A stretch of DNA of 64,000 nucleotides, from assembly GCA_930633525.1 (NCBI GenBank), contig CAKNFP010000001.1, positions 310,001 through 374,000 on the forward strand, in the 5' to 3' direction. The notes beneath the pieces were generated by a model that was given only the letters and a program-made list of their open reading frames with translations, was not told the DNA's origin and did no database searches. This DNA is from Hyphomicrobiales bacterium. GTDB lineage: Bacteria; Pseudomonadota; Alphaproteobacteria; Rhizobiales; Beijerinckiaceae. Positions 1 through 64,000 of the stretch are shown one piece after another. The stretch's first letter is position 1, and every line of letters starts with the position of its first letter. The position numbers and the translations under genes were made by a program.

Positions 1-245
1 GGCACTGGCATATTACGGATGGCCTGGGTCGTCAGCATGAAGTCCGTGGCGAAGGGGTGGTCGGCGAGAAACCCGTTATCGAGCCGGGCGGGAGCTTCAG
101 TTACACCAGCGGCTGCCCGCTATCCACGCCGCACGGCACCATGCTCGGCACCTATCAGATGGAAAGCCAGACGGGCGAGGTCTTCTCCGTGGACATCCCG
201 CTTTTTCCGCTTGAAAGTCCCTATATCAAGCGTGTCGTGCACTGA
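1..245 (+). CDS. apaG: ApaG domain protein, 3' end only
   Basis: The last 80 residues of an ApaG protein (DUF525 fold) run off the left edge of the window. The frame opens with WHITDGLGRQHEVRGEGVVGE, which contains the glycine-rich GEGVVGE stretch typical of ApaG. It continues through EYTSGCPL-like and GTMLGTYQM segments and ends in VVH. Full ApaG proteins are about 130 residues, so roughly the first 50 are missing. In E. coli ApaG is linked to cobalt and magnesium resistance, but its biochemical role is unsettled. In related genomes apaG often lies beside hslO; here argE sits between them. Confidence 0.88.
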   Translation, partial: HWHITDGLGRQHEVRGEGVVGEKPVIEPGGSFSYTSGCPLSTPHGTMLGTYQMESQTGEVFSVDIPLFPLESPYIKRVVH

Positions 246-356
246 CATGCGTGCTGTTGATCCGTTCGCGGAAATGGCGTCCCCGCGCCCTATGAACCGC
301 ATTCCCATGAAAACCAGTTACGATGATCGGAACACGGATATGATCGGAAGACGGGT

Positions 357-1517
357 ATGACCGGAAGACGTTTGGCCCCGCTGGATCTCCTGGCCGATCT
401 CGTCGCCTTCGACACGGAGACGCCCAAGTCGAACCTCGCGCTCATCGCCTATGTCGAGGACTACCTCGCAAGCTGGGATGTGCCCTTCATTCGGCTGCCG
501 AACGCCGATGGCGACAAGGCCGCAATATTCGCGACGATCGGGCCCGCGATCGATGGCGGTGTCGTGCTGTCCGGCCATACGGATGTGGTGCCTGTCGCCG
601 GCCAGACCTGGACGAGCGATCCCTATCGGCTCCGTGTCGAGGATGGGCGCGCCTACGGGCGCGGTGCCGTCGACATGAAGGGCTTCGTGGCGCTGGCGCT
701 TGCCCATGTGCCCGATTTTATCACGGCCGATCTCGCCCGGCCGATCCACCTGTTCCTGTCCTATGACGAGGAGACCACGTGTCTCGGCGTGGTCGACGGC
801 ATCAATCGCTTCGGCATTGATCTCCCCCGCCCAGGCGCCGTGATCGTCGGCGAGCCGACCGACCTGACGATTGCCGATGCGCACAAGAGCGTCGTCACCT
901 TCACCACCACGGTGCATGGCAAGGAGGCCCATTCGGCCAAGCCCGAGCTTGGCGCCAGCGCGGTGATGGCGGCTGGCCTGCTGGTGGCCGAGCTGGTGCG
1001 GCTGGCGGATGTCTATGCCGAGCGGGGCGACGCTTCAGGGCGCTTCGATCCGCCGTGCTCCACCATCCATGTCGGCACCATCGCAGGCGGCACCGCCCGC
1101 AACATCATGGCCAAGGAATGCCATTTCCACTGGGAATTCCGCGGATTGCCTGATCTTGACGGCGACGAGATTCCCGCCCGTTTCGCAGCCTATGCGGAAA
1201 CTGTCCTGGCCCGCATGCGCCGCACGGCGCCAGAGGCGTCCATCGAAACCGTCTGCCACGCGGACGTGCCGGGCTTGCGACCGCTTCCGAGCTCGCCGGC
1301 GGAGGAACTCGTCAAGGCCGTCACCGGGCGCAACAGCACGCTCACCGTGTCCTACGCAACGGAGGCCGGCCGGTTTCAGAATGCGGGCGTGCCGACGGTG
1401 GTTTGCGGCCCAGGCTCCATCAACCGCGCCCATCAGCCAGACGAGTACATCACGCTGGCAGAGCTCGAGGCCGGCGCGGACTTCATGCGCCGGCTCGCCA
1501 TTACGCTGAAGGGCTAG
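357..1517 (+). CDS. argE: Acetylornithine deacetylase
   Basis: This 386-residue M20-family metallopeptidase is expected to hydrolyse N-acetylornithine to ornithine and acetate in the cytosol. Metal-site motifs are visible: SGHTDVVP (His, about residue 74), GRGAVDMKG (bridging Asp, about residue 101) and YDEETTCLG (catalytic Glu region, about residue 137). GTARNIMA marks the lid domain and GPGSINRAHQPDE the C-terminal metal ligand. The length matches the ArgE subfamily. It lies opposite to argF and argD, giving the neighbourhood three arginine-biosynthesis genes. Succinyl-diaminopimelate desuccinylase is the main alternative in the family, but context and length favour ArgE. Confidence 0.9.
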   Translation: MTGRRLAPLDLLADLVAFDTETPKSNLALIAYVEDYLASWDVPFIRLPNADGDKAAIFATIGPAIDGGVVLSGHTDVVPVAGQTWTSDPYRLRVEDGRAYGRGAVDMKGFVALALAHVPDFITADLARPIHLFLSYDEETTCLGVVDGINRFGIDLPRPGAVIVGEPTDLTIADAHKSVVTFTTTVHGKEAHSAKPELGASAVMAAGLLVAELVRLADVYAERGDASGRFDPPCSTIHVGTIAGGTARNIMAKECHFHWEFRGLPDLDGDEIPARFAAYAETVLARMRRTAPEASIETVCHADVPGLRPLPSSPAEELVKAVTGRNSTLTVSYATEAGRFQNAGVPTVVCGPGSINRAHQPDEYITLAELEAGADFMRRLAITLKG

Positions 1518-1532
1518 GCTGACTTGAAGCCC

Positions 1533-1561
1533 ACGGACCGCCCGCGCCTGCAGGCGGTCTG
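1533..1561. terminator. Hairpin between convergent argE and hslO
   Basis: GACCGCC at 1536-1542 pairs with GGCGGTC at 1553-1559, and flanking bases extend the stem with one G-T pair. It lies between two genes that converge, so it probably ends transcription from both sides. There is no strong T-run. Confidence 0.5.
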
Positions 1562-1577
1562 TCCGGACGGAGCGGCA

Positions 1578-2567
1578 TCAGGCCGGCTCGTCGGCGAGTT
1601 CCGCCGGCTCGATCTCGTAGTGACGCGAGCAGAATTCGCAGGTGATGCCGATATGGCCGTCGTCGCCGATCATGTCGTCGCGGTCCTGCTGTGAAAAGCT
1701 GCGCAGCGTGGCGAGAATGCGCGGACGCGAACAGCGGCACGCCTCGTGCACCGGCTGGCCCTCGAAGACCCGAACGCCGCGCTCGTGGAACAGCCGCAGC
1801 AGCAGACGCTCGCTCTGCAGCGCCGGGTCGATGAGTTCGTGATCTTCGGTCGTGTCGGCGAGAAGTTTGGCTTCCACCCAGCCATCATCCTCGAACGCCT
1901 CGGTGCGCCCTAAGTCATGCCCCTCCGGCGCATCCCCGGGATGAAGGTCTTGCTGCCGCTGACGATCGGTGGAGGGGGGCAGGAATTGCACCATCAGGCC
2001 ACCGGCGCGGTAGCGCATGCCCGAGCCTTCCCCGTCGCTGGTGAAGGCCTCGCCGACGGCGAGCCGTACCCGCGTCGGGATCTGCTCGGACTGGAGGAAG
2101 TACTGGTGCGCGGCTGCCTCGAGGTCGTCACCCTCGAGTGCGACCACACCCTGGTAGCGGGACATCTCGGAGCCCTGATCGACGGTGAGCGCGAGATGTC
2201 CGTTGCCGAGGAGGTCCCCGGTCGCCAGTGTCCCGGTTTCGGCCAGGCCAGCGAGGCGCTCGGCGTCGAAACGCGCGCAGGCGCGCAGCCGGTCCGGCGC
2301 GTCGAAATCAACGACCAGCATGTCGATAACGCCGTCGGTGCGCGTCTGCAGTTGGAAGCGACCGTTGAACTTCAGGGCCGAGCCGAGAAGGGCCGTCAAT
2401 GCGGTCGCCTCGCCGAGAACGCGCGCCACCGCCGGTGGATAGGCGTGGCGACGCAGAATGGTATCGAGCGCCGGGCCGAGCTTGACGACCCGGCCCCGCA
2501 CGTCGAGACCCTCGACAGCGAAAGGCAGAACCCGGTCATCCGCGGTTTCGGCGCTCACATCGACCAT
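1578..2567 (-). CDS. hslO: Redox-regulated chaperone Hsp33
   Basis: This 329-residue Hsp33 protein is a cytosolic holdase switched on by oxidation. The C-terminal zinc-binding redox switch is present as CRCSR and, later, CEFCSRHY, giving the expected CxC and CxxC pairs. The body carries the family's RFQLQTRTDG, GHLALTVDQG and QIPTRVRLAV segments. A longer reading frame exists, but the ATG chosen overlaps the argF stop as TAATG. That implies translational coupling and gives the normal N-terminus MVDVSAE. It is the last gene of argD-argF-hslO. After the beta domain there is an insert of about 20 residues rich in charged residues (PSTDRQRQQDLHPGDAPEG), common in alphaproteobacterial Hsp33. Confidence 0.93.
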   Translation of the reverse strand: MVDVSAETADDRVLPFAVEGLDVRGRVVKLGPALDTILRRHAYPPAVARVLGEATALTALLGSALKFNGRFQLQTRTDGVIDMLVVDFDAPDRLRACARFDAERLAGLAETGTLATGDLLGNGHLALTVDQGSEMSRYQGVVALEGDDLEAAAHQYFLQSEQIPTRVRLAVGEAFTSDGEGSGMRYRAGGLMVQFLPPSTDRQRQQDLHPGDAPEGHDLGRTEAFEDDGWVEAKLLADTTEDHELIDPALQSERLLLRLFHERGVRVFEGQPVHEACRCSRPRILATLRSFSQQDRDDMIGDDGHIGITCEFCSRHYEIEPAELADEPA

Positions 2568-3520
2568 TACTGAACGGCTCCCATACACCACGCCAGAATG
2601 CCCTTCTGGGCATGCAGGCGGTTTTCTGCCTCATCGAAGACAACGGATTGCGGACCATCCATGACTTCATCGGTCACCTCCTCGCCGCGGTGGGCCGGGA
2701 GGCAATGCATGAAGATGGCGCCTTCGTTCGCTGTCGCCATAAGCTTGGTGTTGACCTGGTAAGGCTGCAAGAGGTTGTGGCGGAAAGCCTCATCCTCATC
2801 GCCCATCGACACCCAGCAGTCGGTGATGATGGCGTCGGCGCCCTTCACGGCAGCGAAGGGGTCGTCCGTCAGCATGATCTCGGCGCCGTCGCGCCTGGCG
2901 CGCGCAATGAGATCGGCACGTGGCGCCAGCTCCGGAGGCGTCGCGATATTGATGCTGAAATCGAGGCGCGATGCGGCCTCCACCCATGACGCGAGGACAT
3001 TGTTGGAGTCCCCCGTCCAGGCGACGGTGCGCCCCTTGATCGGACCCTGGTGCTCCTCGAAGGTCAGCAGGTCGGCCATCACCTGGCAGGGATGCGACAG
3101 TTTCGTGAGGCCGTTGATAACCGGCACCTCGGCGAATTCAGCCAGCTCCAGCATCGCGTCGTGATCGAGAATGCGGATCATGATCGCGTCGACATAGCGC
3201 GAGAGCACGCGGGCCGTGTCGGCGATCGTCTCGCCGCGGCCGAGCTGCATCTCCGCGCCCGTGAGCATCAGGGGCTCCCCCCCGAGCTCACGCATGGCGA
3301 CATCGAAGGACACGCGGGTGCGTGTCGACGGCTTGTCGAACACCATCGCCAGCACCTTCCCGTCGAGCGGGCGGGTGGTCTGGGGTTGGCCCTTGCGGCG
3401 CGCCGCTTTCAGGGACGTGCTCGCAGCGAGGACCCGGCGCAACTGATCTCCGGAGAAATTCGCAAGATCCAGGAAATGCCGAGGAGCGGGATTGGATGTT
3501 GTCGTCGAGGTGGTCGTCAT
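2567..3520 (-). CDS. argF: Ornithine carbamoyltransferase
   Basis: This 317-residue enzyme condenses ornithine and carbamoyl phosphate to citrulline. The carbamoyl-phosphate loop STRTRVSF (about residue 60) and the signature [14 protein letters not shown] are both intact. So are the ornithine-loop segment DCWVSMGDE and the catalytic [11 protein letters not shown]. Its ATG overlaps the argD stop in an ATGA arrangement and its own stop overlaps hslO as TAATG, so the three genes form one tightly coupled operon. Nothing is missing compared with anabolic OTCases. Confidence 0.96.
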
Positions 3521-4731
3521 GGAGCCAACTCCGGTTGGCCTGCATCGGCCTTGGCGTGAGCCTCCGACACGGCCTTGGCTGCGGCATCAATACGCGCCAG
3601 AGCTTCCGAGATCTCGGCTTCTGTGATCGTGAGAGGCGGTATCAGCCGTACGACATTGCTGCCGGCCGCGACGACGAGCGCCTTCTCCGCGCGGACAGCA
3701 TTGACGAATTCGCCGTTCGGCGGCGCGAGCTTCAAGCCGATCAGCAGGCCCTCGCCGCGGATGTCGGTGATGACGTCGGGATAGCGATCCTTCAACTCGG
3801 CGAGGCGCTGCTTGAAGAGAAGGCTCTTACGGCGCACTTCCTCCAGGAAACCGTCCTCGAGTATGACATCGAGCACGGCGTTGCCCACGGCCATGGCGAG
3901 CGGATTGCCGCCGAAGGTCGTGCCATGTGTGCCGGCCGTCATGCCCTTTCCGGCTTCGGCCGTCGCAAGGCATGCGCCCATGGGGAAGCCGCCGCCGATA
4001 CCCTTGGCCACAGCCATGATGTCGGGTGTCACACCCGCCCATTCATGGGCGAACAGCTTGCCGGTACGGCCGACGCCCGTCTGGACCTCGTCCAGGATCA
4101 GCAGGAGGCCCTTGTCGTCGCAGATCTGGCGCAGACGCTTGAGATCGGCTGGAGGCACGGACCGCACACCGCCTTCGCCCTGGATCGGCTCGATCAGGAT
4201 CGCGGCGGTTTCATCGGTGATGGCGGCTTCGAGCGCCTCGAAATCGCCGAACGGCACCTGGTCGAAGCCCTCGACCTTCGGGCCGAAGCCCTCCAGATAT
4301 TTGGCCTGGCCACCGGCGGCGATGGTCGCGAGCGTCCGTCCGTGGAAGGCGCCTTCGAAGGTGATGATGCGGAACCGCTCGGGATGGCCGCTCACCGCGT
4401 GATACTTCCGCGCCATCTTGATCGCGCATTCCAGGGCTTCCGCACCGGAATTCGTGAAGAACACCGTGTCGGCAAAGGTCGCGTCGACGAGCCGCTGGGC
4501 CAGCCTCTCACCGCCGGGGATGCGATAGAGGTTCGACGTGTGCCAGACCTTGGATGCCTGCTCGGTCAAGGCTTCCACGAGATGCGGATGAGCATGGCCG
4601 AGTGCGTTCACGGCGATGCCGGCGCCGAGGTCGAGATATCGTTCGCCCTGTCGCGTAATGAGCCATACGCCCTCTCCCTTTTCAAATTCGATGTCGGGAC
4701 GCGCATAAGTCGGCAGCAACGGCGAAATCAC
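3517..4731 (-). CDS. argD: Acetylornithine aminotransferase
   Basis: This class III PLP aminotransferase has 404 residues from the preferred start and converts N-acetylglutamate semialdehyde to N-acetylornithine. Recognisable segments are [15 protein letters not shown], the FHGRT cofactor loop, [14 protein letters not shown], and [11 protein letters not shown] with the PLP-binding lysine. A GTG start was chosen because GGAGG lies eight bases upstream and the protein then begins [11 protein letters not shown], as ArgD homologues do. An ATG 13 codons upstream has no such site. It is the first gene of argD-argF-hslO. A perfect hairpin lies in the leader. Confidence 0.95.
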
Positions 4732-4814
4732 GATTTCAACCTCCGCAAAGGGAAAGTTTCCAAAAACCACAGGCAGACACCACTGATATCGGACCCGCGT
4801 CTCGGAAAATCAAA

Positions 4815-4838
4815 GTGCCGCCCACGGAGGGGCGGCAC
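4815..4838 (-). promoter_or_regulatory. Hairpin in argD leader (possible attenuator)
   Basis: GTGCCGCCC and GGGCGGCAC form a nine-base-pair perfect stem with a six-base loop. In the argD direction it is followed by TTTGATTTT, a weak terminator-like tail, and it lies about 84 bases upstream of the argD start. It could be an attenuator or mRNA-stabilising structure. No leader peptide was recognised. Confidence 0.35.
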
Positions 4839-5053
4839 TCCGTCAATTCTAAAGGTCATGTTTTCCATGTCAATTCAAAGACTGTGATCACTTTCATCAA
4901 CGCCAGGGCCGGCCGGGGTCGTCGGGCGCGCGATCGGATGGGAATGGACCTCGGTCCGCGATATGCAGGTTTTGATATGTGCCGGAACGGAAGACACTTT
5001 TCGCCTTGACCCTTGCACGAGGTTCTTGGGGAAAACGGCAGGTGTGGCAGGGG

Positions 5054-5199
5054 GACTCTTGCCCCCGAGTCCGGGCATATTGTAGTTTCGCCTTCAACGA
5101 CTACGACATCTCGTGTAGCGGAACTTATCATTCGCGTTCGTTGTCAAGGTGCAACGGGGTTTGGCTCCTGTCGGGCTGGCCGCGAAAGATAAGGGATTC
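5054..5199 (+). promoter_or_regulatory. Three GANTC methylation sites upstream of gcrA
   Basis: GACTC (5054-5058), GAGTC (5067-5071) and GATTC (5195-5199) lie within 146 bases before gcrA. GANTC is the CcrM methylation target, and GcrA of Caulobacter acts at promoters carrying it. The first two also form an inverted pair, GGACTC and GAGTCC. Confidence 0.45.
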
Positions 5200-5229
5200 C
5201 GCGCACGTCAACCGCTGACGGAGAAGGCG

Positions 5230-5769
5230 ATGACCGACCCGAGCCAATCTTGGAGCGATGAGCGCGTTGAGCTCTTGCGCAAGCTCTGGTCTGATGGCCT
5301 CAGCGCCAGTCAGATCGCCGCCGAGCTGGGCGGCATCACGCGTAATGCGGTGATCGGCAAGGTGCACCGCCTGGGCCTGTCCGGCCGCGCCAAGAGCACT
5401 GCCGGTTCCTCGCCACGTCCGCGTAAGCCGGTTCGGCAGCCGGGTGTGGCGTCGCCGGCCCCCGCTGTGACCGTGCCGGGGCCCATGCGGACCAGCGCAG
5501 CGCTCGCTCCTCAACCTCTCGCCGAGGCCGCCCCCGTCCTGGTGCGCTTGGCCCAGCCCCGTGAGGACGTGGTGATCCCCATGTCGGAAAGGGTCACCAT
5601 CATGGAACTGCGTGAATCCATGTGCCGGTGGCCGATGGGGGATCCGACGACGCCGGAGTTCCGTTTCTGCGGCGCGCGCTCGGAACTGGGTATGCCCTAT
5701 TGCTCGCACCATTCGCGCATTGCCTATCAGCCTGTCGCCGACCGCAGACGGGATCGCAAGCGGGCCTGA
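5230..5769 (+). CDS. gcrA: GcrA family cell-cycle regulator
   Basis: This 179-residue protein is the sigma70-associated GcrA regulator restricted to Alphaproteobacteria. The N-terminal DNA-binding region shows the diagnostic WSDERVELLRKLW, then the GLSASQIAAELGG helix and TRNAVIGKVHRLGLSGR. A proline- and alanine-rich linker (about residues 55-120) follows. The C-terminal sigma-interacting domain contains CRWPMGDP and FRFCGA. The ATG was chosen for the GGAGAAGG ribosome site just upstream and for homology from MTDPSQSW. It controls cell-cycle genes together with CcrM methylation, and the GANTC sites upstream suggest methylation-sensitive control of its own promoter. Confidence 0.94.
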   Translation: MTDPSQSWSDERVELLRKLWSDGLSASQIAAELGGITRNAVIGKVHRLGLSGRAKSTAGSSPRPRKPVRQPGVASPAPAVTVPGPMRTSAALAPQPLAEAAPVLVRLAQPREDVVIPMSERVTIMELRESMCRWPMGDPTTPEFRFCGARSELGMPYCSHHSRIAYQPVADRRRDRKRA

Positions 5770-5828
5770 TTTCAAGCTGCCGCCCGGGCAGCCGTGGATA
5801 GCTGGCAAACAACACCGATTGTCGAAAA

Positions 5829-5857
5829 ATGCCGCCACGACCTGGTCGTGGCGGCAT
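5829..5857. terminator. Bidirectional terminator between gcrA and phoB
   Basis: ATGCCGCCACGACC is followed after one base by its exact reverse complement, giving a long GC-rich hairpin. It has A-rich sequence on one side and TTTGTTT on the other. It lies between the convergent ends of gcrA and phoB, so it can serve both. Confidence 0.85.
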
Positions 5858-5897
5858 TTGTTTAGGTGGGGCGACCGGCGAGATCCGCTGGTGGACT

Positions 5898-6599
5898 TCA
5901 GCTAGCCTTTGCGAAGGTTTCGTCAAAGGAATAGCCGGCTCCGCGCACCGTGCGGATCGGGTCCGGCCGGCGCATGCGGTTGATGGCCTTGCGCAGGCGT
6001 CCCACATGCACATCGACGGTCCGCTCGTCGATATACACGTCGTGGCCCCAGACCCGGTCGAGCAGCTGCTCGCGGGTGAAGACACGGCCCGGGCTCTGCA
6101 TCAGGAACTCGAGCAGCTTGAATTCCGTCGGCCCCAGATGCAGCTCTCGGCCGCCGCGCTTGACCCGATGGGTCTCACGGTCGAGTTCGATGTCACCGGC
6201 AACGAGTTGCGCCGCGACCTGCCCCGGCTTCGCGCGCCGCAGCAGGGCGCGCACGCGCGCCAGGAGTTCCGGCACCGAGAACGGCTTGACGATATAGTCG
6301 TCGGCGCCGGTCGCGAGACCGCGCACGCGCTCGGTCTCCTCGCCGCGGGCCGTCAACATGATGATCGGCAGCCTCTCGGTCTCCTCCCGCGCGCGGATAC
6401 GCCGGCACAGCTCTATGCCGGAAAGCCCCGGCAGCATCCAGTCCAGCAGTACGAGATCCGGTACCGCCTCGCGCAGCCGGATTTCAGCCTCATCGCCACG
6501 GGCGACGCTGTCGACGGTATAGCCCTCGGCCTCGAGGTTGTAGCGGAGGAGCAGCGTCAGCGGCTCCTCGTCCTCGACGATCAGAATACGTGGTCCCAT
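5898..6599 (-). CDS. phoB: Phosphate regulon response regulator PhoB
   Basis: This 233-residue OmpR-class response regulator activates phosphate-starvation genes. The receiver domain has ILIVEDEE (acidic pocket), LVLLDWML (phospho-acceptor Asp) and MLTARGEE. The KP pair follows in DDYIVKPF. The winged-helix domain has LGPTEFKLLEFLM and RTVDVHVGRLRKAI. It is the last gene of the leftward phoR-pstSCAB-phoU-phoB locus and should bind the Pho box upstream of pstS, which would make the operon self-activating. No residue needed for phosphorylation is missing. Confidence 0.95.
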   Translation of the reverse strand: MGPRILIVEDEEPLTLLLRYNLEAEGYTVDSVARGDEAEIRLREAVPDLVLLDWMLPGLSGIELCRRIRAREETERLPIIMLTARGEETERVRGLATGADDYIVKPFSVPELLARVRALLRRAKPGQVAAQLVAGDIELDRETHRVKRGGRELHLGPTEFKLLEFLMQSPGRVFTREQLLDRVWGHDVYIDERTVDVHVGRLRKAINRMRRPDPIRTVRGAGYSFDETFAKAS

Positions 6600-6656
6600 C
6601 GAAAGTCCTATGGCTCCACTGTTGTCCTGGCCCCCCGGTTCACAGGATCAGTGAGA

Positions 6657-7376
6657 TCAGTTGCTAGGATCAGTTGGTGCCTTGGTGAAGCTGGATGTAT
6701 CACCCTTTGGGCGGTCGGCGGAAAGCGTGACGCCTGTCGCAAGATAATGAACGGTCTCGGCGATATTGGTGGTGTGGTCGCCGATACGCTCGATATTCTT
6801 GGCGAGGAACAGAAGGTGCGTGCAGAACGTGATGTTGCGCGGATCTTCCATCATATAGGTGAGCAGCTCGCGGAAAATCGACGTGTACAGCGCATCGATG
6901 CGATCGTCACGCTGCCAAACATCGAGAGCTTGCGCGTCATCACGCTGCACATAAGCATCAAGCACGTCCTTGAGCTGCTCCTGCACGAGGTCGCTCATGT
7001 GCTGCACACCGATCACAAGCTTCTGCGGCTGTGTTTCGCCGCTGATCGCGACGACACGCTTGCTCGTGTTCTTGGCAAGGTCGCCGATGCGCTCGAGATC
7101 GGCGGCCACGCGGATGACCGAGATCAATTCGCGCAGGTCGACCGCCATGGGCTGGCGCCGCGCGATGGTGAGCACGGCGAGCTCCTCGATGTCACGCTGC
7201 AGCCCGTCGAGGCGGGCGTCGGCGGAGATGACCGACTGGGCGAGCACGCTGTCGCGCTTGACCAGCGCCAGCGTGGAGTCGGCGAGCATCTTCTCGGCGA
7301 CGCCGCCCATCTCGACGATCCTGGTCCGCAGTTCGTCGAGATCCTCGTCGAAGGATGAGACGATATGTTCGGGCAT
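6657..7376 (-). CDS. phoU: Phosphate signalling protein PhoU
   Basis: This 239-residue helical protein has two PhoU repeats, each with the metal-binding E/DxxxD pattern. They are seen around VIRVAADLERIGDLAKN and again as FLAKNIERIGDHTTNIAE. PhoU links Pst transporter activity to the PhoR kinase and restrains the regulon when phosphate is plentiful. The ATG chosen gives MPEHIVSSFDE and follows a GAGG site about ten bases away. An ATG nine codons upstream (MAKTRG) lacks a clear site. The gene follows pstB by about 30 bases. Confidence 0.94.
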   Translation of the reverse strand: MPEHIVSSFDEDLDELRTRIVEMGGVAEKMLADSTLALVKRDSVLAQSVISADARLDGLQRDIEELAVLTIARRQPMAVDLRELISVIRVAADLERIGDLAKNTSKRVVAISGETQPQKLVIGVQHMSDLVQEQLKDVLDAYVQRDDAQALDVWQRDDRIDALYTSIFRELLTYMMEDPRNITFCTHLLFLAKNIERIGDHTTNIAETVHYLATGVTLSADRPKGDTSSFTKAPTDPSN

Positions 7377-7408
7377 TGCCTCAGGTCCTCTAGTTTTGGC
7401 CATCGGGA

Positions 7409-8188
7409 TCAGCCAAACCGGCCGGTGATGTAGTCTTGCGTACGCTTGTCTTGCGGCGCGGTGAAGATCTTCGAGGTATCGTCGAACTCGACGAGGTCGC
7501 CGAGATACATGAAGGCCGTGTATTGAGAGACGCGCGCAGCCTGCTGCATGCTGTGCGTCACGATGGCGATGGTATAGTCGCGCTTCAGCTCGTCGATCAG
7601 CTCTTCGATCTTGGCCGTCGAGATCGGATCGAGCGCCGAGCACGGCTCGTCAAGGAGGATGACCTCCGGCTTGACGGCGACGGTGCGGGCGATGCACAGG
7701 CGCTGCTGCTGGCCACCGGAGAGGCTCAGGCCGCTGGCGTCGAGCTTGTCCTTCACCTCGCCCCACAGCGCGGCCCGGCGAAGCGCCGATTCCACGCGGT
7801 CGTTGAGGTCGCTCTTGGAGAGGTTCTCGTAGAGGCGCACGCCGAAGGCGATATTGTCATAGATCGACATCGGGAAGGGTGTCGGCTTCTGGAAGACCAT
7901 GCCGATCTTGGCGCGCAGCAGGTTGAGATCCTGCTTCGGCGAGAGAACATTCTCGCCGTCCATGAGGACTTCACCCTCGGCGCGCTGCTTTGGGTAGAGG
8001 TCGTACATGCGATTTAGAACACGCAGCAGGGTTGACTTGCCGCAGCCGGACGGACCGATGAAGGCGGTGACGATATTCTCGTAGAGGGGCATATTGATGC
8101 CCTTCAGCGCGAGGGAGTCACCGTAGAAGAACTTGAGGTTCTTGACCGAGACCTTCTCGGACTTGGACTTTTCCGTAACAGTCGTCAT
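7409..8188 (-). CDS. pstB: Phosphate ABC transporter ATP-binding protein
   Basis: This 259-residue ATPase drives the high-affinity phosphate importer at the cytoplasmic face of the membrane. It has Walker [10 protein letters not shown], the Q-loop in [12 protein letters not shown], signature LSGGQQQRL, Walker [14 protein letters not shown] and the switch His in IVTHSMQQA. The length and the PstB-specific [10 protein letters not shown] region match the family. Its start overlaps the pstA stop by four bases, indicating coupled translation. Confidence 0.97.
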
Positions 8189-9051
8189 TTCTGTTTCCCC
8201 GGCGAAGCGAGCGTCCGTGCCGTGATGCTGAGGGCGAGAACAGCAAAGGTGATGATGAGGGCGCCGACCCAGGCGAGTGCCTGCCAGTCCTTGTAGGGGC
8301 TGAGCGCGAACTGGAAGATAACCGAGGGCAGGCTCGCCATCGGACCGTTGAGATCCGTGCTCCAGAACTGGTTGTTGAGCGCCGTGAAGAGAAGGGGCGC
8401 GGTCTCGCCGCTGATGCGGGCGACGGCGAGCAGCACGCCGGTGACCATGCCGGCCTTGGCGGCGCGGTAGGCGATCTTGCGGATCACCACATGGCGGGGC
8501 AGGCCAAGCGCCGAGGCCGCTTCACGCAACTGGTTGGGCACAAGGTTGAGCATGTCCTCGGTGGTACGAACCACGACCGGAACCACGATGATGCCGAGCG
8601 CCACGCCGCCGGCCCAGGCGGAGAAGTGGCCCATGCGCGCGACCATGATTTCGTAGACGAACAAGCCGATGACGATCGAGGGGGCGCTGAGAAGGATGTC
8701 GTTGATGAAGCGGATCACCATCGACAGCTTTGCGTAGCGACCGTACTCGGCCATGTAGGTGCCGGCGAGAATGCCGAGCGGCGTTCCGAGGAGCGTGCCG
8801 AGGATCGTCATGATCAGGCTGCCGACGATAGCGTTGATCAGGCCCCCCTGGCTGCCTGGCGGCGGCGTGTTTTCCGTGAAGACGGCGACGGACAGGCCGC
8901 CGAAGCCTTCCCACAGCAGCGTGCCGAGGATCAGCACCAGCCAGCCGAGGCCGACGGCGGCCGCGGCGACGCACAGGCCCATGGCGATCGCGCTTGCGCG
9001 CTTGCGCCTCGCGTAGCCGGCGGGGTTCTTCGTAGCATCCATGACGATCAA
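8185..9051 (-). CDS. pstA: Phosphate ABC transporter permease PstA
   Basis: This 288-residue inner-membrane permease has about six hydrophobic segments. The first is near residues 25-50, and a basic N-terminus (YARRKRASA) precedes it. The EAAxxLG-type cytoplasmic loop that contacts the ATPase is seen as [14 protein letters not shown]. The family's [11 protein letters not shown] segment is present. It overlaps both neighbours by four bases and forms the channel with PstC. Confidence 0.96.
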
Positions 9052-10043
9052 CCCCCGGTGCGCTTCTCGATCCGCATCAGCATCAGGCGCGCTGCCGCGA
9101 GAACGAAGAAGGTGATGACGAAGAGGATGAGGCCGAGAGCGACGAGCGAGGACGTGTACACGTCACCAACCGCTTCGGTGAACTCGTTGGCGATGGTCGC
9201 GGAGATCGTCGTACCGGGCTGCAGGATCGAGGCGGAGATGCGATGGGCGTTGCCAATGACAAAGGTCACCGCCATCGTCTCGCCCAGCGCGCGGCCGAGA
9301 CCGAGCATGACGCCGCCGATGATGCCGACGCGCGTATAGGGGATGATGACGCTGCGCACGACTTCCCAGCGCGTGCAGCCGAGACCGTAGGCGGCTTCCT
9401 TGAGCACCGCGGGAACCGTCTCGAAGACGTCGCGCGAGATCGAGGCCACGAAGGGCAGAACCATGATCGCCAGGATCAGGCCCGCGGTCAGTGTGCCGAT
9501 GCCGTAGGGCGGGCCGGCGAAGACCGAGGAGAGAAGCGGGATTGGCCCGAACAGAGAGATCAGGAAGGGCTGGACCGTGCTCTGCAGGAAGGGCGCGAAC
9601 ACGAAAAGGCCCCAGATGCCGTAGATGATGCTGGGAATGCCGGCGAGGAGCTCGATGGCCGTGCCGATGGGCCGGCGCAGCCAGGGCGGGCAGATTTCAG
9701 TGAGGAAGATCGCGGTGCCGATGCCGATGGGAATGGCGATCAGCATGGCAATGAGCGATGTCACGATCGTGCCGTAGACCGGTGCGAGCGCGCCAAATTT
9801 TTCCGTCACGGGGTTCCAGGATTGCCCCCAGAGGAAGCTGATGCCGAAGGCCTGGAAGGCCGGCATGGAGCCCTCGATAAGCGCGACGATCACGCCTCCG
9901 AGAATGACGAGAACGGTGACGGCCGATCCCAGCGTGATGTATTTGAAGGTCGCGTCGCCAATTTTGAAGCGAGTCAGAACGCGGCTCCGGTCGACGGATG
10001 CGCTTGATGATAACCCGCTATTCTGCAGCGCCAAGTCTGCCAT
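9048..10043 (-). CDS. pstC: Phosphate ABC transporter permease PstC
   Basis: This 331-residue inner-membrane permease pairs with PstA. The coupling-loop motif is visible as [15 protein letters not shown], and the family segment [16 protein letters not shown] follows. The start chosen has AAGG nine bases upstream. An in-frame ATG nine codons earlier would add MTTTQRQRA and has no evident ribosome site. About 290 bases separate it from pstS, and that gap contains a hairpin that may lower pstC expression relative to pstS. Confidence 0.93.
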
Positions 10044-10290
10044 AGCCCGTTGCCTTTGCGTGGTTGTCATGGAATTCGGCTGCCCTCGACCTTGTCGCGC
10101 TAGCGGACATTAGGCGAGGTGGAGCATTTTGCGCCAGCCTACAGAGGCGAGGTGGCGCCGTAATCGCGTGGATGTTCCGGTAACAAGCCAAGTTTTCCCC
10201 GGCGCAATCATAGGAAGCCCGAAGAGGCTCCCGTGTGCCTCGCCTGGCATGCCGGACTGTCATGACCAGGAACGCGGACACTTGAGAGCA

Positions 10291-10317
10291 ATCAGGCGGG
10301 CTAGGGGCCCGCCTGAT
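10291..10317 (-). terminator. Hairpin after pstS (partial terminator)
   Basis: ATCAGGCGGGC and GCCCGCCTGAT form an 11-base-pair perfect stem with a five-base loop, 14 bases past the pstS stop. No long T-run follows. This fits a processing or attenuation signal that lets pstS mRNA exceed that of the permease genes. Confidence 0.6.
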
Positions 10318-10330
10318 GTCGTTCAGGGTG

Positions 10331-11380
10331 TTAGTTCGATGCGCTGTAGAGCGGCTTGCCGTTGGCGTCCTTGATGTCGGAGGCCCACTTGGCCTTGACC
10401 GTGGAGACGACATTGGCGGGCATCGGAATGTAGTCGAGCTCCTCGGCGAGGGCGCCACCCTTGGAGTAGGCCCAATCGAAGAAGCGCAGGGCCTCGGCAG
10501 CGTGCTCGGCGTTCGCCGGAACCTTGTGCACCAGGATGAAGGTGGCGGCCGTGATCGGCCAGGAGTCGGCGCCCGGCTCGTTCGTCAGCACCACGGCGAA
10601 GCCGGGAACGCTGTTCCAGTCGGCGTTGGCGGCAGCAGCCTGGAAGGTCTTGGTGACCGGCTCGACGACCTTGCCGTCCTTGTTGACGAGCTTGGTGTGC
10701 GAGAGCTTGTTCTGCTTGGCGTAGGCATACTCGACGTAGCCGATGGAGCCCTTGGTCTGGCTGACGTTGTTGGCCACGCCTTCGTTGCCCTTGGCGCCGA
10801 TGCCGACAGGCCATTCGACGGCGGTGGCCGAACCGACCTTGGACTTCCAATCCGCGCTGACCTTCGCGAGATAGTCAGTGAAGTTGAAGGTCGTGCCCGA
10901 GCCGTCCGAACGACGGACAACGGCGATGCCCTGCGACGGCAGGTTGAGGCTGGCGTTCAGCTTCTTGATCGCCGGATCGTTCCAGTTGCTGATCTCGCCC
11001 ATGAAGATCTTGGCGAGCGTGTCACCGTCGAGAACGAGCTCGCCGGGCTTCACGCCATCGATGTTCACGACCGGAACGATGCCGCCCATGACCATCGGGA
11101 ACTGGACGAGGCCGTCCTTCTGGAGCTCTTCGCCGCCGAGAGGCGCGTCGGTTGCGCCGAAGGTGACGGTCTTGGCCTTGATCTGCTTGATACCGCCGCC
11201 GGAACCGATGGACTGGTAGTTGATGCCGTTGCCGGTTTCCTTCTTAAAGGCTTCGGCCCACTTGGCATAGACGGGGTAAGGGAAGCTGGCGCCGGCGCCG
11301 GAGATGTCGAGGGCGGCTGCCGGCGTTGCGAAAGCCGCAACGGCAAGCCCTGCCACGGCAATGAGTGAAGACAATTTCAC
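10331..11380 (-). CDS. pstS: Periplasmic phosphate-binding protein PstS
   Basis: This 349-residue exported protein captures phosphate for the Pst importer. A Sec signal peptide is visible ([17 protein letters not shown] followed by [10 protein letters not shown], with cleavage near ALA-like residues 22-24). The mature protein starts with the family's [13 protein letters not shown]. Phosphate-binding segments [18 protein letters not shown] and [14 protein letters not shown] are present. The GTG start was chosen because GGGAG lies seven bases upstream and it places the signal peptide at the N-terminus. A Pho box lies just upstream. Confidence 0.96.
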
Positions 11381-11487
11381 GAGAGGTCTCCCAATTGGCG
11401 AACGTAGCCTTTGCACCGCACTCGCGGACTGATCTGAAGGCTGAATGAGCGAACGCGGTATCCCTAATGTCTGAACGCCTCGTCTCT

Positions 11488-11516
11488 ATGACGCTTGCAT
11501 GACAGTTAAATGACAG
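11488..11516 (-). promoter_or_regulatory. Pho box upstream of pstS
   Basis: Read on the minus strand, two exact CTGTCAT heptamers are separated by TTAA (11499-11516). A third, weaker copy (GCGTCAT, 11488-11494) continues the 11-base period. This matches the PhoB site consensus and sits just over 100 bases from the pstS start, between pstS and phoR. Confidence 0.92.
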
Positions 11517-11534
11517 CGCTTGAGCTTAGCCGGC

Positions 11535-12902
11535 TTAGCCTACGTGCGACCGATCCGGGCCGGCCTCGATCGGGGCGGGTGGCGCGGATGTCACGGGCAG
11601 GGCGCGGGGCGTGGTGTTCGCCAGTGGCAACAGCACGCGGAAGGTCGCCCCCTCGCCATAGGTGGAGTCAATGAGCAACTGCCCCCGATGGCGATTGACG
11701 ATATGCTTGACGATGGCAAGGCCGAGCCCCGTGCCGCCCTTCTGGCGGCTATCCGTGGCGCTGACGCGATAGAACCGCTCCGTGAGCCGCGGCAGATGTT
11801 CTGGCGGGATGCCGGGTCCGAAGTCGCGGATCGACACCTCGACCTCGTCGCGAGCGCCGGGGCGGATCGGCGTTTTCGTCACCGTTACTTCCACCCGCTC
11901 GCCGGATTGCCCGTATTTGACGGCGTTTTCGATGAGGTTCTCGAATACGCGCAGCAACTCGTCGCGGTCACCCTTGACCTCGATGGGGCCTTCCGGCGCG
12001 TTGAAAGCAATCGCCACGCCGCCCTCGGCCGCGAGCGGCGTGAGCGTGTCGATCATATGCCGCACGATACCGAGGAGATCCACCGTGGTGGACGGCTGCA
12101 CATGCGCATGCATCTCGATGCGTGACAGCGACAGAAGGTCATCGATCAGCCGCGACATGCGCCGCGCCTGTTCACGCATGATGGCAAGAAAGCGCTCGCG
12201 GGCGTTGGCATCGTCACGGGCCGGGCCCTGCAGCGTCTCGATGAAGCCGAGCACCGAGGCGAGCGGCGTTCGCAATTCATGGCTCGCGTTCGCGACGAAA
12301 TCGACGCGCATATGCTCAAGCTGCCGGGCCGCGGTGAGATCGCGGAACATCAGCACAGCGCCGCGCTGTTCCGCATCCGTGCCGCGGGGGGCTTCGAGCG
12401 GGGCGATATGGACCTCGTGGCTGCGCTCGATCGGCACGCGCTCGATGAGTTCCACACTGCGCGTCTCGCCGTCTCGCAGGACGGCCTCGATGCCGCCCAG
12501 CACGTCCGGCGAACGCAGCGCGAAGGAGAGCGGGGTCGCCTCGCGTAGCCCCGGCAACATGGTTTTGGCCGCAGCGTTCATGCCGGTGACCAGGCTGCGC
12601 CTGTCGACGACGACGACGGGTTCCGGCAAGGCAGCAAGCACCGCCGCCGGTGGAATGCCCTTGTCTCGCCGTTTGGCCGGTGCCTTCAGGCGTTGCTGGA
12701 GAGGCGTGGTGTTGCGAAATAGCGCGAAGGCCGCCGCCAGCGTCAGGACCGCCGCACCGGCCGTCCACATGAGTGAGCCATCGCCAAGGATCGCCGCCAG
12801 CGAGAAAATGCCGACGGCGATGAGGGCCGTGTAGATGGCGACGCCACGGGCGCTGAGGGACAGCGACCTGTCCCGTCTCGTGGTATCTCCGCCATCCGCC
12901 AT
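11535..12902 (-). CDS. phoR: Phosphate regulon sensor kinase PhoR
   Basis: This 455-residue membrane histidine kinase phosphorylates PhoB when phosphate is scarce. One or two N-terminal membrane segments (about residues 20-65) are followed by a PAS region. The phospho-acceptor motif is FVANASHELRTPL. The ATPase domain has the N-box ENLIENAVKYG, the G1 box DFGPGIPPEHL, FYRVSATDSRQKGGTGLGLAI (the F and G2 boxes) and a basic C-terminus. The ATG chosen has AAGGTG six bases before it. Longer forms start at an ATG seven codons earlier or beyond. It is transcribed toward pstS; the Pho box lies after its stop, so pstS can be induced separately. Confidence 0.94.
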   Translation of the reverse strand: MADGGDTTRRDRSLSLSARGVAIYTALIAVGIFSLAAILGDGSLMWTAGAAVLTLAAAFALFRNTTPLQQRLKAPAKRRDKGIPPAAVLAALPEPVVVVDRRSLVTGMNAAAKTMLPGLREATPLSFALRSPDVLGGIEAVLRDGETRSVELIERVPIERSHEVHIAPLEAPRGTDAEQRGAVLMFRDLTAARQLEHMRVDFVANASHELRTPLASVLGFIETLQGPARDDANARERFLAIMREQARRMSRLIDDLLSLSRIEMHAHVQPSTTVDLLGIVRHMIDTLTPLAAEGGVAIAFNAPEGPIEVKGDRDELLRVFENLIENAVKYGQSGERVEVTVTKTPIRPGARDEVEVSIRDFGPGIPPEHLPRLTERFYRVSATDSRQKGGTGLGLAIVKHIVNRHRGQLLIDSTYGEGATFRVLLPLANTTPRALPVTSAPPAPIEAGPDRSHVG

Positions 12903-12987
12903 CCCTGTCACCTTCCAAGTCATCCCTTTTCGCCCGCGTGCAAAGCAGGACGGAAATAATCTATTATTGGCGAGATTTGTGACAGTT

Positions 12988-14085
12988 TCACTGGGAAGCC
13001 GGTCGGGCAGCCTTGCCGTTGGCGCGCTTGACACGCCGGCGCGCCTCATGAACGAAGAGCATCGTCAGGGCGATGACGAACGGCACCAGATAATAGAGCA
13101 GTCGGAAGAGAAGGAGTGCGCCGAGAACGCCTCCTGTCGGCAGACGGTCGAGCGCGATCAGTATGGTCGCCTCGAAAACGCCGATGCCGCCGGGCGCATG
13201 GCTTGCGATGCCGAGCATGCACGCGACGACATAGACGGCGAGGAAGGTCTCGTAGTTGAGGCCGTGGCCACCCGGAAGCAGCACGAAGAGCACGCCCGCC
13301 GCGGCGCAGACGTCGCCGGCGCCGATCAGCATCTGGATGAGCGAGAGCCTCGCCCGGGGCAATTCCAGCCGCCATCCGCGCACGTTCACCACGGGGTGCT
13401 TCAGCGTGACCCAGATGAAATAGGCCGCGAGCGCTGCGAAGCCCGCCACTCCGGCAAGCTGGGTCAGGCTGAGGCCTGTTTTCGCGAGAACCGATACCTC
13501 CGCCGCGTGGCGCACGAGGCTCCAGGACAGCACGACGCTCATGCCGAGCCAGAACGTGATGCCCGCGATGACCGTGAGGCTCGCGATTTTCACGGCCTTG
13601 ATGCCATGCGGGGAATAGACCCAGTAGCGCACGGTGCCGCCCGTCACCAGCGGAAAGCCGAGGGTGAACGAGATGGCATAGCTCGTGAAAGAGGCGAAGG
13701 CCGTGATGCGATAGGCGATGCGCTCGCCGAGCTGTTTCAGGGCCACGTAATCGTAACCCGTCAGCAGCAGATAGCTCACCGCGGTCAGGGCTATCGCGAT
13801 CGTGATCTGCCTCTGGCTGGCGGAGCGGAAGGCCGTCGACAATTCATTGAGATCGATCGTGCCGAGAATGCGCCACAGCACGACGAAGGAGCCAAGGAAC
13901 AGCGCTGCGCTCAGGACGGTGCCGATGATGGAGAGCCGCCGCCGCCGCCGGTCCGCCGTCGTTTCCCGATCGCGAGGCGCCTGCGCCGCCGGCACGTTGC
14001 GATCGGCTGCGGACGTGTCTGCAGTGCGCTTCGCGGGCGATGCCTCGTCAAGGTCCGCCACTGATTCAGCGTCGTTGTCTTGCAT
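12988..14085 (-). CDS. YbhN/UPF0104-type integral membrane protein
   Basis: This protein of about 365 residues has seven or eight predicted membrane segments. It starts with a hydrophilic 50-residue tail rich in Asp, Ala and Arg (TADRRRRRLS just before the first segment). Conserved features of the lysylphosphatidylglycerol synthase transmembrane (flippase) family are visible: GYDYVALKQLGE, FTSYAISFTLGFPLVTGGTVRYW and APGGIGVFEATIL. There is no cytosolic aminoacyl-transfer domain, so it is not a full MprF. Such proteins are thought to move or recognise lipids, but the substrate here is unknown. Its stop is about 85 bases upstream of phoR on the same strand, so co-transcription is possible. The start is uncertain. 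Confidence 0.8.
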   Translation of the reverse strand: MQDNDAESVADLDEASPAKRTADTSAADRNVPAAQAPRDRETTADRRRRRLSIIGTVLSAALFLGSFVVLWRILGTIDLNELSTAFRSASQRQITIAIALTAVSYLLLTGYDYVALKQLGERIAYRITAFASFTSYAISFTLGFPLVTGGTVRYWVYSPHGIKAVKIASLTVIAGITFWLGMSVVLSWSLVRHAAEVSVLAKTGLSLTQLAGVAGFAALAAYFIWVTLKHPVVNVRGWRLELPRARLSLIQMLIGAGDVCAAAGVLFVLLPGGHGLNYETFLAVYVVACMLGIASHAPGGIGVFEATILIALDRLPTGGVLGALLLFRLLYYLVPFVIALTMLFVHEARRRVKRANGKAARPASQ

Positions 14086-14362
14086 GCATCCTTGCCGCGT
14101 TCGTATCACAGAGTGGCGATGGCCCGGCTGGAGGCTCAAGGCTGGCCTGTTTGCGCACGTTATGATGGTGGGCGGGGCGGATCGCAAGCCGGGCTGTGCA
14201 TGGCTCGGTCCCGTTCGGGGCAGGGCGGCTATGCCGCTGCGGCAGATCGCAAGGGATGCGCAGCTTGCGGCAATGCGCTAAAGAGAAGTGGAATTGCTCT
14301 ATAATTCGCCCATCGCTCGGCAACTGACTGTCGGGTGGAAGGGCGCCCAAGGACACTGCGTT

Positions 14363-16219
14363 ATGCCAACCTATCGTTCTCGCACTACGACCCACGGCCG
14401 CAACATGGCCGGCGCGCGTGGCCTGTGGCGTGCCACGGGCATGAAGGATTCCGATTTCGGCAAGCCGATCATCGCCGTCGTGAATTCGTTCACCCAGTTC
14501 GTGCCGGGCCATGTACACCTCAAGGATCTTGGCCAGCTCGTCGCCCGCGAGATCGAGAAGGCGGGCGGCGTCGCCAAGGAGTTCAATACGATCGCCGTCG
14601 ACGACGGCATCGCCATGGGTCATGACGGCATGCTTTACAGTCTGCCGTCGCGAGAAATCATCGCGGATTCCGTCGAATATATGGTCAATGCGCACTGTGC
14701 CGACGCAATGGTGTGCATTTCCAACTGCGACAAGATCACCCCCGGCATGCTGATGGCCGCCCTGCGCATCAATATTCCGGTCGTTTTCGTGTCCGGCGGG
14801 CCGATGGAGGCCGGCAAGGTTGTGCTCGGCGGCAAGAAGAAGGCGCTCGACCTCGTCGACGCCATGGTCGCCGCCGCCGACGACAATGTGTCCGATGAAG
14901 ACGTCAAGATCATCGAGCGGTCGGCTTGCCCGACCTGCGGCTCCTGCTCCGGCATGTTCACCGCCAATTCGATGAACTGCCTGACCGAAGCGCTCGGCCT
15001 CGCACTGCCCGGCAACGGTTCGACCCTTGCCACCCATGCCGACCGCGAGCGTCTTTTCGTGGAAGCCGGGCATCTGATCGTCGATCTCGCTCGCCGCTAC
15101 TACGAGCAGGACGATGCCGCGGTGCTGCCGCGCGCCATCGCGAGCTTCAAGGCCTTCGAAAATGCCATGACGCTCGACATCGCCATGGGCGGCTCGACGA
15201 ACACGGTGCTTCACCTGCTCGCCGCCGCTCACGAGGGCGAGGTCGATTTCACGATGAACGACATCGACAGGCTGTCACGGCGTGTGCCCTGCCTGTGCAA
15301 GGTGGCGCCCGCCGTTGCCAATGTTCACATGGAGGACGTGCATCGCGCCGGCGGCATCATGGCGATCCTCGGCGAGCTCGACCGCGCGGGCCTCATTCAC
15401 ACCGATCTGCCGACCGTTCACGCCCCGACGATGTCCGACGCGCTCGACCGTTGGGACGTGGTGCGGACTGAGAGCGAGACGGTGCGCGACTTCTACCGCG
15501 CAGCGCCGGGCGGCGTGCCGACGCAGGTCGCCTTCAGCCAGGCGAGCCGTTGGGAAGATCTCGACATCGACCGCGAGAAGGGCGTCATCCGTAATGCCGA
15601 GCATGCCTATTCCAAGGATGGTGGTCTTGCGGTGCTCTACGGCAACCTCGCCGAGGACGGCTGTATCGTGAAGACGGCGGGTGTGGACGAGTCGATCCTG
15701 AAGTTCTCCGGTCCCGCGCGCATCTTCGAGAGCCAGGACGCGGCGGTCGAGGGCATTCTTGGCGGCAAGATCAAGGCGGGCGACATCGTGCTCATCCGCT
15801 ACGAAGGGCCGCGCGGCGGGCCCGGCATGCAGGAGATGCTCTATCCCACGAGCTACCTGAAGTCGAAGGGCCTTGGCAAAGCCTGCGCTCTCGTGACTGA
15901 CGGTCGCTTCTCGGGTGGTTCATCCGGCCTCTCGATTGGCCACGTCTCGCCGGAAGCGGCGGAAGGTGGCACGATCGGCCTCGTCGAGGATGGCGACATC
16001 ATCGAGATCGACATCCCGAACCGTGGCATCCACCTCGCCGTCTCCGATGAGGAGTTGGCGCATCGTCGTCGCGCGATGGACGCCAAGGGCGCGGCCGGCT
16101 GGCATCCCGCGGCGCCGCGTAAGCGTAACGTCACGACGGCTCTCAAGGCCTATGCCGCCTTCGCCACAAGCGCCGCACGCGGCGCCGTCCGCGACGTAAA
16201 CTCGTTCAAGCGCGGCTGA
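14363..16219 (+). CDS. ilvD: Dihydroxy-acid dehydratase
   Basis: This 618-residue iron-sulfur dehydratase forms 2-oxo acids from dihydroxy acids in valine, isoleucine and leucine synthesis. Motifs seen are [12 protein letters not shown], the cluster segment [18 protein letters not shown] (two cysteines spaced as in IlvD) and the family tail segment [19 protein letters not shown]. The start was chosen for AAGGA nine bases upstream and for the standard N-terminus [10 protein letters not shown]. The length equals the long IlvD class (E. coli 616). It stands alone, followed by palindromic repeats. Confidence 0.97.
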
Positions 16220-16224
16220 CGCCA

Positions 16225-16275
16225 CCCTTTACCTCTCCCTGTGGGAGAGGTCGCGCCGCAGGCGCGGGTGAGGGG
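16225..16275 (+). repeat. Palindromic element, family 1, copy A
   Basis: The element has two hairpins inside an outer stem: CCTCTCCC/GGGAGAGG, then CGCGCC/GGCGCG, bounded by CCCTTTAC and GTGAGGGG. The same architecture recurs at copies C and D beside the small endonuclease gene. Confidence 0.85.
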
Positions 16276-16292
16276 ACTTTATCGGTGGAGCT

Positions 16293-16330
16293 CCCCTCAT
16301 CCTGTCCTTCTCCCCGCCGGGGAGAAGGGA
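16293..16330 (+). repeat. Palindromic element, family 1 variant, copy B
   Basis: This is a shorter relative with a single strong hairpin CCTTCTCCCC/GGGGAGAAGG preceded by CCCCTCATCC. It lacks the second GC hairpin of copies A, C and D. Confidence 0.7.
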
Positions 16331-16377
16331 CGCCAACGATCGCCTGTCGCGTGTTGAAGCTTTCCGGTGAAGCGCCA

Positions 16378-16427
16378 CCCTTCACCTCTCCCTGAGGGAG
16401 AGGTCACGCCTCAGGCGTGGGTGAGGG
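16378..16427 (+). repeat. Palindromic element, family 1, copy C
   Basis: It has the same two-hairpin architecture as copy A, with compensating changes (CACGCC/GGCGTG) that keep the second stem paired. It ends exactly one base before the stop codon of the DUF559 gene. Confidence 0.88.
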
Positions 16428-16781
16428 TTACCATGTTCCCCGACGCTCCAGAGCGGCGAGAATGGTTTCGCGGACAAACTCCACGCTCTCATATATGTCC
16501 GCATTGCCGATCCGCAGCACCTCATAGCCGGCGGCCGTCAGAATGGCCTTGCGGTTTCGATCGTAAAATATCTCCGCGGCGGTTGAGTGGGTTGCACCAT
16601 CCACCTCGATGACGAGCTTCGCCTCGATGCAGGCAAAATCGACGATGAAGCGGTCGATGGGATGCTGGCGACGAAATTTGCGGCCATTCAGTTTGCGTTG
16701 GCGCAGAACGTGCCAAAGCTTTTCTTCCGGGGTGGTCTGATTTGCGCGCAGCTGCCGCGCCCGGACGATCGCCTTTCTCAT
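16428..16781 (-). CDS. DUF559 family endonuclease-fold protein
   Basis: This 117-residue protein matches the DUF559 family, which is related to very-short-patch-repair and other PD-(D/E)xK nucleases. It has TPEEKLWHVLRQRKLNGRKFRRQ, then HPIDRFIVDFACIEAKLVIEVDG, where D, E and VEVDG form the presumed metal site. HSTAAEIFYDRNRK and a YEVLRIGN strand follow. The family's biological role is not established. The gene is boxed between palindromic copies C and D in opposite orientation. Its stop touches copy C, and a GGGGGGAG ribosome site is formed at the edge of copy D. A second, divergent DUF559 gene lies at 32.8-33.3 kb in an analogous setting. Confidence 0.85.
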   Translation of the reverse strand: MRKAIVRARQLRANQTTPEEKLWHVLRQRKLNGRKFRRQHPIDRFIVDFACIEAKLVIEVDGATHSTAAEIFYDRNRKAILTAAGYEVLRIGNADIYESVEFVRETILAALERRGTW

Positions 16782-16793
16782 CGATGGATCTCC

Positions 16794-16841
16794 CCCCTTA
16801 CCCGCGCCTTCGGCGCGACCTCTCCCCGCCGGGGAGAGGTT
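16794..16841 (-). repeat. Palindromic element, family 1, copy D (inverted)
   Basis: On the minus strand this reads AACCTCTCCCC, a short loop, GGGGAGAGG, then CGCGCC/GGCGCG and GTAAGGGG. It is the same element as copy C in the other direction, so C and D are inverted repeats around the DUF559 gene. Confidence 0.85.
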
Positions 16842-16896
16842 AGACGGCTGTCCTCGTGACGGCTACCCTTTGCTCCAAGGCGAACGATGCCAGCCG

Positions 16897-16937
16897 CTCT
16901 CCCTCTCCCCAGCGGGGGAGAGGGCCGGGGTGAGGGG
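16897..16937 (+). repeat. Palindromic element, family 1 variant, copy E
   Basis: CCCTCTCCCC and GGGGGAGAGGG form one strong hairpin, followed by CCGGGGTGAGGGG. It resembles a family-1 element whose second hairpin has been lost. Confidence 0.7.
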
Positions 16938-17081
16938 ACGTGACAGACGGAGAACCTCGTCGTAAAGGCATCCTTCCCAACCGGCACATCTCTTGCTCCC
17001 GTGAGTTTCAGCGGCACCATGCAGCGGTTCCCTTAACCGGCCTGTGCCAAGCTGGAACTGTCCTGTATCACGGAGGCTGCC

Positions 17082-18155
17082 TTGGCTGGCTTGAATGGAC
17101 ATAGTGGGACGTTGCCGGCGCCGGGGCGCGTCGCGTGGGTCGACATTGCCAAGGGCATCTGCATCATCCTCGTCGTGATGATGCATTCGACGCTCGGGCT
17201 CGAATATGCCGCCGGCCGCGAAGGCTTCATGAATACGATCGTCGTGTTCGCGCGGCCGTTCCGCATGCCGGACTTCTTCCTGCTTTCCGGCCTCTTCCTC
17301 GCGCGCGTCATCGACCGCGACTGGCGCAGCTACGGCGACAAGCGGGTGCTGCACTTCGTCTATTTCTACGTGCTCTGGTACATCATCCAGTTCGGCATGA
17401 AGGGTTGGGGCATGGCCGAGGGCAACCCGGTCGAATTCGCCCGGCTGTTCCTGCTCGGCTTCATCGAACCGCTCGGAACGCTCTGGTTCGTCTACCTGCT
17501 TGCCGTATTGTCGGTGGTCACCAAGCTCCTCAAAGGCGTGCCGGGCATCCTCCTCCTGGCGGCTGCCGCGGCGCTGGAGATTGCGCCCGTTGCGACCGGC
17601 TGGACCGTCATCGATGAGTTCTGCGAGCGCTGGGTCTACTTCCTTGTCGGCTATCTCTGCGCGCCAATGATCTTCCGCTTCGCCGCGCAGGTGCCGAAGC
17701 ACCGTCTGGCGGCTATCGGGGGCTTGGCCGTCTGGGCACTCGTCAACGGCTTTTTCGCCTTCAGCGCGAGCCCGGTCGAGGGATTGCCGACCTTCGCCAG
17801 CCTGCCGGTCTTGAGCCTCGTGCTTGGCGTCGCGGGCGCCGCGGCGATCATCACCGTCGCGGCGTTGCTCGTCTCGGTCAGCAAGGGGGAAGCGCTGCGC
17901 TATTGCGGCGAGAACTCCATCGTCATCTACCTCGCCTTCTTCCTGCCGATGGCCGTGACGCGCGTCCTGCTGATGAAGACCGGCGCGCTCGATGTCATCG
18001 GCGTCGGCTGGGGCGCGTTCCTCGTCACCGCCGCTGCGGTCGTGACCCCGCTGATCTTCGCGCGCCTCATCCGTGGAACCTGGCTCGATTTCCTCTTCGT
18101 GCGGCCGGCGGCCTTCCGTCTCGGGCCGAAGCCTGTGCTCTCGCCGGCCGAATAA
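17082..18155 (+). CDS. Acyltransferase family 3 membrane protein
   Basis: This 357-residue integral membrane protein has about ten hydrophobic segments and begins with the acyltransferase-3 pattern RVAWVDIAKGICIILVVMMH (Asp, then the membrane His). It carries a second family signature, FRMPDFFLLSGLFLARV. Members transfer acyl groups to sugars, glycans or lipids at the inner membrane; the acceptor here is unknown. The start is TTG, supported by GGAGG six bases upstream. No alternative ATG precedes the conserved region. It converges with the M48 protease gene. Confidence 0.82.
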   Translation: MAGLNGHSGTLPAPGRVAWVDIAKGICIILVVMMHSTLGLEYAAGREGFMNTIVVFARPFRMPDFFLLSGLFLARVIDRDWRSYGDKRVLHFVYFYVLWYIIQFGMKGWGMAEGNPVEFARLFLLGFIEPLGTLWFVYLLAVLSVVTKLLKGVPGILLLAAAAALEIAPVATGWTVIDEFCERWVYFLVGYLCAPMIFRFAAQVPKHRLAAIGGLAVWALVNGFFAFSASPVEGLPTFASLPVLSLVLGVAGAAAIITVAALLVSVSKGEALRYCGENSIVIYLAFFLPMAVTRVLLMKTGALDVIGVGWGAFLVTAAAVVTPLIFARLIRGTWLDFLFVRPAAFRLGPKPVLSPAE

Positions 18156-18179
18156 CGCGTCGACCGGGACCCGGAGACG

Positions 18180-19370
18180 TCAGCGCCCCCCACCGCCGGG
18201 CGGGAAGAGTGGTCCCCAAGGTCCCCGTGGGATCGAGCCTCGAGATGGAGAAGGGGATGGCCCGGGTGCGGGCTGCTGGGAGGCATTGCCCGGCAAGGCG
18301 GTACCCCAGGGGCCTGCATGAGGCTCGGAATTCGCTTCCGTGCCGCCATCGGTGGCATTTGCGGGCGGCGGCAACTCCGGCATGCGGCCGCCGCCGAAGC
18401 GCACCAGCCGGTCGACGCGCGACGCAATCGAGGGATGCGTCGCGAAGAGATCCGTGAAACCCGAACGCGGGTTGTCGATACACATCTCCATCACAGCCGA
18501 GGGCGCCGTTGGCAATTCGCCGCGGCCCTCGATCTTGAGCAGGGCGGAGATCATCGCATCCGGGTTCTTGGTGAGTTCCACGGCACCGGCATCGGCGAGA
18601 TACTCGCGCGAGCGTGACAGCGCGAAGCGGATGACCTGCGAGAGCAGCCAGGACAGGGCGATCAGGGCCAGTGCGATCAGGATGGCGGCAAAGGCCGCAC
18701 CCCCGCCGCCCTTCCGGTCACCGTCCGAGGAACTGCGCTGCGGCCGCGGCCGCGCCGCGCCGAATGACATGCGGGTGAGGCCGCGAAACAGCAGTTCGCC
18801 GAAGAAGGAGATGACGCCGGCGATCACCACCGCGATCACCATGAGGCGGACGTCGCCGTTGCGGATATGGGTCAGCTCATGCGCCAGCACGGCTTCCATC
18901 TCCTGGTCGTCGAGCGTCTCCATCAGGCCGCGCGTCACGGTCACCGCATACTGCTTCTCGTTCATGCCGGAGGCGAAGGCGTTGAGAACCGGGCTCTCCA
19001 TGATGTAGAGCCGCGGCATGGTGAGGCCGCGCGAGACGCAGAGGTTCTCCAGAAGCTGATAGAGCTTCGGCTCCTGCTGGCGCGTCACGGCATGGGCGCC
19101 GGTCGCGAGCGCAATGAGCCCACGGTTGAACTGATAAGCGATGAACAGCCAGACCAGCGCGGCGATCGTCGCCCAGGGAAAGGCCGCGACCAGATCATGG
19201 AAGGCGCGCGCCAACATGACGTCGAGCGGCGGCTCGTCATAGGCGAAGGCCTCGACGATCAAAGCCCCCGCGAAGACCATCACATAGACAAGCAGGAACA
19301 GTCCGACGAGCAGGAAGCCGGAGCGAATCCTGTTCGCCCGGATGTGGGTATAAAGGCCGAAGGCTTGCAT
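18180..19370 (-). CDS. M48 family membrane metalloprotease
   Basis: This 396-residue HtpX-like zinc protease has two N-terminal membrane segments (about residues 15-40 and 60-85) and the active-site motif VLAHELTHIRNGD. Two more hydrophobic segments follow, and the third zinc ligand lies in LSRSREYLADAGAVEL. The last 50 residues are a low-complexity tail rich in Pro, Gly and Ser, absent from E. coli HtpX (about 290 residues). It follows lemA on the same strand with a 36-base gap; lemA and M48 protease genes are frequently paired. A role in membrane-protein quality control is inferred. Confidence 0.88.
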   Translation of the reverse strand: MQAFGLYTHIRANRIRSGFLLVGLFLLVYVMVFAGALIVEAFAYDEPPLDVMLARAFHDLVAAFPWATIAALVWLFIAYQFNRGLIALATGAHAVTRQQEPKLYQLLENLCVSRGLTMPRLYIMESPVLNAFASGMNEKQYAVTVTRGLMETLDDQEMEAVLAHELTHIRNGDVRLMVIAVVIAGVISFFGELLFRGLTRMSFGAARPRPQRSSSDGDRKGGGGAAFAAILIALALIALSWLLSQVIRFALSRSREYLADAGAVELTKNPDAMISALLKIEGRGELPTAPSAVMEMCIDNPRSGFTDLFATHPSIASRVDRLVRFGGGRMPELPPPANATDGGTEANSEPHAGPWGTALPGNASQQPAPGPSPSPSRGSIPRGPWGPLFPPGGGGR

Positions 19371-19406
19371 AAGGCGCGGCCCTGAATGCGACCCGGCGGG
19401 CCTTTG

Positions 19407-19964
19407 TCAGAACTTGACGGTGGGCGCGACATCCAGCGTCTGCCGGGCTTCCGGCCCGACATCGAAGAACTCGCGTGGCGTGAAGCCCATCTGCGGCGCG
19501 AAGAGAACGGCCGGGAAGGCCTGGATCGAGGCGTTGTATTCGCTGACCGCATTGTTGAAGAAGCGTCGGGCCGAGGCCAGCTTGTTCTCGACATCCGACA
19601 GGTCGTTCTGGAGCTGCTGGAAGTTGGCGCTTGCCTTGAGGTCGGGATAAGCCTCGCCGAGCGCGATGAGCCGGCCGAGCGCGCCGGAGAGCTGCTGCTC
19701 GGCGGCCGCCTGCTGCTGCGGGCCCTGCGCCGCGATGGCCTTGTTGCGCGCCTCGACGACCGCCTCGAATGTGGCGCTCTCGTGCTGGGCATAACCTTTC
19801 ACGGTCTCGACGAGATTCGGGATGAGATCGTGGCGCTGCTTGAGCTGGACGTCGATGTCAGCGAAAGCCTGATTGACGCGCTGCCGGAGCCCGACGAGGC
19901 CGTTGTAGGTCGTAATGCCATAGAACACCAAACCGGCGATAATGGCGAGGATCACCCAGCTCAT
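19407..19964 (-). CDS. LemA family protein
   Basis: This 185-residue protein has one N-terminal membrane segment (MSWVILAIIAGLVFYGI) and a long helical domain. The family motif is YNGLVGLRQRVNQAFADIDV, followed by LKQRHDLIPNLVETVKGYA and the tail FNNAVSEYNASIQAFPAVLFA. The ATG was chosen because GGGAG lies seven bases upstream. A TTG seven codons earlier is the alternative. The function is unknown; pairing with the M48 protease suggests a shared membrane role. Confidence 0.92.
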   Translation of the reverse strand: MSWVILAIIAGLVFYGITTYNGLVGLRQRVNQAFADIDVQLKQRHDLIPNLVETVKGYAQHESATFEAVVEARNKAIAAQGPQQQAAAEQQLSGALGRLIALGEAYPDLKASANFQQLQNDLSDVENKLASARRFFNNAVSEYNASIQAFPAVLFAPQMGFTPREFFDVGPEARQTLDVAPTVKF

Positions 19965-20071
19965 AAACCTGCTCCCTGTCTCCAAGCCCCGCTATGTCTC
20001 AGATTCTTATGGCATTTTCTGGGGCGTTGCGAAAGCGTCGAAAGACACGCTCGCGCTGGAACGAGCCCGCC

Positions 20072-21253
20072 TCAAGGGTCGGGCAGGCGGCCGTTGGTGC
20101 CTTTACCGGTGAGGGACGCGAGTGCGTTCTCGAAGGCCTCGATATGCGGCGAGCCAAGCGCCGTTTCATTGGCCTCGAGGACCACGGCATCCGTTTTCGG
20201 CAAGCTCCTGGGGAGGTCGGGCGCCGCCTGGAATGGCACCCTGGACTCGTGGACACCGCCGTCCCGGAAGTCGACGATGCGGCTGAAATAGAAATAGAAC
20301 TTGCTGTCGCCGAGCGCGCGATTCATCGACAGGATGCGCAGGAATTGCCACATGAAGCTGGAACCCACCACCAGGAGCCGTGGCGGCGTTCCCTCGGCTG
20401 ACGTGGTGAAACGCCCGTGCGGCGAGGGATAGACCGGAAGTGTGACCGGCAGGTTGAGGAGCCGGGCGAGGTCATCCTCATCGTCGAACGGCCAGCGGTC
20501 GACCTCCACGCGGCTGAGCGTGAGTTGGCGCGGCGGGGTATCGAGTTGCTCCCCGAGAACGGCGAATGTATCGCGGATGGCCGGATAGACGCTGAGGTCG
20601 TTCCAATGGATCCCATCGCGGTTGAAGACCGGCAGGTCCTGGGAGGCCTTCGCCGCCTGCGCGAGTGTGTGTCCGTCGACGACACGCACGTCGTAAGGGG
20701 CAAGCGCGGCGCGCAGCCGGTTGTAGTCGCGGCTTGCGGCAGGCGTGCAGGGCTCTGGAAGTGAATCGGGATAGAGGGCGACCTTGCTCGGGCTGATGAT
20801 GAAGACAAAAGCCTTCCCCGCCCGCTCGACAGTCGCTGCGATGCGGGCGATACGCGCGGCCTGGCCCTCGGCATCGATCGGCGTGCCGCGCCCGCACCAG
20901 TCGTCGATATAGGTGGTCTCGTAGAGCATGCGGTTTTGGCCGATGACGATGCTCGGGACCGTGCTGCGGCCGAGCGCATAGGCCATGCCGTTGTTGATGC
21001 GGATGAATGTCTCGCGCGGCTGGCCCATGCGCTCCGTGAGAGCGGCCGCGACACTTGTTTGCAACGCGCCCGAGCGCAGCGCGGCAAGGCTCGGCTCGAT
21101 CGGCGGCAGCTCGGGCGTGGCGCCGGCGAGTTTGGCGACGGAAAAGCGCTGTGGTCCCTTGAGCGGGATGGCCCGCGCCACCATGGCGGCCGCCGGCGCC
21201 AGCATCACGAGCGCGACCGCGATCAGAAACCAGTGGCGGGCCATCGACTTCAA
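20072..21253 (-). CDS. AlgJ/AlgX-like SGNH O-acetyltransferase component
   Basis: This protein of about 393 residues has an N-terminal signal anchor (HWFLIAVALVMLAPAAAMVARA) and an SGNH-type domain facing the periplasm. Visible catalytic-type motifs are VVGSSFMWQF (nucleophile Ser) and FNRDGIHWND (Asp-x-x-His). YETTYIDDW and FIISPSKVALYPDSLP match the AlgX/AlgJ family. It should pass acetyl groups, supplied by the MBOAT protein encoded just upstream, to an exported polysaccharide. The TTG start has GGAG six bases before it; an ATG three codons later is the alternative. A much longer frame continues upstream, but that part is antisense or out-of-frame to the MBOAT gene. Confidence 0.8.
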   Translation of the reverse strand: MKSMARHWFLIAVALVMLAPAAAMVARAIPLKGPQRFSVAKLAGATPELPPIEPSLAALRSGALQTSVAAALTERMGQPRETFIRINNGMAYALGRSTVPSIVIGQNRMLYETTYIDDWCGRGTPIDAEGQAARIARIAATVERAGKAFVFIISPSKVALYPDSLPEPCTPAASRDYNRLRAALAPYDVRVVDGHTLAQAAKASQDLPVFNRDGIHWNDLSVYPAIRDTFAVLGEQLDTPPRQLTLSRVEVDRWPFDDEDDLARLLNLPVTLPVYPSPHGRFTTSAEGTPPRLLVVGSSFMWQFLRILSMNRALGDSKFYFYFSRIVDFRDGGVHESRVPFQAAPDLPRSLPKTDAVVLEANETALGSPHIEAFENALASLTGKGTNGRLPDP

Positions 21254-21267
21254 GCGTTTCTCCGCTG

Positions 21268-22668
21268 TCAGAACCGAAAATAGATGAACGGCTTGAAGGT
21301 CTCCGTAAAGACCCTGCCGAAGGCCCAGATGGCAAAACAGAGCATCACGAGTTGCTGCGCGACGGGCAGGGCACGTGCCAGAACGCGGCGTCCGAGGTGT
21401 TGCATCGGCCCAAGTGGCAGGAAGGACAGCACCAGGCCGGCCGCGAGGCATAAGGCGGTGTCCAGCTGCAGGCGCGGCAGGGGCGCGGTCCCATCGGTCC
21501 AGGGGCTCGCCATGGCGGCCAGGAAACCTCCCGCCTGCGCGAGGCTGACGGAGCGGAACAGGACCCAGCCAACGACCACAAGCAGGAATGTGATGGCGAT
21601 GCCGGCCACGCGCGGCAGCAAGGGCCAGACGCGTTTCATTCCGAAATGATCCGCCGAGACGAACAGCCCGTGGAAGGCCCCCCAGATCACGAAGGTCCAG
21701 CTCGCCCCGTGCCACAGGCCCGAGGCGAGGAAACAGATCCACAGATTGAGGTAGACGCGCCAGGGCGGCACGCGATTGCCGCCGAGCGGCACATAGAGGT
21801 AGTCGCGGATGAAGGTGGACAGCGAGATGTGCCAGCGCCGCCAGAAATCGGCGAAGCCCACCGCCAGATAGGGCTGGTTGAAGTTCTCGCGCAGGCGGAA
21901 ACCCAGCATGCGGGCAAGCCCGATCGCCATGTCCGTGTAGCCGGAAAAATCGAAGTAGATCTGTACCGTGAAGGCGAGCGCGCCGAGCCAGGCGGTCGCG
22001 AAGCCGAGCTCGTTCGTCGGCATGGCGAAGATCTGGTCGGCGAGAACCGCGACCTGGTCGGCGATCAGGACTTTCTTGGCGAGGCCCTGCAGGAAGCGGA
22101 AGGCTCCTTCCTCCACGTCGTTGAGCGTCAGCCGGTGATGCTCGATCTGGCCCTTCATCTCGTGGAACTTGAGGATGGGGCCGGCGAGGAGCTTGGGAAA
22201 CAGGAAGACGAACAGCAGGTAGTCGCGGATCGAGCGCGCGGTGCCGCATACGCCGCGATAGACATCGACGAGATAGGTGATCTTCTCGAAGACGATGAAG
22301 GAAATGCCGAGCGGCAGGATCACCTCCGGCCGGGGCACGTCCATCGTCACCAGCAGGGCATGCAGGTTGTCGAAGAGGAAGCCCGTGTATTTGCAGTAAA
22401 TCAGCAGGCCGAGATTGGTCGAAACGCCGAGCGTCAGCCAGAGCTTGCGCAGGCGCGGCTGGCGGCTGCGGACGATGGCCTCGGCAAAGACCATGTCGAT
22501 GAGACTGGAAGCGATCGCCACCAGTGCGAAGACGGGCTCGCCCCAGGCGTAGAAGAAGATGCTGGCGACGACGAGGAAGGCATTGCGCCAGCCGGCCGGC
22601 AAGGCGGCGTTGAGCGCAATCACCAGCGGAATGAAGAGGAAGAGAAAGACCGGCGAATTGAAGGGCAT
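21268..22668 (-). CDS. MBOAT family O-acyltransferase (AlgI-like)
   Basis: This 466-residue polytopic membrane protein of the MBOAT family resembles AlgI. It opens with the conserved FNSPVFLFLFIPLV and FFYAWGEP. Later it has DFSGYTDMAIGLARMLGF, FWRRWHISLSTFIRDYLYVPLGG and GLWHGASWTFVIWGAFHGL, the last carrying the putative active-site histidine. It would transfer acetyl from a cytoplasmic donor across the membrane to the SGNH partner. The start directly follows a 32-base duplicated segment and a 23-base G-run, so its true upstream sequence is uncertain. Confidence 0.88.
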   Translation of the reverse strand: MPFNSPVFLFLFIPLVIALNAALPAGWRNAFLVVASIFFYAWGEPVFALVAIASSLIDMVFAEAIVRSRQPRLRKLWLTLGVSTNLGLLIYCKYTGFLFDNLHALLVTMDVPRPEVILPLGISFIVFEKITYLVDVYRGVCGTARSIRDYLLFVFLFPKLLAGPILKFHEMKGQIEHHRLTLNDVEEGAFRFLQGLAKKVLIADQVAVLADQIFAMPTNELGFATAWLGALAFTVQIYFDFSGYTDMAIGLARMLGFRLRENFNQPYLAVGFADFWRRWHISLSTFIRDYLYVPLGGNRVPPWRVYLNLWICFLASGLWHGASWTFVIWGAFHGLFVSADHFGMKRVWPLLPRVAGIAITFLLVVVGWVLFRSVSLAQAGGFLAAMASPWTDGTAPLPRLQLDTALCLAAGLVLSFLPLGPMQHLGRRVLARALPVAQQLVMLCFAIWAFGRVFTETFKPFIYFRF

Positions 22669-22758
22669 GATGCGCGCGTCGTCGGGGCCGGCCCCCCCGC
22701 GGGGCCGGGGGGGGGGGGGGGGGGGGGGGCATGATGCGCGCGTCGTCGGGGCCGGCCC
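22663..22758. repeat. 32-bp direct repeat around a 23-bp poly-G run
   Basis: Bases 22663-22694 are repeated exactly at 22727-22758, and 22707-22729 is an uninterrupted run of 23 G. The sequence between the copies looks like a degraded reading of the hairpin that follows copy two. It lies between polA and the MBOAT gene. It may be real slippage DNA, but a sequencing or assembly artefact is more likely. Confidence 0.8.
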
Positions 22759-22772
22759 GCCTAGCGGGCCGG
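22752..22772 (-). terminator. Hairpin after polA
   Basis: CCGGCCCGC and GCGGGCCGG form a nine-base-pair perfect stem with a three-base loop, 24 bases past the polA stop. The downstream side is C-rich rather than T-rich, so termination efficiency is uncertain. Confidence 0.55.
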
Positions 22773-22795
22773 CTGAGTGGGTGCCGGAGGCGCCA

Positions 22796-25700
22796 TCAAT
22801 GCGCCTCTTCCCAATTCGACGCCGCGCGCGCATCCACATGCAGCGGCACCTTGAGTGCGACCGCCGGCAGGGGCGCCTGTTCCATCACGCCCTGGATCAG
22901 CGGCAGCGTGGCCTCGACTTCGGCCTCCGGTACCTCGAACACCAGTTCGTCGTGAACCTGCAGCAGCATGCGGGCGGAAAGCCCGGCGTCCGCGAGCGCC
23001 TTTTCCATGCGCGCCATCGCGCGGCGGATGATGTCCGAGGCGGAGCCCTGGAGTGGCGCGTTGATCGCCTGACGCTCCACGAAGGCACGCTGCGACGGAT
23101 TCGAGGACTTGATGTCGGGGTAGTGGCAGACGCGGCCGAAGATGGTCGTCACATAGCCGTTCTCGCGGCAGAACGCCTTGGTCTGGTCCATGTATTCCCG
23201 AATGCCGGGGAAACGCTCGAAATATTTGCGGATATAGGCGCCGGCCTCCTCGCGCCGAATGCTGAGCTGGTTGGCGAGGCCAAAGGCCGAGATGCCGTAG
23301 ATGATACCGAAATTGATGGCCTTGGCCCGGCGCCTGATCATCGGGTCCATGCCCTCAACCGGCACGCCGAACATCTCGGAGGCGGTCATCGCATGGATGT
23401 CGATGCCGTCCGAGAAGGCCTTTCGCAACTGCGGGATGTCGGCGATATGGGCGAGCAGACGCAGCTCGATCTGGCTGTAGTCGGCCGAGATCAGCTTCAT
23501 GCCCGGCGTCGCGACGAAGGCGGTGCGGATCTTGCGGCCTTCCTCCGTGCGCACGGGAATATTCTGCAGATTCGGCTCGGAGGATGACAGCCGCCCCGTC
23601 GTGGTCGCCGCCAGCGAATAGGAGGTGTGCACCCGATGTGTCTGCGGGTTCACATAGCCGGGGAGGGCATCCGTATAGGTGGACTTCAGCTTGGCAAGCT
23701 GGCGCCATTCCAGGATTTTCACCGGCAGGGCATGCCCTTCGGCGGCGAGGTCCTCCAGAACGCTCGCGCCGGTGCTCCATTGCCCCGTCGCGGTTTTCTT
23801 GGCACCCGGCAGCCCCATCTTGCCGAACAGGATGTCGCCGAGCTGCTTGGGCGAACCGATGGTGAAGCGCCCGCCGGCAAGCTCGTAGATCTCCTCTTCC
23901 AGCCCGGCGAGTGTCTGGGCGAAGCTGCCCGAGAGCCGGGAGAGAATCTGGCGATCGATGGCGATGCCGCGCCCTTCCATTCGGGCGAGGACCCCGAGAA
24001 GGGGCCGTTCCAGCGTTTCGTAGACGGTCGTCTTGCCTTCCGCGACGAGACGCGCCTTGAACACCTGCCAGAGCCGGAGCGCGACGTCCGCGTCCTCCGC
24101 CGCATAGGCCGTCGCCTTGTCGATGGCCACGCGGTCGAACGTAATGGCATTGCGGCCTTTGCCAGCAACGTCTCCGAAAGCGAGCGGGGTATGGCCGATG
24201 AACTTCTCGGACAGGGCATCGAGCCCGTGGCCCGCTATCCCGGATCGCCCAGCGTCCAGCGCGTAGGACATCAGCATCGTGTCGTCATAGGCGCTGATGG
24301 CGATTCCGTGCCGACTGAAGATCAGCCAGTCATACTTGAGGTTCTGCCCGATCTTGAGAACGTCCCGGCTCTCAAGCAGTGGCTTCAGCCGGGCGATGGC
24401 CTCGGTGATGGGGATCTGTCCCGGCAAAGGCCCGCCGCCGAACAGTCCGTCGCCGCCCTCGGCCTTGTGCTGCAAGGGAATGTAGCAGGCCTGCCCAGGT
24501 ATCACGGCGAGAGAGATACCGACCAGATCCGCCTGCATGGCGTCGAGCGAAGTCGTCTCCGTGTCGATCGCCACGCGGCCGGCCTCCCGCGCCATGGCGA
24601 CCCACTGGTCAAGGCGCTCAAGCGTCATGACCGTCTCGTAGGCGTCGCGATTGACCGGCGTGGCCAGCGCTTCGCCCGCGCGCTTGGCGGCGAGGTCTGC
24701 GGGAGTCGCCGACCCGGCATCGCTTTGGCGGGAAGGGGTTGCTGCGTTTGACGGTGCGAGCGCGGCTGCTGCTGCCGGCGCCGAGGCTCCAGCCGTAGCG
24801 GCGCCCGCGTCATTGTTGCCGGTCGCTTCGCTGGCCCCGGCCCCGCTCCAGATTGAGCCGGTTCCCACGGCCAGCCGGGCGTCCGGCTCGATTTCCGCTG
24901 CGTCGACGCCGTAGAGCTCGGACACACGCTTCGTGATGGTCGTGAATTCCAGCGCCTTGAGGAACGAGACGAGGGGCGCGGCGTCAGGCTCGACGAGGCC
25001 GAGATCGGTCAGCGGCGTCTCGACCGCGACATCGGTAACCAGGGACACGAGTTGCCGGGATATCAGGATCTTCTCGACGATCTCCGGATTGGTCAGGGTC
25101 TCGCGTCGCTTCGGCTGCTTGATCTCGCCGGCGCGAGCGAGAAGTTCATCCAGGTCACCGTACTCGCTGATGAGCTGGGCTGCGGTCTTGATGCCGATGC
25201 CGGGCGCGCCGGGCACGTTGTCGGTCGAGTCGCCGGCCAGGGACTGGACATCGACGACCTTGTCCGGCGTCACACCAAAATAATCCACCACTTCATCAAG
25301 GCCGATGCGCCGCTCGGGGCGGAAGCTGCCCTTGGATTGTGTGCCGGACGCCGGATCATACATGGCGACGCGCGGCCCGATCAGCTGCATCAGATCCTTG
25401 TCGGCGGAAATGATGAGCACGTCCGCGCCAGCGGCGGTCGCCTGTTTGGCATAGGTCGCGATGAGGTCATCCGCCTCATAGCGGTCCTGCTCCACGGGCT
25501 TCAGGCCGAAGGCCCGCACGGCCTCCCGCATCAGTGGAAATTGCGGGATGAGGTCCTCGGGCGGTTCCGAGCGGTTCGCCTTGTAGAGCGGGTAGAGCTC
25601 CTTGCGGAAAGAGTTCTCTGATTTGTCGAAGATGATGGCGAGATGGGTCGGCATTGTGCCGACGGCGCCCTCGCGCACGAACTGGAACAGCTTCGTGCAG

Positions 25701-25852
25701 AACAGCCGGACCGCGCCCGTGGGCAGGCCATCGGAACGATAGTTGTATTTCCTGTCCTGGTTCATGGACTGGAAATACGCGCGGAACACGAAGGAGGAGC
25801 CGTCGACCAGGAAAACGTGGTCACCGGGCTTCAGAGGGGCTGCATCGCTCAT
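22796..25852 (-). CDS. polA: DNA polymerase I
   Basis: This 1018-residue protein has all three PolA activities. The 5'-3' nuclease domain (about 1-310) shows FDKSENSFRKE, YEADDLIATYA and SADKDLMQLIG. The proofreading domain has AIDTETTSLDAM with acidic residues intact, and later YAAEDADVALRLW. The polymerase domain has motif A (SADYSQIELRLLAH), motif B (RRRAKAINFGIIYG) and motif C (LQVHDELVFEVPE). It is about 90 residues longer than E. coli Pol I (928). Much of the excess is an Ala-, Gly- and Ser-rich linker at about residues 335-395. Functions are Okazaki-fragment processing and repair. Confidence 0.98.
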   Translation of the reverse strand: MSDAAPLKPGDHVFLVDGSSFVFRAYFQSMNQDRKYNYRSDGLPTGAVRLFCTKLFQFVREGAVGTMPTHLAIIFDKSENSFRKELYPLYKANRSEPPEDLIPQFPLMREAVRAFGLKPVEQDRYEADDLIATYAKQATAAGADVLIISADKDLMQLIGPRVAMYDPASGTQSKGSFRPERRIGLDEVVDYFGVTPDKVVDVQSLAGDSTDNVPGAPGIGIKTAAQLISEYGDLDELLARAGEIKQPKRRETLTNPEIVEKILISRQLVSLVTDVAVETPLTDLGLVEPDAAPLVSFLKALEFTTITKRVSELYGVDAAEIEPDARLAVGTGSIWSGAGASEATGNNDAGAATAGASAPAAAAALAPSNAATPSRQSDAGSATPADLAAKRAGEALATPVNRDAYETVMTLERLDQWVAMAREAGRVAIDTETTSLDAMQADLVGISLAVIPGQACYIPLQHKAEGGDGLFGGGPLPGQIPITEAIARLKPLLESRDVLKIGQNLKYDWLIFSRHGIAISAYDDTMLMSYALDAGRSGIAGHGLDALSEKFIGHTPLAFGDVAGKGRNAITFDRVAIDKATAYAAEDADVALRLWQVFKARLVAEGKTTVYETLERPLLGVLARMEGRGIAIDRQILSRLSGSFAQTLAGLEEEIYELAGGRFTIGSPKQLGDILFGKMGLPGAKKTATGQWSTGASVLEDLAAEGHALPVKILEWRQLAKLKSTYTDALPGYVNPQTHRVHTSYSLAATTTGRLSSSEPNLQNIPVRTEEGRKIRTAFVATPGMKLISADYSQIELRLLAHIADIPQLRKAFSDGIDIHAMTASEMFGVPVEGMDPMIRRRAKAINFGIIYGISAFGLANQLSIRREEAGAYIRKYFERFPGIREYMDQTKAFCRENGYVTTIFGRVCHYPDIKSSNPSQRAFVERQAINAPLQGSASDIIRRAMARMEKALADAGLSARMLLQVHDELVFEVPEAEVEATLPLIQGVMEQAPLPAVALKVPLHVDARAASNWEEAH

Positions 25853-25918
25853 GCCCTGAGGGATACCGCAATGCGGCGTTCCACACCATACGCTTCGACG
25901 TCTCGGGCGGAGCCGCCC

Positions 25919-27142
25919 TCAGCGATCGTTGGCCGCCATCCACAGCCGCGCTTTCGGCCGGCTGGTGCGGAACTGCCCGCGCTCGATGGCAACGAAAGCA
26001 ATGGCCGTGATGCTCATGGTCGTGACCCACCAGGCAATCGCCGTGCCGGCGCCGAGGCAGGCCAGCACGAAACCCGCCGTCAACGCCGCCGTTATGCCGG
26101 GCACGAGGACCGCATGGGCGGCGGCTGCGCGTTGTGCCGCCCAGCCGAGCGCCAGGGCCAGGGAAACGGCACCGACCAACCCGAGTTCATACCAGATCTC
26201 GAAAGGCAGGCCGGTCGGGGCGGTCACGGGGATCTCTCCGGCGACGCGGCCACGCAGGCTCGCGTCGAACCCGTAGCCGGTGATCAGCCGCAGCGGATCG
26301 GCGCGCACAATGCTCGTCCAGGCGCGCATGGTCTCCGTCCACGGATGCGCCACGCCAAAGGCGAGCTTGACCAGCGGCTGCAGCACGAATGGCATGAAGG
26401 GCGCGGCCAGGACAATTCCGGCCATGCCCCATGATACCACCCGGATGCCGATTTTCGGGCGGATCGAGGTCAGCCCGAAGACGAAGGCGCTCAGCGCGAA
26501 GGCCAGGATGGCCATCGGCACAGCCCCGGCTACCATGGCAACGGCCGAGACGGCGGACAGCGCGAGCGCCAGCATGTTGCGCTGGCGCGAGACAAGCCAA
26601 GCCAGCGCCGGCCAGATCATCAAGGCAAGGCCCGCAAGGCCGCGCCCGAGGCTGGCTGCCGCATCGGGATCGTCATCGGACTGGCCGATCATGGCCAGGA
26701 TGATCGCGAGCACCGCCGCTGCCGCGACGCCGATGCCCGTGAGATAGAGGTTCGACGCCCGCACTCGCTCCGGAAGGGCGGCGGTGCCGGCGAGCGCCAG
26801 CACGATCGCGCCGAGAATGTTGATGAGCTTGTTGCCGCCGGTGCTCGGGAAGCGTGTCCAGATCAGCGAGAGGGCGGCCCATCCCACCAGCATCAGGACG
26901 GCAAGGCCGGCGCGTGAGGTGACGATGCGACGAACCGTCGCAAGTACGCGGGCCTGCCCGTCGAGTAGCGCTGCCATGACGAGAAGGGCGACACCGATCG
27001 GTTCCATGATCACGGCGGCGCGGCGCGTCACGAGCGCCGCGACCGGCACGGCCACCACCAGCAAGGCGAAACCTATGCGCCGCAGGAGGGCTGCCGCATC
27101 TGCCGCTGGGTCGAGTACCGTGGATTGGGAACGCGTGACCAT
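25919..27142 (-). CDS. O-antigen ligase-like membrane protein
   Basis: This protein of about 407 residues has around ten hydrophobic segments. It fits the Wzy/WaaL (O-antigen ligase) superfamily, with an ITGYGFDASLRGR loop and a periplasmic APTGLPFEIWYELGLVG segment that matches the family's His/Glu-Leu-Gly loop pattern. It may join or polymerise surface glycans. The start gives MVTRSQSTVLD before the first membrane segment; a longer frame exists upstream but runs into the transaldolase promoter region. No glycan genes lie next to it except the O-acetylation pair beyond polA. Confidence 0.65.
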   Translation of the reverse strand: MVTRSQSTVLDPAADAAALLRRIGFALLVVAVPVAALVTRRAAVIMEPIGVALLVMAALLDGQARVLATVRRIVTSRAGLAVLMLVGWAALSLIWTRFPSTGGNKLINILGAIVLALAGTAALPERVRASNLYLTGIGVAAAAVLAIILAMIGQSDDDPDAAASLGRGLAGLALMIWPALAWLVSRQRNMLALALSAVSAVAMVAGAVPMAILAFALSAFVFGLTSIRPKIGIRVVSWGMAGIVLAAPFMPFVLQPLVKLAFGVAHPWTETMRAWTSIVRADPLRLITGYGFDASLRGRVAGEIPVTAPTGLPFEIWYELGLVGAVSLALALGWAAQRAAAAHAVLVPGITAALTAGFVLACLGAGTAIAWWVTTMSITAIAFVAIERGQFRTSRPKARLWMAANDR

Positions 27143-27347
27143 GAGCTGCCTGAATAGAAAGGCGGTGCCCCCGGTGGCCACGCCAAAAAGCACGCTAGCC
27201 TGCCCATCGCGCAGAAGCTGTAGGTCGAATGCAACACTTCTGTATTGTTCTAACCGGGCAATTGACGCGGCTTGAGCCGGGACAAGGGCGTCGGATTGGA
27301 CTATGAAGCACGGCAACACCATATCTTATGTTTGAGGGAGAAGCGTA

Positions 27348-28325
27348 ATGGCTTCGGCGTTGGCAACATCGACGAAACTCGACGATCTGCGGAAGATGAC
27401 CGTAGTGGTCGCCGATACCGGTGACATCGAGGCGGTGCGCCGGCTTAAGCCGCAGGATTGCACGACCAATCCCAGTCTCCTCCTCAAGGCCGTCGAGACG
27501 CCGGCCTATGCCGCGCTGGTTGACGAGGCGCTTGCCTGGGGCGCCAAGCAGAGCTTCCGCGGAGAGGCCCTCGCCGATGCGGTCTGCGATCGCCTGGCCG
27601 TGAATTTTGGCGCCGAGCTGGCCGGTATCGTGCCGGGGCGCGTGTCGACCGAAGTCGATGCGGACCTCTCTTTCGACAAGGAAGCGACGATCGCCAAGGC
27701 GCATGCGCTGATCGCCGCCTATAAGGAGCGCGGTATCGGCCGCGAGCGCATCCTCATCAAGGTCGCTGCGACCTGGGAAGGCATTCGCGCGGCCGAGCAG
27801 CTGCAGCGTGAGGGCATCGACTGCAACCTGACGCTCTTGTTCTCATTGACGCAGGCCGTTGCCTGCGCCGATGCCGGCGTGTTCCTGATCTCACCCTTCG
27901 TCGGCCGTATCCTGGACTGGCATGTGAAGGCTGGCGGCGGTCCCTACACGGGCGAGACAGATCCCGGCGTCGTTTCCGTGCGCAATATCTATAACTACTA
28001 CAAGGCCCACGACATCAAGACGGTGGTCATGGGCGCCTCTTTCCGCAATACGGGCGAGATCGAGGCGCTCGCTGGCTGTGACCGCCTGACCATCGGTCCG
28101 GCGCTCCTCGATCAGCTTGCCGCTGAGCCGGGGCCGCTGCCCCGCAAGCTCGATGCGGCTCATGTCACGGAGACGCCGGCCCGCATCGAACTCGACGAGA
28201 AGGCATTCCGCTTCCGGTTCAACGAAGATGCGATGGCGACCGAAAAGCTCGCCGAAGGCATCCGCGCCTTCGTCAAGGATCTCAGGTCCCTGCGGGCGCT
28301 CGTCGCCAAACGTCTCGATGCCTGA
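27348..28325 (+). CDS. tal: Transaldolase
   Basis: This 325-residue class I aldolase-type enzyme of the pentose phosphate pathway exchanges dihydroxyacetone units between sugar phosphates. It shows the signatures [13 protein letters not shown] and [13 protein letters not shown] with the Schiff-base lysine. [20 protein letters not shown] and [11 protein letters not shown] follow. The length is that of the TalB type (E. coli 317). GGGAG lies seven bases before the ATG. The upstream 200 bases must also hold a promoter for the divergent membrane protein. Confidence 0.96.
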
Positions 28326-28334
28326 TGTGACACG

Positions 28335-28365
28335 CGCGGTGCGCCAAGTGCGATTTTGCACCGCG
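28335..28365 (+). terminator. Hairpin after transaldolase gene
   Basis: CGCGGTGC pairs with GCACCGCG, starting ten bases past the stop. The loop is long (about 15 bases) and no T-run follows, so this is a moderate candidate. Confidence 0.4.
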
Positions 28366-28435
28366 TGGTTGCGTAGGACATCATAATGTTTTGAGATTGG
28401 GGTTTTTGAAGCCCCGTCGGTACGTATCGGTCGCG

Positions 28436-28467
28436 CCGCCCGCATTCAGCGGGCGGTCTTCGTTTGG
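28436..28467 (+). terminator. GC-rich hairpin with T-rich tail
   Basis: CCGCCCGC, loop ATTCA, GCGGGCGG, then TCTTCGTTT form a typical intrinsic terminator shape. It lies about 110 bases after tal and 60-90 bases before the drug exporter, so it may end tal transcription or attenuate the exporter leader. Confidence 0.6.
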
Positions 28468-28528
28468 ACGTCCGCGCGCCAAACTCAGCAACGCCCAGCC
28501 AAGTTCCTGCCTTTCCGGATTGCGTGTC

Positions 28529-29782
28529 ATGCCTTCAACAGTGTCGCCCGCCGGCGCGCCGCGTCCGAAGTTTCTCGGCCACGCGATCATCCTCGGGCTC
28601 TTGTCCGCGATCGGTCCGTTTGCGATCGACATGTATCTGCCGGCCCTGCCCGCCATCGGCGAAAACCTGCGCGCCGACAGCAACACGGTCCAGCTCAGCA
28701 TCATGGCCTTCTTCGTGGCGCTGGGGTTCGGGCAGCTGTTCTACGGCCCGGTGTCGGACATGGTGGGGCGCAAGCCGCCGCTCTATTTCGGCATCACGGT
28801 CTTTGCCATCGGCAGCGTCGGCTGCGCGCTCGCGCCCGATATCGTCTCGCTCATTGCCTTCCGCTTCGTGCAGGGCATCGGCGCCTGCGCCTGCTCGGCT
28901 ATCCCCCGCGCCATCGTGCGCGACCTGCATCGTGGTCCCGATGCAGCGAAGCTGATGTCGCTCCTGATGCTCGTGTTCAGCGTCTCGCCGATCCTGGCAC
29001 CGCTCTTCGGCAGCATCGTCATCAGCATCGCCGGTTGGCGAGCCGTGTTCTGGATCGTCGCTGTCATCGCCGTCCTAGGGCTCCTTCTCACCGGCACGAG
29101 GCTCACGGAGACACGGCCAGCGGCCCATCGCGTTGAAAGCAGCGTCGGTGGTGCTTTCCGGGCCTATGGCACGCTTCTGAAGGACCGGCATTTCCTGGGG
29201 CTCGTCTTCATCGGCGCCTTCGGCATGTCGGGCTTCTTCGTTTTTCTGGCGAATTCATCATTTGTGCTCATCGAGCACTATGGGCTCTCGCCGACGCTCT
29301 ACAGCTTCGCCTTTTCGATCAACGCCGTGTCCTTCATCGGCGTCTCGCAGTTCACGAGCATGTTGGGCCGCCGCTACGGATTGCGCAACATCGTGCGGCC
29401 CGCCGTCACAATTTATGCTGTGCTGATGGTCTTGCTGTTTGTGCTGTTCGCACTGGGCTTCGACCATCTGGCGATCATGGTGGTGCTGCTGTTCATTGCC
29501 AATGGCGCGCTCGGCCTCGTCATCCCCACCTCTGCCGTCCTGGCATTGGAGGATCATGGCGCTCTCGCCGGCACGGCTTCCGCGCTCATGGGCACGTTGC
29601 AGTTCGCCACGGGCTCGGTGGTGATTGCCTTGGTCGGGCTATTCGTCGATGGCTCGGCTCTCCCGATGATCGGGGGCATGGCCGCCTGCGCCTTGGCCAG
29701 CCTCACCTTCGCCTTTGTCACGCTGCGCCATGCATCCCGGAGCGGCACAGCCAATGCCGCGATGAAAGCCCCCGCGGAATAA
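28529..29782 (+). CDS. Bcr/CflA family multidrug efflux MFS transporter
   Basis: This 417-residue protein has 12 predicted membrane helices. The N-terminus has the Bcr/CflA pattern GPFAIDMYLPALPAIG. It is followed by the MFS loop GPVSDMVGRKPPLYFG and the motif QGIGACACSAIPRAIVRDL, matching the drug-efflux group in which an Arg-Asp pair ends helix 5. It probably exports drugs or metabolites by proton antiport. The start was placed at the ATG before the first helix. Longer frames add 46 residues without family match and cross a terminator-like hairpin. Confidence 0.85.
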   Translation: MPSTVSPAGAPRPKFLGHAIILGLLSAIGPFAIDMYLPALPAIGENLRADSNTVQLSIMAFFVALGFGQLFYGPVSDMVGRKPPLYFGITVFAIGSVGCALAPDIVSLIAFRFVQGIGACACSAIPRAIVRDLHRGPDAAKLMSLLMLVFSVSPILAPLFGSIVISIAGWRAVFWIVAVIAVLGLLLTGTRLTETRPAAHRVESSVGGAFRAYGTLLKDRHFLGLVFIGAFGMSGFFVFLANSSFVLIEHYGLSPTLYSFAFSINAVSFIGVSQFTSMLGRRYGLRNIVRPAVTIYAVLMVLLFVLFALGFDHLAIMVVLLFIANGALGLVIPTSAVLALEDHGALAGTASALMGTLQFATGSVVIALVGLFVDGSALPMIGGMAACALASLTFAFVTLRHASRSGTANAAMKAPAE

Positions 29783-29792
29783 GCGCGGGGGC
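29768..29792. terminator. Hairpin spanning the exporter stop codon
   Basis: GCCCCCGC and GCGGGGGC flank the stop codon and form an eight-base-pair GC stem. It lies between the convergent ends of the exporter and the TPP enzyme gene. Confidence 0.55.
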
Positions 29793-29802
29793 CCCGGTTG
29801 GC

Positions 29803-31485
29803 TTAAGGGGCCGATGCTTGCGCCTTCTCGCGGATCGCCGTCAGCGTGGTTGTCGGCGTGATGACTTCCGGATCGAGGATGAGATGCAGGATCGCCGGCT
29901 TGCCTGAAGCCATGGCGCGGCTGAGTGCCGGAGCGAACTGCTCCGTCGTTTCCACCCGCTCGCCATAGCCGCCATAGGCGACGGCAAGGGCCGCGAAATC
30001 CGGGCTCTTCATCGAGGTGGCAGAGACGCGGCCGGGATATTCGCGCTCCTGATGCATGCGGATGGTGCCGTAGATCGCATTGTCGATGACGAGCACGATG
30101 ATCGGCAGGTCATATTGCACGGCGGTGGTGAATTCCTGGCCATGCATCAGGAAGCAGCCATCGCCCGCGAAGGACACGACGGTGCGCTCGGGATGGAGCT
30201 TCTTCACGCCCACCGCCGCCGGCAGGCCGTAGCCCATGGAGCCAGAGGTTGGCGCCGCCTGGGTGCCGTAGCGGCGGAAGCGGTGGAAGCGGTGCAGCCA
30301 GGTGGCGTAGTTGCCCGCGCCGTTGGTCATGATGGCATCGTCCGGCAGGACTTCCGCAAGATGCTGCATGATGGCGCCCATCTGCAAGGGGCCGACCGTC
30401 TTCACCCCAGTCGGGTCGCTCCAGGCGAGATAGTCCGCATGGGCTTGCGCTGTCCCGGCCGCCCAGGGCAGTTCCTTCGGCGGGGCGATGGCGTCGAGCG
30501 CCGCCGCGAATGCCGTCGGCGAGGCGTTGATGGCCAGCGCCGGCGCATAGACGCGGCCGAGCTCGCCCGCATCCGGATGAACGTGGACAAGTTCCGTGCC
30601 CGGGCCCGGAATGCCGAACAGGGTATAGCTCTGGCTCGGCACTTCCGAGAGGCGGCCGCCCACCATCAGCACGAGATCGGCGCTCTTGATGCGGGCGAGA
30701 AGCTTCGGATTGACGCCGAGGCCGAGATCGCCGGCATAGGACGCATGATCTGCCGGGAACAGCATCTGGCGCCGGAAGGAGCAGGCGACCGGCATGTTGA
30801 ACCGCTCGGCGAAGCGGGTGAAGCTTGCGACGGCTTCCTCCGACCAGCGGCTGCCCCCGACGATCGCGATGGGATTCCGCGCCGCCGACAGGCGCTTCTG
30901 GAGATCGGCCATCTGGGCCGGGGCAGGATGTGTCTCCACCGCCTCCACATAGGGCGCGTCGGCAACCTCGGCGATGGTCGTCAGCATGTTCTCGGGCAGG
31001 GCGATGACCACCGGGCCCGGCCGGCCGGACATCGCCACATGGAAGGCGCGTGAGATAATTTCCGGGATACGATCGGCGTCGTCGATCTCGGTCGCCCATT
31101 TGGCGATGGGGCCGAAAGCCGCACGGTAATCGACCTCCTGGAAGGCCTCGCGCTCCCGCATGCCGGTCTCGATCTGGCCGACGAACAGGATCATCGGCGT
31201 CGAATCCTGCTTGGCGATGTGGATGCCTGCCGAGGCGTTCGTGGCGCCGGGACCGCGTGTCACGAAGCAGATGCCCGGCCGGCCGGTGAGCTTGCCCTGC
31301 GCTTCCGCCATCATGGCGGCGCCGCCTTCCTGCCGGCACACCGTGACAGGGATCGCGGCGTCATGCAGCGCGTCGAGCACCGCGAGATAGCTCTCGCCGG
31401 GCACGCAGAAGATATGCTCGACACCCTGCTTCACGAGCTGGTCGACGAGGATCTGCCCGCCGGTCCGTGGCTTCAAAGTGGTCAT
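29803..31485 (-). CDS. TPP-dependent enzyme, acetolactate-synthase-like
   Basis: This 560-residue enzyme has the three-domain TPP fold. The N-terminal domain has the activating glutamate in CRQEGGAAMMAEA and the loop FVTRGPGATNA. The C-terminal cofactor motif is GDGCFLMHGQEF followed by VIDNAIYGTI, the GDG-N pattern. It differs from true acetolactate synthase in lacking a partner small subunit and in the surrounding residues, so the substrate is not clear. It overlaps the CoA-transferase gene by four bases (ATGA), which implies a joint function in the lysine/glutarate cluster. A 2-oxo-acid decarboxylase acting on 2-oxoadipate is one hypothesis; a carboligase or an unrelated role is possible. 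Confidence 0.75.
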   Translation of the reverse strand: MTTLKPRTGGQILVDQLVKQGVEHIFCVPGESYLAVLDALHDAAIPVTVCRQEGGAAMMAEAQGKLTGRPGICFVTRGPGATNASAGIHIAKQDSTPMILFVGQIETGMREREAFQEVDYRAAFGPIAKWATEIDDADRIPEIISRAFHVAMSGRPGPVVIALPENMLTTIAEVADAPYVEAVETHPAPAQMADLQKRLSAARNPIAIVGGSRWSEEAVASFTRFAERFNMPVACSFRRQMLFPADHASYAGDLGLGVNPKLLARIKSADLVLMVGGRLSEVPSQSYTLFGIPGPGTELVHVHPDAGELGRVYAPALAINASPTAFAAALDAIAPPKELPWAAGTAQAHADYLAWSDPTGVKTVGPLQMGAIMQHLAEVLPDDAIMTNGAGNYATWLHRFHRFRRYGTQAAPTSGSMGYGLPAAVGVKKLHPERTVVSFAGDGCFLMHGQEFTTAVQYDLPIIVLVIDNAIYGTIRMHQEREYPGRVSATSMKSPDFAALAVAYGGYGERVETTEQFAPALSRAMASGKPAILHLILDPEVITPTTTLTAIREKAQASAP

Positions 31486-32693
31486 GATTGGCCCCCCCAG
31501 TTCGGATCACGCAGGATCTCTTCGGTTTGCTCACCCACGGCAGGCGATGAACGGCGCGCCACCTGCGGCACACCATCGATGACAATCGGGGAGCGTACCG
31601 AGGGAATGCTGCCGCCGGCCGCCGCCGGGTTGGGCAGATCGACCTTCAGGCCGCGCGCCAGTACTTGCGGATCGGCGAAAACATCGGCCACCGTGTTGAT
31701 CGGTCCGGCCGGTACGCCTTGTGCTTCAAGACTGCCGAGAAGATCGGCGCGGCTGTGCTGCGCCGTGAGCTGGGCCAGGAGCGGGCAGAGCTGGTCGCGG
31801 TTGGCCACACGCGCCTTGTTGGTCGCATAGGCTTCCGCGTCAGCCAGCGCTGGGGCTCCGAGCACGGTGACGAATCGCCGGAACTGCCCGTCATTGCCGA
31901 CGGCGACGATGACGTGGCCATCCGAGACCGGGAAGACCTGATAAGGCACGATATTCGGATGGGCGTTGCCAAGGCGCTTTGGCGACACGCCGGAGACCAG
32001 GAAGTTCAACGACTGGTTGGCGAGCACGCTGACCTGCGTGTCGAGCAGCGCCATGTCCACCATGCCGCCGAGGCCCGTCGCGTCGCGGCGGCGCAGCGCG
32101 GCCATGATGCCGACGGTGGCATAGAGCCCGGTGAAGATATCCACATAGGCAACGCCGATCTTCATGGGTTCGCCGTCGGGCTCGCCCGTCAGATCCATGC
32201 TGCCGCCCATGCCCTGGATCAGGTAGTCATAGCCGGCGCGGGCGGCATAGGGACCGTCCTGGCCGAATCCGGTGACCGAGCAATAGATGAGCCGCGGATT
32301 GACAGCCTTCAGGCTCTCGTAGTCGAGGCCATATTTCTTGAGGCCGCCGACCTTGAAGTTCTCGATGAGCACATCGGCTTCCGCCGCGAGCCTGCGGATG
32401 AGCGCCTGGCCCTCCGGGCTCTCGAAATCAGCCGTGATGGAGCGCTTGCCGCGATTGGTGGCATGGAAATAGGCGGCCGAGAGGTCGCCGTCGCCATCCG
32501 CCTTGGCTACGAAAGGCGGCCCCCAGCTGCGCGTGTCGTCGCCGGCGCCCGGCCGCTCGACCTTGACGACATCGGCGCCGAGATCGGCCAGGAGCTGGCC
32601 CGACCACGGCCCGGCCAGGATCCGCGCGAGTTCGAGCACCTTGAGGCCGTGGAGAGGTTGAATTCCGCCGGTCTTGTCGTCAGTCGTACTCAT
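31482..32693 (-). CDS. CaiB/BaiF (class III) CoA-transferase
   Basis: This 403-residue class III CoA-transferase has the N-terminal pattern LKVLELARILAGPWSGQLLADLGADVVKVE. It also has FHATNRGKRSITADF and the predicted catalytic-Asp region SMDLTGEPDGEPMKIGVAYVD. Its setting next to glutaryl-CoA dehydrogenase suggests succinyl-CoA:glutarate CoA-transferase activity, as for the mammalian C7orf10 (SUGCT) type, but this is inference from context. It is coupled to the TPP enzyme by an ATGA overlap. A palindrome-bearing insert of about 740 bases separates it from gcdH. The ATG chosen follows GAGAAACA; an upstream extension would run into a repeat element. Confidence 0.85.
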   Translation of the reverse strand: MSTTDDKTGGIQPLHGLKVLELARILAGPWSGQLLADLGADVVKVERPGAGDDTRSWGPPFVAKADGDGDLSAAYFHATNRGKRSITADFESPEGQALIRRLAAEADVLIENFKVGGLKKYGLDYESLKAVNPRLIYCSVTGFGQDGPYAARAGYDYLIQGMGGSMDLTGEPDGEPMKIGVAYVDIFTGLYATVGIMAALRRRDATGLGGMVDMALLDTQVSVLANQSLNFLVSGVSPKRLGNAHPNIVPYQVFPVSDGHVIVAVGNDGQFRRFVTVLGAPALADAEAYATNKARVANRDQLCPLLAQLTAQHSRADLLGSLEAQGVPAGPINTVADVFADPQVLARGLKVDLPNPAAAGGSIPSVRSPIVIDGVPQVARRSSPAVGEQTEEILRDPNWGGQS

Positions 32694-32735
32694 TGTTTCT
32701 CTTTCGAGCCCTGCGATGTGGCCGGCGGCGGGGAA

Positions 32736-32790
32736 CCCCACCCGACCCGGCGCTGCGCGCCGGGCCACCCTCCCCTATAGGGGAGGGATC
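32736..32790 (+). repeat. Palindromic element, family 2, copy F
   Basis: The element begins CCCCACCCG, has hairpin CCCGGCGC/GCGCCGGG, then hairpin CCCTCCCC/GGGGAGGG, and ends GGATC. Copy H at 33.3 kb is nearly identical and in the same direction; copies G and I are inverted. Confidence 0.88.
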
Positions 32791-32796
32791 GGCGCT

Positions 32797-33348
32797 TTAT
32801 TCTCTAGCCTTGCGAATGGCATCCGTTTCATCACAAACGGTGCAGCTTGATGATCCCTCCCCCTTGGGGGAGGGTGGCGGCGAAGCCGACGGGTGGGGTC
32901 CACCCGCAGTCAAGGCCGAAAAGATCGTATCGAGGACAGCCCGTTTGTCGCGATCGACATCGTTATTGGTGAAACGCAACACGTGGAAACCGAGGGCTGC
33001 GAGTTTGGAGTCACGGATCCGATCGGCTGTATGATCGTCGAAACCATGCTGGATACCATCGATCTCGACGACAAGGCTGCGCTTGAGACAGGCGAAGTCG
33101 ACGACGTAGCGATCGATGGCGACCTGCCGGCGGAAATGAAAGCCCGCCGGCACGATCTCCTCACGCAGCCAGTTCCAGACCTTGACCTCCTGCGGGGTCA
33201 TCTGCTGGCGCAGCTTGCGTGGAAGGGCTGTGGAGAGACGCGAACGACTTTGGCGGCGGGGGACCCCACCCGACCCGGCGCTGCGCGCCGGGCCACCCTC
33301 CCCTTCAGGGGAGGGATCAAGGGTGCCTCGCTCGTCAGCTGCGCTCAT
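32797..33348 (-). CDS. DUF559 family endonuclease-fold protein, ends built from repeats
   Basis: The open frame is 183 residues. The DUF559 core runs from about residue 36 to 150: PRKLRQQMTPQEVKVWNWLR, then FHFRRQVAIDRYVVDFACL and the presumed metal-site strand LVVEIDGIQHGFDD. A FHVLRFTNND strand follows. This resembles the 117-residue DUF559 protein at 16.4 kb, but the two are clearly diverged. About 35 N-terminal residues are translated from palindromic copy H, and about 35 C-terminal residues (GGPHPSASPPPSP onward) from copy G and its flank. The true start is uncertain because the annotated ATG lies beyond copy H. The gene interrupts an operon of lysine/glutarate catabolism. Confidence 0.78.
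   Translation of the reverse strand: MSAADERGTLDPSPEGEGGPARSAGSGGVPRRQSRSRLSTALPRKLRQQMTPQEVKVWNWLREEIVPAGFHFRRQVAIDRYVVDFACLKRSLVVEIDGIQHGFDDHTADRIRDSKLAALGFHVLRFTNNDVDRDKRAVLDTIFSALTAGGPHPSASPPPSPKGEGSSSCTVCDETDAIRKARE
32852..32898 (-). repeat. Palindromic element, family 2, copy G (inverted)
   Basis: On the minus strand it reads CCCCACCCG, a short hairpin CGGC/GCCG, then CCCTCCCCC and GGGGGAGGGATC. It lies inside the 3' end of the DUF559 frame and faces copy H on the other side. Confidence 0.85.
33264..33318 (+). repeat. Palindromic element, family 2, copy H
   Basis: It is almost identical to copy F (only the loop between CCCTCCCC and GGGGAGGG differs, TTCA instead of TATA). It lies inside the 5' part of the DUF559 frame and forms, with copy G, inverted repeats around the nuclease core. 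Confidence 0.88.
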
Positions 33349-33377
33349 CGCATCGCCGTGCCCAGCCTAGCTCGGAT

Positions 33378-33424
33378 GATCCCTCCCCCTTGGGGGAGGG
33401 TGGCGGCGTAGCCGCCGGGTGGGG
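33378..33424 (-). repeat. Palindromic element, family 2, copy I (inverted)
   Basis: It is almost identical to copy G and in the same direction, ending 11 bases before the gcdH stop codon. The order along the region is F(+), G(-), nuclease core, H(+), I(-). Confidence 0.86.
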
Positions 33425-33435
33425 TCCGAAGGTGC

Positions 33436-34626
33436 TCAGAAGAACGCCTGGATACCCGTCTGGGCGCGCCCGAGGATGAGGGCGTGCACGTCGTGGGTGC
33501 CCTCATAGGTGTTGACCGTCTCCAGGTTCTGCGCGTGGCGCATCACGTGGAATTCTTCCTGGATGCCGTTGCCGCCGTGCATGTCACGGGCGACGCGGGC
33601 GATGTCGAGCGCCTTGCCGCAGTTGTTGCGCTTGACGAGGGAGATCATCTCCGGCGCCATGCGGCCCTCGTCGAACAGGCGGCCGACGCGCAGCGAGCCC
33701 TGCAGGCCGAGGGCGATTTCGGTCTGCATGTCGGCGAGTTTCTTCTGGACGAGCTGGGTGGCGGCCAGCGGCCGGCCGAACTGCTTGCGGTCCAGTGTGT
33801 ACTGGCGGGCGCGATGCCAGCAGTCCTCGGCGGCGCCGAGCACACCCCAGGAGATGCCGTAGCGGGCGCGGTTGAGGCAGCCGAACGGCCCCTTCAGGCC
33901 GGAGACGTTCGGCAGAAGCGCGGTTTCCGGAACCTCGACGCCGTCCATGACGATCTCGCCGGTGATGGAGGCGCGCAGTGACAGCTTGCCGCCGATCTTC
34001 GGAGCGCTGAGGCCCTTCAGGCCCTTTTCCAGCACGAAGCCGCGGATCGCGCCGTCATGGGCGGCCGACTTCGCCCAGACCACGAAGACATCGGCGATCG
34101 GCGAGTTGGAAATCCACATCTTTGTGCCGATCAGGCGGTAGCCGCCGTCGATCTTTTCGGCGCGGGTCGTCATGCCGCCCGGATCGGAGCCGGCATCCGG
34201 CTCGGTCAGGCCGAAGCAGCCGACCCACTCGCCCGAGGCGAGCTTGGGCAGGTAGCGCTTGCGCTGCTCCTCGGAGCCATAGGCATAGATCGGGTACATT
34301 ACGAGCGAGGACTGCACGCTCATCATGGAGCGATAGCCGGAATCGACGCGCTCCACCTCGCGGGCCACGAGCCCATAGGACACGTAGGACGCGGCCGCGC
34401 AGCCATATTCCTCCGGTAGGGTCACGCCGAGCAGGCCGAGCTCGCCCATCTCGTTGAAGATCTCGCGGTCGGTCTTCTCATGGGCATAGGCCTCCAGCAC
34501 GCGCGGCTGGAGCTTATCCTGCGCATAGGCATGGGCCGTGTCGCGGATCATCCGCTCGTCGTCGGTCAGCTGGCTCTCGATCAGGAACGGATCGGCCCAG
34601 TCGAAGGAGCCCTTCTTGTCGCTCAT
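33436..34626 (-). CDS. gcdH: Glutaryl-CoA dehydrogenase
   Basis: This 396-residue flavoprotein of the acyl-CoA dehydrogenase family oxidises and decarboxylates glutaryl-CoA to crotonyl-CoA. Signatures seen are [15 protein letters not shown] with the flavin contact, [10 protein letters not shown], and the catalytic base region [16 protein letters not shown]. The N-terminal [20 protein letters not shown] pattern is specific to the GCDH subfamily. It follows the aldehyde dehydrogenase by about 50 bases and precedes the CoA-transferase on the same strand, so all three act on the C6/C5 intermediates of lysine breakdown. Confidence 0.93.
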
Positions 34627-34678
34627 TGTAACGCCTCGTCAGATCATGATGGGGTGGGGCGGCGCGGAGCCTGTCGGC

Positions 34679-36208
34679 TCACGCGTCCACGTCGAAGGTC
34701 ACGCCCTGGGCCAGCGGCAAGGTCGCGCCGTAGTTGATGGTGTTGGTCGCACGACGCATATAGGCCTTCCAGGCGTCGGAGCCTGCCTCGCGCCCGCCGC
34801 CCGTTTCCTTCTCGCCGCCGAACGCACCGCCGATTTCCGCGCCCGAGGGGCCGATATTGACATTGGCGATGCCGCAATCGGAGCCCGTGACCGAGACGAA
34901 GCGCTCGGCCTCGCGCAGGTCAAGCGTGAAGATGGAGGACGAAAGCCCCGCGCCGACCGCGTTGTGCTGCTTGAGCGCGTCGTCGAAATCCTTGTAGCGC
35001 ACGACATAGAGGATCGGCGCGAAGGTCTCGTGGAGCATGGGGCCGGCCTGGGCCGGCATCTCGACGAGAGCGGGCGCGGCGTACCAGGCGTCCGCCCCGC
35101 CGATCTCGCGGCGGCCGCCACCATGCACGGTGGCGCCGAGCGCCTTCACTTCGGCAAGCGCCTTGTCCATGCCGTCGAAGGCGGCCTTGTCGATCAGCGG
35201 GCCGACGAGGGTGCCCGTGGTGCGCGGATCGCCGATGGAGACGGTTGCGTAGACCTTGGCGAGGCGCGGCACGAGCGCGTCATAGACGCTGTCGTGGACG
35301 AACAGGCGGCGCAGCGTCGTGCAGCGCTGGCCGGCGGTGCCCATGGCGGCGAAGGCGATGCCGCGCAACGCGAGGTCGAGATCGGCCGTCGGCGCCACGA
35401 TAGCGGCGTTGTTGCCGCCGAGCTCGAGAATGGCGCGCGCGAAGCGTTCCGCGAGCTTCGGACCGACCTTGCGGCCCATGGCCGTGGAGCCCGTGGCGGA
35501 GACGAGGGGGACGCGGGCGTCCTCGACCAGCGCCTCTCCGGCCTCGCGGCCTCCGATGATGACTTCAAGCAAGCCGGCCGGCACCTCGCCGAAGCGCACT
35601 GCTGCCCGGTTGAAGATGGCCTCGACGGCGAGCGCCGTCAGCGGGGTCTTCTCCGAGGGCTTCCAGACCACGGAATCACCGCAGACGAAGGCGAGCGCCG
35701 CGTTCCACGACCAGACGGCGACGGGGAAGTTGAAGGCCGAGATGACGCCGCAGACACCGAGCGGGTGCCATGTCTCCATCATGCGGTGGTCGGGACGCTC
35801 GGTGGCGATCGTCAGACCGTAGAGCTGGCGCGACAGGCCGACGGCGAAATCGCAGATGTCGATCATTTCCTGGACCTCGCCGAGGCCCTCGGAGGTGATC
35901 TTGCCGGCCTCGATGGTGACGAGGCGGCCAAGGTCGGCCTTGGCGGCACGCAGTTCCTCGCCGAGAAGGCGCACCAGTTCGCCGCGACGGGGGGCGGGGA
36001 CAAGGCGCCAAGCCTTGAAGGCTTCGTCGGCGCGGCCGATGGCGGCTGATGTCGCGGCCTTGTCGTCCTCGCGCAGCGTGGCGATTGTCTCGCCCGTGAT
36101 GGGCGAGCGCGCTACGAGCCCGGCGGCGGCGTAGACGCTGTCCGCGACCCCCAGGCGACCAAGGATGGCAAGCACTTCGTCTTTGACCAGGGGGATCGCT
36201 GCGGGCAT
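34679..36208 (-). CDS. amaB: Aldehyde dehydrogenase, AASA/P6C type (ALDH7)
   Basis: This 509-residue NAD-dependent dehydrogenase matches the ALDH7 (antiquitin, AmaB) group, which oxidises 2-aminoadipate semialdehyde (piperideine-6-carboxylate) to 2-aminoadipate. Motifs are MMETWHPLGVCGVISAFNFPVAVWSWN, VWKPSEKTPLTA, the catalytic Glu in LELGGNNA and the catalytic Cys in GTAGQRCTTLRRLFV. The C-terminal NIGPSGAEIGGAFGGEKETGGGREAGSDAWK segment is typical of the group. The start chosen gives MPAAIPLVKDEV; an upstream extension lacks family match. The gene diverges from a LysR regulator, which probably controls the cluster. Confidence 0.9.
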   Translation of the reverse strand: MPAAIPLVKDEVLAILGRLGVADSVYAAAGLVARSPITGETIATLREDDKAATSAAIGRADEAFKAWRLVPAPRRGELVRLLGEELRAAKADLGRLVTIEAGKITSEGLGEVQEMIDICDFAVGLSRQLYGLTIATERPDHRMMETWHPLGVCGVISAFNFPVAVWSWNAALAFVCGDSVVWKPSEKTPLTALAVEAIFNRAAVRFGEVPAGLLEVIIGGREAGEALVEDARVPLVSATGSTAMGRKVGPKLAERFARAILELGGNNAAIVAPTADLDLALRGIAFAAMGTAGQRCTTLRRLFVHDSVYDALVPRLAKVYATVSIGDPRTTGTLVGPLIDKAAFDGMDKALAEVKALGATVHGGGRREIGGADAWYAAPALVEMPAQAGPMLHETFAPILYVVRYKDFDDALKQHNAVGAGLSSSIFTLDLREAERFVSVTGSDCGIANVNIGPSGAEIGGAFGGEKETGGGREAGSDAWKAYMRRATNTINYGATLPLAQGVTFDVDA

Positions 36209-36352
36209 CGTTGGTCCAATCTCATGTTTTCTACGCGCATAGCGGCGCCTTGGGGCCAAGGCACCGTGACGGTTGCGCAATCACTCCATCATGGCTGGCC
36301 TGGAAGATCGCCAGCAGCTTGCACGAAACTACAAGCTATCTCCCCGCGAAGA

Positions 36353-36371
36353 GCGGCCGTAAAACGGCCGC
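36353..36371. promoter_or_regulatory. Palindrome in divergent amaB-lysR spacer
   Basis: GCGGCCGT, AAA, ACGGCCGC form an eight-base-pair perfect inverted repeat in the 277-base spacer between the dehydrogenase and the LysR gene. It may be an operator or an early hairpin in the leftward transcript. Confidence 0.35.
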
Positions 36372-36485
36372 GCCTCCTGCCATCCTTGCGTGGACAATGA
36401 CGATCTGCGGCTTGGCTTTCAACCGATATGTTCTCACCAAGTCATGAACGCTTGGAATGATCTCGATCCGTTGTAATGTCCCGCG

Positions 36486-37385
36486 ATGCATAAGCATCGT
36501 CTCTCGATACCACCCCTTGCAGCCCTGACGGCCTTCGAGGCGGCTGCGCGCCACGGCAGCTTCACCAAGGCGGCCGAGGAGCTCAACCTCACCCAGGGCG
36601 CGGTCAGCCGTCAGGTGGCCCTGATCGAGGACCAGCTTGGCCTCAAGCTGTTCGAGCGGGTACGTCAGCGCGTGACGCTGACCCCGGCCGGCGCCGCCTA
36701 TGCCGCTGATATTCGCGACAGTCTCCGGCAGCTTTCGGCCGCGACCATCAATGCCATGGCCTTTCGTGGCACGGGCGGCGTATTGAACCTTGCGATTCTG
36801 CCGACCTTCGGGACGCGCTGGCTCATTCCGCGCCTTCCGGGATTTTTCCAGGCCTATCCCGGTGTCACCGTCAATTTCGCCACGCGTCTCGTGCCCTTCG
36901 ATTTCAAGCCGGAAGGGCTCGACGCGGCGATCCATTTCGGCGATCCGGTCTGGCCCGGGGCGCGGCTCCACCGCCTGATGGGCGAGGTCATCGTGCCCGT
37001 CGCCAGCCCGGAGATGATCGCGCGGTTCCGGCTCCGGGAGCCCGCCGATCTCCTCAGCGTGCCGCTGCTGCAGCAGGCGACACGTCCGCATGCCTGGAAG
37101 AACTGGTTGCAGGCGCAGGGACTGCCGACGGAAAGTGCGTTGATGGGGCCGCGCTTCGAGCAGTTCGCCATGGTCGCGCAGGCCGCCTGCGCGGGCCTCG
37201 GCGCCGCCATCGTCCCGCATTTCCTGGTGGAAGACGAGATCCGCTCGGGCGCGTTGGTCGTGCCCTTCGAGCGGCCTTTGATAAGCAACGAGGCCTATTA
37301 TCTCGTCTACCCGGAGGAAAAAGCCGAGCGCCCGGCCGTGGTCGCCTTCCGGGAGTGGCTTCTCGCGCAATGCGCGGAGCCTTGA
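36486..37385 (+). CDS. LysR family transcriptional regulator (GcvA-like)
   Basis: This 299-residue regulator has an N-terminal winged helix (PLAALTAFEAAARHGSFTKAAEELNLTQGAVSRQVALIEDQLGLKLFER). A periplasmic-binding-fold effector domain follows, containing NLAILPTFGTRWLIPRLPGFFQ and the GcvA-group DAAIHFGD segment. It is transcribed away from the lysine/glutarate genes, the classical LysR arrangement. The inducer is unknown, but an intermediate of that pathway is a reasonable guess. It converges with the fumarylacetoacetase-family gene. Confidence 0.92.
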   Translation: MHKHRLSIPPLAALTAFEAAARHGSFTKAAEELNLTQGAVSRQVALIEDQLGLKLFERVRQRVTLTPAGAAYAADIRDSLRQLSAATINAMAFRGTGGVLNLAILPTFGTRWLIPRLPGFFQAYPGVTVNFATRLVPFDFKPEGLDAAIHFGDPVWPGARLHRLMGEVIVPVASPEMIARFRLREPADLLSVPLLQQATRPHAWKNWLQAQGLPTESALMGPRFEQFAMVAQAACAGLGAAIVPHFLVEDEIRSGALVVPFERPLISNEAYYLVYPEEKAERPAVVAFREWLLAQCAEP

Positions 37386-37479
37386 GCGCTCGCCGCTGGC
37401 AAGCTCCATGAAAGGCCGAGTATCGCGGCCTCTCATGAATTCAGTTCATGAAAGGGGAGCTGTGATGGCAGCCCGCTTC

Positions 37480-38694
37480 TTAAAGAAGCCCGCGCCCCGC
37501 GAGATTGCGCATCAGATCGGCGAAGCCGAAGCTCCATGGCTCGCAGCGATCCGTATGACGGATGCGGTTGACGAGCCGGCCGAGCTGGGGCGTGGCGATG
37601 GTGACGATGTCGTCCTGCTTGTGCGTGAAGCCCTTGCCGGGTGCGTCGCGATCCTCCACCGGCGCGAAGAGGGTGCCGAGGAAGAGTACCGCCCCGTCGG
37701 GGTAGTGGTGGTGCTTGCCGAGCATCTGTCCGACGAGATCGGCGGGGTCACGGCTGATCTTCTCGATGGTGGAGAAGCCATCGAGCCGGAAGCCTTCCGG
37801 CCCCTCGACGGTCAGCGTGACGTTCATGCGGCGGATGTCGTCCAGCGTGAAGTCGGCGTCGAAGAAGCGCAGGAAAGGCCCGATCGCGCAGCTCGCGTTG
37901 TTGTCCTTGGCCTTCGACAGGAGAAGCGCCGACCGGCCCTCGACGTCGCGCAGATTGACATCGTTGCCGAGCGTCGCGCCGACGATGCGGCCAGTGGAAG
38001 CCACCGCGAGTACCACCTCAGGCTCTGGATTGTTCCAGGTGGACATGGGGTGGATGCCCGCGTCCATGCCGGTGCCAACAGCGGAAAGCGGCTGGGCCTT
38101 GGTGAAAATTTCCGCATCCGGGCCTATGCCGACTTCCAGATACTGGCTCCAGGCGCCCTGGGCGAGCAGCACCTCCTTGAGGCGCATGGCTTCCGGGGAG
38201 CCGGGTTTGAGCTTGGCAAAGTCCTCGCCGACCAGGCTCACGATCTCGGTGCGGATGGCGGCAGCGGCGGTGGCGTCGCCGCGTGCGCGCTCCTCGATCA
38301 CGCGTTCCAGCATCGACACCGCGAAGGTCACGCCCGCGGCCTTGATGGCCTGCAGATCGATGGGGGCGAGCAGCCAGGGCTCGGAGGAATCGCGCCCGTC
38401 CGGGATGGTGTTCGTGAGCAGGGAGTCGAGCGGTCCCAGCGGCTCGCCATCGGCCTGGCGCAGGGCCTCGGCCGGATCGGCGGCTTCGCACAGATCGCGC
38501 ATCGTGGGGAATTCGGCGGTGATGTCGATGAGTTCGCCGTCGCGGACGGCGACGATAGACGGGCCGCCGACATCCGGATGGAAGACGCGGCCGGCCAGCG
38601 CCGCCTTGCCCGCGTCATCGGGAAGGGTGGACGCGAGTGTGACACGGCTGCGCATCGCCGCATCATGTGTCTGATGTCCTGAAGTCGCTGTCAT
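37480..38694 (-). CDS. Fumarylacetoacetate hydrolase family protein
   Basis: This 404-residue FAH-superfamily protein has the fold's metal-binding acidic residues in NPEPEVVLAVASTGRIVGATLGNDVNLRD and the tail segment LFLGTLFAP. It also has a longer N-terminal part with VTFAVSMLERVIEERARGD. Family members hydrolyse or decarboxylate 2-oxo acids, or remove water from 2-keto-3-deoxy sugars. The substrate here is not evident. A GTG one codon earlier is an alternative start. It lies next to the lysine/glutarate cluster, but no coupling shows that it belongs there. Confidence 0.82.
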   Translation of the reverse strand: MTATSGHQTHDAAMRSRVTLASTLPDDAGKAALAGRVFHPDVGGPSIVAVRDGELIDITAEFPTMRDLCEAADPAEALRQADGEPLGPLDSLLTNTIPDGRDSSEPWLLAPIDLQAIKAAGVTFAVSMLERVIEERARGDATAAAAIRTEIVSLVGEDFAKLKPGSPEAMRLKEVLLAQGAWSQYLEVGIGPDAEIFTKAQPLSAVGTGMDAGIHPMSTWNNPEPEVVLAVASTGRIVGATLGNDVNLRDVEGRSALLLSKAKDNNASCAIGPFLRFFDADFTLDDIRRMNVTLTVEGPEGFRLDGFSTIEKISRDPADLVGQMLGKHHHYPDGAVLFLGTLFAPVEDRDAPGKGFTHKQDDIVTIATPQLGRLVNRIRHTDRCEPWSFGFADLMRNLAGRGLL

Positions 38695-39061
38695 CACTCA
38701 TCCATCCCATGCTGACCGGCCGGCATGCCTGGCTGGGTTTTCATTGCGTCGATCCGCGGTCATCTCCACCGCGCGATACCTGACGGCATCCATGCGGTGA
38801 TCGGTCGTCAGGGTCAAGCCAGAAGGATTTTTGCGGTGCAATATTGAAGATGCGGCAAGCAAGGGGTGCCGCGGGCCATGCGTGAGGTGCAGCCCTGCCC
38901 GTCACAAGCCATATTTCGCGAGTTTCCGGGCCCTTCGCTGCGAAATATGACCGGGTGGTGCTGCAACGCACTAGAAGTTTGTGCGTCGCAGCATTAAAGA
39001 TGAGTCGTGGATCGTCGCATTGGCGATGATCGCAATACATTGATGTTTCGGAGTAGGATCG
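38695..39061. other. 367-bp divergent intergenic region with nested inverted repeats
   Basis: No gene was recognised between the FAH-family gene and the small rightward gene. The right half carries two consecutive long inverted repeats, so it may hold regulatory sites or a small structured RNA. Confidence 0.55.
38910..38994. repeat. Two tandem inverted repeats (possible structured RNA)
   Basis: CATATTTCGC (38910-38919) pairs perfectly with GCGAAATATG (38940-38949). Then GTGCTGCAACGCAC (38958-38971) pairs with GTGCGTCGCAGCAT (38981-38994) at 12 of 14 positions. The two hairpins are eight bases apart and do not resemble the palindrome families elsewhere in the window. Confidence 0.6.
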
Positions 39062-39370
39062 TTGAAAGCGAGAACAGAGCAGCCCCCACGCATTTTGCGT
39101 CCTCGGCATGAGCCCCCGACCATTCGGGAAGCCTTCGAGGCGGCGATGGACCTGGCCGATCGCTTCGAAGATCGGATCAGTATCGCCGCAGGCCTCATGG
39201 GGTGTAGCGAGGAAGAAGTCCGTGAGCAGGCCATCGCCTTCAAGGCAACCGTGACCCGTCCGCGGCTCTCCATCTCCGTTCCCCAGGCGTCGTCGCCACG
39301 CTCCCGCACCATGGCACCCCGCCGCGAGGTTATTGTCGAGCGTGTCCGCCCGCGCATGATCATGCGCTAA
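39062..39370 (+). CDS. Small conserved-looking protein of unknown function
   Basis: This 102-residue protein begins at TTG; the site GGAGTAGGA lies just upstream. The middle (about residues 20-60) reads as a compact helical domain: TIREAFEAAMDLADRFEDRI and AAGLMGCSEEEVREQAI. The last 35 residues are basic (RSRTMAPRREVIVERVRPRMIMR in part). Codon use fits a real gene, and a strong terminator follows, supporting transcription. It could bind nucleic acid, given the basic tail, but no family was recognised. Confidence 0.62.
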   Translation: MKARTEQPPRILRPRHEPPTIREAFEAAMDLADRFEDRISIAAGLMGCSEEEVREQAIAFKATVTRPRLSISVPQASSPRSRTMAPRREVIVERVRPRMIMR

Positions 39371-39385
39371 GCCCCTGAAATTTCG

Positions 39386-39416
39386 TGCCTCTGCGTGTCA
39401 TCGCAGAGGCATGTGT
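39386..39416 (+). terminator. Intrinsic terminator after the small rightward gene
   Basis: TGCCTCTGCG and CGCAGAGGCA form a ten-base-pair perfect stem with a six-base loop, followed by TGTGTTTTC. It starts 16 bases past the stop codon. Confidence 0.85.
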
Positions 39417-39459
39417 TTTCGCGCTGCCCGGTATGATGCGATAAGCCGGCGGGCGGCGC

Positions 39460-39798
39460 CTACCAGAATTCATCGCGCCAGTCGCAGCGCCCGTCCGCAA
39501 TCTTGAAGTCGGGCGGATCGCACGGATTTGTATCACGCGGGCACCAGGGGCGGCATTGCTGCGGTACGGCCTGGCGGTTGCGATATACCTTTTTCTTCTT
39601 TTTCTGCTGCGTTTTGATCAGCACAACCGCGCCGCTATTCCCCTCGAACAGCGCCGTCCCGGCCGTGCTCGCGGCTGCGTGGCCTTCCATGCCAAGGCCG
39701 GCGCCGACGAGAAGAAGCCCCGCCCCAAGCATCGCGATTCCGGTTCTGCCGCAAATGGCGCGCAGGCCAAGGCCGTGGACTTCGCTGAGTTCGGACAT
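39460..39798 (-). CDS. Small exported Lys- and Cys-rich protein, unknown function
   Basis: This 112-residue protein starts at an ATG with an excellent GAGGAGGG site. An N-terminal hydrophobic segment (IAMLGAGLLLVGAGLGM) with AHAAA-like cleavage residues predicts export. The mature part is short: after VVLIKTQQ comes a run of five lysines, then VYRNRQAVPQQ and a cysteine-bearing tail CRPWCPRDTNPC ending GRCDWRDEFW. Four cysteines suggest disulfides or metal binding. No family was recognised. A longer frame upstream lacks a ribosome site. Confidence 0.65.
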   Translation of the reverse strand: MSELSEVHGLGLRAICGRTGIAMLGAGLLLVGAGLGMEGHAAASTAGTALFEGNSGAVVLIKTQQKKKKKVYRNRQAVPQQCRPWCPRDTNPCDPPDFKIADGRCDWRDEFW

Positions 39799-39948
39799 CC
39801 TGCCCTCCTCTGGACATCGCGTATCGAACGCGGTGTCCATCGATAACCGCGAAAGGCGGCGGAGCGTTCCGGCAAAGGCCGCCGAAGCCGCGCTAAGGGA
39901 TCCCCGGCAGGATGATGCGAGCCCCGGGAGAACGGCGTGAACAGTCAT

Positions 39949-40048
39949 GTGTCATCCCGGCGTCGCGGAGCGACGGGACCGAGCGTCTTTGATCCATGAG
40001 GCGATGGATTCCCTTCCCCCAGGCCTGGGCCTTCGCCGGGAATGACAC
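39949..40048. repeat. 100-bp element with inverted ends
   Basis: The ends GTGTCATCCCGGCG and CGCCGGGAATGACAC are near-perfect inverted repeats (one extra base). The inside has a further small palindrome (GTCGC GGAGCGAC). Elements starting with GTCATtCCCGG are common in Hyphomicrobiales genomes; no coding capacity is seen. Confidence 0.75.
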
Positions 40049-40112
40049 GGAGGAGCGGGGCCGGATCTCCGCCGCATGGTCCCGCTATCCCAATTTCCTT
40101 GGACGCCGCGAA

Positions 40113-40160
40113 GATCCCTTCCTTCAGGGGAGGCGCGCGCCGCAGGCGCCTGCGGGTGCA
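40113..40160 (-). repeat. Degenerate family-2 palindrome, copy K (inverted)
   Basis: GATCCCTTCCTTCAGGGGAGG followed by GCGCGCGCCGCAGGCGCCTGCGGGTG resembles copies G and I, with several substitutions. It faces copy J across about 60 bases. Confidence 0.55.
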
Positions 40161-40221
40161 GACCTCGCCGGAGGACGGCAACACCTGAATGGCCGGCGGA
40201 GTATCGCTCCCGGCCTCGTGA

Positions 40222-40274
40222 CCCCACCCGAACCTCGCTGGCGCGAGGCCACTGTCCTCTGGAGGGGAGGGATC
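40222..40274 (+). repeat. Family-2 palindrome, copy J
   Basis: CCCCACCCG, a CCTCGC/GCGAGG hairpin, CCACTGTCCTC and GAGGGGAGGGATC follow the layout of copies F and H. With copy K it repeats the inverted arrangement seen around the nuclease gene at 33 kb, but with no gene between. Confidence 0.75.
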
Positions 40275-40339
40275 AGGGGCGGCTGCCGGGAACAGTGCAT
40301 AATGTCAGCTGTTCCTTGCCACGCGCTGCACCCTCGGCC

Positions 40340-41524
40340 TCATGTCTCGATCGTCGTCCAGCGCCCGTCGTTGCGCGAGGAGGCGACTGCGGCCTCGATG
40401 AAGGCCATGCCGGCAACGCCGTCCGCGATGGTTGGAAACACCACCTCGGCGGGCAGCGCGGCGCCCGCCTGCCTCGCACGGATGGCGCGCGCAACCTCCG
40501 AATAAATGGTCGCGAAGGCCTCCAGATAACCCTCCGGATGCCCGGATGGCACGCGCGTGACGCGCGCGGCCGACGCATTCGCGCCCGGCGCACCACGCGC
40601 GATGATGCGCGGCGGCTCGCCGAGCGGCGACCATCTGAGCTGGTTGGGATGCTCCTGCGCCCATTCCAGCCCACCCTTCTCGCCGTAGATGCGGATGCGC
40701 AGGCCGTTCTCGTTGCCGGGCGCGACCTGGCTTGCCCAGAGCGTGCCACGCGCGCCGCTGGCGTAGCGCAGGTTGACCTGGACATTGTCGTCGAGCCGCC
40801 GGCCGGGGACGAAGCTGGTCAATTCCGCGCTCAGGGCGACAGGATCGAGCCCGCTCATGAAATGGGCGAGCTGATAGGCGTGGGTGCCGATGTCGCCGAT
40901 GGCACCGCCGGCGCCGGACTGCGCCGGGTCCGTGCGCCAGGCGGCCTGCTTCTGGCCGCTCTGCTCGATCGGCTCGCTCAGCCAGTCCTGGGCATATTCA
41001 ACCTGGATGACGCGGACGGCGCCGAGCTCGCCCGCGGCGATCATGGCGCGCGCCTGCCGCACCATGGGGTAGCCGGAATAGTTGTAGGTGACGGCGAAGA
41101 TGACACCGCTTTTCGCGGCGGCTTCCCGCAGTGCCAGTGCCTCCGCGAGGCTCGTGGCCAGCGGCTTGTCGCAGATGACATGGATGCCTTGCTCGAGGAA
41201 GGCGAGCGCCGCCGGCGCATGCCGGTGGTTCGGTGTGACGATCGAAACGGCGTCGATGCCATCAGGCCGGGCCGCTTCCGCCTGCGCCATGGTCGCGAAG
41301 TCGGGATAGGTGCGGGCGGGATCGAGCCCGAGCGCGGCGCCTGAGCGCAGGGATTTCTCGGGCGTCGAGGAGAGCGCACCCGCCACGAAATCATAGTCGC
41401 CGTCGAGGCGGGCCGCCATGCGGTGGACGGCGCCGATGAAGGCACCCTCGCCACCGCCGACCATGCCGAGGCGTATGCGGTGGGGGGCAGTCACCGCGCC
41501 GGCTTTCTGCGTCGCGTCGATCAT
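40340..41524 (-). CDS. Gfo/Idh/MocA family NAD(P)-dependent oxidoreductase
   Basis: This 394-residue sugar-type dehydrogenase has an N-terminal Rossmann motif (RLGMVGGGEGAFIGAVH) and a CDKPLA segment in place of the usual EKP. The C-terminal GDIGTHAYQLAHFMSGLDP segment carries the catalytic His-containing pattern. It begins with an ATGA overlap on the upstream isomerase gene and is the last gene of the sugar operon. It would oxidise or reduce the sugar imported by the ABC transporter; the sugar is unknown. Confidence 0.9.
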   Translation of the reverse strand: MIDATQKAGAVTAPHRIRLGMVGGGEGAFIGAVHRMAARLDGDYDFVAGALSSTPEKSLRSGAALGLDPARTYPDFATMAQAEAARPDGIDAVSIVTPNHRHAPAALAFLEQGIHVICDKPLATSLAEALALREAAAKSGVIFAVTYNYSGYPMVRQARAMIAAGELGAVRVIQVEYAQDWLSEPIEQSGQKQAAWRTDPAQSGAGGAIGDIGTHAYQLAHFMSGLDPVALSAELTSFVPGRRLDDNVQVNLRYASGARGTLWASQVAPGNENGLRIRIYGEKGGLEWAQEHPNQLRWSPLGEPPRIIARGAPGANASAARVTRVPSGHPEGYLEAFATIYSEVARAIRARQAGAALPAEVVFPTIADGVAGMAFIEAAVASSRNDGRWTTIET

Positions 41525-42570
41525 GGCTTCAGCCCCAGCAGCTTGCGGTTGGTGGACTTGTCGCTCTGGCTCGCGGCGAAATCGTCGAACATGCGCTCGG
41601 AGCGCTTGATCATGTGGCTGAGGATAAAGGGCGCGCCTTCGGAGGCGCCCTGTTCCGGGTCCTTCAGCGCGCATTCCCATTCGACGACGGCCCAGCCCTC
41701 GTAGTCGTATTGGGCGAGCTTCGAGAAGATCGAGGCGAAGTCCACTTGCCCATCGCCCGGCGAGCGGAACCGGCCGGGACGCTCCACCCAGCCCTGGTAG
41801 CCGCCGTAGACACCGGAGCGGCCGGTCGGGTTGAACTCCGCGTCCTTCACGTGAAAGGCGCGTATGCGGTCATGGTAGATGTCGATGAAGGCGAGATAAT
41901 CGAGCGCCTGCAGCACGAAATGCGACGGATCGTAGAGGATGGACGCGCGCGGGTGATTGTCGACCGCCTCCAAAAAGCGCTCGAAGGTGACGCCGTCGTG
42001 CAGGTCCTCGCCCGGATGGATCTCGTAGGCAAGATCGACACCGGCTTCCTCGAACGCGTCGAGGATGGGCTTCCAGCGGCGCGCGAGCTCCGTGAAGGCT
42101 TCCTCCACGAGGCCGTTGGGGCGCTGCGGCCACGGATACATATAGGGCCAGGCGAGCGCCCCCGAAAACGTGGCGTGGGCATCAAGCCCGAGACGGCGCG
42201 AGGCCTGCGCGGCGAGCTTGAGCTGATCGACGGCCCAGGCTTGGCGTGCCTCGGGTTTGCCGCGCACCTCCGGAGGGGAGAAGGCGTCGAACATCAGGTC
42301 GTAGGCTGGATGGACGGCGACGAGCTGACCCTGCAGATGGGTTGACAGCTCGGTGACGACGAGGCCGTGCTTGTCGAGCAGGGCGCGGATGTCGTCGCAG
42401 TAGGCCTGTGATTCCGCAGCCTTCTTCAGATCGAAGATGGCTGCGTCCTTCGTGGGGATCTGCACGCCGGCATAGCCATGACCGGCCGCCCAGCCGGCGA
42501 GGCCATCGAGCGTGTTGAAGGGCGGACTGTCCCCGACGAACTGGGCAAGAAAGATGGCTGGGCCCTTCAT
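41521..42570 (-). CDS. Sugar phosphate isomerase/epimerase (AP-endonuclease-2 fold)
   Basis: This 349-residue TIM-barrel protein has metal-binding segments of the IolE/IolH-like group: YEIHPGEDLHDG, LYDPSHFVLQ, FHVKDAEFNPTGRSGVYGG and VVEWECAL. Members isomerise or epimerise free sugars, keto-inositols or dehydrate them. It overlaps the dehydrogenase gene by four bases, and both lie downstream of the LacI gene in one operon. The ribosome site is weak (AGGAGG is present 10 bases upstream as AAGGAGGACG). Confidence 0.9.
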   Translation of the reverse strand: MKGPAIFLAQFVGDSPPFNTLDGLAGWAAGHGYAGVQIPTKDAAIFDLKKAAESQAYCDDIRALLDKHGLVVTELSTHLQGQLVAVHPAYDLMFDAFSPPEVRGKPEARQAWAVDQLKLAAQASRRLGLDAHATFSGALAWPYMYPWPQRPNGLVEEAFTELARRWKPILDAFEEAGVDLAYEIHPGEDLHDGVTFERFLEAVDNHPRASILYDPSHFVLQALDYLAFIDIYHDRIRAFHVKDAEFNPTGRSGVYGGYQGWVERPGRFRSPGDGQVDFASIFSKLAQYDYEGWAVVEWECALKDPEQGASEGAPFILSHMIKRSERMFDDFAASQSDKSTNRKLLGLKP

Positions 42571-42640
42571 GATGTCGTCCTCCTTCGTTCAACGGACTTG
42601 CCTTCAACCGGCTTGCCGCCTCAATATTCGCCGGCTTCCG

Positions 42641-43738
42641 TCACGCGGATGATGCACGTCCGTGCGAAGGCGCCGGCCTTGCGATGCTGTGTTTGGGGCC
42701 GGTAGAACCCCGGATAATCAGGCGTGTTTCCATCAGGATATCCGGTGTCGTCACCGGTGGCGCGTCCGACAGCATTGCGATCATCTGTGCCATAGCCTGC
42801 CGGCCGATCTCGAAACGCGGCTGATGGACGGTCGTGAGCGGCGGCTCGAAGGCATCCGCCAGGACGATGTCATCGAAGCCGACGACGGAGATGTCGGCGG
42901 GTACGTGAAGCCCGCGCGCCCTGAGTTCGCTGATGGCGCCGACGGCCATCTGGTCGCTGGCCGCGAAGAGGGCGGTGAAGGCGGTGCCCGCCTCGAACAG
43001 TTGTCGCACGGCGCGACGTCCCGCCGCGAGGCTGAAATCGCCCTTGATGACCAGGGCATCATCCTCTGCGATGCCGTGTTCGGACAGCGCGGCCTGATAG
43101 CCGGCGAGCCTGTCGAGGGCCAGTCGCTCCGGCATCGGGCCGGTAATATGGGCGATGCGCTTGTGCCCGAGGCCGATCAGATGGCTCACGGCCTCGCGGG
43201 AGGCCGAAAAATTGTCGATCTTGACGGTCGGCAGGGCGACATCGGGAAAAGTCTCGAGCGCGATGACGATCGGCGGCAAGCGCGGGATTTCCGCTTTCAG
43301 CGCTTCCGGGAAGCGGCCGATCATCAGGATGAGGCCGTCGGCGTGGCGGGCGCGAACGGTGTCGATATAGTGCTGGATACGCTGGTCGTCGTCGCGGGCA
43401 TCCCCCATCAACACGCTGTAGCCGGCCTCGACAGCCGCTTCCTCCACACCCTTGTAGATCTCCAGATAGAACGGGTTGGAGATGTCGCGCACCAGGAGGA
43501 TGACAGTGCGGCTCGCCCGGCTGCGCAGGTTGCGCGCCTGTGAATTCGGCACGAAGCCGGTTGCCGCGACGGCCTCCATGATGCGCTGCCGCGTCTCCAG
43601 CTGCACCTTGTCCGGCCGTTGCAGGGCTCGCGACACCGTCGCCGTGGAAACGCCTGCGAGTTTCGCGACGGTAGCAAGAGTAGGAGCGCCCCTCGTTGGT
43701 GCGCCGGTCGTTGCTTTGCCCCTGGTTGGTGTGGCCAT
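42641..43738 (-). CDS. LacI family transcriptional regulator
   Basis: This 365-residue regulator has an N-terminal helix-turn-helix and hinge (PTLATVAKLAGVSTATVSRALQRPDKV, then RNLRSRASRTV). A sugar-binding domain follows, with VRDISNPFY, GLGHKRIAHITGP and DISVVGFDDIVLADAFEPPLTTV. It starts with an 18-residue Thr/Gly/Arg-rich extension that is unusual for the family. It sits inside the operon it presumably controls, 17 bases after the second permease gene. Its likely operator is the palindrome upstream of the binding-protein gene. Confidence 0.93.
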   Translation of the reverse strand: MATPTRGKATTGAPTRGAPTLATVAKLAGVSTATVSRALQRPDKVQLETRQRIMEAVAATGFVPNSQARNLRSRASRTVILLVRDISNPFYLEIYKGVEEAAVEAGYSVLMGDARDDDQRIQHYIDTVRARHADGLILMIGRFPEALKAEIPRLPPIVIALETFPDVALPTVKIDNFSASREAVSHLIGLGHKRIAHITGPMPERLALDRLAGYQAALSEHGIAEDDALVIKGDFSLAAGRRAVRQLFEAGTAFTALFAASDQMAVGAISELRARGLHVPADISVVGFDDIVLADAFEPPLTTVHQPRFEIGRQAMAQMIAMLSDAPPVTTPDILMETRLIIRGSTGPKHSIARPAPSHGRASSA

Positions 43739-43755
43739 CGCGAGCCCGTTGTCCT

Positions 43756-44709
43756 TTATACGCGCAAGCGGCCCTGGCGCCCGTAGAGCAGCATGAGCAC
43801 AAGCAGCGTCATGCCGAAGATGATCTGCCGGCCATAGTTTTCGAGCTGCAGGGTCGTCAGGACGCTTTGCAGCAGGACCAGCGCCACCGCCCCGAGAACG
43901 GTGCCGATGTAGCCGCCCGCGCCGCCCGCCAGCGACGTGCCGCCGATGACCACGGCGATGATCGACGACAGGACATACTGATCGCCGACGCTGATGAAGG
44001 AATTGCCGGTGTAGCCGATGACGCAGACGCCGGTGAGGCCGGCGAAGAAGCCGGACAATCCGTAGAGCAGGCAGCGGATGCGGTTCACCGGCAGGCCGAC
44101 CAGCATCGCCGCGCGTTCATTGGCGCCGATGGCGTAGACCGCGAAGCCGAAGGCGGTGCGTCTCAGCAGGAAGGTGAGGCCGATGGCAATGATGGCCCAG
44201 ACGAAGAGGATGCCCGGCAGGCCCAGGATAACAGGGCGATTGATGAAGGCCATCAATGCCGGCGCCGCGTTGCCTGAGGGAATGCCCTGCGAATAGACGA
44301 CGAGCCCGCCTTGGACGATCGCTGTCATGCCGAGCGTCATGACGAGCGGCGGGATGCGCACAAGCGTGACGCCGAGACCATTGATGATCCCGATGAGGAA
44401 GGTCACAGCGGTCGCGGCGAGGATGGCGGGCAGGATCGCCGTGTTGGCTCCGGCCATGATGTTGCCGGCGATGACGGCGCCCAGCGAGATCATCGGCCCG
44501 ACCGAGAGATCGATGCCCTCGCGTCCGCCGAGGATGACGAGGTTCTGCCCGGCCGCGACGATGCCGAGGATCGCGGCGACGGTAAGAAGCCGCACGATCT
44601 GATCGCCGCGCGCAAAGCCCGGTGACAGGGTCTCGCCGATGGCCAGCAGGGCGAGGATGGCAATGGCCGCCAGCGTCAGGGGATTGGTGAGCAGGGATTT
44701 CAATCTCAT
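43756..44709 (-). CDS. Sugar ABC transporter permease (second)
   Basis: This 317-residue RbsC-type permease has about nine hydrophobic segments and the conserved NLVILGGREGIDLSVGPMISLGAV segment near residue 60. The EAA-like loop is seen as AIGANERAAMLVGLPVNRIR. The frame extends far upstream, but only across the previous genes in the wrong frame. The ATG used overlaps the first permease's stop (ATGA). It forms a heterodimeric channel with the neighbouring permease. Confidence 0.93.
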   Translation of the reverse strand: MRLKSLLTNPLTLAAIAILALLAIGETLSPGFARGDQIVRLLTVAAILGIVAAGQNLVILGGREGIDLSVGPMISLGAVIAGNIMAGANTAILPAILAATAVTFLIGIINGLGVTLVRIPPLVMTLGMTAIVQGGLVVYSQGIPSGNAAPALMAFINRPVILGLPGILFVWAIIAIGLTFLLRRTAFGFAVYAIGANERAAMLVGLPVNRIRCLLYGLSGFFAGLTGVCVIGYTGNSFISVGDQYVLSSIIAVVIGGTSLAGGAGGYIGTVLGAVALVLLQSVLTTLQLENYGRQIIFGMTLLVLMLLYGRQGRLRV

Positions 44710-45647
44710 CGGCGTGTTACCAGGACACCGCCGGCGAGCGCGGCCAGCACGATCAGCCCCTGCACCAGGGTTTGCCACGCGAAGGGCAGGCCGGCGAAGA
44801 AGATGACATTGCCGATCATGCCCAGTACGAGCGCCCCGAGGATGGAGCCGACAGGCCCGCCGGAGCCGCCGGACAGGGCGGTCCCGCCGAGCACCACGGC
44901 CGAGATGGAGGACAGAGCAAGGCTCTGGCCAAGCAGTGGATCGCCGCTCGCTGTCTCGCCCGTGAGGCACAAGGCCGCGAAACCCGCGAAGAGTGCGGAG
45001 AGGACGAAGGCGCCGATGCGCACACGCGACAGGCTGAGGCCCGTCTGGAAGGCGCCGACACGGCTGCCACCGACCGCCAGCAGATGCGCCACGAAGGGCC
45101 GCCGCGCGAGAACCAGTGCAAAGGCGAGGCCGGCGAGGAGGATCCACAGCACCACCGGCAGGCCGAGCAACGTCGCGCCGTAGCTGCGCCAGAAAGCCTC
45201 CGGCACGGGCAGGCCCGCCTGCGGCATCACGAACAGGGCGGTTCCCGCGAAGACGATGCCGGTCGCGAAGGTGGTGACGATGGCCTGCAGCCGCAGCACG
45301 GCAATCAGGACGCCGTTGATGACGCCGCAGATGACGGCCGTGGCGAGACCAACGGCAAGGCCGGCGAAGATGGGCGCGAGCCCGTCGCCTCCCACCGCCG
45401 CGATGGTGCTGACCGTGACCACATTCACGAGCGCCGCGATCGCGCCGACCGAGAGGTCGATATCTCCGCCGAGCACCACATAGGTCTGGCCGATGGCGAC
45501 CAGCGCGAGCGGCAGGAAGGTGGTGAGGTTGGATTGCAGCACCGAGGGCTGCACGAAGCTCGGCTGCAGCGCCGTGTTGACGGCCACGAGCACCGCAAGC
45601 GCGATCAGCGTCAGCAGCCACGGCCGGGAACGGACCACCGCGCTCAT
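44706..45647 (-). CDS. Sugar ABC transporter permease (first)
   Basis: This 313-residue RbsC-type permease begins MSAVVRSRPWLLTLIAL and carries TYVVLGGDIDLSVGAIAALVNV, the signature of ribose-class permeases. The loop AVGGSRVGAFQTGLSLSRVR contacts the ATPase. The ATG overlaps the ATPase stop by four bases and its own stop overlaps the second permease. Confidence 0.93.
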   Translation of the reverse strand: MSAVVRSRPWLLTLIALAVLVAVNTALQPSFVQPSVLQSNLTTFLPLALVAIGQTYVVLGGDIDLSVGAIAALVNVVTVSTIAAVGGDGLAPIFAGLAVGLATAVICGVINGVLIAVLRLQAIVTTFATGIVFAGTALFVMPQAGLPVPEAFWRSYGATLLGLPVVLWILLAGLAFALVLARRPFVAHLLAVGGSRVGAFQTGLSLSRVRIGAFVLSALFAGFAALCLTGETASGDPLLGQSLALSSISAVVLGGTALSGGSGGPVGSILGALVLGMIGNVIFFAGLPFAWQTLVQGLIVLAALAGGVLVTRR

Positions 45648-47179
45648 GCGGCTTCTCCATAGGCCGCCCGCGTGAGATGGAAATGGTCGAGGGTCGGCCC
45701 GGCGAGTTCGGCGACGATGTGACCGCTGTTGAACACGAGCACGCGCTCGCACCATTCGATGAGCTCGGCATCCTCTGAGGAATAGATGAGGATGCTGGCG
45801 CCTTCGTCGGCGAGCTTGCGCATGATGGCGAGGAGATCGCCCTTGGCGGCGAGGTCGATGCCCTTGGTCGGATCGTCGAGCAGGAGCACACGCGGGCCGG
45901 TGGCGAGCCAGCGCGCGATGAAGATCTTCTGCTGGTTGCCGCCGGAGAGCGTGCCGATGGCGGCGTCGAGCCCGGCGTATTTGGTATTCAGGCTGTCGGC
46001 ATGGCGTGTCGCCAGAGGATCGAGTTCGGACGGCCGCACCAGCCGGCGCCGTTCGCGCACGAGAAGCGCCGCCACCAGATTCTCGAAGATGGAACGGCCG
46101 CTGAGGGCGGCATCCCGCCCGCGATCGCCCGACACATAGGCGAGGCCGCGACGGATGGCATCGGCCGTGCGCGTGACGGTGACGGGTTCGCCGGCGATGG
46201 TGACACGGCCGGCCGTGAAGGGCAGGGCGCCGAACAGACCTTGCAGCAGCGCCGACTGGCCCTGCCCCTGCAAACCGCCGAGGCCGACGATTTCGCCTGG
46301 GCGGAGCGACAGGGACACGTCGCGGACCCGCGCGTTGCGCACATTCTCGGCGGTGAGACGCGGCGGAGCCGCCGCCGGCGGCATGCGATGGCTGGTGATC
46401 GGATGAATGCGGGCGTCGCCGACCATGTGGCGCACCACCTGGTCTCGGTCGGTCTCGGCCGTGACGAGTTCCGCCACCGTCACGCCGCCCCGCATCACCG
46501 TGATGCGATCGGACACCGCGAAGACCTCGTCGAGGCGGTGGGAGATCATCAGCGTGGAGATGCCTTCGGCTTTGGCCGCGCGCAGGATCTCGAACAGGCG
46601 CGCGGACTGGCGCCCATCGAGCGCGGCCGTCGCTTCATCGAGGATGATGAGGCGTGGGCGCCGGGCAAAGACCTTGAGGATCTCCACGATCTGGCGGAGA
46701 TCCGGAGTCAGCTCGGCGACGATCGCGTCGGGCGTGAGTTCCGGCCCCACGACGTCGGCGAATTGGGCGATGAGGGTTTCCGCCTCGCTGCGCAGGCGGC
46801 GGCGATCGACGAAGCCGAGGCCGGTGCGCGGCTCACGGCCGAGGCCGATATTGGCCGCGACGCTCAATTGCGGGATGAGACTGAGCTCCTGGTAGAACAA
46901 CGCGATGCCTGCCTCTTCGGCATCGCGTGGGTTTCGGAATTGAACCGCCTGGCCGCCGACGGCGATGGCCCCGGCATCGGGTGCGACCGTGCCGGCGACC
47001 ACCTTGCAGAGCGTGGACTTGCCGCAGCCGTTGGCGCCGAGGAGGGCGTGGATCTCGCCCACCTCGACGCGCAAGCGCCCATCGGACAAGGCGACGACCG
47101 CGCCGAAGCGCTTGCCGACGCGCTCGGCGACGAGAAGCGCCGTGTCTGTTCCGCCTGTCGCGGCCTGGTCCGACGTCAT
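45644..47179 (-). CDS. Sugar ABC transporter ATP-binding protein, two domains
   Basis: This 511-residue RbsA/MglA-type tandem ATPase has an N-terminal domain with Walker A LGANGCGKSTLCK and a divergent signature LTPDLRQIVEI. Its Walker B is LIILDEATAALD. The second domain has the usual degenerate Walker A region (GLGGLQGQGQSALL), signature LSGGNQQKIFIARWL and Walker B VLLLDDPTKGID. This is the normal asymmetry for the family. Two bases separate it from the binding-protein gene. Confidence 0.95.
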   Translation of the reverse strand: MTSDQAATGGTDTALLVAERVGKRFGAVVALSDGRLRVEVGEIHALLGANGCGKSTLCKVVAGTVAPDAGAIAVGGQAVQFRNPRDAEEAGIALFYQELSLIPQLSVAANIGLGREPRTGLGFVDRRRLRSEAETLIAQFADVVGPELTPDAIVAELTPDLRQIVEILKVFARRPRLIILDEATAALDGRQSARLFEILRAAKAEGISTLMISHRLDEVFAVSDRITVMRGGVTVAELVTAETDRDQVVRHMVGDARIHPITSHRMPPAAAPPRLTAENVRNARVRDVSLSLRPGEIVGLGGLQGQGQSALLQGLFGALPFTAGRVTIAGEPVTVTRTADAIRRGLAYVSGDRGRDAALSGRSIFENLVAALLVRERRRLVRPSELDPLATRHADSLNTKYAGLDAAIGTLSGGNQQKIFIARWLATGPRVLLLDDPTKGIDLAAKGDLLAIMRKLADEGASILIYSSEDAELIEWCERVLVFNSGHIVAELAGPTLDHFHLTRAAYGEAA

Positions 47180-47181
47180 GA

Positions 47182-48225
47182 CTACTTGAAGTACTGCTGG
47201 GCTTCTTCCGGCGTGACGACCGCCGTGACCGACCAGTAACCCGGCTTGCCTTCGGCCTGTTTCAGCGCCTGCGCGAGGTTGGTGTTATCCACGAAGGGGA
47301 TCGGGATATAGATGGCATTGCCGTACTGGCCCTTGAACACGCCGTCCTTGAACTCCTTGCCCATCAGGCGATGCACGGCCACGTTGAGCGCGGAGGCCAT
47401 GACGCCGGGCGGGTTCACGGACGCGCCGGAGTTCAGCTTCTGCTCGGACCAGCGCGTCAGGAAGTCCTTGCGGATCTCGCCCGTGGCGGCGATCTGGTCC
47501 TTCTTGCCGGCAGCCTCGATGGCGCGCCAGGCTCCGTCAGCCATGCCGTCCTGGACCCAGACGCCATTGATGTTGGGATAGGTCGCGAGGAGGTTCTGCA
47601 TCACCTGCTGGCCCTTGGCCTGGTCCCAATCGGCATTGGCCTGGTTCAGCACCTTGATATCGGGATGCTTGGCGAAGACCTCGCGATAGCCGGCGACACG
47701 CATCTCGTTGGCGGGATGGCCCGCGATGCCGTTGATTGTGACGACGTTGCCCTTGTTATTCAGCGTCTTGGCCAGCCACTCGGCTGACTTCACCGCCCAG
47801 TCCTTCTGGTCGATGCCGACATAGATCGCGTCCTTGGAGGACACCTCGGCATCCGTCGACACGACGAGGATGTTGCGCCCTTTCGCCTGCGCGAACACGG
47901 GGTCGAAGGCCGTCGGGCTGTTCGGGTTGATGATGATGGCGTTGACGCCCTGGTTGATGAAGTTGCGCACATGGCCGATCTGCCCCTGCACATCGACGGT
48001 CGCGCTCTGCACCACCACCTCGACATTGACGCCCTTGGCCTTCCAGGCCGCGGCGGCGGCCTGCGCCTCTTCGATCATCTGGGTGCGCCATTCACTGCCG
48101 ACCCAGCCGTTGGACAGGCCGATCTTGAACGACTGCTGGGCGTGGGCGGCGCCCCCGAGGGTCACCATGGCACCCATGGCGACTGCGCCGAGAATGGCCC
48201 GGCGCGTAGCAGAACTGCTGATCAT
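47182..48225 (-). CDS. Sugar ABC transporter periplasmic binding protein
   Basis: This 347-residue exported ribose-class binding protein has signal peptide SSATRRAILGAVAMGAMVTLGGAAHA. The mature part starts QQSFKIGLSNGWVGSEWRTQM. Ligand-cleft segments include IIINPNSPTAFDPVF, STDAEVSSKDAIYVGIDQ and GVWVQDGMADGAWRAIEAAG. The second of two adjacent ATGs was chosen for its spacing of five from GGAGG. It is the first gene of the operon. The ligand cannot be named from sequence; the accompanying isomerase and dehydrogenase suggest a modified sugar or polyol. Confidence 0.94.
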   Translation of the reverse strand: MISSSATRRAILGAVAMGAMVTLGGAAHAQQSFKIGLSNGWVGSEWRTQMIEEAQAAAAAWKAKGVNVEVVVQSATVDVQGQIGHVRNFINQGVNAIIINPNSPTAFDPVFAQAKGRNILVVSTDAEVSSKDAIYVGIDQKDWAVKSAEWLAKTLNNKGNVVTINGIAGHPANEMRVAGYREVFAKHPDIKVLNQANADWDQAKGQQVMQNLLATYPNINGVWVQDGMADGAWRAIEAAGKKDQIAATGEIRKDFLTRWSEQKLNSGASVNPPGVMASALNVAVHRLMGKEFKDGVFKGQYGNAIYIPIPFVDNTNLAQALKQAEGKPGYWSVTAVVTPEEAQQYFK

Positions 48226-48266
48226 CATCTCCTCCCCGATTGTGTTCACTGCGGAACCTGGGGAGA

Positions 48267-48286
48267 GGATGTAATCGATTGCATCC
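48267..48286 (-). promoter_or_regulatory. LacI-type operator palindrome
   Basis: GGATGTAATCGATTGCATCC is a 20-base palindrome with one mismatched pair, centred on the CG dyad typical of LacI-family operators. It lies about 40 bases before the binding-protein start, where a repressor would block the operon promoter. Confidence 0.75.
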
Positions 48287-48385
48287 GCCGTCAAGGCACC
48301 TTTCCCACCGACTATTGGCGGATGCGCCGGGCTCGACCTTGAAAGGGGCGCGCGGAAAGGCCAGCGCGGCCCCGCCGCGCTGCTA

Positions 48386-48802
48386 TCAGGATGCTGTTGC
48401 CGGCTGCTCGACGGCGACGACCGTCAACTCATGCTGGCGTCCATCGCGGGCGATCCAATTGATCGACTGGCCGGGCGAGAGGCCGATCAGCGCCGTGCCG
48501 ATCGGCGTCATGATCGAGATCTTGCCGTCGGCGATATTGGCGTCGCCGGGATAGACCAGCGTGACGCGGCGCTTCTCGCCGTCGGCCGTCTCGTATTCCA
48601 GCGTCGAGCCCATGCGCACCGCGTTGCGGGGCACGGATTTATCGGCGACGACCGAAGCGCGGTCCATTTCAGCAAGAAGTTCTTCCGCCACTTCGGGGAT
48701 CCGGTCGAGAGCGGCTGTCGCCAGGCCGACGAGGCGTTCATATTCCGCTTCGCTCACCACAATCTTGGGCTTGCGCCGCTTCTTGGCTTGTGTGCTGGAC
48801 AT
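48386..48802 (-). CDS. rnk: Nucleoside diphosphate kinase regulator, GreA/Rnk family
   Basis: This 138-residue protein has a short coiled-coil-like N-terminal part (EYERLVGLATAALDRIPEVAEELLAEMDRASVV). The C-terminal GreA/GreB FKBP-like domain includes VRMGSTLEYETADGEKRRVTLVYPGDANIADGKISIMTPIGTALIGL. Rnk binds RNA polymerase but lacks the long coiled-coil of GreA. The ATG before SSTQAKKRRKPKIVVSEAEYE was chosen; an upstream extension has no family match. Its neighbours are unrelated. Confidence 0.88.
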   Translation of the reverse strand: MSSTQAKKRRKPKIVVSEAEYERLVGLATAALDRIPEVAEELLAEMDRASVVADKSVPRNAVRMGSTLEYETADGEKRRVTLVYPGDANIADGKISIMTPIGTALIGLSPGQSINWIARDGRQHELTVVAVEQPATAS

Positions 48803-49200
48803 CGGTCTTGGGATCCTGTGGATTGAGATTCTTAAGTCGAAATGCGGGTCCGTGCGCAATGCGCCTGGATGATCCGTAACATCATGGACAATGGGAGGCG
48901 CCTGAAGTCCGGGCGGTCGCACCTGCGGTTCCGTCAAAGCGCCCCCTGAGCTCGGGGCGCGCGGGGCCGAGCTCGGGGGCTAAAGGCCCGCGATCGGGCA
49001 AACCCGATGAACGTTGACGAAGAGAGTGGCGCCGGTTCTGATCATGGGCTTAACGTTGGCCCGTTCGTGCCGGAAGTCAAGGGAGCGCCATCGGGGCGCA
49101 GAAGGCGGCCGCCTGCCTGTTGGTAAGTGTGTCCGGATCCCGTGCCCTTCGCCGCAACTTGCCTTATGGTTGTGCCGTTGGAGTGCTTTGTGGGGTTGAT
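48803..49200. other. 398-bp intergenic region
   Basis: This gap lies between leftward rnk and the rightward Ntn-hydrolase gene. It contains a GC-rich inverted repeat (listed separately) and no frame with family resemblance. Promoters for both genes are expected here. Confidence 0.55.
48942..48979. repeat. GC-rich inverted repeat
   Basis: CCCCCTGAGCTCGG and CCGAGCTCGGGGG pair over 13 bases with one bulged T, around an 11-base GC loop. It lies about 140 bases upstream of rnk and 220 bases upstream of the Ntn-hydrolase. The role is unknown. Confidence 0.5.
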
Positions 49201-50265
49201 ATGCGGCGCAGGACATTTTGTGGACTTCTCGGCGGAGCGATCGCAGGCGTGGCGGGGCTGCGTCCGGACAGCGCAGCCGAGGCCTGCACCCGGGTGTTGT
49301 GGAACGACAACGCGCAGATGGTCGTCGTCGGCCGCACCATGGACTGGCCGGAATCCACCGAGCCGATCCTCACGGTCTTCCCCCGGGGCATGGCACGCGA
49401 CGGCGGACGCCTTGGTCCCGCGACCGTCGTGGAGGTCAACCCCGCGCGCTGGACCTCGAAATACGGCAGCCTGGTCACGACAGTCTATGGCATCGGCAGT
49501 GTCGACGGCCTGAACGAGCAGGGGCTCGCCGGGCATCTGCTCTATCTCAACGCGACCGACTTTGGCCCGCGCGATCCCGCCAAGCCCGGCCTGCAGGCGG
49601 GCCTATGGCTGCAGTTCGCGCTCGATAACGCGGCGACCGTTACCGAGGCGCTGGCGCTGCTCGAAACGATCCAGCCGGTGATGGTGGAGGCCCGTGGCCG
49701 CAAGGCGACGGTGCATCTGGCACTGGAGGACGCGACGGGCGACTCGGCGATCATCGAATATATCGACGGCAAGCCCGTCGTTCATCACGGTCGCGAATTC
49801 CGCGTGATGACCAACGACCCGTCCTATGACCAGCAACTCGTGCTGCTCAAGACGATGTCGGAGAAGAGCGAATTCGCGAACCCAAGCTCCAATACGCCCC
49901 TGCCGGGCAATGTCTCGCCGACGGATCGCTTCCAGCGCGCGGCCTATTACCAGCGTGTGCTGCCCGAGCCGAAGAGCGAGCGAGAGGCCGTCGCCTCGAT
50001 GTTCGCGCTGATGGCCAATGTATCCGTGCCCTTCGGCGCGCCCTACAAGAATTTCGGCGTGTATAACACCGAGTATCGGACAGTCTGCAACCTGACCAAC
50101 AAGGTCTATTTCTTCCAGCTGACCACAAGCCCCAGCGTCATCTGGGCAGGCCTGTCGCGCTTCGACCTGTCGCCCGGCGCGCCCGTCCTGATGCTCAACC
50201 CCGACAACATCGAGCTGAGCGGCAATGTGGCTGGCCAGTTCAAGCCGGAGAAGGCGCCGTTCTAG
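49201..50265 (+). CDS. Choloylglycine hydrolase family (linear amide hydrolase), exported
   Basis: This 354-residue Ntn-hydrolase of the penicillin V acylase/bile-salt hydrolase group has an N-terminal signal with a twin-arginine-like start (MRRRTFCGLLGGAIAGVAGL). The mature catalytic cysteine lies in AEACTRVLWNDNAQ, followed by GRTMDWPES and VDGLNEQGLAGHLLYLN. NFGVYNTEYRTVCNLTNKVYFFQ near the C-terminus also matches the family. In Gram-negatives such enzymes can cleave N-acyl-homoserine lactones or penicillin V, but the substrate here is unproven. A longer start would bury the signal. Confidence 0.85.
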   Translation: MRRRTFCGLLGGAIAGVAGLRPDSAAEACTRVLWNDNAQMVVVGRTMDWPESTEPILTVFPRGMARDGGRLGPATVVEVNPARWTSKYGSLVTTVYGIGSVDGLNEQGLAGHLLYLNATDFGPRDPAKPGLQAGLWLQFALDNAATVTEALALLETIQPVMVEARGRKATVHLALEDATGDSAIIEYIDGKPVVHHGREFRVMTNDPSYDQQLVLLKTMSEKSEFANPSSNTPLPGNVSPTDRFQRAAYYQRVLPEPKSEREAVASMFALMANVSVPFGAPYKNFGVYNTEYRTVCNLTNKVYFFQLTTSPSVIWAGLSRFDLSPGAPVLMLNPDNIELSGNVAGQFKPEKAPF

Positions 50266-50388
50266 GGGAGCGAAAAAAGCGCGTCGAGGCTCGGCGTTGC
50301 TATCGAATTCAGGGAGCCAACTGGCATTGTTGGGAAATTAAGCTCACGCTAGGGCGAGCAGCAACCGGGTTGTTTGTGGATCAGGACA

Positions 50389-51123
50389 ATGGGATGGGAG
50401 GCGCTCCGCCATTGGGGTGAAAACGTCGCTCGCGTCGAACCGCTGACCGGTGGGGTGGCCAATGACGTATGGAGCGTTCGCATCGACGGGCGACTTGCTG
50501 TCGCCCGTCTTGGCACACGCAGCGATGCTGATCTCGCTTGGGAGGCCGATCTTCTCCAGCACCTCGACCGCGAAGGTCTGACTGTACCAGTGCCGATCCC
50601 AACGACAGATGGTCGGCTGTTCGTGGACGGTCTGGTTGTGATGAAATATATGGAGGGCGGACCGCCCGAAACGGAGGACGACTGGCGTCGCGTGGCGGAC
50701 ACACTCCGCCAGCTTCACCAATCGACGCGGGGCTGGCCGCAACGGCCAGGCTGGCGTTCGTCTGTCGATCTCCTGCACGCCGAGACTGGAACCAGGATCG
50801 ACTTGGCCGCGATGCCGCCTGAGGGCGTTGCTCGATGCAGGGCAGCGTGGTCGCATCTCATTGGGCGCCAGACATGTGTTGTTCATGGCAACCCCAACAA
50901 CCCTGGTAATGTCCGCGTCACTGCAGGCAGGGTCGCGCTCATCGATTGGGACGAGTCGCATGTGGACGTCCCTGATCTTGATCTGGTGCTGCCGCACAAT
51001 GCGGCTGGCCTCGAAGGAGCCGCGCATGACATTGCCGCGCAAGCGTCAGCCGCTTGGGAGGCTGCCATTTGCTGGAAAGACGAATACGCAATCAGGCGGC
51101 TTGCCGAAGTTCGGGCTGTTTGA
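50389..51123 (+). CDS. APH-fold phosphotransferase-like protein with altered catalytic loop
   Basis: This protein of about 244 residues has an aminoglycoside-phosphotransferase fold: PLTGGVANDVWSV (glycine loop), VARLGTRSDADLAWEADLL and VVMKYMEGGPP (hinge). The catalytic loop reads VVHGNPNNPGN, with Asn where families have the catalytic Asp (HGD). The metal-binding motif ALIDWDESHVDVPDLDL is intact. The change may mean a non-catalytic or altered protein. Composition is a little less GC-biased than its neighbours, so acquisition by transfer is possible. The start could be a TTG five codons earlier. Acting on an antibiotic is not supported by sequence alone. Confidence 0.72.
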   Translation: MGWEALRHWGENVARVEPLTGGVANDVWSVRIDGRLAVARLGTRSDADLAWEADLLQHLDREGLTVPVPIPTTDGRLFVDGLVVMKYMEGGPPETEDDWRRVADTLRQLHQSTRGWPQRPGWRSSVDLLHAETGTRIDLAAMPPEGVARCRAAWSHLIGRQTCVVHGNPNNPGNVRVTAGRVALIDWDESHVDVPDLDLVLPHNAAGLEGAAHDIAAQASAAWEAAICWKDEYAIRRLAEVRAV

Positions 51124-51321
51124 TAGCGGCTTTTCCTTGCGCGGCACCTTCGCATCTTGCCCTGCAAGACGCTTAGACGTTCGTCTGCCTTCTGGAGCGT
51201 CGTCCAAATGCAGACCGAGAGCTTCCTACCAAATTGGGCCATTCGCCGCGACGGGCGCCTTAGCTCCTATCGCCAGCAGAAAAGCCGCCCGTGACGGCGG
51301 AGGCCCGCTCCTGGTCGCCCC

Positions 51322-52734
51322 TTAGTCGGCTTGGCCCCCCGCTGCCCGGCCCGCGACGCGGCCGAGGGTGACGGCGGTGAGGAGGCCGTTGCCGGAGAGA
51401 TAGCCGGCGGCCTTGGAGCCTGAGACGCCGCAGGCGGCGCCGCCTGCGGCAAAGAGGTTCGGCAGCGGCTGGCCGGCCGTGTCGAGCACGCGCGCCGCGT
51501 CGTCCACGACAAGGCCACCCTGGGTGTGGAAGAGCGCGCCGGTCACCTTCACCGCGCAATAGGGTGCCGTGAGCGCGGGCACGCCGGTAAAGTCTCGGCC
51601 GAAGGCATCGCGGCCGGCTCCTGCCTGGGTAGCCGCCGCCTTGGCCTCCGCCGTCGCGGTCATCGTTGACGTAAGCCCCTCAGCCGGCACGCCCATGCGC
51701 TCGGCCAAGGTCGGCCAGTCGTCGGCGGTGACGATCGCGCCCATGGCCTCGGCGCGCTTGTAGTCCTCGAACTGGCGGGTGATGTCGGCGATGCGGTGGT
51801 CGAAGACCGTCCAGGCGAGGCCCTGCGGCTGGCGCAGCACCTCGGCCGCCTGTTCCGAATAGCCGCGTGACTCGTCGCAGAAGCGCTCGCCCGCCAGATT
51901 CACCTGCACGCCGCCTTCGGTGATCGTCGCCCAGCTGATGAGGATGCCGGCGGGATGTGCGACGGAGCCGTGGCCCTGGTGGCCGGAGAGATGGCGGGTG
52001 GCCGCGCCAAGCGCCTCGCCCCAGAGGAGCGCGTCGCCCTTGTTGCCCTCGTGGCCGAAATAGAGCGCCTCGGCGAGGGAGGGGATGTGCTCCTTCACGA
52101 GATCCTTATTCCCGCCATAGCCGTTGCAGGCGAGAATGAGCTGGTCGCAGCCGACTTCATCGCGTGAGCCGTCGGGCCTGACGAAGGCGAGGCCGGTGAC
52201 GCGGTTGTCGGCGTCGGCAAAAAGCGTCGTGACATGGGCTTCGCAGAGAATGTCGATGCCGGCGTTCTCGGCGGCGCCACGCAGCGCGTCGATGAGTTCT
52301 TCGCCGGAGCGCGTCGGCAGGCCGTGCATGCGGCGCGCGCTGTGGCCGGGGTAGCTGAAGTCGGCGATCACGGAGAAGGGCAGGCCATAGGTGGCGCCGA
52401 GCCACTCGACGGCGGGGCCGGCTTCCCGGGTCACCAGCGCGACGAGGGCGGGGTCCGGCTCGTTCTTGGCCTTGGCCATGACGTCGGCGGCGAAGGTCTC
52501 CGGGCTGTCGGTGATGCCAGCATCCTTCTGCCAGCGGGTGCCAGCGGCGGGAATGAGGCCGGCGGAAAGGGCGGTCGAGCCGCGCGGGAGGGCGTCGCGT
52601 TCGAGAACAAGCACGTCCGCGCCGGCTTCGCGCGCCGCCAGTGCGGCGATGAGGCCGGCGGCGCCGGCACCGATGACGACGACCGGTACCGCGAACTCGA
52701 AGGTCTTGTCGCCGTCACGGATCACATCACTCAC
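51322..52734 (-). CDS. FAD-dependent oxidoreductase, fumarate reductase/KSTD-like
   Basis: This 470-residue flavoprotein has the dinucleotide-binding start VVVIGAGAAGLIAALAAREAGADVLVLERD. It also has ALSAGLIPAAGTRWQ and the C-terminal FAD segment LPNLFAAGGAACGVSGSKAAGYLSGNGLL. VKVTGALFHTQGGLVVDD matches the fumarate reductase flavoprotein group that also contains 3-ketosteroid dehydrogenases. It would reduce or form an activated C=C bond. It is divergent from the leuC-like gene across a 149-base spacer, which ties it to the catabolic island by context. Confidence 0.85.
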   Translation of the reverse strand: MSDVIRDGDKTFEFAVPVVVIGAGAAGLIAALAAREAGADVLVLERDALPRGSTALSAGLIPAAGTRWQKDAGITDSPETFAADVMAKAKNEPDPALVALVTREAGPAVEWLGATYGLPFSVIADFSYPGHSARRMHGLPTRSGEELIDALRGAAENAGIDILCEAHVTTLFADADNRVTGLAFVRPDGSRDEVGCDQLILACNGYGGNKDLVKEHIPSLAEALYFGHEGNKGDALLWGEALGAATRHLSGHQGHGSVAHPAGILISWATITEGGVQVNLAGERFCDESRGYSEQAAEVLRQPQGLAWTVFDHRIADITRQFEDYKRAEAMGAIVTADDWPTLAERMGVPAEGLTSTMTATAEAKAAATQAGAGRDAFGRDFTGVPALTAPYCAVKVTGALFHTQGGLVVDDAARVLDTAGQPLPNLFAAGGAACGVSGSKAAGYLSGNGLLTAVTLGRVAGRAAGGQAD

Positions 52735-52797
52735 GGAAGCCTCCCAGCATCAACCAGCCTTGAACGGACAGGAACCTGTCACATATCTAGGATATTA

Positions 52798-52810
52798 ATC
52801 TGTATTAGAA
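52798..52810 (+). promoter_or_regulatory. Candidate GntR-site half before leuC-like gene
   Basis: ATCTGTATTAGAA lies in the AT-rich spacer between the divergent flavoprotein and leuC-like genes. A 12-of-13 match (ATCTGTAATAGAA) lies just upstream of the GntR gene, suggesting a shared operator. Confidence 0.5.
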
Positions 52811-52883
52811 TTAAAACAAGATTTGCCATGGAAAGGCAATTGAGCGTAATCTTTCTCAAGGAGAGGCAAGAAGGACAAGGCCG

Positions 52884-54302
52884 ATGGCATTGGTCGCGAC
52901 CCCGCGTGCGTTGTTTGACAAGGTTTGGGACGCGCATGTCGTTGTTCATCGCGAAGATGGGCAGAGTCTCCTCTGGATCGACCGGCATTTTCTTCATGAG
53001 GGATCCTTCCACGCCTTCGACAAGCTGAAGGGGCGCGGCGCCGAGGTGGCGCGGCCGGATCTGACCTTCGGCATCGAGGATCACTACGTTCCGACGCGTG
53101 TGCGCGATCTGGCCAAGATCGATCCCGCCATCCGCGACATGATCGAGCGGCTGCGCGGCAATGCATCCCGCCACCATCTCAAGCTGTTCGGCCTCGACGA
53201 CCCCGGCCAGGGCATTGTCCATGTGGTCGGGCCGGAGCAGGGGCTAACCCTGCCGGGCCTCACCATCGTTTGCGGCGACAGCCACACGGCCACGCACGGC
53301 GCCTTCGGTGCCATCGCCTTCGGCATCGGCGCCTCCGAGGTTGCCCATGTGCTGATGACGCAGACGCTCTGGCAAAAGCGCCCGAAGCGCATGCGCATCA
53401 GCGTGGACGGTGAGCTCGCACCCGGCATCGTCGCGAAGGATATCGCCCTGTCGATCATCGCGGCCATCGGCGCCGACGGAGCGGCGGGGCATGCCATGGA
53501 ATATGCCGGCTCATCCGTCCGTGGCCTGACGATGGAAGGGCGCCTTACGCTTTGCAACCTGTCCATCGAGGCGGGCGGGCGCTGCGGCATGGTAGCGCCT
53601 GACGAGACGACCATCGCCTATCTCAGGGGGCGCCCCTTCGCGCCGCAGGGCGCGGATTTCGACCGGGCGGCGGAGGACTGGCTGGCGCTCGCCAGCGATG
53701 CCGACGCTGTCTTCGACAAGGAAGTGAGCCTCGACGGCTCGCAGATCGCGCCGATCGTGACCTGGGGCACGAGCCCCGAGGACGCGCTGCCGATCACCAT
53801 GGCCGTGCCCGACCCCGACAAGGCTGGTGATCCCGGCCGCGCGGCCCATATCCGCGACGCCATCGACTATATGGGCCTGAAGCCCGGCCAGAGGCTCACC
53901 GACATCCGGGTGGACCGCATCTTCATCGGCTCCTGCACCAACAGCCGCATCGAGGACATGCGCGCCGCCGCGGCCGTGCTCGCCGGCCGCAAGGCGCAGG
54001 TCCCCGGCCTCGTTTCGCCGGGCTCCGCGCAAGTGAAGCGGCAGGCGGAGGAGGAAGGCCTCGATCGCATTTTCATCGAGGCCGGCCTTGAGTGGGTCGA
54101 TTCCGGCTGTTCGATGTGCGTCGGCATGAATGGCGACCTCGTGGCGCCGGGCGAGCGCTGCGCCTCGACCACCAACCGCAATTTCCGCGGCCGGCAGGGT
54201 CCTGGCTCCCGCACCCATCTCATGTCGCCCGCCATGGCCGCGGCGGCGGCGATCACCGGCCATCTCACGGACATGCGTCCGCTTCTGAAGGGGCGCAACT
54301 GA
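52884..54302 (+). CDS. LeuC-like hydro-lyase large subunit (catabolic paralogue)
   Basis: This 472-residue aconitase-family large subunit retains the iron-sulfur ligands: Cys in FIGSCTNSRIEDM, and two in DSGCSMCVGMN. GDSHTATHGAFGAIAFGIGASE and VTWGTSPEDALPI show it is closest to bacterial LeuC. It departs from biosynthetic LeuC at usually fixed places: LHEGSFHAF replaces the HEVTSPQAF-type loop, and Ala replaces Ser in GDSHTxTHGAF. It is followed by its small subunit with a one-base stop/start overlap (TGATG) and lies in a catabolic cluster. A hydro-lyase or isomerase for another unsaturated di- or tricarboxylate is likelier than leucine synthesis; isopropylmalate isomerase cannot be excluded. 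Confidence 0.85.
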   Translation: MALVATPRALFDKVWDAHVVVHREDGQSLLWIDRHFLHEGSFHAFDKLKGRGAEVARPDLTFGIEDHYVPTRVRDLAKIDPAIRDMIERLRGNASRHHLKLFGLDDPGQGIVHVVGPEQGLTLPGLTIVCGDSHTATHGAFGAIAFGIGASEVAHVLMTQTLWQKRPKRMRISVDGELAPGIVAKDIALSIIAAIGADGAAGHAMEYAGSSVRGLTMEGRLTLCNLSIEAGGRCGMVAPDETTIAYLRGRPFAPQGADFDRAAEDWLALASDADAVFDKEVSLDGSQIAPIVTWGTSPEDALPITMAVPDPDKAGDPGRAAHIRDAIDYMGLKPGQRLTDIRVDRIFIGSCTNSRIEDMRAAAAVLAGRKAQVPGLVSPGSAQVKRQAEEEGLDRIFIEAGLEWVDSGCSMCVGMNGDLVAPGERCASTTNRNFRGRQGPGSRTHLMSPAMAAAAAITGHLTDMRPLLKGRN

Positions 54303-54919
54303 TGGAAGCCTTCACTAAGCTTGCGGGCATCGCCTGCCCGCTGCCGCTTTCGAGCGTCGATACCGACCAGCTCATCCCGGCGCGCTTCATGAAGCGTTCG
54401 CGCGCCGAGGGCTACGGCGGCTATCTTCTGCATGACCTGCGTTTCGACGAGGCGGGCGCGCCGCGCGCGGACTTCCCGTTGAATGCGCCGGAACGCCAGG
54501 GCGCCCAGGTCATCGTCGCAAGGCGCAATTTCGGCAGCGGCTCCTCCCGCGAGGCGGCGGTCTATGCGCTCGTCGACTATGGCATCCGCTGCGTCATCGC
54601 GCCGAGCTTCGGCGATATCTTCGCCTCCAATTCGGTCAATAACGGCCTCCTGCCGGCCAAGGTCACCGAGGCCGATGGCGAGAGCCTGATCGCGGCGCTG
54701 GAGGATGGCGCGCGCGACATGCTGGTCGATCTCGACGCCTGCCGCATCGTGATCGGCAATCTCAGCGTGCCATTCACCGTTGACCCGGTCTGGCGGACCA
54801 AGCTGCTCAACGGTTGGGACGATATCGACCTCACGATGAGCCAGTCCGACGCCATCAAGGCCTTCGTCACGGCCGACGCCAAGAGCCGGCCCTGGGCGAT
54901 GCCACGGCGGGGTGAGTGA
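54302..54919 (+). CDS. LeuD-like hydro-lyase small subunit
   Basis: This 205-residue small subunit has the swivelling-domain features of LeuD: LPLSSVDTDQLIPARFMK, RRNFGSGSSREAAVYAL and IAPSFGDIFASNSVNNGLLP. The substrate-contact loop is REAAVYAL instead of LeuD's REHAPWAL, so the histidine is lost. That supports a different substrate. Translation is coupled to the large subunit (TGATG), and the flavin reductase gene starts one base after its stop. Confidence 0.86.
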   Translation: MEAFTKLAGIACPLPLSSVDTDQLIPARFMKRSRAEGYGGYLLHDLRFDEAGAPRADFPLNAPERQGAQVIVARRNFGSGSSREAAVYALVDYGIRCVIAPSFGDIFASNSVNNGLLPAKVTEADGESLIAALEDGARDMLVDLDACRIVIGNLSVPFTVDPVWRTKLLNGWDDIDLTMSQSDAIKAFVTADAKSRPWAMPRRGE

Positions 54920-54920
54920 C

Positions 54921-55907
54921 ATGAATCCCGGCTCTCCGCGCCTCGCCTCCACGCCCTTTACCATCGGCGGGCTCACGCTCAAGAACCGCATCGTCATGCC
55001 GCCGATGCAGCAGTACCAGGGTACGACCGAGGCCTTCGCGACGGCTTATCACGTGCATCACTATGCGCGGCGCGCGCGGGGCGGCGTCGGGCTCGTCATA
55101 ATCGAGTCGACGGCGGTCGCTCCGGAAGGGCGGCTGATGGCCGATGACATCGGTCTGTTCAGCGAGGCGCATGTGCCGCCCGTTGCCGCGATCGCCGCGG
55201 CGGTGAAGGCCGAGGGCGTGCCCATCCTCATGCAGTTGAGCCACGGCGGCCGGAAATCGCGGCCGCATCCGGGCTCCCGGCTCATCGCGCCCAGCGCCAT
55301 TCCCCATGACGACGACTATGGAATGCCGGAGGCCATGAGCCTCGGCGACATCACCCGTGTCGTCATGGCTTTTGCCACGGCGGCGCGCCGGGCGCTCGCC
55401 GCCGGCTTCGACGGCGTGGAGCTGCACGCGGCGCATGGCTATCTCCTGCACCAGTTTCTCTCGCCGCTGTCGAACCAGCGCGGGGATTCCTATGGCGCAG
55501 GCCCTGAAGGGCGGCGCCGTATCGTCGCCGACGTCATTCGCGCGGTGCGGGAAGCGGTGGGGCGTGACGTGCCGGTCACGATCCGCGTGTCGGCGAGCGA
55601 CTATCAGGAGGGCGGACTGACCGCCGAGATGATCGCTGACGCGCTGACCGTGCTGGTTCCCATGGGCCTGGACGCCGTGCATGTGTCCTCCGGCGGCCTC
55701 TCCCCGGAACCGCCGCCGAACACCGGGCCGGGCTATCAGGTCGGCTTCGCGCGAACCATCCGCGAACGGATCGAGGTGCCGGTTATCGCCGTGGGCAACA
55801 TCAGGACGGCGATCCAGATTGAGGATATTCTGCGCGAGGGCCATGCGGATCTCGTGGCGATCGGCCGGCCTCTGCTGGTGCATCCGGATCTCGGCCGCGT
55901 CTTGTGA
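54921..55907 (+). CDS. NADH:flavin oxidoreductase, old yellow enzyme family
   Basis: This 328-residue FMN TIM-barrel protein has LKNRIVMPPMQQYQG (phosphate and flavin contact). It also has ILMQLSHGGRKS, FDGVELHAAHGYLLHQFLSPLSNQR and a C-terminal ADLVAIGRPLLVHPDL. It probably reduces activated C=C bonds of enoates, or acts as a dehydrogenase. The ATG has a GGGGTGAG site overlapping the previous stop. An in-frame GTG three codons earlier is the alternative. No 4Fe-4S or second domain is attached, so it is the short form. Confidence 0.9.
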   Translation: MNPGSPRLASTPFTIGGLTLKNRIVMPPMQQYQGTTEAFATAYHVHHYARRARGGVGLVIIESTAVAPEGRLMADDIGLFSEAHVPPVAAIAAAVKAEGVPILMQLSHGGRKSRPHPGSRLIAPSAIPHDDDYGMPEAMSLGDITRVVMAFATAARRALAAGFDGVELHAAHGYLLHQFLSPLSNQRGDSYGAGPEGRRRIVADVIRAVREAVGRDVPVTIRVSASDYQEGGLTAEMIADALTVLVPMGLDAVHVSSGGLSPEPPPNTGPGYQVGFARTIRERIEVPVIAVGNIRTAIQIEDILREGHADLVAIGRPLLVHPDLGRVL

Positions 55908-55956
55908 AACGGCGAGCCAGCCACGCTTGACAGGCTACGAAGATGTGTCATGAATA

Positions 55957-55983
55957 ATACAGGTTTCTGTATCTGTAATAGAA
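55957..55983 (+). promoter_or_regulatory. Candidate GntR operator
   Basis: ATACAG, GTTT, CTGTAT form a perfect six-base inverted repeat (55957-55972), directly followed by CTGTAATAGAA. The second part matches the motif before the leuC-like gene. It ends 17 bases before the regulator's ATG, a position expected for autoregulation. Confidence 0.6.
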
Positions 55984-55999
55984 CAGAAAGAAGAGCGGG

Positions 56000-56860
56000 A
56001 TGGCCAGCGTCGAGCCTCTGAAAGCGCGCAGACTCTATTTGCTGCTGCGGGATCGCATCGTCAGTGGCGAGGAGCGTCCGCAAAGCCGCCTTCCCAGCGA
56101 GCCTGCCTTGGCCGAGCAGCATGGCGTTTCGCGTGTCACCGTGCGTCGCGCCCTCGACAAGCTGGCCGATGAAGGTCTCATCGAGAGGCGTCCCGGCTCC
56201 GGCACCTTCGTCAACGGCAGCAAGGCGAATTTCCCCGTTAAGGCCGATTTCGCGAACCTTCTGTCGCATCTCGTGGAGATGGGGCGCCGGACGGAAGTCA
56301 AGCTTCTGTCCTTCGGCTATGTCACGCCCACCCCGGTTCTGGCGGAGTCTCTCCAGCTGGCGGCTGGCGAGCGCGTCCAGCGTTCCGTGCGGCTGCGTGT
56401 CATCGACAGCCAGCCGTTCTCCTATCTCGTGACGCATGTGCCCGAACGCATCGGTGTCTCCTATTCCGAGGCTGACCTTGCGTCGAAGCCCCTGCTCGAA
56501 TTGCTGGAGCGCTCCGGTCTCGTGGCCGAACGCGCCAGTCAGACCATTGGTGCGACGCTAGCCGGACCGGAGATCGCGGAGGCGCTGGGGCTCGAGATCG
56601 GCGCCGCCCTGCTCGCTCTGACCCGCGTGGTCTACGGGCCTTCCGGAGAGGGCATCGAGCATCTGCAGGCCTTCTATCGGCCGGATCGTTATTCCTTCCA
56701 GATGGATCTGGTGCGAACAGGAGCCGCCAATTCACGGTCCTGGACGCCTGTCGAGCGCGCACGAAAAGGTGATTCCAAGACAAGACCGGAAGCCTTGGCG
56801 TGGCCGGAGACAAAGCCCCAGATGCGACGGGGGGAGGTTTCACGCAGGACGAAGGCCTGA
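56000..56860 (+). CDS. GntR family regulator, HutC subfamily
   Basis: This 286-residue regulator has a winged helix-turn-helix (RLYLLLRDRIVSGEERPQSRLPSEPALAEQHGVSRVTVRRALDKLADEGLIER) and a C-terminal UTRA effector domain with PGSGTFV and FSYLVTHVPERIG segments. About 45 residues of basic tail (KGDSKTRPEAL onward) follow the domain and are unusual. The frame ends about 90 bases before the ABC binding-protein gene on the same strand, so it is the probable regulator of the whole island. Confidence 0.92.
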   Translation: MASVEPLKARRLYLLLRDRIVSGEERPQSRLPSEPALAEQHGVSRVTVRRALDKLADEGLIERRPGSGTFVNGSKANFPVKADFANLLSHLVEMGRRTEVKLLSFGYVTPTPVLAESLQLAAGERVQRSVRLRVIDSQPFSYLVTHVPERIGVSYSEADLASKPLLELLERSGLVAERASQTIGATLAGPEIAEALGLEIGAALLALTRVVYGPSGEGIEHLQAFYRPDRYSFQMDLVRTGAANSRSWTPVERARKGDSKTRPEALAWPETKPQMRRGEVSRRTKA

Positions 56861-56949
56861 GTGGAGCCTGTCTGCCGGTTGCGCGTTGGAAGCAACCAAA
56901 AGGAAGGAGGCCGCCACCGAGGGGGGCGGTTGTCAGAGGAGATAGAGTG

Positions 56950-58173
56950 ATGACCCTGTTCAGCAAATCCATAAGCCGGCGCGGCGCTCTCAAGGGGGGT
57001 ATGGCCGCCGCGGCTGTGATCGCGGCGCCGTCCGTTCTGCGCGCGGCCGAGCCGCCGCCGGTGAAGGTCGGCATTCTGCAGCCGGTTACCGGCGCGCTGG
57101 CCATGGATGGCGAGTTCGGGCGCGCGGGCGCCGAGCTTGCGATCGCTGACATCAATGCGGCCGGCGGCATCAAGTCGCTCGGCGGCGCCAAGATCGAGAT
57201 GGTGTTCGGCGACGCGCGCTCCAACCCGGAAGCGGGCGTGCAGGAAGTCGAGCGCATGCAGAGCGAAGGTGTCGCGGCGATCGTCGGCGGTTTTGCGAGC
57301 CCGATCTGCCTTGCCGCGTCCCAGGCGGCAGCGCGCTACGACCTGCCCTATATCGTCGATGTCGGCGTGTCGGATCAGATCATCCAGCGCGGGCTGAAGA
57401 ACACGTTCCGCTTCGCGCCTGGCTTCGGCATCTGCACGCAGGCCGCGATCCAGAACCTCGTGCGCATCAATGATGCGGCCGGCAAGCCCGCCAAGACCAT
57501 CGCGCTCGTCCATGAAGACGGCCTGTTCGGTTCCGGCCTCGCCAAGCTGATGCAGACCGAGCTGCCGAAGCATGGCTTCGAGATCATCGAGACCATTGCC
57601 ATCCCGACGCCCTCGCGCGACCTGTCCAACGTGGCATTGCGCCTGCGTTCGCTGAACCCGGACCTGATCATCCCGAGCACCTACTACGGCGAAACAGTGC
57701 TTCTCGCCCGCACCATGCAGCAGCAGCGCGTGCGCCCGAAAGCGGTCTATGCGGTGGTGAACGGCGCGGCCTCGAACATGCGCTTCGTCAAGGAGTTTCC
57801 GGAAGCGGCCGAGAACATCATGGACGTCAACCACTGGCACGATCCGCGCAACCCGAAGAATGCCGAGCTGCAGAAGCGGGTTCTCGATGCCGGGAAGCAG
57901 TGGAATTACAATACGCCGCTCAACTATTCCTGCGTGTTGCTGCTCGCCGATGCCATCGATCGCGCGGGATCTGCCGATCGCGCCAAGCTGATCGACTCGA
58001 TCGCCGCGTCGACCTTCGACAAGCACCTGATGCCTTATGGCCCGACGAAGTTCGAGGGCGGCCAGAACCAGGGCGCGGCCCCCGTTTCGACCCAGGTCCA
58101 GAAGGCGACCATCCGCGTGGTCTATCCTGAGGCCTTCTCGGACGCCAAGCCGGTCTTCCCCGTCCGGGGCTGA
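56950..58173 (+). CDS. Liv-type ABC transporter binding protein
   Basis: This 407-residue periplasmic binding protein has a twin-arginine signal (SISRRGALKGGMAAAAVIAAPSVLRA) and the LivK-type core KVGILQPVTGALAMDGEFGRAGAELAIADINAAGGI. HEDGLFGSGLAKLMQTELPK and IIPSTYYGETVLLARTMQQQ follow. Such proteins take up amino acids, amides, urea or aromatic acids. The ATG was set by GAGGAG nine bases upstream and by the signal peptide. The ligand is unknown, but it feeds the enzymes encoded nearby. Confidence 0.93.
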   Translation: MTLFSKSISRRGALKGGMAAAAVIAAPSVLRAAEPPPVKVGILQPVTGALAMDGEFGRAGAELAIADINAAGGIKSLGGAKIEMVFGDARSNPEAGVQEVERMQSEGVAAIVGGFASPICLAASQAAARYDLPYIVDVGVSDQIIQRGLKNTFRFAPGFGICTQAAIQNLVRINDAAGKPAKTIALVHEDGLFGSGLAKLMQTELPKHGFEIIETIAIPTPSRDLSNVALRLRSLNPDLIIPSTYYGETVLLARTMQQQRVRPKAVYAVVNGAASNMRFVKEFPEAAENIMDVNHWHDPRNPKNAELQKRVLDAGKQWNYNTPLNYSCVLLLADAIDRAGSADRAKLIDSIAASTFDKHLMPYGPTKFEGGQNQGAAPVSTQVQKATIRVVYPEAFSDAKPVFPVRG

Positions 58174-58236
58174 CCTTCCTCCGGGCGACGCATCTTTCGC
58201 GTCGCCCGCTCTCCCTTTTTGTAGGCGGATCGCTCG

Positions 58237-59109
58237 ATGTATTCCCTTCCCATCGTCGCGGAAGCCATGCTCAATGGCCTTCTGACCGGTGCGGTCTATG
58301 CGCTCATCGCGCTGGGTCTGACGCTGGTTTATGGCGTCTTGCACATCATCAACTTCGCGCATGGTGCATTCCTGACCTGCGCGATGTTTGCTGTTTGGCT
58401 AGTCCATGCATTTCTTGGACTTGATCCCTATCTGGCGATCCTGCCCCTCACGCTGATCTTCTTTGCGATCGGCTACGCCGTTCAGCGCTTCGTCATCGGC
58501 CCCGCAAGCCATGGCGATGACGGCAATATCCTGCTCATCACGCTCGGACTTTCCATCGTTATCGAGAATGCGCTGCTGGCCGGCTTCCATTCCGACACAC
58601 GCAGTCTCTCGACGGACTATTCGTTCAACGTATTCGAGGTCGGGCCGCTTCTGATCTCTCAGGCGCGACTGTTCGGCTTCGTGGGCGCTGTGGTTGTCAC
58701 GGCCCTTCTGTGGCTGCTGCTTGCCCGCACCGACACGGGCAAGGCTATCCGGGCCGTCGCCAAGGAGAAGCTCGGCGCGCGTCTCGTCGGCATCAACGTG
58801 TCTCATGTCTTCGCGGTGACTTTCGGCATCGGCTGCGCGACGCTGGCGATCGCCGCTTGCCTCCTGATGCCGACCTTCTACGTCAATCCGCGCGTCGGCG
58901 GCGCCTTCGTGCTGGTCGCCTTCACCATTGTCGTCCTCGGCGGCATGGGCTCGATCACCGGCGCGCTGATCGGCGGTCTTTTCATCGGTGTCGTTGAAAG
59001 CCTCTGCGGTCTCTTTCTCGGCGAAAGCCTCGGCCAGATCGGCATCTTCCTCATCTTCATCCTGGTGCTGCTGTTCCGGCCCACCGGTCTGTTCGGAGCA
59101 CGGGCATGA
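58237..59109 (+). CDS. Liv-type ABC transporter permease, LivH-like
   Basis: This 290-residue permease has about eight hydrophobic segments. The family start LLTGAVYALIALGLTLVYGVLHIINFAHGAFL is present, as is the GINVSHVFAVTFGIGCA segment after the EAA-like loop (AVAKEKLGARLVGI). It overlaps the next permease gene by four bases (ATGA), so the two are translationally linked. Confidence 0.94.
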   Translation: MYSLPIVAEAMLNGLLTGAVYALIALGLTLVYGVLHIINFAHGAFLTCAMFAVWLVHAFLGLDPYLAILPLTLIFFAIGYAVQRFVIGPASHGDDGNILLITLGLSIVIENALLAGFHSDTRSLSTDYSFNVFEVGPLLISQARLFGFVGAVVVTALLWLLLARTDTGKAIRAVAKEKLGARLVGINVSHVFAVTFGIGCATLAIAACLLMPTFYVNPRVGGAFVLVAFTIVVLGGMGSITGALIGGLFIGVVESLCGLFLGESLGQIGIFLIFILVLLFRPTGLFGARA

Positions 59110-60089
59110 CACGACGCGGCTATATCCCGATCATTCTCATTGTCGCGATCCTGGCGCTCCTGCCCTTCGCGGTGACATCGAACGTCGTTCTCAACTTCGT
59201 CGTCTTCGTGCTGATCATTGCGCTGGCGGCGCAGGGCTGGAACCTTCTCGGCGGCGTCGGCGGGCAGTCATCCTTCGGCCATGCGGCCTTCTTCGGCACC
59301 GGCGCTTATGTGTCCGCCATCCTGCAGGTGCGTTTCGGCATCAATGCGTGGGTCGCGACCGCGGCAGCGGTGGCCTGTGGCGCGGCGGTCGGCTGGGTCA
59401 TCGGTTTCCTGTCCTTCCGGGCCGGGCTGCGTGGATCCTATTTCGCGCTCGTCACGCTCGCGTTCGCCGAGGTGCTGCGCATCCTCGCCAATGCGGCGGG
59501 TTTCACGGGCGGTGCGGCCGGCATGCTGATGAAGCTCGATGTCGGCTTCTGGAACATGCAGTTCACCAGCCGCGCGGCCTTTCTCTGGCTGGCGCTCGGT
59601 TTCGTCGCGGTCGGGCTCATCGTCTGCCAGATCATCACCAACTCGCGCTTCGGCGCGCAGCTTGTCGCCGTGCGCGAGAACGAGGAAGCCGCGCGGGCAC
59701 TCGGCGTCGACGTCCTGTCCGTCAAGCTCAAGGCGATCACCGTGTCCGCGGCGCTGACCGCGGTCGCCGGCTGCCTTTATCTCCAATATTTCCTCTATAT
59801 CGACGCCAACATTGCTTACGGCCTGTGGATCTCCGTCGAGGCGCTGCTCGCGCCGATGGTCGGGGGACGCGGTCTCGTGCTCGGGCCGATCATCGGGGCC
59901 TTCACGCTGCACGGCCTCGGTGAAGCGAGCAAGCTCCTGGCCGGCCGCGTGGCGGGCATTGATCTCGCGGTCTATGGCGCGGTGCTGATCCTGGTGGTGG
60001 CCTTCGCGCCGGGCGGCGTGCTCGGTCTCCTGCGCAAGCTTCGCTTTCGGTCGCAGCCCGTTGCCAAAACCGCCGAGGAGACCGCGTGA
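59106..60089 (+). CDS. Liv-type ABC transporter permease, LivM-like
   Basis: This 327-residue permease shows the LivM core QGWNLLGGVGGQSSFGHAAFFGTGAYVSA, then the coupling loop AVRENEEAARALGVDVLSVKLKA and MVGGRGLVLGPIIGAF. Its stop overlaps the ATG of the first ATPase (TGATG). With the LivH-like protein it forms the membrane channel. Confidence 0.94.
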   Translation: MTRRGYIPIILIVAILALLPFAVTSNVVLNFVVFVLIIALAAQGWNLLGGVGGQSSFGHAAFFGTGAYVSAILQVRFGINAWVATAAAVACGAAVGWVIGFLSFRAGLRGSYFALVTLAFAEVLRILANAAGFTGGAAGMLMKLDVGFWNMQFTSRAAFLWLALGFVAVGLIVCQIITNSRFGAQLVAVRENEEAARALGVDVLSVKLKAITVSAALTAVAGCLYLQYFLYIDANIAYGLWISVEALLAPMVGGRGLVLGPIIGAFTLHGLGEASKLLAGRVAGIDLAVYGAVLILVVAFAPGGVLGLLRKLRFRSQPVAKTAEETA

Positions 60090-60835
60090 TGCTCGAGGTC
60101 AAGGATATCACGATGCGTTTCGGCGGCCTCACGGCTGTCGGCGGCGCCTCGCTCAAGGTCGACAAGGGCCGCATCGTCGGGCTGATCGGCCCGAACGGCG
60201 CCGGCAAGACCACGTTGTTCGCCATCATCGCCGGCTTTCTCGATCCGACCGCCGGACGCGTCTTCTTCGAGGGCAGCGATATCACGCCGCAGCCGGCCCA
60301 CGAGCGGGCAAGGCTCGGCATCGCCCGCACCTTCCAGATCGTACAGCCCTTCGCTGGGCTCGACGTGCGTGAGAACATCGCCGTCGGCGCCTATCTGCGC
60401 CATGCGCGCGCGGCGGAAGCCCATGAGAAGGCGGAGGCCGTCGCGCGGCGGGTCGGTCTCGGGGGCGATCTCGACAAGCCGGCCGCGAGCCTCACGGTCG
60501 CCGGCCGCAAGCGGCTTGAGCTGGCGCGGGCGCTCGCAACCGAACCTAAGCTTCTGCTGCTGGACGAAGTGCTGGCGGGCCTGAACCCATCGGAAATTCG
60601 CGATATCGTGCCCGTCATCCGCGCTATCCGCGACGAGGGCGTGACGATCCTGATGATCGAGCACGTCATGCAGGCTGTGATGAACCTGTGCGACGAAGTC
60701 TATGTGCTGGCGCAGGGCAAGATGATCGCCCAGGGCACGCCACGCGAGGTTTGCGTCGATCCCCATGTGGTCGAGGCCTATCTCGGCAAGGGCGCCGCTG
60801 ACCGTCTGCGTGCCGAGGAGGCGAGCCATGCTTGA
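60089..60835 (+). CDS. Liv-type ABC ATPase, LivG-like
   Basis: This 248-residue ATPase has Walker A GPNGAGKTTLF and a RTFQIVQPFAGLDVRENIAVGAYL Q-loop region. The signature is divergent, LTVAGRKRLELARAL instead of LSGGQ, as is common in the LivG class, and Walker B is LLLLDEVLAGLNP. A GTG one codon earlier is possible. It overlaps the second ATPase gene by eight bases. Confidence 0.94.
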   Translation: MLEVKDITMRFGGLTAVGGASLKVDKGRIVGLIGPNGAGKTTLFAIIAGFLDPTAGRVFFEGSDITPQPAHERARLGIARTFQIVQPFAGLDVRENIAVGAYLRHARAAEAHEKAEAVARRVGLGGDLDKPAASLTVAGRKRLELARALATEPKLLLLDEVLAGLNPSEIRDIVPVIRAIRDEGVTILMIEHVMQAVMNLCDEVYVLAQGKMIAQGTPREVCVDPHVVEAYLGKGAADRLRAEEASHA

Positions 60836-61529
60836 GATCTCTGGTCTGCGCGCCGGTTACGGCGAGGTCGAGGTGCTGCGCGGCATCGACATCTCCGTGC
60901 ACAGCGGCGAGATCGTCGCTGTGCTCGGCTCCAACGGCGTGGGCAAGACGACCCTGAACAAGGTTCTGTCGGGCGTTCTGACGCCCCGGGCCGGATCGAT
61001 CACGTTCGAGGGCCGTCCGCTGATGGGCGCGGCTTCCACCGCGATCGTCGAGGCCGGGCTCATCCATGTGCCCGAAGGCCGCAAGATCTTCCCGAACATG
61101 AATGTACGGGAAAATCTGGAGCTCGGTAGCTACCGCCGGGGGAAGAATAACCGCGCGCGCAATCTGGAGCGCGTCTTCGAGACCTTCCCGCGTCTGCGCG
61201 AGCGCATGGGCCAGGCGGCCGGCACGCTCTCCGGCGGCGAGCAGCAGATGGTCGCCATCGGCCGCGGTATGATGGCGGAGCCGCGTCTTCTCATCCTGGA
61301 CGAGCCTTCGCTCGGCCTGTCGCCTCTCCTCGTCGAGGAGATGTTCACGCTGATCCGCAAGCTCAACGCGGACGGCATGCCGATCATGCTGGTCGAGCAG
61401 AATGTGGTGCAGTCGCTGGAGATCGCGCAACGCGCCTACATCATCGAGAACGGCGTCGTCACCATGGCGGGGACGGCTGAAAGCATCGCGAGCGATCCCG
61501 AGCTCAAGCGCGCCTATCTCGGATTGTAA
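60828..61529 (+). CDS. Liv-type ABC ATPase, LivF-like
   Basis: This 233-residue ATPase has Walker A GSNGVGKTTLNK and the LivF-specific HVPEGRKIFPNMNVRENLELG. The signature is LSGGEQQMVAIGRGM, Walker B is LLILDEPSLGLSP, and VEQNVVQSLEIA follows. The length is standard. It overlaps the LivG-like gene by eight bases, completing a binding-protein/permease/permease/ATPase/ATPase set. Confidence 0.95.
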   Translation: MLEISGLRAGYGEVEVLRGIDISVHSGEIVAVLGSNGVGKTTLNKVLSGVLTPRAGSITFEGRPLMGAASTAIVEAGLIHVPEGRKIFPNMNVRENLELGSYRRGKNNRARNLERVFETFPRLRERMGQAAGTLSGGEQQMVAIGRGMMAEPRLLILDEPSLGLSPLLVEEMFTLIRKLNADGMPIMLVEQNVVQSLEIAQRAYIIENGVVTMAGTAESIASDPELKRAYLGL

Positions 61530-61540
61530 GGAAAAGCCAA

Positions 61541-62959
61541 ATGGGCATCGTGACCCCAAACGTTGTGCCGGCGTCGGTGCTACTGGCCGAGCCGCAACCG
61601 GCCTGGCTCGTCTGTTTCGCTGAATTCGCCAGGGCGCTTCAGTTCGAAGACCTCGACGACACGCTCGTCGCGCAGGCGAAGCTTGTGATTCTGGATTGCG
61701 TCGGCGCCGTCGCGGCCGGCATGCAGGAGCCGGAGACACGCGCGCTGGTGGCGCGTCTTGCGCGCCGGGGCGGGACAGAAGGTGTGGCCGCCATCGGCGC
61801 CGGGCGCCGCCTGCGCGCCGATGATGCCGCCTTCGCCAACGGCGTCGCCGGCACCATGCTGGAACTCGACGAGGGCAATTCCTTCGCCCGCGGCCATCCC
61901 GGCATCCATGTCCTGCCGGCGGCACTGGCGGCGTGGCCCCTCGCTGAGGTCAACGGACGCGATTTCCTTCTGACCTTCATCCTCGGCTATGAAGTCGGCG
62001 CGCGCATTGGCGCGGCGTCGCGCCTGCGCACGACCGTGCATCCGCACGGCACCTGGGGCACCGTCGGGGCAGCTTTTGCGGCCGCCTATCTGGAAGCGGC
62101 CGATACCGACGCGCTCGTCGCGACCATCAATGTCTCCTCGACGCTCAGCGTCAGCGCCAGCCTGCGCGCCATGCTCGAAGGCGCCACCGTGCGCAACAGC
62201 TTCGCCGGCTTTTCCGCCCGCAACGGCCTCACCGCCTGGGACCTCGTGGCGAGCGGCTTCTCGGGCGAGATCGATGGCGTGAGGACCGTCTACAGCGGCA
62301 TCCTCGCGGAGGGCTTCAATCCCGACGTGATGGTGGAAGAACTCGGCGCACGCTGGGAGATCCAGCGCAACTACTTCAAGCGCCACGCAGCCTGCCGCTT
62401 CACGCACGGGGCGCTCGACGTGGTGGCGAAGCTCCTCGCCGAGCACGGCCCGATCGATCCAACTGACATCGCCGGTATTGATGTCGTGACCTATGTCTGG
62501 GCGGCGCAGCTCGACGGGCAGGAGCCCGCCAATATGCTGGCCGCGAAATTCTCGCTCCCCTTCGCCGTCGCCACCACGATCGCCCATGGCAGCGCCTCGG
62601 TGCCGGCCTTCCGCGCCCCCGCGCTGGGCGATGCCCGCATCGTTGAACTCGCGAAACGCGTGAAGGTCGACGAGGATCCGGCGATGAGCGCCATGCTCCC
62701 CGACAAACGCCCCGCGCGCGTCACCATCCGGCTGGCCGATGGTCGCGTCCTCAGCGGCGAGACCTTCACCAATCGCGGCGATGCGGTGGATCCTTACGGT
62801 CCCGACGAGGTCATTGCGAAATTCATGGAACTGGCCGTGCCGGTCTGGGGCGAGAGTCATGCGACCCGCATCAGGCAGGCAATCGACAGCCTGGACGAGG
62901 CAACCGGCCTTGCCGATTTGGACGCGCTGCTCGCCGAGCCGGCGCTCGAGGATCATTGA
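61541..62959 (+). CDS. MmgE/PrpD family protein
   Basis: This 472-residue protein of the 2-methylcitrate dehydratase/cis-aconitate decarboxylase superfamily has AKLVILDCVGAVAAGMQEPE near the N-terminus. AFANGVAGTMLELDEGNSFARGHPGIHVLPAALA follows, with the His-Pro segment expected at the active site. HPHGTWGTVGAAFAAAYLE and KRHAACRFTHGALDVV come later. Members dehydrate, isomerise or decarboxylate small polycarboxylates, and many are uncharacterised. It starts 11 bases after the transporter and ends one base before the lyase gene, so it belongs to the same operon. Confidence 0.88.
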   Translation: MGIVTPNVVPASVLLAEPQPAWLVCFAEFARALQFEDLDDTLVAQAKLVILDCVGAVAAGMQEPETRALVARLARRGGTEGVAAIGAGRRLRADDAAFANGVAGTMLELDEGNSFARGHPGIHVLPAALAAWPLAEVNGRDFLLTFILGYEVGARIGAASRLRTTVHPHGTWGTVGAAFAAAYLEAADTDALVATINVSSTLSVSASLRAMLEGATVRNSFAGFSARNGLTAWDLVASGFSGEIDGVRTVYSGILAEGFNPDVMVEELGARWEIQRNYFKRHAACRFTHGALDVVAKLLAEHGPIDPTDIAGIDVVTYVWAAQLDGQEPANMLAAKFSLPFAVATTIAHGSASVPAFRAPALGDARIVELAKRVKVDEDPAMSAMLPDKRPARVTIRLADGRVLSGETFTNRGDAVDPYGPDEVIAKFMELAVPVWGESHATRIRQAIDSLDEATGLADLDALLAEPALEDH

Positions 62960-62960
62960 T

Positions 62961-63839
62961 ATGAGTCTGAAGCAAAGACTGACAGTAAAGGCGCCCGTCG
63001 TTGCGCCCGGGATCTACGATGCGCTGACCGCCTCGATCGCCGCCGCGGCCGGGTTCGAGGCGCTCTACCTGTCAGGCGCGGCCATTGCCTACACGCGCCT
63101 GGGGCGCTCGGATATCGGGCTCGTCTCGATGAACGAGGTGGCCGACGTCATCACCCTCGTTCGGGATCGGGTGCCGACGGCGCTCATCGTTGACGCCGAC
63201 AACGGCTATGGCAACGCCCTCAATGTGCAGCGCACCGTGCGCCTGTTCGAGCGGGCCGGCGCCACGGCCATCCAGCTCGAGGACCAGACGCTGCCGAAGC
63301 GCTGCGGCCATTTGCAGGACAAGAGCCTGATCAGCGCCGGTGAGATGGCCGGCAAGGTCAAGGCGGCCGTCGATGCCCGCGTCAACGAGGAAACGCTGAT
63401 CGTAGCGCGCACCGATGCGGTGGCGGTCGAGGGGCTCGAGAGCGCGATCGAGCGCGCGCATCTCTACGCCGAGGCCGGTGCCGACGTGCTCTTCGTCGAG
63501 GCGCCGCGGTCCAGGGAGCAACTGGCGGCTGTGACCGGCGCGCTAGGCGGCACGCTGCCGCTCCTTGCCAATATGGTGGAAGGCGGCGACACGCCGCTGG
63601 CGAGCGCCGGTGAGCTTGGCAAGCTCGGCTTCAAGATCGTGATCTTCCCCGGCGGCATCGTGCGCGCGCTCGCCCGCACCGCGCAGGATTATTACAGCTC
63701 TCTGAAGGTCAACGGCACGAACGATCCGTTCAAGGAGCGGATGTTCGATTTCAACGCCCTGAACGCGCTGATCGGCACGCCGGAGCTGCTCGCTCTCGGG
63801 CGTACCTACGAAGATTTCAAGAAGGAACCCGCGGCATGA
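62961..63839 (+). CDS. Isocitrate lyase/PEP mutase superfamily C-C lyase
   Basis: This 292-residue alpha/beta-barrel enzyme has the metal site VDADNGYGN and the catalytic flexible loop LEDQTLPKRCGHLQDKSLI. That loop keeps Lys-Arg-Cys-Gly-His, typical of methylisocitrate and dimethylmalate lyases rather than of PEP mutase. Further segments are IVARTDAVAVEGLESAIERAHLYAEAGAD and VEAPRS. It should split a 2-hydroxy di- or tricarboxylate by retro-Claisen or aldol-type cleavage, giving pyruvate or a related oxo acid. It overlaps the next gene by four bases (ATGA). Confidence 0.9.
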   Translation: MSLKQRLTVKAPVVAPGIYDALTASIAAAAGFEALYLSGAAIAYTRLGRSDIGLVSMNEVADVITLVRDRVPTALIVDADNGYGNALNVQRTVRLFERAGATAIQLEDQTLPKRCGHLQDKSLISAGEMAGKVKAAVDARVNEETLIVARTDAVAVEGLESAIERAHLYAEAGADVLFVEAPRSREQLAAVTGALGGTLPLLANMVEGGDTPLASAGELGKLGFKIVIFPGGIVRALARTAQDYYSSLKVNGTNDPFKERMFDFNALNALIGTPELLALGRTYEDFKKEPAA

Positions 63840-64000
63840 CGAGTATCGATCCTGTCACCCTTGCCGTGCTCAAGGGGCGCCTGGAGCAGATCGCGGACGA
63901 GATGGACGCCACGCTGTATCGTTCGGCGTTCAACCCGATCATCGCCGAGGCGCGTGATGCCTGCCACGGCCTCTATCATGCGACGACCGGCGCGACGCTG
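63836..64000 (+). CDS. Hydantoinase B/oxoprolinase family protein, 5' end only
   Basis: The first 55 residues are present before the window ends: MTSIDPVTLAVLKGRLEQIA, followed by DEMDATLYRSAFNPIIAEARDAC. This is the characteristic N-terminus of HyuB-type subunits of ATP-dependent hydantoinases, oxoprolinases and related amidohydrolases. The catalytic parts are outside the window. The start overlaps the lyase stop as ATGA. A HyuA partner, if present, should lie just to the right. Confidence 0.88.
   Translation, partial: MTSIDPVTLAVLKGRLEQIADEMDATLYRSAFNPIIAEARDACHGLYHATTGATL

Follow-up and report, generated by a model that had tools for sequence, protein, structure and literature searches.

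We investigated the region between gcdH, which encodes an acyl-CoA dehydrogenase, and a CoA-transferase gene in the window, i.e. the whole 64-kb stretch of DNA analysed here (Table 1). The region 32724-33427 consists of one palindrome in four copies, named F, G, H and I, placed around a gene of the DUF559 family. Across 67 nt, F (32724-32790) shows 96% identity to H (33252-33318), and G (32849-32901) shows 96% identity to I (33375-33427) across 53 nt, the orientation of F and H being opposite to that of G and I; these near-exact matches had been described in an earlier reading made from the letters alone (the sequence-only reading). Each copy presents the layout GATC, CCCTCCCC-loop-GGGGAGGG, TGGC, a second self-complementary stem and a GGGTGGGG tail. 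Folded as single-stranded DNA, all four form two hairpins (folding z-scores -1.8 to -4.1). The second stem defines two subtypes, short in y (G, I) and long in z (F, H), and the order is F(z,-) G(y,+) DUF559 H(z,-) I(y,+), which corresponds to I-H, nuclease, G-F in the direction of the gene. By eye, homology between the I-H spacer and the G-F spacer is apparent in the relatives G001 and G003 and less clear in the window, and the flank was therefore probably duplicated as a unit.

Table 1 Features of the locus and of the second DUF559 gene in the window.
Feature	Position	Strand	Remarks
CoA-transferase	31482..32693	-	downstream operon partner, 403 aa from ATG
Palindrome F	32730..32790	-	z subtype (long stem 2), tail directed away from the nuclease; two hairpins
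DUF559 open frame	32797..33348	-	183 aa; starts at an ATG upstream of H and extends through H and G
Palindrome G	32852..32901	+	y subtype (short stem 2), tail into the nuclease gene; contributes to the encoded C-terminal tail
Putative minimal unit GATCCC...(G)-DUF559-(H)...GGGATC	32852..33318	.	467 bp; ends and orientation as in the gene-less doublets
DUF559 (PF04480) domain	32911..33228	-	profile match 1.6e-31, over the curated cut-off
Palindrome H	33258..33318	-	z subtype, tail into the nuclease gene; read as N-terminal extension
Palindrome I	33378..33427	+	y subtype, tail directed away from the nuclease
gcdH (acyl-CoA dehydrogenase)	33436..34626	-	upstream operon partner
Other DUF559 gene of the window	16428..16781	-	profile match 1.5e-34
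Palindromes around the other DUF559 gene	16232..16923	.	16232-16250, 16306-16328, 16385-16403, 16819-16839, 16897-16922

Several further features of these palindromes were observed. At the loci L036 and L038, H carries an extra palindromic stretch of about 60 bp in the loop of its first stem, which is in frame in the protein; in L038 this stretch of about 60 bp is present in both F and H, which suggests duplication or gene conversion between the two. The longest frame of the CoA-transferase has its GTG start inside F (window 32694-32768, minus strand), and automatic start calls may therefore be overextended there. A known RNA family was rejected as the identity of the palindromes, as no Rfam match reached the gathering score. 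Weak matches to the whalefall-1 RNA over the full model length were obtained at 32853-32900 and 33379-33426 (plus strand), with 16.5 and 19.3 bits, below the gathering score of 37, and a comparison of that family with the palindromes may be worthwhile.

The open frame within 32852-33318 is that of DUF559, the precomputed Pfam domains of its protein being PF04480 and PF18741 only. PF18741 is the second precomputed domain beside PF04480 on the same short protein (P0001) and on most of its listed homologues. Six residues, D84, E95, D97, H101, D109 and R112, are invariant among 55 aligned homologues, and we take them to be catalytic-type residues. The AlphaFold model shows block means of 91-98 over most of residues 41-150 (71-87 for residues 91-110) and of 51-62 at residues 1-30 and 151-183, and the repeat-encoded ends of the protein are thus predicted to be disordered. 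The best solved fold is 3hrl (E 1.4e-6), which is also the top sequence match (2.1e-13), followed by the homing endonuclease I-Bth0305I (2.7e-5); the match to the Vsr fold is weaker (1cw0, E 0.025) and ranks after several mitoribosomal chains. A role as a defence system was rejected, its sole lead being a weak DpdF profile match (6e-5).

Both ends of the frame are encoded by the repeats, in agreement with the sequence-only reading, which had proposed that either the repeats were co-opted as coding sequence or the frame was overextended; the data point to a third possibility. By eye, no in-frame ATG, GTG or TTG is found in the window between H and the conserved first helix, and indels in H, among them an insertion of 20 codons in two genomes, leave the four orthologues in frame; therefore the frame is probably translated through H, as judged from the reading frames. 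Among the four orthologues, the codon positions of the core exhibit the expected third-position excess (0.225 vs 0.087 and 0.054). In the raw differences, and with small counts, this excess is absent from both the N extension (0.103, 0.165 and 0.156 by codon position, 243 codon pairs) and the C extension (0.158, 0.061 and 0.152, 165 codon pairs). Repeat-type C-tails, detected by a regular expression, are present in 76 and missing from 44 of the 120 listed homologues of this protein, a set that may be enriched for tails as the query included one, and are found in 0/120 listed homologues of the other DUF559 protein of the window. Repeat ends selected as protein are thus unsupported both by the codon-position differences and by the homologues (76/120 vs 0/120), and the ends encoded by H and G look tolerated, not co-opted. 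For annotation this is a warning that proteins labelled 'very-short-patch-repair endonucleases' may carry repeat-encoded tails without a function.

The source genome was assigned to Chelatococcus by how its close homologues are named. The gcdH orthologues of the other three Chelatococcus genomes present 97.7-98.7% identity, and in the four Chelatococcus genomes searched the gap between gcdH and the CoA-transferase measures 742-885 bp and contains the nuclease and the palindromes in all. The gcdH search gave 45 matches in 60 genomes, 42 of them outside the genus, and 30 were fetched for the locus comparison, i.e. three from Chelatococcus and 27 from other genera of the family, the remaining 15 matches being left out. 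At all 27 loci, the search over about 1.5 kb gave no DUF559 match, and the palindrome pattern matches at two of them only. The CoA-transferase lies downstream of gcdH in 17/27, at a distance of -25 to 155 bp in 12 and further away in five, and was not found within the fetched stretch in the other 10. The adjacency in 12/27 loci bears out the claim that the block splits a gcdH-CoA-transferase pair. The empty site that the sequence-only reading had advised looking for is thus present in sister genera and was not encountered within the genus, where 4/4 searched genomes are occupied. A second pair of occupied and empty sites was observed within another genus, with 452 bp and a DUF559 unit in G072 vs 56 bp in G186 between the same flanks; the L078/G126 comparison, in which one flank only was found, was left out. 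By eye there is no clean target-site duplication at the ends, where the GATC is itself palindromic and ambiguous, and no recent identical insertions were found. Four relatives (L042, L059, L061, L062) carry in the same gap repeat-like palindromes that look quite different by eye, and the site may therefore attract repeats of several families.

The existence of both occupied and empty alleles, together with I-Bth0305I as the second-best solved fold, would be consistent with a homing-type mobility, in which intergenic alleles that lack palindromes are cut by the nuclease and gene conversion copies it in, with the palindromes as a boundary or a target and not as elements moved in trans. We consider this unlikely, as by itself it gives no account of the many palindromes found away from the nuclease gene in DUF559-bearing genomes, nor of the inward-facing y/z doublets with the same ends that are described below.

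The strict palindrome is present in 25 copies in the 7.16-Mb source genome, four of them at this locus (reversed-pattern control, 0). The 21 copies away from this gene comprise 12 in six doublets less than 200 bp apart and nine single copies. All six doublets consist of one y and one z copy that face inward, with GATCCC...GGGATC ends, an arrangement which is that of G-DUF559-H minus the gene; two z copies of the doublets have damaged tails (L022, L026). The loose pattern matches at 127 places in the genome. Within the window it matches at eight, four at each of the two DUF559 genes and none elsewhere; palindromes are therefore not a feature of most intergenic gaps, which the sequence-only reading had named as the finding that would undo its proposal. 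The origin of the palindromes by chance was ruled out by the reversed-pattern controls.

The genome contains three DUF559 genes, and palindromes adjoin all three. The palindromes of the window's other DUF559 gene form a sister family with the architecture common to F, G, H and I, i.e. a stem with a pyrimidine arm and a purine arm, a second stem and a GGGTGRGG-type tail. The window had been described as holding two unrelated palindrome families; they are instead variants of one architecture, F, G, H and I being one family with two subtypes. At the third DUF559 gene (L002, about 1310-1470), two palindromes lie upstream, none was seen downstream, and the second stem is absent by eye; from its letters, this arrangement looks like a one-sided variant.

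The same association was observed around DUF559 genes of other genomes. Among 30 alphaproteobacterial loci, taken as the best-scoring one per genome and not at random, 24 have a pattern match no further than 300 bp away and a 25th has one at 1116 bp, against none with the reversed control. In the scan of named genomes, restricted to the best 80 of 125 relatives, a palindrome lies within 300 bp in 68 loci and on both sides in 52, and the density falls from 7.4 palindromes per kb at 0-100 bp to 0.045 at 2-4 kb (reversed control, 0). In 28 further best-scoring loci from the phylum search, the loose pattern detects a palindrome within 300 bp in 18, and a looser hairpin rule in 28/28. By this rule, at least one palindrome is present in 149 of 161 loci, and on both sides in 103, in a set whose members are not all independent, at least two pairs (L089/L104, L082/L112) being the same place; the reversed-arm control gave 2/80 loci.

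The direction and the resemblance of the flanks were determined on 110 loci, L077, L079 and L141 being left out as they lie at contig ends. The tails point inward in 130 flanks, outward in 15 and both ways in one, and no tail was found in 28. Among the 74 loci with two flanks, 23 have the partner flank as the best match of all and 35 have it in the top three. In five multi-copy genomes, flanks of the same locus have a median score of 61 (n=17) vs 17 for flanks of different loci (n=72, p=4e-8), and the similarity of the nucleases tracks that of the flanks (Spearman 0.66 over 44 non-independent pairs). In G070, where eight of the ten DUF559 matches were read, one palindrome family is common to L097/L099 and L102/L103, and other genes have their own family.

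To compare whole genomes, a full DUF559 gene was defined by a best E<1e-20, which is present in 46 of 192 alphaproteobacterial genomes. At least five loose-pattern palindromes are found in 40/46 genomes with the gene vs 11/146 without (Fisher 9e-25, odds ratio 82), and the reversed control is not significant (3/46 vs 3/146, p=0.15). The result is stable at palindrome thresholds of 3, 10 and 20. Its direction agrees in 16 of the 17 families that have both states, with same-genus examples of 43 vs 1, 46 vs 0 and 11 vs 1 palindromes, and gene number correlates with palindrome number among the alphaproteobacterial DUF559 genomes (Spearman 0.50). In the same way, in a second set without overlap with the first, i.e. 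the 211 non-alphaproteobacterial Pseudomonadota among 348 genomes, 28/34 genomes with DUF559 vs 18/177 without have at least five palindromes (Fisher 3e-17; reversed control, 3/34 vs 18/177); the within-family comparison outside the alphaproteobacteria, with 7 up and 2 down, is not significant (p=0.18). These are plain counts over genomes. With their controls, the local and the genome-wide association support the view that the link between DUF559 genes and palindromes is not chance, as had been suggested from the two genes of the window.

Exceptions exist in both directions. At least five palindromes without full DUF559 are found in 11/146 alphaproteobacterial genomes and 18/177 others, and DUF559 with fewer than five palindromes in 6/46 and 6/34, respectively. 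Four genomes, G080 (47 palindromes), G401 (90), G471 (160, with a weak DUF559 match) and G294, hold 47 to 160 palindromes without full DUF559, for which nuclease loss or another driver are candidates. Weak DUF559 matches also occur in long open frames, which are perhaps unrelated proteins.

The palindrome-rich genomes without full DUF559, and the fact that no strand-transfer domain was seen in the unit, raise the question of a passenger, i.e. of another transposase or a host process moving the palindromes, with DUF559 as cargo between two of them. The RAYT-type transposase domain, Y1_Tnp, is present in 44/192 alphaproteobacterial genomes and is not significantly coupled to the palindromes in the 192 (13/44 vs 38/148, p=0.70). 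Its weaker, RAYT-like matches lean to palindrome-rich genomes in the same direction as DUF559 (12/29 vs 39/163, odds ratio 2.2, p=0.067). RAYT was rejected as the driver on all Y1_Tnp matches, with this leaning of the weaker-matching subset. In genomes of at least 3 Mb, the effect of DUF559 is observed both with Y1_Tnp (12/14 vs 1/12) and without it (23/25 vs 4/41). Considering the overall lack of correlation with Y1_Tnp, the resemblance of the two flanks and their divergence with the nuclease, and the coupling in two non-overlapping genome sets, a passenger nuclease appears improbable.

A cellular role was also considered, in which the palindromes would be address sites for a resident Vsr-like nuclease of repair or chromosome maintenance, the flanking copies regulating the nuclease. 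VsrA of Caulobacter is described as a DUF559-domain protein that cells without the methyltransferase ScmA need for their SOS response (PMC12907096), and the four loci with the title Caulobacter sp. in the set of the best 80 of 125 have palindromes on both sides by eye. The presence of DUF559 is, however, patchy within genera, and a genome may hold several copies, often each with its own palindrome family, which makes such a role very unlikely.

The data taken together favour, with moderate confidence, a minimal REPtron-like selfish unit, in which a DUF559 nuclease of the Vsr/EDxHD type lies between inward-pointing palindromes and is spread by the nuclease and repair. A single-domain PD-(D/E)XK nuclease between two inward copies of its own hairpin-plus-tail palindrome would constitute such a small unit. 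The nuclease would recognise an intergenic target and/or its cognate palindrome, the latter as a duplex or as an extruded hairpin, and would nick or cut the DNA, after which repair would place copies of the unit at new sites between genes; as a nuclease alone has no strand-transfer activity, the host's repair would be required for insertion. The gene-less inverted doublets with the same ends may have been moved in trans, by which the genome would have been seeded with repeats. At the present locus, the entry of one unit into the gcdH-CoA-transferase gap would predate the split of the four Chelatococcus lineages sampled, and the four palindromes would result from the duplication of one flanking palindrome-spacer-palindrome unit (I-H and G-F). 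Translation would start upstream of H, H and G adding disordered and apparently unselected tails.

The spread of bacterial intergenic palindromes is poorly settled. DUF559 genes and palindromes tend to co-occur in the compared Pseudomonadota genomes, which suggests that the repeats may owe their spread to the enzyme. With a nuclease family whose presence follows one large class of palindromes from genome to genome, there is now a specific enzyme to be tested in relation to that class. It is conceivable, and we propose it tentatively, that DUF559 represents another enzyme-repeat partnership beside RAYT-REP, in the form of nuclease-driven hairpin elements that would move in the absence of a transposase and would be one main source of CCYTCYCC-type intergenic palindromes in Pseudomonadota. 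The association may also give an unexpected context to the VsrA-dependent DNA damage in Caulobacter.

The papers listed in a literature search that covered journal articles, few of them from subscription journals, showed no link between DUF559 and palindromic repeats; both terms, DUF559 and 'palindromic', occur in two of these papers (PMC8861277, PMC9454445). The unit differs from a classical insertion sequence, as by the precomputed Pfam domains of its protein it presents no DDE or serine/tyrosine transposase within terminal inverted repeats. The CIR elements of Caulobacter and Brucella are described as intergenic elements of about 110 bp with two inverted-repeat arms and GANTC sites (PMC2229807); they are, like the repeats here, intergenic alphaproteobacterial two-arm repeats, the comparison being by description only. 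CGTC REPs are common in alphaproteobacteria and, according to the authors, apparently lack a dedicated transposase (PMC3733652); these palindromes are common in the same class, but by eye no CGTC tag is present on the four palindromes here. In the Rickettsia palindromic elements and the enterobacterial RU elements, repeats are read in frame and fused to assorted genes (PMC2229807, PMC2759123). Here too the repeats are read in frame as protein, but they flank and extend one nuclease gene, with which they are repeatedly found together.

The EDxHD homing endonucleases, with I-Bth0305I (PDB 3r3p), are alike in the predicted core fold and in the presence of the gene vs empty alleles. In contrast to I-Bth0305I, the gene here stands by itself in the gap between two genes and is bordered by terminal palindromes, and gene-less copies of these palindromes are present in the genome. 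Vsr is a mismatch-repair endonuclease characterised by nicking at T:G mismatches and by its link to a cytosine methyltransferase. Vsr and VsrA have the fold family in common with the nuclease of the unit, here by the fold match only (1cw0), and the string 'palindrom' has 0 matches in the main text of the VsrA paper (PMC12907096).

The closest likeness is to REPtrons, described as RAYT (Y1 HUH transposase) genes between GTAG REPs, and to REPINs (PMC3733652, PMC3116915). REPtrons likewise present a small gene between palindromes, with repeats near the gene (PMC3733652, PMC3116915), and they too are described as having several families of repeats in one genome, a separate gene for each family, and gene-less inverted doublets. 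Here, the enzyme gene lies between cognate palindromes, cognate meaning sequence resemblance only, and the strict-pattern doublets are inverted in 6/6 cases, nine copies being single. The enzyme, however, is a PD-(D/E)XK DUF559 nuclease and not a Y1 transposase, and no Y1_Tnp (PF01797) match was found in the source genome (G000). By eye, the hairpin carries a GGGTGRGG tail in contrast to the GTAG tag of REPs, and GTAG is absent next to the stem in the four palindromes and in the strict copies shown. Therefore, lacking the Y1 transposase and the GTAG tag, the DUF559 unit is REPtron-like in its anatomy, flank matching and copy-number coupling, but it is not a member of the REPtrons.
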